Origin: a virus
Virus record (IMG/VR): IMGVR_UViG_3300025132_000018
Location: 1-31,781 of that record
Strand: one strand, 5' to 3'
Length of the DNA: 31,781 bases
Under the pieces are notes generated by a model. That model did not search any database, had not been told where the DNA came from, and saw only the letters and a program-made list of their open reading frames with translations. Positions 1 through 31,781 of this stretch are shown piece after piece. A program made the position numbers and the translations under genes. Position 1 is the first letter of the stretch. Each line of letters begins with the position of its first letter.

Positions 1-99
1 ATTATTTGGAAAGACTTGATTGTTAAAATCAATTTCATTTGACGTCATAATATCAACACAATAATTTTCATCAAGTGTCGTTTCGTCTAAATAAGTTTT
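1..99. repeat. Direct repeat of the window ends (left copy), circular assembly overlap
   Basis: These bases recur identically at 31683-31781. An exact repeat of 99 nt equals a common assembler k-mer length, and a single open reading frame continues from one end into the other. The repeat is best read as the closing overlap of a circular or circularly permuted molecule rather than as a physical terminal repeat. Confidence 0.93.
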
Positions 100-231
100 T
101 CCAATATAAACGATCGAATGAATTGTCGATCCTAAAATAAGATTATTTTCTTCCAGGATTAAAACACCTTTTTTCAAAAGATCTTCAATCGCCGATTCTT
201 TGTTTGTATATATTAATTTATATGTGATCAC
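1..231 (-). CDS. Small phage protein, runs across the circular junction (85 aa in full)
   Basis: Read backwards from a GTG at 231-229, the frame stays open to base 1 and continues at 31682 down to a TAA at 31658-31656, giving 85 residues. The GTG overlaps the TGA of the upstream fibre gene (GTGA, 4 nt), which supports this start. The protein begins MITYKLIYTNKESAIEDLL, contains the stretch YCVDIMTSNEIDF, and ends in NGQ. Such short proteins often follow the fibre gene in flavobacterial phages, as far as I recall, but no function is known to me. No signal peptide or membrane helix is visible. It lies between the fibre gene and the holin, so a role in fibre assembly or late morphogenesis is possible but unproven. 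Confidence 0.8.
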   Translation of the reverse strand, partial: MITYKLIYTNKESAIEDLLKKGVLILEENNLILGSTIHSIVYIGKTYLDETTLDENYCVDIMTSNEIDFNNQVFPNN

Positions 232-1049
232 GTTCTTTCAACTTTTTTGATTCGTCCGTTGCTCATTGTGTACGTTGACGGATTTGAAATGACGTTTGTT
301 GTGTCGTCTTCAAATGTTTCCGTCAATGTTGATGTTCCCGTCAATCCCGAAACTTCAATCACGTCCGCATTTCTTGTCACGGATGTCGCTTCGGTTTTTA
401 TATATGATGATCTTGTTGAACCTTCTTCAAGTTGCGCACCCCAAACATAAATGTCGGTTGCATTGTCACCGTCCGTCCCACGATTAATAATTCGAATTGT
501 TGTTTGTGTTTCACCATTTGTGTTTGTAACTTCGTGACGTGTCCACGTTGAAGTCAAAGCAATTTGATTTTTTGTTGAATCCGCTTCAATCGTTACGGAT
601 TCGCCCGGCGTTCCCTTAATCCAAATTGAAAAGGTGTGATTATTTGTTGATGTTGCTATATTATTTTTGAACACCCTTGCAAGATCAGTTCCGCCAAGTG
701 CGATTTTGTCCGCGTTTGTTGTTCCGTCCGGTGATGTTGTATTGTCCGCCGTCACCGTTGCGTTATTTTTTGACCAATAGGCATTGTCAAATTGTTCCGA
801 ATAATTTGTCAAGTTTGTCGATTGCGCTTCAACTAATATCGCCGGACAAGACACGTTTGTGTAATCTAATCGCGGAACATTTGCGGAAACCGTTTCAATC
901 AATCCACTTGAATTTGTTCTTGTTGCCGTTGTTGATCTTGTCACCGACGCGTCACCCGTTCCATCATATGGTTTTAATGAATAAAGCGTTCCCGCTTTGT
1001 AACCGTTCGCCGTGATTACAAGTGTTAAGTCATCCAAATCAATCGCCAT
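228..1049 (-). CDS. Tail fibre / receptor-binding-like protein
   Basis: This 273-residue protein is rich in Thr, Ser and Asn, as beta-structured fibres are. The middle (about residues 70-220) carries features seen in phage fibre modules that resemble carbohydrate-binding beta-sandwiches: ILVEAQSTNLTNYSEQF, then FSIWIKG, then VWGAQLEEGSTRSSYIKT. The C-terminal part has short threonine-rich repeats. Its place as the last large structural gene before lysis fits a host-recognition fibre or head-decorating fibre. The start MAIDLDD follows an AT-rich leader and lies 4 nt after the stop of the 110-residue gene. The sugar-binding role is inferred from family resemblance only. Confidence 0.72.
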   Translation of the reverse strand: MAIDLDDLTLVITANGYKAGTLYSLKPYDGTGDASVTRSTTATRTNSSGLIETVSANVPRLDYTNVSCPAILVEAQSTNLTNYSEQFDNAYWSKNNATVTADNTTSPDGTTNADKIALGGTDLARVFKNNIATSTNNHTFSIWIKGTPGESVTIEADSTKNQIALTSTWTRHEVTNTNGETQTTIRIINRGTDGDNATDIYVWGAQLEEGSTRSSYIKTEATSVTRNADVIEVSGLTGTSTLTETFEDDTTNVISNPSTYTMSNGRIKKVERT

Positions 1050-1053
1050 AATA

Positions 1054-1386
1054 TTATAATAAAGAAGTTAAACAAGATTTACTTTCAAAAGTTCCACTAT
1101 CGGAAACAACACGACCTTCAAACATATCCGACGCAAGTCCATTATAAGAAACAAGTTGAATATCCGCCAAATAATCCATCACTTCATTCAATGTTGAACC
1201 CGCACTTGATCCGTCTTCTTTTTGAATGTTTGAAAATAGATCATTCCACGCATACGCTTGTTTTGAATTGTTTACAATTGTGATCGTATTATTGTCACTT
1301 TCATAATATGAAAATGTTGAAATTTGTGTTTCTTCACCATCGTCAACCGTGACAAGACCGCCGTCACCATATATTTTTATAGCCAT
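1054..1386 (-). CDS. Hypothetical structural-region protein, 110 aa
   Basis: This acidic protein of 110 residues begins MAIKIYGDGGLVTVDDGEET and has no membrane segment. I do not recognise its family. It lies between the tail-completion-like gene and the fibre gene, so a virion-associated role such as fibre base or minor structural protein is plausible. Its start is one of three in the genome preceded by the exact leader ACACAATAATTATG, which helps fix the start and suggests deliberate expression control. Confidence 0.7.
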   Translation of the reverse strand: MAIKIYGDGGLVTVDDGEETQISTFSYYESDNNTITIVNNSKQAYAWNDLFSNIQKEDGSSAGSTLNEVMDYLADIQLVSYNGLASDMFEGRVVSDSGTFESKSCLTSLL

Positions 1387-1397
1387 AATTATTGTGT
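1384..1397 (-). promoter_or_regulatory. Repeated gene-start motif ACACAATAATTATG, copy 1
   Basis: The 14-base word includes the ATG of the 110-residue gene. The same word stands at the starts of the protease (7871-7884) and of a tail gene (14858-14871). It contains no Shine-Dalgarno sequence. It may be a leader that favours initiation in Bacteroidota, or a regulatory site. Confidence 0.5.
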
Positions 1398-1408
1398 GTT
1401 AATGTTTA

Positions 1409-1870
1409 TCAATTTCCGAAATCATATTCGTTGTATGGAATCGCGCACCAATTTTCATCATCAAAGACTTCAAGCGATAAATTCATTGACCATCCCGCCG
1501 ACATATCTTGTCCACGATTAATAAATGGATCGGTTGAAATATTCCCTTCAATTGAAAGATAATCTTCGAATCTTAATTGTTTTAATGTGATTCTAATATC
1601 ATTTAAAACTTGTAAACAATCGGAATGAATTTCATCAATTTGTTCATAATCCGATTCGTTGTATTTATCACAAACAACGACTTGAAGATTCACAAATATA
1701 GACTTATCCGTCATTGTTCCAGGTTGAATTGTCACACACATTAAAGGATAATCAATTTGATCTTGATTTATTGCGTCAATGAAATCGCCAAAAAAGAAAC
1801 TATTTATTTGACGATGTTGTGTTCCGATCTCTTTGAATTCTTTTTTTATTTGATTTATTGTCTTGTCCAT
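1409..1870 (-). CDS. Neck / tail-completion-like protein
   Basis: A soluble 153-residue protein. Its layout matches a small family of Bacteroidota phage neck proteins as I know them: a helical N-terminus followed by QINSFFFGDF, a YPLMCVTIQPG strand, VNLQVVVCDKY, EIHSDCLQVLNDI, and near the end GWSMNLSLEVFDDENWCAIP. Proteins of this kind cap the tail tube or join head and tail. The position, directly after the connector-like gene and two genes after the portal, fits that reading. The assignment rests on pattern and context, so treat it as probable. Confidence 0.65.
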   Translation of the reverse strand: MDKTINQIKKEFKEIGTQHRQINSFFFGDFIDAINQDQIDYPLMCVTIQPGTMTDKSIFVNLQVVVCDKYNESDYEQIDEIHSDCLQVLNDIRITLKQLRFEDYLSIEGNISTDPFINRGQDMSAGWSMNLSLEVFDDENWCAIPYNEYDFGN

Positions 1871-1922
1871 TTAAATATGTTTCAAGTTTTTTGATTTGTT
1901 TCTTTGTTATTTTAAAACTCAT
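1800..1922 (-). CDS. Possible small basic protein, 40 aa, coupled to the connector gene
   Basis: An ATG at 1922-1920 overlaps the TGA of the 170-residue connector gene (ATGA). It opens a 40-codon frame beginning MSFKITKKQIKKLETYL, very rich in Lys, Asn and Gln, that ends in a TAG at 1800. The first 17 codons fill the otherwise empty 48-nt gap; the rest overlaps the start of the next gene in another frame. The coupling argues for translation. The long overlap and low-complexity tail argue that it could be chance, or only a re-initiation relay to the downstream gene. Confidence 0.35.
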   Translation of the reverse strand: MSFKITKKQIKKLETYLNGQDNKSNKKRIQRDRNTTSSNK

Positions 1923-2431
1923 TTTGTCCAATTGATACGATAACCCGTTTTAATTTTTTTAAGATCGTGATTTGTTCTTGTGATTGCTTCCGTATATTCC
2001 GGAAATTTTGTCCCGCAATCATCTTCCAAAAATCCGATCAATCTTTCAAGATAAAAATCCGCATCCTTGTGAAGTTCGTCACGAAATGAAACCGTTTCCG
2101 ACACCGTGTTTGCGGTAATGTTTTCGTCCGATATTCTTCCAACGCTTTTATTTGTGATTTTTACGTTGTTTAATAGTGCGACCTTGTAATCAACCAAAGA
2201 AACCAACGCCGGAACAACATAATCATCCATCAATTCACGATAATCACTTGACCAAGTGTCCGTTGAAACCCTTGTCAACAAGGCACGAAACAAAGGCGAT
2301 CCAAGTGCCGGTTGAATGTTCATTGATTGAACGCGATTAATTGCAACCGCAAGAATTTTTGTGTCCGAATTTTGGTGAATCAATCCTTTCTTTTTTAGCG
2401 ATTCAACCGATATCAAATAATTTGTAGCCAT
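1919..2431 (-). CDS. Head-tail connector / adaptor-like protein (DUF6712-like)
   Basis: A 170-residue, mainly helical protein with the signature NIQPALGSPLFRALL (about residues 38-52) and DDYVVPALVSLVDYKVALLN (about 68-87). I associate these with the DUF6712-type head-tail adaptor of Bacteroidota phages. Such proteins form a ring under the portal. It follows the portal by about 10 nt and precedes the tail-completion-like protein, the usual neck order. The family name comes from memory of the pattern, so the function is probable rather than certain. Confidence 0.7.
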   Translation of the reverse strand: MATNYLISVESLKKKGLIHQNSDTKILAVAINRVQSMNIQPALGSPLFRALLTRVSTDTWSSDYRELMDDYVVPALVSLVDYKVALLNNVKITNKSVGRISDENITANTVSETVSFRDELHKDADFYLERLIGFLEDDCGTKFPEYTEAITRTNHDLKKIKTGYRINWTK

Positions 2432-2441
2432 TTTTTAAATA

Positions 2442-4433
2442 TTATTTTTTTAATACAAGATGTTGACGCCATTCGTGACGACACCACGCCGTCGTTCTAT
2501 TTGTTTTTGGATTATGGTAAAAACCACCACGATACCTCCAAACGTCACGACCGATCGCGTTTGATATTGTGTCGATATCCGTTTTCAAATACATTTTATT
2601 CATATTGATCAGTTCAACACAAAAGTCCCTTGACGTTGGAATAATTTCCGCACCTAATCCCGGTTTGACTTCGTATGAATATCGAATTTCAAATTGATCA
2701 ATTTGCACGTCAAGACCTTTCAAAAGTTCTTCGCCAAGATCCGACGTTTCACCATTAACGATCAAATTCAATGTTCCAAGTTTTTCAATTGATTTCGCAA
2801 TATCAACAATCGATTGTTCGGTTGCCTTTGCAATTGACGTTCCGTCTTCGCCTTTTTTAAGCATTGACAAAACATTCTTGTCAAGATCGGTCAATTCATT
2901 TTTTATGTCGTCAACTTTGTCAAAGAATAATTTAAAATTATCCGCTTCAAATTGTTGAACTTCTTTTGATCCAAAATCATTCGACACGGAAAAAGATTTG
3001 ACAAACTTAAAATCGTCTTTTGACTTTCCATATTTTGAAAAGACTTTTAAATCTTGTTTAACTGATCTAAATTGATTTGGTGTTTCCTTGATTCCAACAA
3101 TTTCACGCGCTTGTTGTGTGGTGATCGTTGGGAATGATGCAAGGATAACTTGAACACCGGATTCCGGCGTCAATGTTCCAAGTCCAACCGCTTCAACAAT
3201 TCCAACAAGTGACGAAATTTGTGCGCCATTCATCGCAGTTCCCGAAACATTTTCGGTTTCTTCTTCAACATTTCCTTCTTCACCTGGAATTGAATCAATT
3301 GAAACTTCTTCGATTGCTTCGGCAACAACCCCCATCGGCGTCGCTTCAATAAATCCAACTTGACCAACATCACCGGACAATTCAATCATTTTATCCAATA
3401 ACCACAACAATGTGTCTTGACGTTGTTTGACATATATTGATTTGAATATTTCAAACGATTCAAGAAGTTCCGTCGCACCTCCGAGTTGACCTTCGGTTTT
3501 AATTCCAAACAACATCGGATTCGTTGCCGAATGTGAAACAAGTATATTTTGTTGAATAGATTTTTCGGTTAAGTTGTATCGATCCGCAAGATCATTCCCA
3601 TTCAAAGACAAAACCGACGGCGCGTTTTCTTGACCATCTGAAAAAGTGATGATCACTTCGTTCACGTCTTCAATTGCCGTTGATGATCCTTTGACTTGAT
3701 CACGAATCGCGCGTTCTTCTTCTTTTGATTGCGGTGATCCTGATGCGAAATTTATTATGGAACCGACTTTGAATCCATTTGATATTTCATAATAATGATA
3801 TTTTGAAATCAAAAGATCGGCGTTGATGTCAGTTATTCCACCAATATATGATGGTTTCGGATAAGTTCCTTTGTCGCCTTTTGTTTGTTTTGTTGGTGAT
3901 TTATAATAAATGACAAATTTACCATTTCGATTTTCCATATCTAATGGAAGTAATTGACGATAATTTGTGTCTTCGTATGTTTGTTTTCTTGCGTTCCAAT
4001 CATCCGAAAAATAATAGATTGATTGATCTATATTTGTTCGAACACGATCAACGTCAAAATGTTCCCATCTGACAACCTTTGTTCCTTCACGATTCCACGT
4101 TCCAATCACACAAAATCCGTCGAACAATTCGAAATCAAATGCAACTTTTTTGATCATTTCATCAATTGTGAAATCTGAAAATTTATTTTCAATAAAATCA
4201 TTTAATTCACCATTGATAATTTCAAGACCACCACCGGCAACATAATATGTTTTTGTTTTGATAATCCCTTGATTCCAGGCACTTCCATTATATAGATCGA
4301 TCAAAAAATATGGATATTGATTGTCCGTTCCCCATTTTTGGAAACCGTGTTTTTTGTCAAGAACTTCTTTTCCTTCCGGAATTTTTTTCGTTTGTGAAAA
4401 TCCCGACGCCAAAATTTTATTCTTCTTCGTCAT
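2442..4433 (-). CDS. Portal protein with C-terminal MuF-like extension
   Basis: The portal is the dodecameric DNA gate of the head. The preferred start is the ATG at 4433 (MTKKNKILASGFSQTK), giving 663 residues and a 17-nt overlap with the preceding gene; an in-frame start 27 codons upstream would overlap further. Portal features include GSAWNQGIIKTKTYYVAGGGL near the N-terminus and, further on, SATNPMLFGIKTEGQLGGATELLE followed by a long helix. The last 70 or so residues end in SRDFCVELIN, GRDVWRYRGGF and AWCRHEWRQH, which resembles the C-terminus of Mu gpF/SPP1 gp7-type head morphogenesis proteins. A separate MuF gene is not seen, so the two appear fused. Confidence 0.85.
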   Translation of the reverse strand: MTKKNKILASGFSQTKKIPEGKEVLDKKHGFQKWGTDNQYPYFLIDLYNGSAWNQGIIKTKTYYVAGGGLEIINGELNDFIENKFSDFTIDEMIKKVAFDFELFDGFCVIGTWNREGTKVVRWEHFDVDRVRTNIDQSIYYFSDDWNARKQTYEDTNYRQLLPLDMENRNGKFVIYYKSPTKQTKGDKGTYPKPSYIGGITDINADLLISKYHYYEISNGFKVGSIINFASGSPQSKEEERAIRDQVKGSSTAIEDVNEVIITFSDGQENAPSVLSLNGNDLADRYNLTEKSIQQNILVSHSATNPMLFGIKTEGQLGGATELLESFEIFKSIYVKQRQDTLLWLLDKMIELSGDVGQVGFIEATPMGVVAEAIEEVSIDSIPGEEGNVEEETENVSGTAMNGAQISSLVGIVEAVGLGTLTPESGVQVILASFPTITTQQAREIVGIKETPNQFRSVKQDLKVFSKYGKSKDDFKFVKSFSVSNDFGSKEVQQFEADNFKLFFDKVDDIKNELTDLDKNVLSMLKKGEDGTSIAKATEQSIVDIAKSIEKLGTLNLIVNGETSDLGEELLKGLDVQIDQFEIRYSYEVKPGLGAEIIPTSRDFCVELINMNKMYLKTDIDTISNAIGRDVWRYRGGFYHNPKTNRTTAWCRHEWRQHLVLKK

Positions 4434-4794
4434 TATAAACTTTGTTTGTTTCGGTTGTTGTATATTCTGATCTTGATGCGTCATCAATATAAATATGTGC
4501 GCGTCCCGTTTCAACTTTATTCAATCCGGTTGGATCCAAATTGCTTGAACCACTTGATTGTTCATAAATGTTGTATGTGTAAAACCCATCAATCGGAAAA
4601 GGAAACGCGGAACTTGTGACCGTGAATTGATTATATCTTGATTTATTTGAAGATACGTCCGTCAATACACGATAAAATTTTTGATCCGTTTGTTCTTCAA
4701 TAAATTCAAATAAATATGCCGGATCACTTATTGTCGTCAATTCCGTTACCGTCACTATTATTGTTGAAGTTGCGCCCTTTTTTATTTTGATCAT
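4417..4794 (-). CDS. Small structural-region protein, 125 aa
   Basis: The start chosen is the ATG at 4794 (MIKIKKGATSTIIVTVTELT), because longer forms would run through the Lys-rich 3' part of the upstream gene. The protein is beta-rich, with FEFIEEQTDQKFYRVL and GFYTYNIYEQ, like small virion proteins that I recall near portals of flavobacterial phages. It overlaps the 75-residue gene upstream by 71 nt and the portal downstream by 17 nt, so all three are probably translated together. No specific function can be given. Confidence 0.65.
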   Translation of the reverse strand: MIKIKKGATSTIIVTVTELTTISDPAYLFEFIEEQTDQKFYRVLTDVSSNKSRYNQFTVTSSAFPFPIDGFYTYNIYEQSSGSSNLDPTGLNKVETGRAHIYIDDASRSEYTTTETNKVYNDEEE

Positions 4795-4951
4795 CTTTCT
4801 TTTTTTCAAGTTTTGGTTTTTGTCTTTTTTGAAAAATATCAAGTCCAAGACTAAAATATTTTTTTTCGTTGCCTTCTTCAATGATAAACCATTGACGCAA
4901 TAAAGAACAATGAACTTTTTTTCCGATGTACTCTTTTTTTATTTTTAGCAT
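4724..4951 (-). CDS. Small conserved phage protein, 75 aa
   Basis: Begins MLKIKKEYIGKKVHCSLLRQ and contains EGNEKKYFSLGLDIF. This pattern of an ordered head followed by a charged tail is common in tiny Bacteroidota phage proteins near the portal. The C-terminal 35 residues are Lys/Asn/Asp-rich and probably disordered. It is the first gene after the terminator at 4967-5001 and so starts the portal transcription or translation block. Its role is unknown. Confidence 0.6.
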   Translation of the reverse strand: MLKIKKEYIGKKVHCSLLRQWFIIEEGNEKKYFSLGLDIFQKRQKPKLEKKKDDQNKKGRNFNNNSDGNGIDDNK

Positions 4952-4966
4952 AATATAAATTTAATC

Positions 4967-5001
4967 AAAAAAAAAGGCGGTGAAATAAACACCACCTTTT
5001 T
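4967..5001 (-). terminator. Intrinsic terminator after the probable major tail gene
   Basis: A stem of 12 bases per arm (4971-4982 with 4990-5001, one mismatch) and a 7-base loop is followed, on the minus strand, by a run of T that extends to 4967. It lies 26 nt past the stop of the 177-residue gene. Because both arms are flanked by A and T runs it could also work on the plus strand. Confidence 0.85.
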
Positions 5002-5026
5002 AAAAAAATTTAGTTATCAACTATTA

Positions 5027-5560
5027 TTATGATGCGTAAGAACTTTGAGCAATTAAAGTTCCGGCAAGTGTCGAATCAACATCCGGCACTTCGTCATTTT
5101 CCATTCCCGAAAGAACAAGAACGTGACCGTTTCGATCCGCTTTGTTTACTCCGGAAGTATATTCGTTTCCGTCTGAAACTTTTAATCCTTCGTTGAATCC
5201 TAGCATCACGAAAGTCCCGTCCGCTTTTTCAACCATACACGCAAGTTCGTTTTGTGCAAGTGCGTGAATTGTAGATCTTAAAGTTTTTGTGTCGGCGTTC
5301 AATACTATCGATAAACTATGTTCATAATATAATGTCCCGTTTTCTTCGTTTCGAACACACGGTGCTGTATATGAACTTAAATTTGATTTTAATTTGAAAT
5401 GAAATGTTTCTCCACTTACAGTCAACGCCGTTATTTCGTTTGCAGTAATTGTTGAAGAACTCCAATTCGCAACCGGGAACATTAAAACCGATTTGATACC
5501 CCCCTTACCATTGGTACACGTACGATCATTAAAGCCCGATGTCATCTCGCAATTAGCCAT
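5027..5560 (-). CDS. Probable major tail (tube) protein
   Basis: A 177-residue beta-rich protein without membrane segments. The pattern MTSGF...GGIKSVLMFPV at the start, LACMVEKADGTFVMLGFNEGLKVSDG in the C-terminal half and a final strand GHVLVLSGMENDEVP matches tail tube proteins that I know from Bacteroidota siphoviruses. It stands alone between two intrinsic terminators, next to the capsid gene, as expected for a highly made virion component. A minor capsid or decoration protein is the main alternative. Mass spectrometry of virions would decide. Confidence 0.65.
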   Translation of the reverse strand: MANCEMTSGFNDRTCTNGKGGIKSVLMFPVANWSSSTITANEITALTVSGETFHFKLKSNLSSYTAPCVRNEENGTLYYEHSLSIVLNADTKTLRSTIHALAQNELACMVEKADGTFVMLGFNEGLKVSDGNEYTSGVNKADRNGHVLVLSGMENDEVPDVDSTLAGTLIAQSSYAS

Positions 5561-5588
5561 TTTTTTTTATTTAAAAATTTAAAAAAAA

Positions 5589-5614
5589 GCGGATCGCATA
5601 TTTCAACGATCCAC
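5589..5614 (-). terminator. Intrinsic terminator after the major capsid gene
   Basis: Arms 5589-5596 and 5607-5614 pair with one mismatch (GTGGATCG with CGATCCGC on the minus strand) and are followed by eight T on the minus strand. It lies 14 nt after the capsid stop and only about 25 nt before the next start, so there is no room for a separate promoter; read-through probably feeds the tail gene. Confidence 0.8.
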
Positions 5615-5627
5615 TATATTATTTATT

Positions 5628-6599
5628 CTATGTTGGTGACGATGTTCCGTTCCAAACCCCAATTTGATCAAGGAAAGGCACTTGAACACCCGCACGAAAC
5701 TTCGAACGCATATAAATCACGTCGTCGTCAAGTGAATACCACATTTTGAAATCATCAAGATCACCCGTCAAGTCAGTTCCGAAAACGAAATGTGACGCGC
5801 GTCCCGTATAAATGTTGTCCATTGTGTTTAATCCAACACATTTAGTCACAACCATATCAGTTCCAGGAACTGTCACTTCGTTTAATTCCGCGATGTCTTG
5901 TGGTGAATAATGGAAGAAATTTAAATCAACTAAATTCTTCACTAACTTGTTGAAGTTCTCACGTCCCGTGAAACATACGAAATCCGTCGCTTCTGCAACC
6001 GCTTCCGGCGTGTTTGTGAAACACTCATAAAAAACATCGTAAGCGTTTGAATTTGAAATTGACGCTGTTGAAGAACTGTTCAAGTTTACACATCCCGCGC
6101 CCGTTGTTAATATAGAAACGAACCCGTTCATAAATGCAAGATTCCCCGAACCCGTTGATTTGTTTCCCCTCCAAATTAATTTGTCAAGTTCATTTGATTG
6201 AAGTGATTGCATATAGTTAACGATTTGCGCTTCAAATGGAAGTTCTTCGTCTTCCGCCATTGCACCCGCACGAAGATTAAGTTGTGTCCAAAATCCCGCA
6301 AGATCTTTTTGACAAAACTTTTTCATATATCCAATTGTTTCAACTGAAATCGCACGATCCGTGAAAACTGTGTTTCCACTTGCAGTCATAGTGCAATCAC
6401 CCGCTTGATAAGTCAATGTATCATCCATCAACTTCAATTCTTCAGATCCTTTGATCCCTTCTTGAATTGTTATTTTTTCTAATGTTTTACCCGCCGTTAC
6501 TTGTTTTACAAGTATTTCATCACGTTGTTCGTCAACGTATGCACTTAAACCGGAAACATCGAAATCGAAATTTGATTTAATGTAATTTTTTAAAGACAT
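5628..6599 (-). CDS. Major capsid protein
   Basis: A 323-residue protein following protease and scaffold genes in the usual order. It has an N-terminal helix region, a conserved-looking block GYMKKFCQKDLAGFWTQL (about 90-107), the segment LDKLIWRGNKSTG, and ends with MRSKFRAGVQVPFLDQIGVWN, a pattern shared by capsid proteins of flavobacterial and related phages. It is expected to have the HK97 fold, but this is not visible from motifs alone. A strong terminator follows. No long N-terminal delta domain is present, in line with the separate scaffold-like gene upstream. Confidence 0.82.
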   Translation of the reverse strand: MSLKNYIKSNFDFDVSGLSAYVDEQRDEILVKQVTAGKTLEKITIQEGIKGSEELKLMDDTLTYQAGDCTMTASGNTVFTDRAISVETIGYMKKFCQKDLAGFWTQLNLRAGAMAEDEELPFEAQIVNYMQSLQSNELDKLIWRGNKSTGSGNLAFMNGFVSILTTGAGCVNLNSSSTASISNSNAYDVFYECFTNTPEAVAEATDFVCFTGRENFNKLVKNLVDLNFFHYSPQDIAELNEVTVPGTDMVVTKCVGLNTMDNIYTGRASHFVFGTDLTGDLDDFKMWYSLDDDVIYMRSKFRAGVQVPFLDQIGVWNGTSSPT

Positions 6600-6600
6600 T

Positions 6601-7236
6601 TTATTTTCTTTTTAATTTATTTTTAAAGTATTCGGTGCGTTTATCTCTATTGTCGCACGTCGAAAATTTTGATTCTTCTTTTTTGTCCGTTGGTTCATTC
6701 TTGAAAGAATTGAATTGATTTTTTAATTCAGTCAATTCACATTCAAGTGATGCGTTTCGTTCAAGAATCGATTTGATTCCCGTGACAATTGCGTTCAATG
6801 GTTCTTCAATTTTTGACAATTTGCCGTCAACAATTGTTTCAACATCTTCGCTTGACATCGATTGTTCAACTTCTTCACTTTCTTCGGATGGAACTTCTTC
6901 ACCTTCCGATCTTTCATCGATTACTTCTAAAACTATTCCTTCGGCATCAAGAACGATTGAAACACCTTCGAATAAACCGCCCAATTCGTGTGTTCCTTCG
7001 GGTGCGGGAATTTCTTCGCCATCTTCCGTTTTTACGAAAATAGCAGTTCCCGGAACAAGTTCGCCTTCATAAGTCAAAACCGTACCATCCAAAAGTGAAA
7101 CATCTGCGAATTTTTTTTCGGTTAATTCTTCCGTGTTGTTTTCTTCGTTTTTTGCTTCAACAACATTTTCAGTTTCATCGGCAAACATTGACTTTAATGT
7201 GTCAAGTTTTTCAATAACTGTTTTGAATTTACTCAT
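6601..7236 (-). CDS. Scaffolding-like protein
   Basis: A 211-residue acidic protein with a globular beta-rich section (about 40-105), a Glu/Ser-rich linker (RSEGEEVPSEESEEVEQ), a predicted coiled coil (about 125-175), and a strongly basic C-terminal tail (YFKNKLKRK). This layout of acidic linker, coiled coil and basic C-terminus is typical of phage scaffolds that bind capsid protein. It ends 1 nt before the capsid gene, between protease and capsid, as scaffolds do. No catalytic residues are seen. Confidence 0.68.
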   Translation of the reverse strand: MSKFKTVIEKLDTLKSMFADETENVVEAKNEENNTEELTEKKFADVSLLDGTVLTYEGELVPGTAIFVKTEDGEEIPAPEGTHELGGLFEGVSIVLDAEGIVLEVIDERSEGEEVPSEESEEVEQSMSSEDVETIVDGKLSKIEEPLNAIVTGIKSILERNASLECELTELKNQFNSFKNEPTDKKEESKFSTCDNRDKRTEYFKNKLKRK

Positions 7237-7273
7237 TAGAAAAAAAAATTATTATTATTTAAATTATTGTGGT

Positions 7274-7873
7274 TTAATGTTTATTTTTTGCGATATTAAT
7301 TAATTCATCAAGGATTGATTCAATTTTTGAAAACGCTTTGAATTCTTGATCTTCCATCACAAAAGTCCCTTCAACACTAAATCCGGAAAACTCACCGTCT
7401 TTCAATCTTTGATATAATTCTTCATTTTCAAATTTGTATGTTGTGATCCAAGATCCATCCGTCACTTCTTTGAATCTTTCCGGTTGTGTGAAACCTTTGT
7501 CAACATCAACTTGATATGATCCGATCATATAAACACCATCCGCAACATCTTTTGAATTGTGTTCAATGTTTACATTATTGAATCGATTGTTTCTTGCATA
7601 ATCGTGAATTATGTCTTTGATTGCTTTCTTTGTGAAAACAACATAGTATTCACCCGACGCGTCATTTCTATAAATTGGCGTATCGGCACTAATCGAAACA
7701 CCCGTGACCGTTTTTTCGTCGTCGTTGAATTCATATCTTTGAACTTTTTTTGAAAATGTTTCAAATGAAATCATATGCGCGGGATCGTGAACCAACGCAT
7801 TAAATTCAACCGCCGTGTTTGGATCTTCCAAATCAATTTGGATTTCGTATATAGGTAAATTTTTATAAGTCAT
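7274..7873 (-). CDS. Prohead serine protease (XkdF-like)
   Basis: A 199-residue protein with the layout of XkdF-type prohead proteases: GVSISADTPIYR (about 58-69), a YYVVFTKKAI helix start, NNVNIEHN with the likely catalytic His105, DGSWITTYKF, and SGFSVEG with the likely catalytic Ser166. It should cleave scaffold and capsid proteins during head maturation. It is the first gene of the capsid block after the inverted glycosyltransferase-like gene, and its start carries the ACACAATAATTATG leader, suggesting that translation or transcription restarts here. Confidence 0.78.
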   Translation of the reverse strand: MTYKNLPIYEIQIDLEDPNTAVEFNALVHDPAHMISFETFSKKVQRYEFNDDEKTVTGVSISADTPIYRNDASGEYYVVFTKKAIKDIIHDYARNNRFNNVNIEHNSKDVADGVYMIGSYQVDVDKGFTQPERFKEVTDGSWITTYKFENEELYQRLKDGEFSGFSVEGTFVMEDQEFKAFSKIESILDELINIAKNKH

Positions 7874-7884
7874 AATTATTGTGT
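7871..7884 (-). promoter_or_regulatory. Repeated gene-start motif ACACAATAATTATG, copy 2
   Basis: Exact copy of the word at 1384-1397 and 14858-14871, including the protease ATG. It falls in the 34-nt space between two divergent genes. A shortened form (CACAATAATT) lies at 7262-7271 just ahead of the scaffold-like gene. Confidence 0.5.
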
Positions 7885-7907
7885 AAAATTGTTTAAAAAA
7901 ATAAAAG

Positions 7908-8567
7908 ATGAAATTTGTATATCCGTATAAAAGAAAGACAAGTGATTTTTGTATAAATCAATCAATTCGATGTGTTCATAAATATTTTCCAGGAAGTGAA
8001 GTTTTTGTTCTAGGTGATGAACCCAAAATCGATTATAAGTTTTATCATATGCGATGGTTAAAACATCACACGATTCGCGGATCAAATGTCACTTCAAAAA
8101 TGTTGCATTTTGCAAGATCACAACCCGGTGAATTTATTTATATGAATGACGACTTTTATATCAATGATAAATTTGATTTCAATATGGTTAACGCTTCAAT
8201 TGAAATGTTGGAACGAAAAGAAGGAAAGGCATCAATCGGATGGAATCAAGCGGTTGATAATACTGTTCATTATTTGGAACATAATAAAAAACCAATACGA
8301 TCATATGAATGTCATCAACCGGTGATATTTAATTCTAAACTTTTAATTCATACAATGAACCAAATCAATTGGATTGAAAATGATCATTTTATCAAATCAT
8401 TATATTTCAATCTTAATGTTCCAATAAGATTCAACCCAATTGAAAACGTCAAATTGATTGAACCAAATTTGACAAAGGCGAAACGATATCTTGATCAATT
8501 CGGATGTCTTTCAACCGGTCAAGGATTTATGACAAAAGACGGCGCGGAATTTATAAAACAAATTTAG
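7908..8567 (+). CDS. Stealth/GT-like glycan-transferase protein (inverted moron)
   Basis: This 219-residue protein is the only plus-strand gene. It starts MKFVYPYKRKTSDFCINQSI, continues with FVLGDEPKID, and has the block EFIYMNDDFYI (about 74-84), which resembles the acidic NDD motif of Stealth-type sugar-phosphate transferases and GT-A glycosyltransferases; CHQPVIFN follows later. It probably transfers a sugar or sugar phosphate to a host surface polymer or to a virion protein. Its end overlaps the tape-measure end by a few bases, tail to tail, and its start lies 34 nt from the protease start. It must have its own promoter within or near the protease gene, but I see no clear one. Confidence 0.68.
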   Translation: MKFVYPYKRKTSDFCINQSIRCVHKYFPGSEVFVLGDEPKIDYKFYHMRWLKHHTIRGSNVTSKMLHFARSQPGEFIYMNDDFYINDKFDFNMVNASIEMLERKEGKASIGWNQAVDNTVHYLEHNKKPIRSYECHQPVIFNSKLLIHTMNQINWIENDHFIKSLYFNLNVPIRFNPIENVKLIEPNLTKAKRYLDQFGCLSTGQGFMTKDGAEFIKQI

Positions 8568-10981
8568 AATTTAGAAACTTCATTTATTTGCGCAACATTG
8601 TTGACCGCGTCCGTGATATCCGTTTCAACAACAACGACTTGTTGTGTCGTGTTTGCAATTGTTCCATCATCATTTAATTCGGTGATATCTTGAACCGCGT
8701 CACTTATTGAAAAGGATGACGCACCCGCACCCGCACCCATTGAACCACCACCGGCGGATGTTGTGTTCGGTGTGTCCGGTGTTGGTGTTGATGTACTTTT
8801 GTATTGTGAAGACATAATCTTCGCAACATTTGACGCGCCCGAAATTCCAACCATAACCGCGTTAATTACTTTCAATGCGTGTCCCATCGGTTCGGGAATT
8901 GTTGTTGTTTGCGCCATAGCCGATTGAACACCTTGAATCGTTGACATTGTCGCCATCGCTACATTCACCGCCTTTGCACGATTGAAATTTTGTCTTTGAA
9001 TTTTATCTTGTTGTTTTGAATTTCCTTCGGCTTCCTTCATTTGTAATGTTGTGACCAAATTACTTAAATCCGAAATCGCGTTCAATCCGTTGTCAATGCT
9101 TTCAAAATATGCTTGTTGAATATCTTTCTTTTTGTCGGTTGTTTTCTTTTCCGCTTCAAGACCTTTTTGACGCCATTTTTCCTCGATTTCAAAAAGTGCT
9201 AATCGTTCACGTTCTAGGATTTCCGTTTCAAGAATAAGTTTTTCTTCGGCGGTTAAGACCATATTTTCTTCAAGTGTTTCACGTTCAAGTTCAAATTTTT
9301 CATTCATAATGTCAATGTCTTTTTGCATTGAATCACGTTGAAGTGAATGTTTCAAATCGTTCGCTTCTTGTCGGTCAATTGCTTCTTGATCTAAAAACTT
9401 TTTTCGAATCGCATTGATTTCGGTTTCTTGTTGTTCAATGATTTGTGTTTCAAGTTCTTTATTATTGTTTGCCTTTAAAAATAATTCGTCATATTTTTCA
9501 TTGATCGCTTGTTCTTCTTGTTGTTGTTGTGACATTCTAACTTTGAAAAGATGATCTTCAACTTCGGCGATTTCATTTGCGATTCTTGTTGCTTCGGCGA
9601 CCGGATCATCTTTTTTGCTTGTGTCTTTTTCCGGTTTTGGCGCACCCGCACCCGTCAATTTTGTTGTTTCAAAATCACCAACATCAAGATCACCACTTTC
9701 AATTTTTTTTGTGATCAATCCATCGAGTGCGTCGATTTGTGATTGAATGACATCGTTTTCTTCTTTTTTTAATTTGGTTGCGCGTTTTATCGCTTCGCCT
9801 TGAACATCTTTTCCGGTTAAAAAATCCATTCCCGCTTGTCCAAACAATGCGTCCGAGAACGCGTTTTCTTTAACAAATTCACCGATTGATTTTGTAGCGT
9901 TTTTAATTTTTTGTTCATATAGTTCCGTCTTTTGATTTGCGACCGCTTGTGCAAATGCTTTTTTATTTAACGCTTTAACATAGTTTGAAATGGCGTCGAT
10001 TGATTCATTTGTGTTTATATTTTCAAGCGTGATATTCCCCAAATATTCCGGTGACAATTCGTTTAATTTTTTGATCGCTTTGATTCTTTCTTCTTTTGAA
10101 AGATTTTCATTTCTTGCAGTTTGCAACAATGTGTCTAGTGACGCTTTTTCTTTTGCGGTGTTTGACATCGCTTCTTGCATCACACCGTTTAACATTTTTT
10201 GATTTCTTGACGCTTCCGAAACTGAATCGCGCCAACTATTATACAAACCGATCAATGCGGTGATACCAACAATCAACGCACCGATTCCCGTTCCGATCAA
10301 AGCTAGTCTAAATAATTTCATTCCCTTTGTCCCGTTACCGACGGCGACATTATAGATATTTTGCGCGACCGTTTGCGCCCTTGTCAATCCGATTGAATTG
10401 TTTTGGATTTGTTGTTTAATAACTTCAATTGAATTTAAGACACCTTGTGCGCCTTGTAACTTTGTGATCGTTTGAAGAAGTTCTTCATTTTCAGATCCCA
10501 ACAATGCAGTCACACCCGTGTATGCCTGGAAACCCGAAACCGTTGCCGTCGATATTGACAACGCCGTGTTCAATCCACGACCACGTTCGGCAAGTGAATC
10601 AATTGATCGATCCGTTTCAATTATAACCTTTTTATAGTTTGCCGTTTTTTGTTGAAGATCTCGAAATTCTTTTGTGTTTTGTTTTCCGGCAAGTGCAAGT
10701 TCATAAAGTTTGTCTTCCATTTTTGAAATCGATCCGGTCACTTCAACCATAATATCATCGGCAAGATGTTCCATATCACCGGAAAATTTCTTTACTTCAA
10801 TTCGTGTTGTTTCATACGCTTTTTGTAAATCCTTAAATTCTTGCGTGTTCGTTTGACCATTAACCGTCAAGTCTTTCATCGCTTGATTTAATTGATCAAG
10901 TTCTTTGTCTAACTTTTTAACGTCATTAACTGATGAACCCGTGTCAACAATTGCTTTGAATATTGCTTCCTTTCTAGCCAT
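8564..10981 (-). CDS. Tape measure protein
   Basis: The largest-but-one gene (805 aa) sets tail length. It has a helical N-terminal half with two copies of a short unit (NGQTNTQEFKDLQ near 41-53 and AGKQNTKEFRDLQ near 98-110). A hydrophobic stretch LFRLALIGTGIGALIVGITALIGLY follows at about 223-247, then long charged coiled coils rich in Glu and Lys (about 480-640), a Gly/Ser/Thr-rich linker and a short C-terminal end. At the usual 0.15 nm per residue this predicts a tail of about 120 nm, hence a siphovirus. It follows the large tail-tip gene, whereas in most siphoviruses it precedes it. Confidence 0.88.
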   Translation of the reverse strand: MARKEAIFKAIVDTGSSVNDVKKLDKELDQLNQAMKDLTVNGQTNTQEFKDLQKAYETTRIEVKKFSGDMEHLADDIMVEVTGSISKMEDKLYELALAGKQNTKEFRDLQQKTANYKKVIIETDRSIDSLAERGRGLNTALSISTATVSGFQAYTGVTALLGSENEELLQTITKLQGAQGVLNSIEVIKQQIQNNSIGLTRAQTVAQNIYNVAVGNGTKGMKLFRLALIGTGIGALIVGITALIGLYNSWRDSVSEASRNQKMLNGVMQEAMSNTAKEKASLDTLLQTARNENLSKEERIKAIKKLNELSPEYLGNITLENINTNESIDAISNYVKALNKKAFAQAVANQKTELYEQKIKNATKSIGEFVKENAFSDALFGQAGMDFLTGKDVQGEAIKRATKLKKEENDVIQSQIDALDGLITKKIESGDLDVGDFETTKLTGAGAPKPEKDTSKKDDPVAEATRIANEIAEVEDHLFKVRMSQQQQEEQAINEKYDELFLKANNNKELETQIIEQQETEINAIRKKFLDQEAIDRQEANDLKHSLQRDSMQKDIDIMNEKFELERETLEENMVLTAEEKLILETEILERERLALFEIEEKWRQKGLEAEKKTTDKKKDIQQAYFESIDNGLNAISDLSNLVTTLQMKEAEGNSKQQDKIQRQNFNRAKAVNVAMATMSTIQGVQSAMAQTTTIPEPMGHALKVINAVMVGISGASNVAKIMSSQYKSTSTPTPDTPNTTSAGGGSMGAGAGASSFSISDAVQDITELNDDGTIANTTQQVVVVETDITDAVNNVAQINEVSKF

Positions 10982-10984
10982 AAT

Positions 10985-13678
10985 TTATAAAAATGTTGTT
11001 CCAAATAATGTCATTTTCAATCCGGACGCGGTGTTGTCCGTGTCCAATTGTGTGACTTGAATTTGTATTGTTTGATCATTTAACACCGATGATCTTCCAA
11101 GAACATTCGGTGTCGTTGCGGTTGTGGATGTTGTTTGTCCGGCGTCGATTGTCATCAATGTTCCACCGGCAAATATTGAAACACCATTCACCAAAATATC
11201 AATAGTTAACAAGTCCGCACCCGTTCCCGCGTTCACCAAAGACGCGCGAACATCGGTCAACGTCATTGTGTCCGGTGCGCGGAAAGTGTATAAAACACCC
11301 GAAGTCAAAACCGTTGTTTCGTCACCGATTGGAAATTGCATCATCCTTTGAACTTGTGGTGAACCGGATTTTTCGTAAACATTGAAATCTATTTGTGTTG
11401 TATATGTTTGAATTCCTTCACCTTCAATCAATCGAATCAATTCCGCCTTTGTCGATTTGTCGTCACTTGAATTGTAATTTTGTATTTTTTGAAGTCTATA
11501 AACAACGCCGTCAATATTTACAAGATCACCGAAGTCAAGTTGATTGATATCCGTCGCGTTTAATTTTAACGAACACGTCAACATCTTTCCGTTTCGATCT
11601 AATAATTCACGAATGAATCTTTCGTGGAAAATGTAAAGATTGTTTGTTGTATAATTATTTCCGGCGGTTATATTATAATAAACGAAATCGGGAATTTCAA
11701 ATTGCAAATCAAATGTCGGTGAATCAAGATCGTCCAAATGTCCAACATATGGATAAGTTGTCCGCGCCGTTGTCGATGAACTATATTGATGATTCCATTC
11801 ACCGGTTTCCATTGTTCCGACATTTCCTTTTTTAACTTGAACGACAAACGCTTTTCCACGTTTCGCAACAACTTCGGAAATCCCATCGTCGTCCGTCTTT
11901 ACCTGGAAGTTTCGCGGAACGATCAAGTCCGTCGTTGGAATCTTTGCAAGTAACTTGTTTGAAAATGGAAGTTTTATTTCCGTTTTTCCTTTTGCAAATT
12001 GTGATCCGGACAAAACAGTTTTCGAACCATATTGACGTGTGACATCTTCTTCATATTGTGTGTTGAAGAAATCTTTGTCATTTTTAAAATGAAATGAATA
12101 TTCTTTTGATGCGAAATTTATTGTCGGCGTGACTTTTATATCTTTTGAATGATCAAGTTTTTGTGACCAATTTATCGCATTATTAGATCCATTATAAAAA
12201 TCATTCAATGGTTCAATCAACAATTTTCGTGGTTCGCCCGTCACACGTTTAACATAAAGATTGAACATATTGATCAAACCTTTGAAGAATGTAAGACAAT
12301 CCATATCCGGAAGATATGTTTTAATATTTACAATTGAATCCGGTTGTGTTTCTTGAACCGAATAAGATAAATCAAGACTTGTTGAACTATCAACCGAAAC
12401 TTTGAATTCCATCGTTGTCCCGGATGCGGTTATATTATAAACTTTACAATTTGTTAAAATGAATTGAACTTCAAATGTGACAACGTCTGACACGGTCAAA
12501 AAGACATCCATTTGATTCATATTAAATGTTACGGAATATGAATTTGTCAATGATGTTGTTTGGATTGTGTTTGTCCATAAACTTTCCGTTTGAACATTCA
12601 CACCATTCACAAACAAAAGTCCACGCGCTTCAACCGTTGAAAATATATTTGTGATTCCAACACCCGAACCAATGTCAAAGTTGACTTCAACCGGCATTGT
12701 CCCGGAATACGTCACTTCAAAATTTCCGGTAAATTCAGAAACAAACATCAATGGTTCACTTGATTGAATTTGTGACGCCGGATCAACATTTTGCGCAACG
12801 ATTGACGAATATTGTGTCGATAATGTTGTTGTGTTTACGGCGAAGACTTCCGTTGAAATTTGCGTCGTTGGTAACACCGAAGAAATCAATAGTGATCCAA
12901 TAGTGTTCAACTGATCCGTTTCGATCGATTGTGCGTCCGCGACCGCTTGTGTTATGTCCGGAAGAATACCACCTTCGAACGCTAATAATAAACGCTTGAA
13001 TTGTTGTGTTTCAAAAAAATCGGATTCGTATGTCACACCAATTTTTTCAAACATCTTGTCAACGATATTCTTGATGAATACTTGCAAAGGAATTTGTTCG
13101 ACCTTAAATGTGTCCGGTGTTGTTCTTACATAACCATAATCGATCAATCCATAATAATATCCTTCACCGTTCCAATCGTTTCCCGTAAAAGCATTATAAT
13201 TCGAACCATTCTTTTGAATAACACCCGACCACGAATTTTCTTGATTTGTTAAATCTAAGGTGTGATTATATTCCGACCATTCAAGTTCACGAAGTTTGAT
13301 TTTAGATAATAATGTTGTGATGTCAATCGTGTCCGAAAACAAAACGATTTTGAATGTCCACGAACCATTTCTTTTGACACATTCCATCAATTTGCAAATA
13401 CCTTCAAATTGTAGAACACCGCGTTCATAATATCGCGCCGTCGCTTTGACTGATGTGTCAAATGACGCAACAACCGGAACGCCAACCGAATCCGTCGTTG
13501 TTAATGAAAACACCGTTGACATCAATTCGTGATTTGCTCTAGTTCCTGGAAGTGTTATTGTTTTCGAACTTGAACCACTTCTTGACGAAAAATCTTTGAT
13601 GTCTGAAATTTGGAATGTCAAAGGAAATGGAATTGACTTTGATAAATCAACGCTAATGTTGTTCAAATATAATTCCAT
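10985..13678 (-). CDS. Large tail-tip / baseplate hub-like protein
   Basis: An 897-residue protein beginning MELYLNNISVDLSKSIPFPL, then ISDIKDFSSRSGSSSKTITLPG, an N-terminal block that I associate with tail-tip proteins of Bacteroidota phages and prophages. The middle contains the segment DCLTFFKGLINMFNLYVKR and nearby KLLIEPLNDFY, which is reminiscent of hub domains. The C-terminal 120 residues are beta-rich and could be a carbohydrate-binding module. It lies directly before the tape measure and overlaps none of its neighbours. Enzymatic motifs were not seen. Confidence 0.7.
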   Translation of the reverse strand: MELYLNNISVDLSKSIPFPLTFQISDIKDFSSRSGSSSKTITLPGTRANHELMSTVFSLTTTDSVGVPVVASFDTSVKATARYYERGVLQFEGICKLMECVKRNGSWTFKIVLFSDTIDITTLLSKIKLRELEWSEYNHTLDLTNQENSWSGVIQKNGSNYNAFTGNDWNGEGYYYGLIDYGYVRTTPDTFKVEQIPLQVFIKNIVDKMFEKIGVTYESDFFETQQFKRLLLAFEGGILPDITQAVADAQSIETDQLNTIGSLLISSVLPTTQISTEVFAVNTTTLSTQYSSIVAQNVDPASQIQSSEPLMFVSEFTGNFEVTYSGTMPVEVNFDIGSGVGITNIFSTVEARGLLFVNGVNVQTESLWTNTIQTTSLTNSYSVTFNMNQMDVFLTVSDVVTFEVQFILTNCKVYNITASGTTMEFKVSVDSSTSLDLSYSVQETQPDSIVNIKTYLPDMDCLTFFKGLINMFNLYVKRVTGEPRKLLIEPLNDFYNGSNNAINWSQKLDHSKDIKVTPTINFASKEYSFHFKNDKDFFNTQYEEDVTRQYGSKTVLSGSQFAKGKTEIKLPFSNKLLAKIPTTDLIVPRNFQVKTDDDGISEVVAKRGKAFVVQVKKGNVGTMETGEWNHQYSSSTTARTTYPYVGHLDDLDSPTFDLQFEIPDFVYYNITAGNNYTTNNLYIFHERFIRELLDRNGKMLTCSLKLNATDINQLDFGDLVNIDGVVYRLQKIQNYNSSDDKSTKAELIRLIEGEGIQTYTTQIDFNVYEKSGSPQVQRMMQFPIGDETTVLTSGVLYTFRAPDTMTLTDVRASLVNAGTGADLLTIDILVNGVSIFAGGTLMTIDAGQTTSTTATTPNVLGRSSVLNDQTIQIQVTQLDTDNTASGLKMTLFGTTFL

Positions 13679-13681
13679 TTT

Positions 13682-14860
13682 TTAATTTAATTGACTTGTA
13701 TAATTGTATGTTCTTTTTATTCGAATTTCTTGTTGAATCAATCCTTCTTTTATTTTTTGCTTTTTGACCAATGCTTTATTTGAAACAATGACCGGTTCAA
13801 AAACGCCTTCCGTTATTTCAAGATAAACGGATGGTGATTCCAAAAGTGAAGGCATCAACCAATTTTGAACTTCTTCTTTTATCCAATTGGAATTTAATTT
13901 CATTGTGTCTTTTGATGTCTTTGTTCCGGACATAACCGAACCGTTCACACGATCATAATCAAATGTGTTTGAACTTGACCATTGTCCCGGATCACGTTCA
14001 TATTCAAAGAATCTTGTTTTTGTTGATTCTTCCGAATACTTTGTAAATGAAAAAGAATCCCAAACGCCAAATTTATTCAACCAATGCAAACGTCTTGATG
14101 TGTATTGATTACATTCGTTATCAATATATATTTTGAATTCTTCCGTGTTCGCGGTGATATGAGATAATTGAATTGTGTAATATGAACACGTTGTGAAGTT
14201 TCCATCAGTCACCGAAGTATTCGCAACAACCGAAGACGGCGAAACATTAACAAGCAAAAGATTCGCCGAACTTAAAGCCGACGCCGTTCCCGTTGCAATT
14301 AATGTGTCGGTGATTGTGTATAATTTCGCAGTAAGATCAACCGCGACCGCCGACGAATTAACCATCGCCAAAAACATTGATTCATTCAGTCCGCAAAAAT
14401 ATTGTTGTGTTCGTGGAAAATTTGTCAAATATAAACACGGCACGGACACCGAAAAATCATAATCACCGAAGACATATGATATCCAATCGATATGACGCAA
14501 AGAACCATTGATCACGTTCAATGTATTTGAAGAAACATAAACGCCTTGTTCCGTTGGCGGTGTTCCATATTTTGGACGAACACGGATTGAATATGATGCA
14601 ATCGCGTTTGTGTATGGCGTCGCAAATGATCCATCTGAAATCAATTCACTTTTAACAATTGAACGCAATATTTCAGAACAATCAAATTTTCCATAGTTAG
14701 ATTGTTCGGGAAATACTTGATGATAAGAATGAACCGAACCATTAACCGTCAATTCAATTAAAAATGAAAATCCAGGTTGTCCCGTAAATATTGAACTAAA
14801 TTCAAATACAACGGGATTTGATGCGGTTGTGTAATTTTGTGGTTCAACTGTAATTGTCAT
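13682..14860 (-). CDS. Tail-associated structural protein, 392 aa
   Basis: A beta-rich, Ser/Thr/Asn-rich protein without membrane segments. The block RRLHWLNKFGVWDSFSFTKYS (about 258-278) is a hallmark I have seen in tail proteins of Bacteroidota phages, often next to the large tail-tip protein. It lies 3 nt before that gene. A distal-tail or tail-tip role is likely. The start is fixed by the ACACAATAATTATG leader and by a 19-nt gap after the upstream gene. Confidence 0.65.
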   Translation of the reverse strand: MTITVEPQNYTTASNPVVFEFSSIFTGQPGFSFLIELTVNGSVHSYHQVFPEQSNYGKFDCSEILRSIVKSELISDGSFATPYTNAIASYSIRVRPKYGTPPTEQGVYVSSNTLNVINGSLRHIDWISYVFGDYDFSVSVPCLYLTNFPRTQQYFCGLNESMFLAMVNSSAVAVDLTAKLYTITDTLIATGTASALSSANLLLVNVSPSSVVANTSVTDGNFTTCSYYTIQLSHITANTEEFKIYIDNECNQYTSRRLHWLNKFGVWDSFSFTKYSEESTKTRFFEYERDPGQWSSSNTFDYDRVNGSVMSGTKTSKDTMKLNSNWIKEEVQNWLMPSLLESPSVYLEITEGVFEPVIVSNKALVKKQKIKEGLIQQEIRIKRTYNYTSQLN

Positions 14861-14871
14861 AATTATTGTGT
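14858..14871 (-). promoter_or_regulatory. Repeated gene-start motif ACACAATAATTATG, copy 3
   Basis: Exact copy of the word at 1384-1397 and 7871-7884, again ending in the ATG of a structural gene that is not overlapped by its upstream neighbour. Confidence 0.5.
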
Positions 14872-14879
14872 TGTTAAGT

Positions 14880-15434
14880 TTACCTTATATCGAACGCTTT
14901 GTCAAATGAAACTTCGATCATCAATCCGGTCACCGTCGATAAATCTTCGGACATTCTTTCAAGAACTTGATCGGTGATTACTTTGTCCGTTATGTTCTTT
15001 GGTTTGATTCCATATCGTTTTATATTGACGCCGATCGCATACGCTTGTTGAATTGAAGATCCCGACCATTCGCGAAGTGATTGCGCCATCTTTTGTGGAA
15101 CGCCTAAATTTTTGAATTTATATAATCCACTTGTCACAACCGGACGAATCGATTTAAATGAACCACCGGATGAACCAACACCCGAAACACCGTCGTCAAT
15201 AAATTTATAATAAAAATCCGCTTCAATTTCAAAACCGTTTCTTGATGGTATCACAACAACGCTTGATTTCAACGCGCCATTGTTTGACTTTGTGTCGCTT
15301 TCAATTTGCTTCCGAAAGTTCTTGATCAATTCATTTCCAAAGTCCGTTATTATATTCGAATAAAATTTGGACGGATCTTGTCCGATTCCTTCTTGATTTA
15401 ATTGTCTTAATATTTCCGCTTCATTTATCGCCAT
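14880..15434 (-). CDS. Tail-completion / HK97 gp10-like protein
   Basis: A 184-residue protein: helical N-terminus, ALKSSVVVIPSRNGFEIEADFYYKFIDDG in the middle, a Gly/Ser-rich loop (GVSGVGSSGGSFKS), and a C-terminal block YGIKPKNITDKVI. The strand-turn-strand followed by YYKFIDDGVSG resembles gp10-like neck proteins of HK97-type phages. It lies just after the tail chaperone frames, by 3 nt, which suits a tail or neck protein. The identification is moderate; a minor tail protein is the alternative. Confidence 0.55.
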   Translation of the reverse strand: MAINEAEILRQLNQEGIGQDPSKFYSNIITDFGNELIKNFRKQIESDTKSNNGALKSSVVVIPSRNGFEIEADFYYKFIDDGVSGVGSSGGSFKSIRPVVTSGLYKFKNLGVPQKMAQSLREWSGSSIQQAYAIGVNIKRYGIKPKNITDKVITDQVLERMSEDLSTVTGLMIEVSFDKAFDIR

Positions 15435-15437
15435 ACA

Positions 15438-15701
15438 TTATCGTGTTCGGTTGTTTCTGAATTCTTCTTCTTGTCTTAATTTAAAGTAATTGTTCCAAAA
15501 TAAAAAAGTGACATAAGGCATCTTTGTGATCTGATCAACGTCACGATTTAATTTTTCGGCAAGGAAGACGATGTTTGACGTCCAATCATACCATTCGGAA
15601 TTTCCTTCAAGTCCTTCATCAAGTCCTTCTTCATCTTCGTCAATTGAAGATCCGTCATCGCCATATTCAGTCCCCAAATAGCGTCCTTCAATTTCTCCCA
15701 T
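15438..15701 (-). CDS. Tail assembly chaperone, T-like part (reached by -1 frameshift)
   Basis: This frame holds 87 codons from an internal ATG at 15701, but it is most likely read as the C-terminal part of a 259-residue G-T fusion. The frame is -1 relative to the upstream 222-codon gene and is already open across the T9 slip site. The acidic linker (SSIDEDEEGLDEGLEG) leads to NIVFLAEKLNRDVDQITKMPYVTF, a helix pattern with a conserved-looking MP, typical of the T domain of tail assembly chaperones. The expected partner is the tape measure. Independent initiation at the ATG cannot be excluded. Confidence 0.7.
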   Translation of the reverse strand: MGEIEGRYLGTEYGDDGSSIDEDEEGLDEGLEGNSEWYDWTSNIVFLAEKLNRDVDQITKMPYVTFLFWNNYFKLRQEEEFRNNRTR

Positions 15702-16216
15702 CTGTCCAAAAAAAAAGCGAACACGTTCAAGAATTCGTCGCCTGGAAAATGTTCTTTGAATAGTTTTATTCGTTTATCTTTTGGATTTATTATATAATCA
15801 TTTTCATCAACTTGATTATAAATCAAACCTTCTTCAATATATAGCATTGATAAAATCTTATAAGGTTCATCATATATCGATTCGATTAATTTTAGATCTA
15901 TGATCAAACCGGTTGATTTGTGTTCGAACTTTTTATCAAACACATATCGTTGACCATCGATTGTGATTTCACCTTTCAATGTAGATTTTTCTGATAACAC
16001 CTTTATCATATGATCATATACATTTCGAATCGGTTGAACTTCGAGATTATACAATTTTGATTTTGATATTCCGGAAAATATCGAAACGACTTGAACTTGA
16101 AAATCTAATGACTTTGATATTGAATTTATGTCCAACCCATCACCGGTCAGATAAACCCATTTTGACAATTGCGCCGGTGTGCAATCTTTTAATTTTTGCG
16201 GTACTTTAATTTCCAT
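15548..16216 (-). CDS. Tail assembly chaperone, G-like part (zero frame)
   Basis: The 222-residue zero-frame product starts MEIKVPQKLKDCTPAQLSKWVYLT and is mostly helical. Its sequence up to residue 169 would be shared with the frameshifted form. After the slip site the zero frame goes on for 53 residues (RWEKLKDAIWGLNM...) and ends in SSSLPKN. Such proteins coat the tape measure before tail tube assembly in siphoviruses. It overlaps the upstream 27-residue peptide by 11 nt. Unlike classical cases it lies before, and several genes away from, the tape measure. Confidence 0.7.
   Translation of the reverse strand: MEIKVPQKLKDCTPAQLSKWVYLTGDGLDINSISKSLDFQVQVVSIFSGISKSKLYNLEVQPIRNVYDHMIKVLSEKSTLKGEITIDGQRYVFDKKFEHKSTGLIIDLKLIESIYDEPYKILSMLYIEEGLIYNQVDENDYIINPKDKRIKLFKEHFPGDEFLNVFAFFLDRWEKLKDAIWGLNMAMTDLQLTKMKKDLMKDLKEIPNGMIGRQTSSSLPKN
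15708..15716 (-). promoter_or_regulatory. T9 slippery site for -1 ribosomal frameshift
   Basis: On the minus strand nine T are read as GCT TTT TTT TTG in the zero frame. Slipping back one base gives TTT TTT TTT GGA CAG ATG, entering the overlapping frame that is open to 15438. The site matches the X_XXY_YYZ pattern (T_TTT_TTG). RNA polymerase slippage on the same run would have the same effect. Confidence 0.72.
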
Positions 16217-16289
16217 TCCTACGTTTTATAATTATAAATATCGTCGCTATCAAACCTAATAACCACGAAGTGATTAATATTTCCATCAT
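16206..16289 (-). CDS. 27-residue single-pass membrane peptide
   Basis: Two consecutive ATGs at 16289-16284 overlap the TGA of the large terminase gene (ATGATG). They open a frame of 27 codons: MMEILITSW, then LLGLIATIFIII, then KRRNGN. It ends at a TAA at 16208-16206, 11 nt inside the next gene. One hydrophobic helix followed by a positively charged tail suggests an inner-membrane peptide with the C-terminus in the cytoplasm. It fills the 69-nt gap exactly, and coupling at both ends supports translation. Function is unknown; the position next to the terminase is not typical for a lysis gene. Confidence 0.6.
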   Translation of the reverse strand: MMEILITSWLLGLIATIFIIIKRRNGN

Positions 16290-17491
16290 CTTAAAATTGT
16301 GTATTTACCTTTTTGTTTTAAATGTTTAATTGCTTGAACACACAACGCCAATGATATGACACCATCGTCGTGGATTCCATTTGGTGCGCTATATTTCACA
16401 CGTCTTGTTTTTGAATCATAAATATATGTGAACGATTCTAGTTCGTCGATCAACCAATTGTGATCTAATAGTTTGATTTTGCTTTGTTCGAATTGAACCG
16501 CAAGATCTTCAATCATTATCGGTTTCGTTTTGGTTGTTGTCACAAATGGTTCAATTAAGTTCTTGCATTTGTTTCGCAACATTTCAAAGAAGACATCACC
16601 TTGATTGTTTACTTCGACATATGTCAACGCTTTGTGTTTGATTATTTGTTCTGAAACCTTGTCGATAATGTTTGACCATTCATCGTGACGCCATCGTTCC
16701 AAATAGATCATATTTTGATTTTGATCTAATATTGTTAAAACCGTGTAATCGTCCGCGCGTCCAATATCAAGACCGCCAAATAAACGACCGGATGAATTTG
16801 ATGTTCCTTGATATATATTCTTTCTAATGTCTTTAAACAACCCGGATGAATTATCCAAGAATTCCGCGAGATATTCTTGACGAAAGACGTGATCCGGAAG
16901 TGATCTTCTTATTGCATCGATTTCATTCGGATCGATCATCGGATTGTCATATGATCCAAAATGAAAATATTTATATCGATCATCATAATTGTGTTGAAGT
17001 GATAAATTATAAAAATGATTCTTTCCTTTTGGTGTTGATATAAAGATCACCTTCTTTCCTTTGACAAGGATTGTCGCTTGAAGAACTTCCGTCCATAGTT
17101 CGGGACGTGTGAACGCCATTTCGTCAATGACCAAGAAATCAAATGTGTTTCCACGAATATTGTCCGGACGTTCACCGGAAAAGAACCGGATCGTTGATTT
17201 CGATCCCTTGATCGATAATTCGGATCGATTGAATTCGAACATTCTTGATCTTGCCGTTGCGCGTTCTAGTTCGTCGAATACTTTCTTCGATTGTGAATAT
17301 ACCGGTGAAACCCATCCGATTTGTGTTCCAGGATAATTGATCGCCCAAAATAAAAGTTGATTTGTTGCGAATAATGTTTTTCCCCATTGTCGACCAATGT
17401 TACAAACGTAATATTTCGCGCTATCTTTTTGAATCGAATCGTGAATCAATCTTTGATTTCGATGTGGTTTATATCCTTTTATGGTTGTCAT
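16286..17491 (-). CDS. terL: Terminase large subunit
   Basis: This 401-residue packaging motor has an ATPase with Walker A GRQWGKT (33-39) and Walker B FLVIDE (119-124), followed by a coupling ISTPKG motif near 151. The RNase H-like nuclease has GGLDIGRADD (first acidic residue D242), VEVNN (about E293) and HDDGVIS (D375/D376). It pumps DNA into the prohead through the portal and cuts it. The length is normal for a compact terminase. It lies 3 nt after the small subunit. The packaging mode (pac or cos) cannot be told from the sequence. Confidence 0.95.
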   Translation of the reverse strand: MTTIKGYKPHRNQRLIHDSIQKDSAKYYVCNIGRQWGKTLFATNQLLFWAINYPGTQIGWVSPVYSQSKKVFDELERATARSRMFEFNRSELSIKGSKSTIRFFSGERPDNIRGNTFDFLVIDEMAFTRPELWTEVLQATILVKGKKVIFISTPKGKNHFYNLSLQHNYDDRYKYFHFGSYDNPMIDPNEIDAIRRSLPDHVFRQEYLAEFLDNSSGLFKDIRKNIYQGTSNSSGRLFGGLDIGRADDYTVLTILDQNQNMIYLERWRHDEWSNIIDKVSEQIIKHKALTYVEVNNQGDVFFEMLRNKCKNLIEPFVTTTKTKPIMIEDLAVQFEQSKIKLLDHNWLIDELESFTYIYDSKTRRVKYSAPNGIHDDGVISLALCVQAIKHLKQKGKYTILR

Positions 17492-17494
17492 TCA

Positions 17495-17911
17495 TTATGA
17501 ATCAAAATCAAATTTATCGACTTGTTTATTTTCGATGTGTTGTTTATCGTGCATCCCTAAACAGTTTTTAGCATAGAATATTCCCTTGCCTTCATTCGCC
17601 ACAATATCACGCGCAAGTGAATGGAATTTTTCTTCGATCTTTTTTATAGTGTTGGATTTAAGAATTTTTTCTTCGTCTTCACTTTCTGACTTTAACCATT
17701 CATACCAAGTTGAACGATTGATTGTTTCACCTTGAACAATAGGCAACCAAATATTTAAAAAATATTCAACGGTTGGAATGTGTCGATCCATAACGTCGAC
17801 CACTTTTCCCGAACCCGTTGCGTGTTGTTTTGTGTGTGATAAACAGTCCCGAAGATATTCATCCGCTTTTTGTTCCAATGTTTGGACAAATTCATTTGAC
17901 TTTTTATTCAT
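17495..17911 (-). CDS. terS: Terminase small subunit
   Basis: A 138-residue protein just ahead of terL. It has a helix-turn-helix-like stretch TINRSTWYEWLKSESE (about 63-78) and a long helix IKKIEEKFHSLARDIVANEGKG. The tail is CLGMHDKQHIENKQ, a layout typical of small subunits that bind the packaging start site. Upstream lies a 40-nt AT-rich gap (17912-17952) that could house a late promoter, although I cannot name clear boxes. Confidence 0.78.
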   Translation of the reverse strand: MNKKSNEFVQTLEQKADEYLRDCLSHTKQHATGSGKVVDVMDRHIPTVEYFLNIWLPIVQGETINRSTWYEWLKSESEDEEKILKSNTIKKIEEKFHSLARDIVANEGKGIFYAKNCLGMHDKQHIENKQVDKFDFDS

Positions 17912-17952
17912 AACTAGATATAATTATATAATAAAGTGTAATATTGTTTATC

Positions 17953-18138
17953 TTACTTTATATAATATTTAACTTTAAAAATAACAAAGTCAGTAACCGT
18001 CAAATCTTCTTTCATTTCTTGCATCCTTTTTTCGGCGTCTTTTAAATTCATCACCGGCGTTTGTGCGTACTTCAATTGTTCTTCACTTAGGAATTTATAT
18101 TCGATCCGATATCCTTCTTTTAAATCATCAAATTTCAT
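17953..18138 (-). CDS. Small hypothetical protein, 61 aa
   Basis: A charged 61-residue protein beginning MKFDDLKEGYRIEYKFLSEEQ with a likely alpha-beta fold. It overlaps the preceding gene by 11 nt, which supports expression. No family is recognised. It is the last gene before the terminase operon. Confidence 0.55.
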   Translation of the reverse strand: MKFDDLKEGYRIEYKFLSEEQLKYAQTPVMNLKDAEKRMQEMKEDLTVTDFVIFKVKYYIK

Positions 18139-18472
18139 TATCTATTATTTTAATTAATTGTTCTTTTGTTGGATTCTTTAAACGGTGTCCTTTGTCTTTT
18201 GCAAATCTTCGCATTTCTTGATATGTCATTTCGGTTGATTTTTTTTCAAAAGACATTTCAAGAACCGGTTTTGTTTCTAATCTTTTAAAATAAGAATTGA
18301 CATCGTGCATCGCTTTTCGAATACACATTCCACAATCCAAATTCATCAAGACCGTGCAACCGATTTTTTTTGTTAGATCTTGAAGTTCTTTTTTTAATGT
18401 CATCGAAACGGAAAATGAACCGGTGTTCGATAATCGGTCAAGTTGACTTTGTAGTTCTTTAGTTGGTTTCAT
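18128..18472 (-). CDS. Hypothetical protein with a SAP/HeH-like C-terminus, 114 aa
   Basis: The N-terminal 70 residues are helical and contain four cysteine/methionine-rich positions around CTVLMNLDCGMCIRK. The C-terminal part, MTYQEMRRFAKDKG then LKNPTKEQLIKIID, looks like a short helix-extension-helix fold (SAP/HeH/Rho-N type) that often binds nucleic acids. It overlaps the next gene by 11 nt and the previous one by 14 nt. The DNA-binding reading is an inference from shape only. Confidence 0.5.
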   Translation of the reverse strand: MKPTKELQSQLDRLSNTGSFSVSMTLKKELQDLTKKIGCTVLMNLDCGMCIRKAMHDVNSYFKRLETKPVLEMSFEKKSTEMTYQEMRRFAKDKGHRLKNPTKEQLIKIIDNEI

Positions 18473-18680
18473 AAATAAATATTAGATAGGTTATTAAATA
18501 AGACGATGGAAAACACCACCAATTTTGTGGATCTAAACACAAGAATAATCCAAGTGCGATCCAAGAAGACAAACACATCGGACAATTGAACGGTTTGAAA
18601 TTTAATAGATTCCTGGAACTATTAATTGAATCAAATATCATCGTCATCGCCGATGCCGTAAAAAGAATTGTAAATATCAT
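18459..18680 (-). CDS. Small membrane protein with CPMC motif, 73 aa
   Basis: Two hydrophobic segments (about residues 1-16 and 38-68) flank the motif FNCPMCLSSWIALGL. Small membrane proteins with such a CPxC sequence at the start of a helix recur in flavobacterial phages to my knowledge, without an assigned function. The paired cysteines could bind metal or form a disulfide. It overlaps the HTH gene by 50 nt; a start 11 codons later (18647) would cut the first membrane helix and is less likely. Confidence 0.55.
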   Translation of the reverse strand: MIFTILFTASAMTMIFDSINSSRNLLNFKPFNCPMCLSSWIALGLFLCLDPQNWWCFPSSYLITYLIFIYETN

Positions 18681-19128
18681 TTTTTAATTGTTTTATTGTT
18701 TCTGTTATATATCGTTTATTAAGTTTTGTTTTTTGTTCAATATCTCTATATGTGTTTCCTTCAAGAATCATTTGACCGATCTTGATCTTGAACCATTCTT
18801 CCGTCGAATCCGGTTTCTTATTCATATAATAATTTAAATAGTCAAGATATTTTTTCCCGTTGTCAATTACAATGTCATCGATCGGATCTTTGATTTGTGT
18901 CGATTCTTCAAATTTAATTTGTTTGACATTATATAATCGGTTGAATTCTGAATTTGACCACGTCCATTGTTGATAAGAGGTTCTCGAAAAAAATGCCGGT
19001 TCGTCTTTGATGTTTTTCTTTTTTCGCATAATTAAAAAAACGTGAACAACAAGATCCGGCGCAAGAACTGAATCATTCGTTATTTTGTCCGCAATACGAT
19101 AAGGTTCATCCGATTCAAAAAACTTCAT
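18631..19128 (-). CDS. Helix-turn-helix protein, possible late regulator, 165 aa
   Basis: The C-terminal third has IGQMILEGNTYRDIEQKTK then LNKRYITETIKQLKNDI, a clear helix-turn-helix pattern of the sigma-region-4/winged type, followed by an acidic tail GIGDDDDI. The N-terminal part is charged and contains a Trp-rich stretch (QQWTWSN). It starts in an ATGA overlap with the upstream gene. Lying at the end of the early genes, one gene block before the terminase, it is a candidate late transcription activator. That role is inference. Confidence 0.6.
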   Translation of the reverse strand: MKFFESDEPYRIADKITNDSVLAPDLVVHVFLIMRKKKNIKDEPAFFSRTSYQQWTWSNSEFNRLYNVKQIKFEESTQIKDPIDDIVIDNGKKYLDYLNYYMNKKPDSTEEWFKIKIGQMILEGNTYRDIEQKTKLNKRYITETIKQLKNDIYNSFYGIGDDDDI

Positions 19129-19403
19129 TTCGGTTTTACGTTTACAATGCCCTTTTTTAAATTATCGTAGTTTTTTAATAAATGTAATAAATAAGACTTG
19201 ATCATTTGACATCTTGTTGACATCTTTGGATTGTTGATCGTTTTGATAATAGATATATCTATATAAACAAATTCGTGAAGATCCGATATATAATTCGAAC
19301 CATCACGAATTGAACTATTTTTTTTCGACAATAGTTTGTCGGTTATTTGTTTGAATGTTAAAACGTCGCGGTGATCTTCCATCCTACAATTGAAGAATAC
19401 CAT
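19125..19403 (-). CDS. Small hypothetical protein, 92 aa
   Basis: Basic helical protein; the true start may be the second ATG at 19382 (MEDHRDVLTFKQITDKLL), which would reduce the overlap with the DUF3127-like gene to 25 nt. The C-terminal region QMIKSYLLHLLKNYDNLKKG is a helix. No family recognised. It ends in an ATGA overlap with the HTH gene. Confidence 0.5.
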   Translation of the reverse strand: MVFFNCRMEDHRDVLTFKQITDKLLSKKNSSIRDGSNYISDLHEFVYIDISIIKTINNPKMSTRCQMIKSYLLHLLKNYDNLKKGIVNVKPK

Positions 19404-19624
19404 TTTCCATTGTATTCAGAACCACGAAGATTGATATCAATTTCACAATCTTGACCTTCTTCGAAGTCTTTTAAAAGATTGACGGATTTTTCACCATTGA
19501 ATTCAATTGGAACGTCGTTGTCATAATTTCCGGATTTGATTGTCAAGACGATCACTTGTTTCATAAATCCGGAATCGAATGTTTGAATGTCTTGTTTGAT
19601 TTTAATTTTACCGTTTACCTTCAT
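19358..19624 (-). CDS. DUF3127-like OB-fold protein, possible ssDNA-binding protein
   Basis: An 88-residue beta-rich protein: GKIKIKQDIQTFDSGFMKQV, then a VPIEFNGEKSVNLLKDFEEG block, then CEIDINLRGSEYNG and WYSSIVGWKI. This order matches the DUF3127 family of Bacteroidota, in which a TFxSGFxKR strand and an INLRGxEY-x-aromatic-x(3)-WxI end recur. The fold is thought to be OB-like. Next to an exonuclease it may act as a single-strand binding protein in recombination. The family call is from recognition, and the activity is inferred. Confidence 0.68.
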   Translation of the reverse strand: MKVNGKIKIKQDIQTFDSGFMKQVIVLTIKSGNYDNDVPIEFNGEKSVNLLKDFEEGQDCEIDINLRGSEYNGKWYSSIVGWKITATF

Positions 19625-19625
19625 T

Positions 19626-20270
19626 TTATTTGTTTTTTATTTCATTGATTACTTGCTTCATAAATTCAATTGCTTTTTCGCACTTCATTAAGATATGATA
19701 TTCGATATCAATATCACGTTCATATCTTAAAACGGTCAAACGATGTTCGGGTGCGATATGATCAACAAGATGAATTTGATGGTTGTCCCAATCTTTCAAT
19801 ATTTCATTCGGTGTTGTCACCATTGAATAAACCAAATCAAAAGATTCTTTTTGATATAGCATCATATATCCACGACCTTGATATTCATATAAAGACGCGT
19901 TTGATTTTGATAACGCTTCATTCTTTGTCGCGGGGAATGTTTCAAGTGACCACGATGTTTTAATATCAATGATTGAATCTTCGGTTATAATATCACATTC
20001 ACCGGTCAAAAAATCGTTTTCTTTGCGTTCTTCATTCTTTTTATGTGAAGTGAAGTTGACATCATTATATAATTTAATCGCGTTTGATTCACAATTAATC
20101 CCTTTGTCAATATATTTTGAATCGATTTCGGATCTATATCCGAAAAAATATTCCTTTGCAAGTTGCGTCAAATATGTTTTCGCACCTTTTGAAAGAACTT
20201 CGCCATTGTCCATTTCACGTTTTGTCGGGTTGGACATTATCCGACCTAATTGTGAGCATCTAATTTTCAT
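19626..20270 (-). CDS. YqaJ-like recombination exonuclease
   Basis: A 214-residue PD-(D/E)XK nuclease. The core reads DFLTGECDIITEDSIIDIKTSW (about 87-108) with the acidic pair and D-x-K spacing of lambda-exonuclease/YqaJ proteins. An N-terminal RCSQLGRIM and a helix with GINCESNAIKLY resemble the E-x(n) parts of the fold. It should chew DNA ends for single-strand annealing recombination. It starts in an ATGA overlap with the upstream gene and precedes the DUF3127-like gene, forming a recombination module. A typical annealase (Erf, RecT or Redbeta) is not recognised. Confidence 0.78.
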   Translation of the reverse strand: MKIRCSQLGRIMSNPTKREMDNGEVLSKGAKTYLTQLAKEYFFGYRSEIDSKYIDKGINCESNAIKLYNDVNFTSHKKNEERKENDFLTGECDIITEDSIIDIKTSWSLETFPATKNEALSKSNASLYEYQGRGYMMLYQKESFDLVYSMVTTPNEILKDWDNHQIHLVDHIAPEHRLTVLRYERDIDIEYHILMKCEKAIEFMKQVINEIKNK

Positions 20271-20737
20271 AATTCGGATAATATTTGGATTTGTTTATCG
20301 GTTAAAGTGTAAGAATTCATAATTGATTGAATCGTTGTTTTTCCATCGACGATCGCTTGTCGTCCTTGTTCGAATCTTTTATCGGATATTTTCGCTTTTT
20401 CTTTTGGTTCTATTTGCTCAATCCTTAACGCTTCAACCACTTGTCCAAATGCGGACACCGTTGTCACAAATAATGTGACTTTTTTGTTTGACCATTCTTC
20501 AATAAAATTTGTTCCGTGTGCTTTTGCAATTGCTTTGCAATTAGTCACGTTTAAAATCATAGGTTTCGAACCTACAAAATGACATATCGTGCAAAGTTCT
20601 TCTTTACCGTCATTTCCTTTGACCTTATCTTGAACCACTTTTTCAATCGTCAAGATTCTTTTTTCGCCAGGCGTGAAATCATACGCGCCCAAATACGTTG
20701 GATTTGTCAGTTTTTTCCAATGTGTTTTGTTTTTCAT
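20267..20737 (-). CDS. Conserved phage protein beside the exonuclease, 156 aa
   Basis: It begins KNKTHWKKLTNPTYLGAYDF, with LTIEKVVQDKVKG and PMILNVTNCKAIAKAHGTNF further on. It is a soluble beta-rich head with a helical tail, and such proteins recur beside exonucleases in Bacteroidota phages as far as I recall. A function as an annealing or ssDNA-binding partner is possible, by context only. Upstream, on the minus strand, TTG at 20795-20793 and TATCTTTA at 20772-20765 with 20 nt between them resemble the Bacteroidota promoter TTG-N(19-21)-TAnnTTTG; this may start transcription here. Confidence 0.55.
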   Translation of the reverse strand: MKNKTHWKKLTNPTYLGAYDFTPGEKRILTIEKVVQDKVKGNDGKEELCTICHFVGSKPMILNVTNCKAIAKAHGTNFIEEWSNKKVTLFVTTVSAFGQVVEALRIEQIEPKEKAKISDKRFEQGRQAIVDGKTTIQSIMNSYTLTDKQIQILSEL

Positions 20738-20778
20738 AGCTTATTTTTTATTGATTAATAATGTTAAAGATAAATATT

Positions 20779-21414
20779 TTATTTGATTATTTCAAGGTTT
20801 TGGATGTGTGATATCTTTGTCATTCCGTTTCCATCTTTGACGTCACATAAATAAAGATTATTTTGTTTTAATGTTGTCAAATGGATCTTCGCGTTTATCT
20901 CTTTACAACGACGCCAAGAAACGCCATCAAGTCCACGATCACGCGCTTCGTGAAATAAATTATAATTCAATCTTTCTAAAAACTTTTTTGTATAAACTTT
21001 TCCCGCACCAACCGGTTCACCTTTTCGATTGCCTTGATATCCTTTCCAATAATATAAACGATCATTATCTTCAAAATAAATATCTTTGAAAGCGATCATA
21101 TCATATCTTTTTATGTGTTTTAAGACATAGTCAAGAAAGTTTTGATCAATATAATCATCCGAACCCAAAAGAATCACCGCATCAAAATCAACTTCTTTCA
21201 ATGACATTATTCCGGCGTTCCATTTGAACGACAATGGATTGTTTTTAAACTTTCCTTTTGCGATAATGTCTTGATCTTTTAAAAATTCACCATCTTGATC
21301 ATCTGAATAGATCATTATTTTATCAATAAACGGCATTTTATTCAAACAATATTTGACCGTTTTGTGTCTTCCGTGCATACACGACAAGACAATCACATTA
21401 ATTTTTCGTTCCAT
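20779..21414 (-). CDS. GT-A family glycosyltransferase-like protein
   Basis: A 211-residue protein starting INVIVLSCMHGRHKTVKYCL, typical of GT2-type enzymes, with IMIYSDDQDGEF in the second strand. It also has VDFDAVILLGSDDYIDQNF (about 95-113), where SDD sits in place of the metal-binding DxD. The C-terminal half contains GVSWRR and could bind the acceptor. It overlaps the acyltransferase gene by 22 nt, so the two are co-translated and probably act on the same sugar product. Likely target: host surface polysaccharide or lipid A, or a virion glycan. No membrane segment. Confidence 0.7.
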   Translation of the reverse strand: MERKINVIVLSCMHGRHKTVKYCLNKMPFIDKIMIYSDDQDGEFLKDQDIIAKGKFKNNPLSFKWNAGIMSLKEVDFDAVILLGSDDYIDQNFLDYVLKHIKRYDMIAFKDIYFEDNDRLYYWKGYQGNRKGEPVGAGKVYTKKFLERLNYNLFHEARDRGLDGVSWRRCKEINAKIHLTTLKQNNLYLCDVKDGNGMTKISHIQNLEIIK

Positions 21415-21884
21415 TTTAAAAATTTAGCCGGTGAACCTACATAGACACCAAGTTTTTCCATCTTTGTTTTCTTTGTTATTGTTGTATTCATTCCGATCAT
21501 ACATTTTGGCGGAACATTTACACGTTGATGAACGATTGAACCCATTCCGAGATTTGTATAATAATTTATTATACAATTTCCGCCGATCAAAACGTGCGGT
21601 GACATAGTCACACCGATTGCAATATGTGAATCGTGACCGATGTAACATCCCTTCATAATAAAACAATCATCCGAAACAACGGTTGTTCTTTTTGTTCCGG
21701 CATCAATTGTGACGTGTCCGTGTATTATTGTATTGTCGCCAATGAAAACCGAATGTTTTTGTTTTTGATTCCAATACTTTTTGTCTTCGGCGGGTGCGCC
21801 GATTATACAATACGCACCAATATAAATGTTTTTTCCTAGTGTCACGCCAGGATAAATAATGGCGGTTTCGTGAATGTTATTCAT
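21393..21884 (-). CDS. LpxA-like hexapeptide-repeat acyltransferase
   Basis: The 163 residues are almost wholly left-handed beta-helix repeats ([LIV]-G-x(4)): IYPGVTLGKNIYIGAYCIIG, IGDNTIIHGHVTI, IMKGCYIGHDSHIAIG, VLIGGNCIINYYTNLGMGS. The insert GAPAEDKKYW and the segment GHDSHI copy the LpxA pattern, where His-Asp is catalytic. It lacks the C-terminal helical domain of cellular LpxA (about 260 residues). Probable activity is transfer of an acyl group to a nucleotide sugar. A phage copy beside a glycosyltransferase suggests change of host LPS/lipid A or of a glycan. Confidence 0.82.
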   Translation of the reverse strand: MNNIHETAIIYPGVTLGKNIYIGAYCIIGAPAEDKKYWNQKQKHSVFIGDNTIIHGHVTIDAGTKRTTVVSDDCFIMKGCYIGHDSHIAIGVTMSPHVLIGGNCIINYYTNLGMGSIVHQRVNVPPKCMIGMNTTITKKTKMEKLGVYVGSPAKFLKWNEKLM

Positions 21885-22200
21885 AATCTTTTATTATTTT
21901 TTTTATTTTATCGTTTAACTTTTTACAATTGTGTGCAAGTTCATAAAATTCAATCACGACGGAACTTAATTCGATAGTTTCTATATATTCGGAAATCATC
22001 ACCATAAATCCGTGATTAAATTCATCAACACAAATTGAACTTTCTAATCTTTCATAAAATGAAAATTCCATTTCTCCACCGATCAAGACATTAAATATTT
22101 CATCAATTTCGACGTGTTCAAGGTATATTTCATTTTCGTCGAATTGTTCTTCAAAAATTATTCTTAATGTGTGCGCTTGAACTTTTGGAAGTTGAATCAT
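21877..22200 (-). CDS. Hypothetical acidic protein, 107 aa
   Basis: Acidic helical protein, MIQLPKVQAHTLRIIFEEQF at the start, a Glu/Phe-rich middle, and a basic helix KLNDKIKKIIKDYE at the end. Starts in an ATGA overlap with the VRR-NUC gene and overlaps the acyltransferase by 8 nt. No family recognised. Confidence 0.5.
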   Translation of the reverse strand: MIQLPKVQAHTLRIIFEEQFDENEIYLEHVEIDEIFNVLIGGEMEFSFYERLESSICVDEFNHGFMVMISEYIETIELSSVVIEFYELAHNCKKLNDKIKKIIKDYE

Positions 22201-22442
22201 TTTTCACATCTTTTAACAAACGCTTGAAAACCGTTTTTTATTAATTCTTTAATTCTATATTCTTGAAGTTTTGAAACAATTCCCTTTTTTGCTTTGACTT
22301 CAATAAACAATGGATCTTTATTTTTTTTCAAACATAATAAATCCGGTATTCCATTTTTATTTGTTTTGATCAATTTTAAAACAAACCAACCTTCGGATTC
22401 ATATTCTTTTATGATTTTACTTTGAAATTGTGATTCGGTCAT
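22197..22442 (-). CDS. VRR-NUC domain nuclease
   Basis: An 81-residue single-domain nuclease. The PD-(D/E)XK core is GIPDLLCLKKNKDPLFIEVKAKKG (PD at about 32-33, E-V-K at about 47-49), followed by LQEYRIKELIKNGFQAFV, the typical VRR-NUC tail. Such proteins process branched or flap DNA in phage replication and are often found beside SNF2-like helicases. It lies in a chain of 4-nt overlaps with neighbours, so it is translated with them. Confidence 0.82.
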   Translation of the reverse strand: MTESQFQSKIIKEYESEGWFVLKLIKTNKNGIPDLLCLKKNKDPLFIEVKAKKGIVSKLQEYRIKELIKNGFQAFVKRCEK

Positions 22443-22444
22443 AT

Positions 22445-22684
22445 CTAAAATTTATCATATGAATAAATTGGTGTGTGTTCGCCAATATATGAATTGTAAA
22501 TATTGAATTCAAAATATTCAATCGCGTCAAGTTCGTCCATATCTTTTTTTAAAATTTCAATAATCTTTTTAATTGAATAAATTAATCGATATGATTTTTC
22601 TTCAAAACCAATAATTGCGGAATCAAAACCGTCTATTTTTAAAACTTCATAATCATTAAAAACTTCAATAATATTGTCAATCAT
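22445..22684 (-). CDS. Conserved small phage protein, 79 aa
   Basis: Soluble 79-residue protein; the C-terminal half DAIEYFEFNIYNSYIGEHTP resembles a small protein family found widely in phage replication regions (pattern EYFEYN-x(2)-GAYVGE-x-TPIF as I recall it). No function is known to me. Its ATG overlaps the SNF2-like helicase stop (ATGA), and the VRR-NUC gene follows after 2 nt. Confidence 0.62.
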   Translation of the reverse strand: MIDNIIEVFNDYEVLKIDGFDSAIIGFEEKSYRLIYSIKKIIEILKKDMDELDAIEYFEFNIYNSYIGEHTPIYSYDKF

Positions 22685-23895
22685 ATTTCTTTTTTAAAAA
22701 CTGATAATGTAAAATCTTTTTTATTGTGTACGCTTTTATAAATTTTTGATTCAATTCCACGATTTGCAAAAATCCAAAAGACTTGATTTGTTTTTCGTTT
22801 CATTGTTGTCAAACGATCACGACTTTGAAAATATGACACCGCCGAAAAATCAATATTTAAATAAACAATATATTTCGCACTTGAAAGATTCACGCCTTCA
22901 CGTCCGGACACGATTTGAAGTGCAATATTCTTATTACTTTGATTAAATTCTTCTATGTCTTGACAAACATTGTCACCGAAACATTCTTTTATCATATCAA
23001 ATTCCGCTTTGAATTTGTAAAATATCGCAATTTTTTCACCTTTAAAATGTTTTTTTATAAATAATACTTTTGAATTATCAAGAATCATTCGATTTCCGGA
23101 TTCAAATTTGACAGTTCCGGAAAACATTTGGTGAAGTTTTTGCATCAATTTGACGCCCGTGTCCGCAAGAATCACTTCTTCTTTTCCTTCGATCACTAGA
23201 TCTTTTTTTAATTGATTACAAAGTTTATATGTTGACGGTTTCATTTCAACATTCAATATTTTTTCATTCACTTGCGTTTTAAATCCGGCGTCTTTTTGTG
23301 TAAACTTCACAAAATATTTATTAATTATTGGATCAATAAGTTCTTTCCTGGAATTTGAATAATCATTGACATCGCCGTGACTTAATTTTCTCTTTTTAAT
23401 ATCAACAAATGTATGTGACCATTTATAAAAATTAATATATTCTTTGAAAGGCGAATATCTTGAAACCCAAAATTGATGATAAATTTGTGAATACGATTCC
23501 GGATGTGGTGTTCCGGATAAAAATATCATCGGTAAACTTGAATATAAAAATTTAAATTGTTTCGTTGCTTTTCCCGGTTTTGGAAATGAACCGAAACGAT
23601 GATGTTCATCGTGTATAATTAAATCAAAGTCATCTTTTATTTTGTGCATTGATTCATCATTTATAATTGTTAGATCAAAAGAAAAAATAAAATTGTCATA
23701 ATCTTTTTGAATTGATGAAATTGCTTTCTTCTTTGTCAGAAATAAAACATTTTTCGCGCCGAATAATTGCGCCGTGTTTAATGCGGTCAAAGTTTTTCCC
23801 GTTCTAACTTCCATCGCAAAATAAACAATCCCGTGTTCACTTAAAATGTCACAACCTTTTTCGGATAATTCGATTTGATATTCCCTTAATTCCAT
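22681..23895 (-). CDS. SNF2-like superfamily 2 helicase
   Basis: A 404-residue helicase: REYQ at the N-terminus (Q-motif-like), Walker A EVRTGKT (29-35), DEHH (96-99) as Walker B, LSGTPHPES (about 126-134) as motif III. In the second domain it has QIVSGREGVNLSSAKYIV (motif V) and QSRDRLTTMKRK (motif VI). This is the compact phage form of SNF2/DEAD helicases, probably for branch migration or replication restart. It overlaps the methyltransferase stop by one base (TAATG). Confidence 0.85.
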   Translation of the reverse strand: MELREYQIELSEKGCDILSEHGIVYFAMEVRTGKTLTALNTAQLFGAKNVLFLTKKKAISSIQKDYDNFIFSFDLTIINDESMHKIKDDFDLIIHDEHHRFGSFPKPGKATKQFKFLYSSLPMIFLSGTPHPESYSQIYHQFWVSRYSPFKEYINFYKWSHTFVDIKKRKLSHGDVNDYSNSRKELIDPIINKYFVKFTQKDAGFKTQVNEKILNVEMKPSTYKLCNQLKKDLVIEGKEEVILADTGVKLMQKLHQMFSGTVKFESGNRMILDNSKVLFIKKHFKGEKIAIFYKFKAEFDMIKECFGDNVCQDIEEFNQSNKNIALQIVSGREGVNLSSAKYIVYLNIDFSAVSYFQSRDRLTTMKRKTNQVFWIFANRGIESKIYKSVHNKKDFTLSVFKKEI

Positions 23896-24524
23896 TAAAA
23901 CATTTTTAATTGATTTGTTTTGTTTTCATTTATACCTTTTGCAATATTAAAAATGTGATTTCCGATTTCATAGTCAACCATATTTCGAAGAACTTTGTCG
24001 CGTCTTTGTGTCCCTTTATAATTTTGAATACTTACTTTGTGAAAATCTTCTAGTCTTTTTATTTCGTCTTTACCTTGACAAACACCAACACGTCGAACAT
24101 TTTGCGGTTTATTTATTTTAAAGTTTGTCCAATATAAATGACGGTCAATTTTCAATGTTGGATTTATTAATGGATCATAATATGGTTTGACGTTTTCAAC
24201 AACAAATTTTCCTTTAAAATGTGTGTTTAAAAAAATTATTTCTTGATACAATTTTAAATCCGGATAAATTGGATTGTCTTTTGAATGTCGCCAAAATCGT
24301 GCGCGTGAATGTGTTTGACAAGGCGGTGACGACCATATGAAATCAAAATCACCATAGTTATTTAATAAAAATTTATGCGCATCTTCAACGATTATTTCAT
24401 CCCCTGGAAATCTATTAGAATAAATTTCACAAAGTGATGGATCAATTTCAACGGAAGTGACTTGACAATCTTTCCACAAATAACGATTCCCACCTAAACA
24501 AGAATATAAATTTAATACTTTCAT
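23895..24524 (-). CDS. C5 cytosine DNA methyltransferase
   Basis: A 209-residue Dcm-type enzyme: motif I NLYSCLGGNRYLW (about 5-17), motif II SVEIDPSLCEIY, motif IV SSPPCQTHSRARFW with the catalytic Cys69, and motif VI VVENVKPYY (ENV at 110-112). It transfers a methyl group from S-adenosylmethionine to the C5 of cytosine in a specific site. It is shorter than common enzymes (300+ residues), with a small target-recognition part. No cognate restriction enzyme is seen, so it probably protects phage DNA. The recognition site cannot be read from the sequence. Confidence 0.85.
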   Translation of the reverse strand: MKVLNLYSCLGGNRYLWKDCQVTSVEIDPSLCEIYSNRFPGDEIIVEDAHKFLLNNYGDFDFIWSSPPCQTHSRARFWRHSKDNPIYPDLKLYQEIIFLNTHFKGKFVVENVKPYYDPLINPTLKIDRHLYWTNFKINKPQNVRRVGVCQGKDEIKRLEDFHKVSIQNYKGTQRRDKVLRNMVDYEIGNHIFNIAKGINENKTNQLKMF

Positions 24525-24534
24525 AGTTGTATTT

Positions 24535-26886
24535 TTAAAATGGACAATCGTCCGTTTGTTTTTCTTGTGTTATTATTTCAAAATATCTTCCAATGTTGTC
24601 CCGTGATTTATTTAATTCATACCCATTCAATTCACAATATTTGTTGATCCAAGATAAAAAAGTTCTGTTTTTTAGATCTTTTGTCTTTGTGTCTGAAATA
24701 TAACTTTGAACTGTTTCGGTTGTATATACACGGACATTTTTTTTAATGTTGCCTTCTTCGATCCAATCGTAAAAATCCTTTGATGTTTGTTGAATGAATC
24801 TTTTTATATTGGCGTTTATTGAAATCGTTTGTGTCAAACCTTCATTTAAAAATGTTTGTGTGATTTTTATCATATAATTATCGAATGAAATCCAATCTTG
24901 TTCATTCCAAGAATCAAACAAAAGTCTTCCATATTCTTCAATCGGTGATCTTTTGGATGAAAAATATTGATAAAATTCAACTTCGTGACGACGACGATCG
25001 TGTGAACCACCCGAACCATTGATCACATAATTTGTCGTGATGATTATTTTTGGTGATCGATCAAAGGGAATAAATATTTCATCCTTGTTTTTTTTGTTCA
25101 CAGTAATACCACCGGAAACAAGCGAAAACAATTGTTCAAAATTGAAGTTCTTTTTAACATCGTCGAACGCAAGAATTTGCGTATCAACATCGACACGTTG
25201 ATAAACGAATTGTGATTGATTTGGATCAAAAGTTTTACCATCTATTTGAACCAACTTTTTAAAATATGTCAACGCGGTCAACATCAAAGATTTTCCCGAA
25301 CCACCATTCGGATCATCGTTAATTTCTTGATCATTTAAAATGATAGCTTTTTGATCGGTTTTATCTTTGAATGAGTGCATCAAATATCCGATTGTGTTTT
25401 CCAAAGACTTCAATCTTTTTTCATCATTGTTTGAAACCTTTGCGACAAGATCTTGAAAGTCATTTTTTAATTTATTAGATTTTTTATAATCTCTTTGAAT
25501 GATGTGTTTTTCCCAAACGAATCCATCGACTTCGATATATGATAAAAAATCAATTGTTTTTTTGCCTATTTTGACAACACCGTTTTGATAATAAAGGAAA
25601 CAATCTTCTTTTGTATCTTGCAACATTTTCAAAGCTATTGAATCCAACATATTTAAATATTTTTCAGAAAATAAAATTGAAGATTTTGCAACATAATTCC
25701 ACACCGACCATTCATTTTTACTTTCTAAATGTTCAAGAACAAAGTCTTTTATTTTTTCAATTGATGTTGTGTTCACAATGTTTTGTTCGTGTTTAACAAA
25801 CAAAGGCGTGTCCCCACCTTCCGGATAATATTTATTGAATCCATTTTCTTCAAGAAATGTTTTGAATTTAAATGGATTTATTGTGATTATGTCTTCACCT
25901 TTTTTGTTTATTGTTGCCGTCCAAAAAATAGAATTGTTTTTTTTGACTTCTTCGTTGACTTCTTCGATTGTTGTTTTATCAATACTAGGAAACGCTTTCA
26001 CGATTTGATCAACCGTGTTTCCTTTTTGAACTTTTTGTTTTATTCTTTTGACTGTTGTTGTGTCTTCAAAATATTTTGTTCCAAAAGGTATTCTTTTATA
26101 TGCGGAACGCGTCAAAGATTGAACGTCGTTTTCCGGCATATTTGAACCGGTTATGTTTTGGACAATATATGTCAACGCAAAATCTTCGTCGATACCATAT
26201 GAACAAAACGCACCCGCAAGAATATAAAGATTATTATTCCAATTGTTTTCGACAAGTCCAAATTTTTCCGACCACCATTTCATTAAACGATTTATGATTT
26301 CATTTTCACTTTTCAATGGAAGAACCGGAACTTTTTCGGTCACGGAATAACCTTGTTCGACCGCTTTGTTTGTAAATTGAATTGAATCTTTATTCAAATA
26401 TAAATTTGGATCATATGATTCAAAACAAACGCGTGAAACATTCGAACATTTTTCGTCAAAGTATTCCGAATTAAAATGTTTTTCGATTCCTTTAAAATAA
26501 AGTTTGTGTTCATCCTTGTCACATTTTGGAATCTTGACAAGAACCTTCAATCCATTTCCGGACGGTGAAGTAAAAACCGCAAAAGTAAAAATATCTTCTT
26601 CGATTTTTTTTCTTTCCTGGAGGAACAACTCTTTGTTTGGATATTTGTCAAAGTCTAAAACACAAAGTCCCGAATGTTCAATCAAGGAATTATCATTTCG
26701 ACTTGTAAATGTTCCATTAAAACAAACAGCCGGAAGTTGTTTTTTTAAATCTAAATTTCCGTTTCTAATTTTATTTATTAATTCTTTACTAGTTCCGTTT
26801 TTAATGCGTTCTAGTTCTTCAAAAACTTGTATTCGATATGAAACATCTTTTGTCGAATAAAGTGATTTAAAAAGACTTATTTTCAT
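24535..26886 (-). CDS. Primase-helicase (BT4734/VirE_N-like N-terminus, SF3-type C-terminus)
   Basis: This 783-residue replication protein starts with an archaeo-eukaryotic-type primase-like domain: CVLDFDKYPN (acidic pair at 78-80) and TSPSGNGLKVLVKI (about 106-119), as in the BT4734/VirE_N family of Bacteroidota. A PriCT-like helical section lies around 195-270. The C-terminal ATPase has Walker A GGSGKS (528-533), Walker B ILAFDD (571-576), sensor IIITTN (614-619) and an arginine-rich SHDRRRHEVEF that may serve as arginine finger. This resembles phage D5/SF3 helicases (DUF5906-like). It should prime and unwind at the phage origin, which lies just upstream. Confidence 0.85.
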   Translation of the reverse strand: MKISLFKSLYSTKDVSYRIQVFEELERIKNGTSKELINKIRNGNLDLKKQLPAVCFNGTFTSRNDNSLIEHSGLCVLDFDKYPNKELFLQERKKIEEDIFTFAVFTSPSGNGLKVLVKIPKCDKDEHKLYFKGIEKHFNSEYFDEKCSNVSRVCFESYDPNLYLNKDSIQFTNKAVEQGYSVTEKVPVLPLKSENEIINRLMKWWSEKFGLVENNWNNNLYILAGAFCSYGIDEDFALTYIVQNITGSNMPENDVQSLTRSAYKRIPFGTKYFEDTTTVKRIKQKVQKGNTVDQIVKAFPSIDKTTIEEVNEEVKKNNSIFWTATINKKGEDIITINPFKFKTFLEENGFNKYYPEGGDTPLFVKHEQNIVNTTSIEKIKDFVLEHLESKNEWSVWNYVAKSSILFSEKYLNMLDSIALKMLQDTKEDCFLYYQNGVVKIGKKTIDFLSYIEVDGFVWEKHIIQRDYKKSNKLKNDFQDLVAKVSNNDEKRLKSLENTIGYLMHSFKDKTDQKAIILNDQEINDDPNGGSGKSLMLTALTYFKKLVQIDGKTFDPNQSQFVYQRVDVDTQILAFDDVKKNFNFEQLFSLVSGGITVNKKNKDEIFIPFDRSPKIIITTNYVINGSGGSHDRRRHEVEFYQYFSSKRSPIEEYGRLLFDSWNEQDWISFDNYMIKITQTFLNEGLTQTISINANIKRFIQQTSKDFYDWIEEGNIKKNVRVYTTETVQSYISDTKTKDLKNRTFLSWINKYCELNGYELNKSRDNIGRYFEIITQEKQTDDCPF

Positions 26887-27101
26887 TGTATTTTAATTTT
26901 TTATATAAATAATTCCATTAAGATTCCGCAATATTCCACATTTTTTTTCTTTATGTGGAATGATATTCGCCAATAATATCAACGAATTCAAAAAAATATT
27001 CCACAATTCCACATATTTTTGTCAAAATTTTTGTTCCATTATTACCAACTAAAAAAAAAGATCACAAAAGTTATCACAAATTATATGGAAATGCGGAACA
27101 T
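26887..27101. other. Probable origin of replication with ATTCC(A/G)CA iterons
   Basis: A 215-bp AT-rich gene-free stretch between the primase-helicase start and the DnaA-like genes. Word ATTCCACA occurs at 26933, 26998 and 27006 on the plus strand and as TGTGGAAT at 26954. Variants are ATTCCGCA (26923), ATTCCATT (26912), GTTCCATT (27033) and TGCGGAAC (27092). Two copies form a perfect 9-bp inverted repeat (26933-26941 with 26953-26961, 11-nt loop), and two are abutted head to tail. TTATCACAA (27071) is near the DnaA-box consensus TTATCCACA. The set also carries the leader and probably the promoter of the primase gene. Confidence 0.72.
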
Positions 27102-27422
27102 TTAAACAAGTTTATCTTGTTTTGATAATATTTGAAACATCAAAGTCAATAAATTGTTTTGTGTGATCACACCCATCGGAAAATAAGATCTAGTTTCTTT
27201 TGTTAGATCTAAAAACATTTTATCTTTTTTAAAATATTCATATTCATTTATTCCGTGAATTATTGTGGCGTGATTTCTATTAAATAAACAACCGATTTTT
27301 TGATAAGAATATCCATATGTTTTCCGTAAATATGCAAACATATAAAATCGTTTATAAACATTTTGACGTTCACGACTATTCGTGTTTAATTTATTCAATT
27401 TAATATATTCTTTAATATTCAT
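27102..27422 (-). CDS. DnaA domain IV-like DNA-binding protein 1
   Basis: A 106-residue basic protein (start at ATG 27422). The helix-turn-helix part YGYSYQKIGCLFNRNHATII followed by HGINEYEYF copies the DnaA C-terminal signature (RDHTTVLHA in cellular DnaA). The ATPase domains of DnaA are absent. It should bind short DNA boxes, most naturally the iterons or DnaA-like boxes in the gene-free stretch immediately downstream. It overlaps the paralogue upstream by 11 nt. Confidence 0.78.
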   Translation of the reverse strand: MNIKEYIKLNKLNTNSRERQNVYKRFYMFAYLRKTYGYSYQKIGCLFNRNHATIIHGINEYEYFKKDKMFLDLTKETRSYFPMGVITQNNLLTLMFQILSKQDKLV

Positions 27423-27741
27423 TTTCAATTTCGTTTTCTTTTTGATCTAAATAATTTTTTATTCTTTCTATGTTTTTAAAATATAAATGATCATTTATTT
27501 CTTCCGACAATTTGTGATATCTTATTCCGTGAAGAACGGACGCGTGATCGCGTTTAAAAAGTTGACCAATTTCCGACAATGTCATTGATGTGTTTTGTCT
27601 TAAATAATACATTAAATAAAAACGTCGATGTGTGATATATCTTTTTCGACTGTAATTATCAAGATTTTCTTCTTCAACAATTTCCTTGACATAATCCAAA
27701 TAATGTTTGACGTTTAATCTTTTAAATTCTTTCCAATTCAT
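27412..27741 (-). CDS. DnaA domain IV-like DNA-binding protein 2
   Basis: A 109-residue paralogue of the following gene. The DNA-binding signature is TLSEIGQLFKRDHASVLHGI (about residues 54-73), closer to cellular DnaA (RDHxxVLH) than its partner. The N-terminal half is helical and charged; the C-terminus is Glu/Asn-rich. Tandem duplication and position beside the primase and iterons point to origin recognition or transcription control. Its ATG overlaps the stop of the upstream 59-residue gene (4 nt). Confidence 0.8.
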   Translation of the reverse strand: MNWKEFKRLNVKHYLDYVKEIVEEENLDNYSRKRYITHRRFYLMYYLRQNTSMTLSEIGQLFKRDHASVLHGIRYHKLSEEINDHLYFKNIERIKNYLDQKENEIENEY

Positions 27742-27917
27742 TTCCTTATTTTTTTTAATTGTTCATTAATATGTTCCGATATTTCGTTGAAAGAATGTTT
27801 CTTGTTTGGTTTGATTGTGCTTTGAACTTTGATGTTTGGTTTATAGACATTATCATCCCACGAAGATTCATTCTTGTTTTTATTAAATGCTTTGAATATT
27901 AATTCATTTGTGTTCAT
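27738..27917 (-). CDS. Small hypothetical protein, 59 aa
   Basis: The start chosen is the ATG at 27917 (MNTNELIFKAFNKNK), because a longer form would overlap the previous gene by 47 nt and has a basic low-complexity head. It is polar, with Trp-Asp-Asp in the middle and a basic C-terminus. No family recognised. It is coupled to the DnaA-like gene by a 4-nt overlap. Confidence 0.5.
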   Translation of the reverse strand: MNTNELIFKAFNKNKNESSWDDNVYKPNIKVQSTIKPNKKHSFNEISEHINEQLKKIRK

Positions 27918-27945
27918 AATATATTTTTTTATTTTGTTTAACATT

Positions 27946-28332
27946 TTATTGATTGTGAAGTCTTTGATCAAGATAATTTTCAAGATCTTCAATGCTTGAT
28001 TTTATTTTTGTGATAAGATCTTCGTCAAATCCGATTGTGAAAATATCTTTTCCGTTTATAGTCACATTATAAACCGAACAAAAAACTTGTTCAATATCGT
28101 CACCATAATCCGAATGATCAATTTTGTCAACCTTATAATCAAAATAAAATCGATTGTCATAAATATCCGCAAGATAAATTTCATCGCCTTCGACATAACA
28201 TTCAAGATCAAATGTTTCGTTGAATTTATATCCGATCAATGCGTGATCTTTGTTTTTTAAATTGTTTAATAATGCTAAATTTTTACTATCATAAAATATA
28301 TTGTCAACCCGATAAACTGTTTCCATTTCCAT
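27946..28332 (-). CDS. Hypothetical acidic protein, 128 aa
   Basis: A soluble, Asp/Tyr-rich protein (MEMETVYRVDNIFYDSKNLA) with probable beta-strands such as LECYVEGDEIYLADIY and a C-terminal helix LITKIKSSIEDLENYL. No family recognised. It is the first gene after the terminator at 28357-28376, so it probably starts a new early transcript; its leader is AT-rich, with no Shine-Dalgarno sequence. Confidence 0.55.
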   Translation of the reverse strand: MEMETVYRVDNIFYDSKNLALLNNLKNKDHALIGYKFNETFDLECYVEGDEIYLADIYDNRFYFDYKVDKIDHSDYGDDIEQVFCSVYNVTINGKDIFTIGFDEDLITKIKSSIEDLENYLDQRLHNQ

Positions 28333-28356
28333 TTGTATTTTTTTAGATAAAAAAAA

Positions 28357-28376
28357 GACTATTAAAATTAATAGTC
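28357..28376 (-). terminator. Intrinsic terminator between early genes
   Basis: Perfect 8-bp stem (GACTATTA with TAATAGTC, arms 28357-28364 and 28369-28376) and 4-base loop, flanked by T runs on the minus strand. It follows the 170-residue gene by about 15 nt. The long A run on its other side could let it act in both directions. Confidence 0.82.
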
Positions 28377-28391
28377 CTTTTATAGTTGTTA

Positions 28392-28904
28392 TTATTTTAT
28401 ATTATACCAAACATTGAAGTTAAATCCTAAGGATAAAAGATAATCTTTATTTAAAATATTTTCACCTTTTTTAATTTGTTCGTCAATTATATCTTGATAC
28501 AACCTTTTCCCGATTTCATATTTTTTTATAAAGTTTTCAATCGTTCCTTTATATGCTATAATGCTATAATTATGATATGAATCACCAATCAAAACACCTT
28601 TTTTATCTTCTTTTTGAAATATATGTTGTTCTCTAACTTGATGCAATAATAAGTCTAAACAAGTTGTCCATTGATGTTTTTCATCCCACAAAGATTTTTC
28701 ATCTATACTTTTGTAGATATCTTCTATTGATTGACCTTTATAATTATGAATTCTTAATTCACCACCATAAGAATCATCGAAGACGTTGCATATTTTAACA
28801 CCGTCAAATTTTAAATCAAAATTAAATGATGGACATCCGTCGTGACCTTTCATTTCCTTGTAATTAGTCACTTTTGCTTTTTGTAAAAATGTTTGCTTTT
28901 TCAT
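28392..28904 (-). CDS. Hypothetical early protein, 170 aa
   Basis: Start ATG at 28904 (MKKQTFLQKAKVTNYKEMKG) is chosen over an in-frame start 14 codons upstream because it lies about 24 nt after the predicted transcription start and behind a leader like others here. The protein is soluble, with FNFDLKFDGVKICNVFDDSYGGELRI and HQWTTCLDLLLHQVRE as memorable blocks; it ends in FNVWYNIK. No family recognised. It forms a single-gene unit between a promoter candidate and a terminator. Confidence 0.6.
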   Translation of the reverse strand: MKKQTFLQKAKVTNYKEMKGHDGCPSFNFDLKFDGVKICNVFDDSYGGELRIHNYKGQSIEDIYKSIDEKSLWDEKHQWTTCLDLLLHQVREQHIFQKEDKKGVLIGDSYHNYSIIAYKGTIENFIKKYEIGKRLYQDIIDEQIKKGENILNKDYLLSLGFNFNVWYNIK

Positions 28905-28933
28905 ATTTGTATTTTTTAATTGATTAATATATA

Positions 28934-28963
28934 CGAATATAATCAAAAAAAGTTATCAACAAA
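28934..28963 (-). promoter_or_regulatory. Bacteroidota-type promoter candidate
   Basis: On the minus strand TTTG (28963-28960) is followed after 18 nt by TATATTCG (28941-28934), one base off the Bacteroidota -7 box TAnnTTTG; usual spacing is 19-21 nt. It lies in the gap before the 170-residue gene, where transcription of the early genes would start. TTATCAACA, close to a DnaA box, overlaps it (28953-28961). Confidence 0.45.
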
Positions 28964-28981
28964 TAGAAAACAAATTTTTTT

Positions 28982-30025
28982 TTAAAATAGATGTGTTAAT
29001 CTTGCAATTTGTCCGAAAATTTTATGATGGACAAACCCTTCAATCGCCTTCGGTGAATGTTGAAATCCGTTGCGATGGTGCCAGGAATCCGCCGATGATG
29101 GCGATCTTAATGATTCAACACAAACACCCATTAAATCTTTTGAATGTTTGTGATGAATGTGATGAATAAAAATATATTTATGTTTTTTTGATGACCATTC
29201 GATTGATTCGTGCGCCATTAACAATGGAAGATCTTGAAACTTTGCGCCGTCACCGTGTGTTGTTCCGATCAAATTATTGTCGCCATAAGAAAAATATTTT
29301 CGATGCGCCATTGAACAATCAAATGAAATGTTTTTTGAATTTCTGAAATGTGTTTCGATAACATTTGATAAAAAGAATCCGGACATATAATCGTGATTCG
29401 ATGGATTAAAAACGAAGTGAACATCCGCCACCGAAATCAATGTTTCAAGAATGTCAACATATAATCTTTTTGCGGTCAAAAAATTATCATACCACATTCC
29501 GTCCGTGTCTTGTGGTGTTCCGCTTGTCGTCATTCTTTTTGGTGTGTCGGTGTGAAGAATATCATTCCCGCCAACAAATAAAATTTTATCAATGTTCCAA
29601 CCTTGTGATTTGTTAAGTATTCCTTGAACACCTTCTTTGACACGTTGAACCGCAATTTGTTCGTTGTATTCTTCACCGGTTTCAAATGCTTTACAAAGTT
29701 TTCCAATATGAATGTCCGCCGGATCAACAACAAGAAGATGACCATCTTTTGATTTTGTTCTTTTTATTTTAGGATATACCGGCGAATGTTCTTGAAGATC
29801 CTTAATAATTTGATTTTTTAAATCTTCGGATTTTTGAACTTGATCACTTTTAAAATTTGGATTCTTAACGAATAGACTTGTTTCTTTTGATTTGAACCAT
29901 CCGTGTTTGACTTGATCCGGATTCAATCCTTGTTCTTTGCAAGTTTTTTCGAACATCCTTAATTCTTCCAGGATTTCGACTTCTTCTTTGTTTAACCATT
30001 TCCGGATGTTTCTTTTTCTAGCCAT
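28982..30025 (-). CDS. Calcineurin-like metallophosphoesterase
   Basis: A 347-residue phosphoesterase with the metal-binding motifs in order: DIH (104-106), GGND (152-155), NPSNHD (207-212), TTHGD (255-259) and HHIHHKH (288-294). A charged helical N-terminus (about 1-80) could be a DNA- or protein-binding part; the first 25 residues resemble a helix-turn-helix. Substrate unknown: nucleic acid ends, cyclic nucleotides or phosphoproteins are all possible. The start follows the u-spanin stop directly. It ends near the early promoter, so it is the last late gene rather than an early one. Confidence 0.8.
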   Translation of the reverse strand: MARKRNIRKWLNKEEVEILEELRMFEKTCKEQGLNPDQVKHGWFKSKETSLFVKNPNFKSDQVQKSEDLKNQIIKDLQEHSPVYPKIKRTKSKDGHLLVVDPADIHIGKLCKAFETGEEYNEQIAVQRVKEGVQGILNKSQGWNIDKILFVGGNDILHTDTPKRMTTSGTPQDTDGMWYDNFLTAKRLYVDILETLISVADVHFVFNPSNHDYMSGFFLSNVIETHFRNSKNISFDCSMAHRKYFSYGDNNLIGTTHGDGAKFQDLPLLMAHESIEWSSKKHKYIFIHHIHHKHSKDLMGVCVESLRSPSSADSWHHRNGFQHSPKAIEGFVHHKIFGQIARLTHLF

Positions 30026-30463
30026 TTAGCGTCGATCGTTTCTTATCATATATAATGATATTAATAAAATAATAAAACAAACAATCCAAATTCCCCAAGA
30101 CGATCCGAATGATCTAATTTCTTTTTTTACATTTTGACGAACTTCGTTTCGTTCACTTTTGGAATCTTGTCGAATTTTTGTTCGTTCGGTTTTTGCGTCT
30201 TGTCGAACTTCTTGTCGTGTCTTTATATCTTCACCATCAATGAATTTATATTTTGTTAAAAACATTGTGTCAATTTTTCGAACAATTATTTCTTTGATTA
30301 TTGTGTCATTTGATATTCTTTCAATCGTGTCAACTTTATTAAATGTGAATTTAATTGTGTCAACTTTTTCGGTGATTATATTTGGATCTTTTTTGATTGC
30401 GCGTTTAATATGATACGGCGCGGAACAAGAAAAAATTAATAATATTAAAAAAAGATATTTCAT
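30026..30463 (-). CDS. Probable unimolecular spanin (u-spanin)
   Basis: A 145-residue protein with an N-terminal lipoprotein signal (MKYLFLILLIFSC; Cys13 after IFS), Ile/Thr/Asp-rich periplasmic part, three 11-residue repeats (RQEVRQDAKTE, RTKIRQDSKSE, RNEVRQNVKKE at 83-115), and a C-terminal membrane helix (about 123-141) with a basic end. Outer-membrane lipid anchor plus inner-membrane helix in one chain is the definition of a u-spanin such as T1 gp11, which fuses both membranes at lysis. It lies behind the endolysin and a poly-Lys ORF, coupled by an ATGA overlap. The lipobox is imperfect (Phe at -2). Confidence 0.72.
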   Translation of the reverse strand: MKYLFLILLIFSCSAPYHIKRAIKKDPNIITEKVDTIKFTFNKVDTIERISNDTIIKEIIVRKIDTMFLTKYKFIDGEDIKTRQEVRQDAKTERTKIRQDSKSERNEVRQNVKKEIRSFGSSWGIWIVCFIILLISLYMIRNDRR

Positions 30464-30549
30464 TTATATTTTTTTTTCGTTGTTGGTTTTTTCTTTTTTT
30501 TTGGTTTTGACTTTTTCTTTTTGTCTTTTTCTTTTTTGTCTTTATACAT
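30460..30549 (-). CDS. Poly-lysine micro-ORF between endolysin and spanin, 29 aa
   Basis: An ATG at 30549-30547 lies one base after the endolysin TAA and opens a 29-codon frame, MYKDKKEKDKKKKSK, then PKKKKKPTTKKKYK, closed by a TGA that overlaps the spanin ATG (AATGA). Eighteen of 29 residues are Lys; there is no hydrophobic segment. Coupling at both ends and exact filling of the gap between two lysis genes argue for translation. Lysine runs could slow ribosomes and tune spanin output, or the basic peptide could bind teichoic acid-like polymers, LPS or nucleic acid. All roles are speculative. No homologue is known to me. Confidence 0.6.
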   Translation of the reverse strand: MYKDKKEKDKKKKSKPKKKKKPTTKKKYK

Positions 30550-30550
30550 T

Positions 30551-31147
30551 TTATTCAATTATTAGACACGAATCGACAATTGATTTCGCAACAAGATCGA
30601 TCCATTTGTTTGACATTATTTTTTTCGCTTCTTCTTTATTAGAATGAAAACCAATTTCAAAAAGAATTGACGGCATCTTTGTTTTTCTTAAAACATAAAA
30701 ATTTGAATGTTTTAATCTTCGATTTTTTGTTTCGTTTTCAAAATTGCAAATCAATTCATCGTGAAAAATCTTTCCATATTTATTGGATAATTTTGAAGAT
30801 CCGAAAACGTGTGTTGAAATTCCTTTCGGCGATGTCCATCCGCGACCATATGCGTTTGAATGAATTGATAAATAAATACATTTATTTTTTTTATGCAGTT
30901 CGTTTGCCCTTGAAACACGTTCTTTCAATGAAACATCTTTCCAACTATCAACAATATCAACACAACGAAGTTCATATTCCTTCATTAATGAAATTATCTT
31001 TTTGACTTTGATTCTATTTTGAACGCCTTCGTATAGAATTGAACCATCTTCAAAATATGGTGATCGTTTTCCAGGCGTCACATATTGACCGGTTGACGGA
31101 TTAATTCCGCCGTGTCCCGCGTCCAATATGTAAAGAAATTTATCCAT
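30551..31147 (-). CDS. N-acetylmuramoyl-L-alanine amidase (endolysin)
   Basis: A 198-residue Amidase_3-type zinc enzyme: FLYILDAGHGG (His12), LYEGVQ (Glu40), YLSIHSNAYG (His96) and ILFEIGFHSN (catalytic Glu164). It cuts the amide bond between N-acetylmuramic acid and L-alanine of peptidoglycan. There is no signal peptide, so it needs the holin to reach the periplasm. Length suits a single catalytic domain without a wall-binding module, as common for Gram-negative hosts. The gene starts directly after the hairpin at 31162-31201. Confidence 0.88.
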   Translation of the reverse strand: MDKFLYILDAGHGGINPSTGQYVTPGKRSPYFEDGSILYEGVQNRIKVKKIISLMKEYELRCVDIVDSWKDVSLKERVSRANELHKKNKCIYLSIHSNAYGRGWTSPKGISTHVFGSSKLSNKYGKIFHDELICNFENETKNRRLKHSNFYVLRKTKMPSILFEIGFHSNKEEAKKIMSNKWIDLVAKSIVDSCLIIE

Positions 31148-31161
31148 TCATACAAATAAAA

Positions 31162-31201
31162 AAATCCGGCGCAATCCTCCAAACAACATCACACCGGATT
31201 T
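31162..31201 (-). terminator. Hairpin terminator/attenuator directly before the endolysin start
   Basis: A perfect 8-bp stem (AAATCCGG at 31162-31169 with CCGGATTT at 31194-31201) with a loop of 24 nt is followed by T7 on the minus strand, ending only 12-15 nt before the endolysin ATG. It could end the holin transcript and make endolysin expression depend on read-through. The loop contains GGAGG, too far (about 30 nt) from the ATG to be a normal Shine-Dalgarno site. Confidence 0.75.
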
Positions 31202-31261
31202 AAAAATACTACTATGAAAAATAAGCGTTTTAAAAATACTTACTTTTTATATTTATTCTTT

Positions 31262-31654
31262 TTATTTTCTGTTTAATTTCTTGAAACTTGTCAACAATGT
31301 ATCAATAAAACTAAATTTAAAAGTTGATCGAAAGTTTTCATCGATTGATTTTATTTCAATTATCATAACGGAAACCAACGCCATTTTGACAAATGGAATT
31401 GAATCATCGATAAATAATTCCGCTATTCGACAAAGAATAATCGCCGATATATAATAAATAATTTTTGAAATTACGTTTCCAAGTTTACGCGATTTGATTT
31501 CTTTTATTCCTTTTTTACCGGCGGATATTATTCCGGTTAATGTATCTATAAAGACAACACATAAAACCGAAGTAATCGCCCACGATATAGGCATAAAAAA
31601 CGCGGTTAATGTTGTTGTGAAATATGTTGCAAAATTTCCAAGTAATGTTTTCAT
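31262..31654 (-). CDS. Phage holin (Phage_holin_4-like)
   Basis: The start chosen is ATG 31654 (MKTLLGNFATYFTTTL), 130 residues; a longer form would overlap the preceding gene and lacks a good leader. Hydrophobic stretches lie at about 14-38 and 60-100. The pattern VVFIDTLTGIISAGKKG and, near the end, EIKSIDENF is typical of holins of the phage_holin_4 (TIGR01593) type, in which SI-x-EN near the last membrane helix recurs. It forms the membrane lesion that frees the endolysin. A hairpin terminator follows 60 nt downstream. Confidence 0.83.
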   Translation of the reverse strand: MKTLLGNFATYFTTTLTAFFMPISWAITSVLCVVFIDTLTGIISAGKKGIKEIKSRKLGNVISKIIYYISAIILCRIAELFIDDSIPFVKMALVSVMIIEIKSIDENFRSTFKFSFIDTLLTSFKKLNRK

Positions 31655-31655
31655 T

Positions 31656-31781
31656 TTATTGTCCGTTAAATTTATGAATCGAATTATTTGGAAAGACTTG
31701 ATTGTTAAAATCAATTTCATTTGACGTCATAATATCAACACAATAATTTTCATCAAGTGTCGTTTCGTCTAAATAAGTTTT
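31656..31781 (-). CDS. 3' part of the junction-crossing small protein gene
   Basis: This segment repeats and completes the 85-residue gene described at 1-231: bases 31683-31781 copy 1-99 and bases 31682-31656 supply the last codons (SIHKFNGQ) and the TAA. The stop is 1 nt before the holin ATG, which supports the holin start given here. Confidence 0.82.
   Translation of the reverse strand, partial: KTYLDETTLDENYCVDIMTSNEIDFNNQVFPNNSIHKFNGQ
31683..31781. repeat. Direct repeat of the window ends (right copy)
   Basis: Exact 99-base copy of 1-99. Joining the two gives one uninterrupted reading frame, so the window can be closed to a circle by removing one copy. Confidence 0.93.

Follow-up and report, generated by a model that had tools for sequence, protein, structure and literature searches.

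A candidate phage replication origin with boxes in fixed geometry between a primase-helicase gene and DnaA-domain-IV-like genes

The alpha protein of phage P4 combines primase, helicase and an origin-binding C-terminal part in one protein, and the plasmid iterons of RepA/TrfA-type initiators are direct repeats of about 17-22 bp that lie beside a Rep_3-type gene. For SaPI Rep and SCCmec Cch2, PMC7581432 describes self-loading helicases with short iterons that are bound by the C-terminal domain. The DNA analyzed here (the window, meaning the whole viral stretch of 31,781 bp) contains a gene-free gap of 215 bp and 24% GC at positions 26887-27101, for which no strand is assigned and which we consider very probably to be the phage's own replication origin.

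The likeness to P4 alpha, a single protein with primase, helicase and origin-binding parts, is one of described domain content, and a second, DnaA-like protein is present here. Plasmid iterons of the RepA/TrfA type were considered and set aside; the boxes are only 8-9 bp long and occur in both orientations, and no Rep-type match was obtained among the 10 window proteins scanned. With SaPI5/SaPIbov1 Rep and SCCmec Cch2, as described in PMC7581432, the locus shares short repeats beside the gene and a helicase of the D5 type, which in SaPI5 is joined to an AEP primase. Its helicase is predicted to belong to the SaPI/Cch2 fold class, and reading by a C-terminal dsDNA-binding domain, shown for SaPI/Cch2 in that source, is what we infer here. 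Because the array lies upstream of the primase-helicase gene, unlike in SaPIs, where it is downstream of rep, we say that it works like a SaPI origin and not that it is a SaPI-type origin. What is new relative to the SaPI/Cch2 origins is this upstream place, the fixed geometry with boxes in two orientations, the exchangeable words and the putative partner coded by the flanking DnaA-domain-IV-like gene. Bacterial oriC (PMC5043019) resembles the locus in its cluster of ~9-bp boxes, with an AT-rich stretch close by and a DnaA-type DNA-binding domain coded in the vicinity; unlike oriC with its TTWTNCACA boxes, the phage gap has no canonical DnaA box, the DnaA-like proteins have domain IV and no AAA+ domain, and the helicase is phage-coded. 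The nearest annotated phage record, MW202828 (Podoviridae sp. ctfjg026; 41% primase identity), includes a VirE-like gene along with one annotated as dnaA. It differs in the placement of its DnaA-like genes relative to the primase gene (2.4 kb upstream and 3.9 kb downstream), and the 300 bp before that gene contain no clear array, 7% of control windows being as repetitive. A partial literature survey found no published description of this array or module.

Content of the gene-free gap

No open reading frame of at least 50 aa was found in the gap and, in agreement with the preliminary description, the ORF list of the window has no second gap above 200 bp. The neighbors are also those first described: the primase-helicase gene (24535-26886) on one side and, on the other, the genes for DnaA-domain-IV-like proteins 1 (27102-27428) and 2 (27412-27741), all on the minus strand. 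The latter two are arranged in tandem over 27102-27741 with a 17-bp overlap; no other locus compared had two by profile. Elsewhere in the window, the 209-aa product of 23895-24524 is C5-methylase-like and short or remodelled, its PF00145 match being confined to profile positions 1-112 of 324.

Six exact copies of the word ATTCCACA/TGTGGAAT occur in the window, and four of them are inside the gap, at 26933, 26998 and 27006 on the plus strand and at 26954 on the minus strand, all within 82 bp. The claimed total of about eight is borne out when one copy with one mismatch (26923, ATTCCGCA) and three with two mismatches (26912, ATTCCATT; 27084, TATGGAAA; 27092, TGCGGAAC) are counted, and both orientations, a perfect 9-bp inverted repeat and a tandem pair are present as had been stated. 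We refer to the boxes by their offset on the primase's sense strand, with zero at the second box of the tandem pair. Box +75 (ATTCCGCA, 26923-26930, plus strand) has one mismatch and is aligned to ACGGAAT of two close relatives, L001 and L002. Box +65 (ATTCCACAT, 26933-26941, plus strand) is the left arm of the inverted repeat, and the inverted box at +47/+49 (ATGTGGAAT, 26953-26961, minus strand) is its right arm. The tandem pair of ATTCCACA boxes covers 26998-27013, with the word count and the offset table giving box 0 (ATTCCACA) at 26998-27005 and box -8 (ATTCCACAT) at 27006-27014, both on the plus strand. A degenerate tandem pair on the minus strand (TATGGAAA and TGCGGAAC) follows at 27084-27099. 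Between the two outer box pairs is an AT-rich stretch of 20% GC (27014-27083, no strand), a candidate unwinding element, the AT-richness of which is equalled by 5% of the record's 70-bp windows.

Taken from the 31,781-bp window alone, the evidence against chance is moderate: the cluster is unusual, not overwhelming. Among 100 order-2 Markov windows, 16 had some 8-mer present four times in 215 bp, as did 3 of 2000 gaps simulated with an order-1 model. The gap is the record's top repeat-scoring window, and none of 520 control windows from the same record reaches its score. The GC skew, proposed earlier as a check, declines monotonically along the window, does not turn at the gap and was uninformative. 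Chance becomes untenable because the array recurs in relatives.

Recurrence in relatives and box geometry

A primase-helicase search yielded 15 viral contigs, of which L001 and L002 (83-86% identity) have complete upstream DNA. In each, a single DnaA-like gene precedes an array of the word ATTCCACA, with 5 of 6 record-wide copies inside the array in L001 and 4 of 4 in L002, so that the conservation suggested as a check was indeed observed. The second DnaA-like protein of the window shares only 38 and 49% identity with those of the two relatives. Nevertheless, when the DNA of the window, L001 and L002 was aligned, the boxes stood out by their conservation: 43 of 53 word columns were identical, versus 53 of 159 other columns, and the inverted pair is 20 bp start to start in all three while the spacer sequence varies. 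The weak boxes at 27084-27099 are aligned with a perfect tandem pair, ATTCCACATTCCACAT, in both relatives, which makes the count of about eight biologically sensible. In L002, a DNA-methylase gene (PF01555) lies between the array and the primase gene, which are 1.0-1.2 kb apart.

A profile search by DnaA-like protein gave 34 loci (L138-L171), and exact ATTCCACA was clearly enriched near the DnaA-like gene only in L139 and L140, which are the L002 and L001 contigs, respectively. L138 (DnaA-like protein 52% identical) has no ATTCCACA in its 28.5-kb record, the 250 bp following its DnaA-like gene show no excess of repeats, and a sequence search with one DnaA-like protein returned no matches. The C-terminal part of the window's first DnaA-like protein resembles proteins of L141 and L153, where the DNA covered contains no primase. 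Two pattern scans were discarded. A public scan for paired ATTCCACA returned, among the matches listed, apparent chance loci (L018-L137, without a DnaA-like gene by profile), and a scan for the 9-11-9 inverted architecture gave 12 loci with a DnaA-like gene only in L177 and L181, again the L001 and L002 contigs.

Profile searching with the primase-helicase extended the set to 80 viral loci, some already known from earlier searches. A DnaA-like gene was present within 900 bp upstream in 60 of the 61 profile-search loci with at least 900 bp of upstream DNA and in 1 of 10 such loci from the first, partly different search set; these are the fair figures, since the pooled count of 89 of 110 is biased by loci chosen for the gene and by duplicate contigs. 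Clustering by DnaA-like protein at 85% produced 45 clusters, and gaps were tested in the 40 with gaps of 100-500 bp, the other five having gaps above 500 bp. Gap repetitiveness exceeded 95% of same-contig control windows in 35 of these 40 clusters and every control in 28. The words are lineage-specific: besides the window's own, they include (TT)ATCGTCAC, ATCGTCAT, ATTGTCAT, TTTGCGTCAT, CTTGTCAT, AGTTGTC, TTGTAACG and ACCCTTG. Related loci in assembled genomes are mostly from Bacteroidota (Pedobacter, Flavobacterium and others). Arrays (rank <0.01) are commoner beside an adjacent DnaA-like gene, at 30 of 40 clusters versus 5 of 34 loci without one, the latter being mostly more distant primases.

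Several further observations concern individual members of this collection. More distant primase-helicases in bacterial assemblies (L282, L299, L283, L288 and L284) have their own arrays before the gene, with the words TATGTCGA, CGACACAA, CGCAACAC, AAGTGTTG and ATTGGACA, and L282 and L299 have small DnaA-like genes ~2 kb beyond the primase. The L277 genome (Pedobacter sp. L105) codes for full-length DnaA-like proteins in three places, reflecting either several dnaA genes or a mixed assembly.

The spacing of the boxes is conserved where their spelling is not. Boxes are found at -8, 0, +47 (inverted), +65 and +75 in L192 (TTATCGTCAC) and at the same offsets plus +86 in L243 (TTTGCGTCAT); those of the window (TGTGGAA) are at -8, 0, +49 (inverted; moving the core call one base later gives +47), +65 and +75. 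The window thus matches 5 of 5 reference offsets, which were drawn post hoc from L192 and L243 after the box table had been inspected, and none of 200,000 random placements did so (six oriented sites over 215 bp, allowing the inverted register to vary by up to 4). In an offset scan blind to the word, the window scored 27 of 28 possible matches, versus a maximum of 21 among 85 control windows, and the gap outscored every control window in 28 of 40 clusters. Because unrelated words occupy the same positions, we read this as one nucleoprotein architecture with changed DNA specificity. Among the gaps of the 40 cluster representatives (L192 and L243, for example), 22 have a CTCTTAT-like element after the first box pair, compared with 2% of control windows; the window has no match to it. 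By eye, L192, L241, L243 and L158 also have a semi-conserved stretch of ~35 bp between boxes 0 and +47 with short inverted ends, such as GCTGAAAGTCAATAGCAG, which is perhaps a hairpin or priming site.

Candidate readers of the boxes

The words had been expected to covary with the DnaA-like protein. They did not, and our view of how the boxes are read changed. Over 70 loci, the partial rank correlation of word similarity with the primase-helicase was 0.60 (0 of 500 permutations as high), versus 0.03 with the DnaA-like protein (122 of 500 as high), and a second alignment gave the same result. The preliminary description, that of a self-coded initiator and its origin, is well supported as to the origin, which is backed by conserved words, geometry, a place by replication genes and recurrence in many lineages; as to the DnaA-like proteins as the initiator, the tests point elsewhere.

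The primase-helicase is the proposed array reader. Pfam matches (BT4734-like_N and PriCT_1) and fold comparison assign it a BT4734-like/AEP primase, a PriCT_1 domain and a D5/SaPI5-type helicase. The predicted helicase part resembles the SaPI5 primase-helicase (7ola, Z 9.3; 7om0, Z 9.1) and poxvirus D5 (Z 8-9) in a model that is poor in the helicase core (507-650) and better at the C terminus. There, residues ~690-775 (24562-24819, minus strand) are modeled as a winged-helix-like domain with helices at 692-700, 703-713, 722-733 and 740-754 and strands at 757-762 and 767-772; its similarity to winged-helix domains is weak (Z ~6), and among the matches listed the fold comparison gave nothing beyond this general resemblance.

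Individual primase columns were then compared with the words. Of 766 columns, the one most predictive of word class is 739, at the N-terminal end of helix 740-754 (AMI 0.62, five of the 70 loci being without a clear class). Residue 764 (24595-24597, minus strand), inside the winged-helix-like domain, ranks 5th of 766 in a scan for the end of the word. Of the 40 loci whose words end in -AC, 39 have H there and one has a gap; of the 21 loci with -AT words, 19 have Q, A, S, V or N, with L193 and L237 as exceptions; all nine loci with mixed word ends have H764. Four sister pairs differ in their word ends (L245/L241, L225/L232, L233/L235 and L158/L255, with 94, 90, 76 and 76% primase identity), and eight of 760 primase columns differ in all four. 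In the closest of these pairs, L245 combines H764 with -AC words and L241 combines Q764 with -AT words. Column 764 is the only one of the 760 with one fixed -AC residue and a different -AT residue in every pair, in a comparison devised post hoc, after the pattern had been seen, and in which L225 has mixed word ends; none of 106 DnaA-like columns has this pattern. Word ends change only 5 times on the tree, so phylogeny may explain part of the signal, and we regard the covariation of residue 764 with the last base of the word as a strong lead, not proof. When the primase was scanned in sliding segments of 40 residues, none stood out, and in a regression the block of residues 690-783 carried little weight.

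The DnaA-like proteins of the window are 108 and 109 aa long, and both score above the Bac_DnaA_C (PF08299) cut-off of 31.5 bits (37.1 and 47.1 bits for proteins 1 and 2, respectively). Both consist of domain IV only, and no full-length DnaA with an AAA+ domain is coded by either neighbor of the gap. Judged from its predicted model (pLDDT 94.5), the second protein is a genuine DnaA domain IV fold (3pvp, Z 11.1, rmsd 2.8, 90 aligned; 1j1v, Z 10.2, rmsd 2.9, 87 aligned). Equivalents of R399, R407 and H434 are kept across clusters in 42 of 44, 40 of 44 and 44 of 45 cases, respectively, in E. coli numbering by our own count on the alignment; DnaA residues 399 and 432-435 are among the base contacts given in PMC5043019. 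From the modeled fold and these kept residues, it is therefore probably a DNA binder. Over the same 70 loci, the DnaA-like protein also changes far faster than the primase-helicase, with a mean distance of 0.41 versus 0.05-0.18 per primase segment in 391 close pairs, as if under diversifying pressure or swapping.

Alternative readings and implications

The array could be an operator whose words regulate the primase-operon promoter, with the origin elsewhere, or it could be a chance cluster or a site for packaging, partition or methylation. For the operator, there is the location directly upstream of the primase gene, and TAnnTTTG, the Bacteroidota-type -7 box, is found in 23 of 40 gaps versus 17% of control windows. 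However, neither the window gap nor the L001 gap contains TAnnTTTG, the array of L002 is far from its primase gene as noted above, and a fixed arrangement of seven or eight boxes spanning ~170 bp goes beyond what a simple operator needs, so that we judge this explanation improbable. Chance or an unrelated site is more improbable still: the single-window statistics are moderate, but the same word recurs at the same place in two relatives and the same geometry in many lineages, and a packaging site is not expected by the primase-helicase in so many of them.

A more serious alternative keeps the origin and changes its reader, with the DnaA-domain-IV-like protein or proteins acting as a stripped-down DnaA that marks the boxes and recruits the primase-helicase. 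The domain IV fold with its kept contact residues fits this idea, as do the near-constant upstream gene in profile-search relatives, the L002 array, which stays by the DnaA-like gene while the methylase gene parts it from the primase, and the word form TATTCCACA, which differs from TTWTNCACA by one mismatch. The association of arrays with an adjacent DnaA-like gene speaks against the primase-helicase as reader. On the other hand, the words do not track this protein, its recognition-helix columns do not predict the word, the identical recognition helix RDHSSVIHG is paired with different words, and L250 and L263 have almost identical arrays although their DnaA-like proteins clearly differ. In L283, an array precedes the primase gene and the 76-kb contig has no Bac_DnaA_C match. 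Canonical DnaA boxes were rejected as the content of the gap: TTWTNCACA has no exact match there, and at up to one mismatch it occurs 110 times in the window and twice in the gap. Given an origin, we regard the DnaA-like protein as a possible but doubtful main reader, consider some other reader improbable, and lean toward the primase-helicase; as a complete account, an origin read by the DnaA-like proteins seems to us rather unlikely.

The explanation that we favor on balance is that the gap is the phage's own origin, read by the primase-helicase with the DnaA-like proteins as partners. About eight boxes of 8-9 bp in fixed relative positions around an AT-rich stretch would constitute this origin. 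The primase-helicase would dock on the boxes by its C-terminal domain, load as a ring or double ring, open the AT-rich stretch and prime synthesis. The DnaA-domain-IV-like proteins, which stand alone, probably bind there too and would serve as architectural partners or regulators, not as the reader of the word. We tentatively extend this to Bacteroidota phages in general, in which a D5-type primase-helicase might assemble an origin of fixed geometry together with a stand-alone DnaA domain IV protein, the word being repeatedly rewritten through small changes in the wing of the C-terminal domain while the box positions stay frozen. Each lineage would thereby have a private origin code that is not fired by its neighbors.

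If this is true, these phages would provide a natural series of dozens of origins with one geometry, many spellings and paired reader proteins, in which origin recognition and opening by a self-loading replication helicase, as well as the evolution of origin specificity, would be directly testable. It would also give a functional name to many unannotated phage intergenic regions and orphan DnaA-domain-IV genes.
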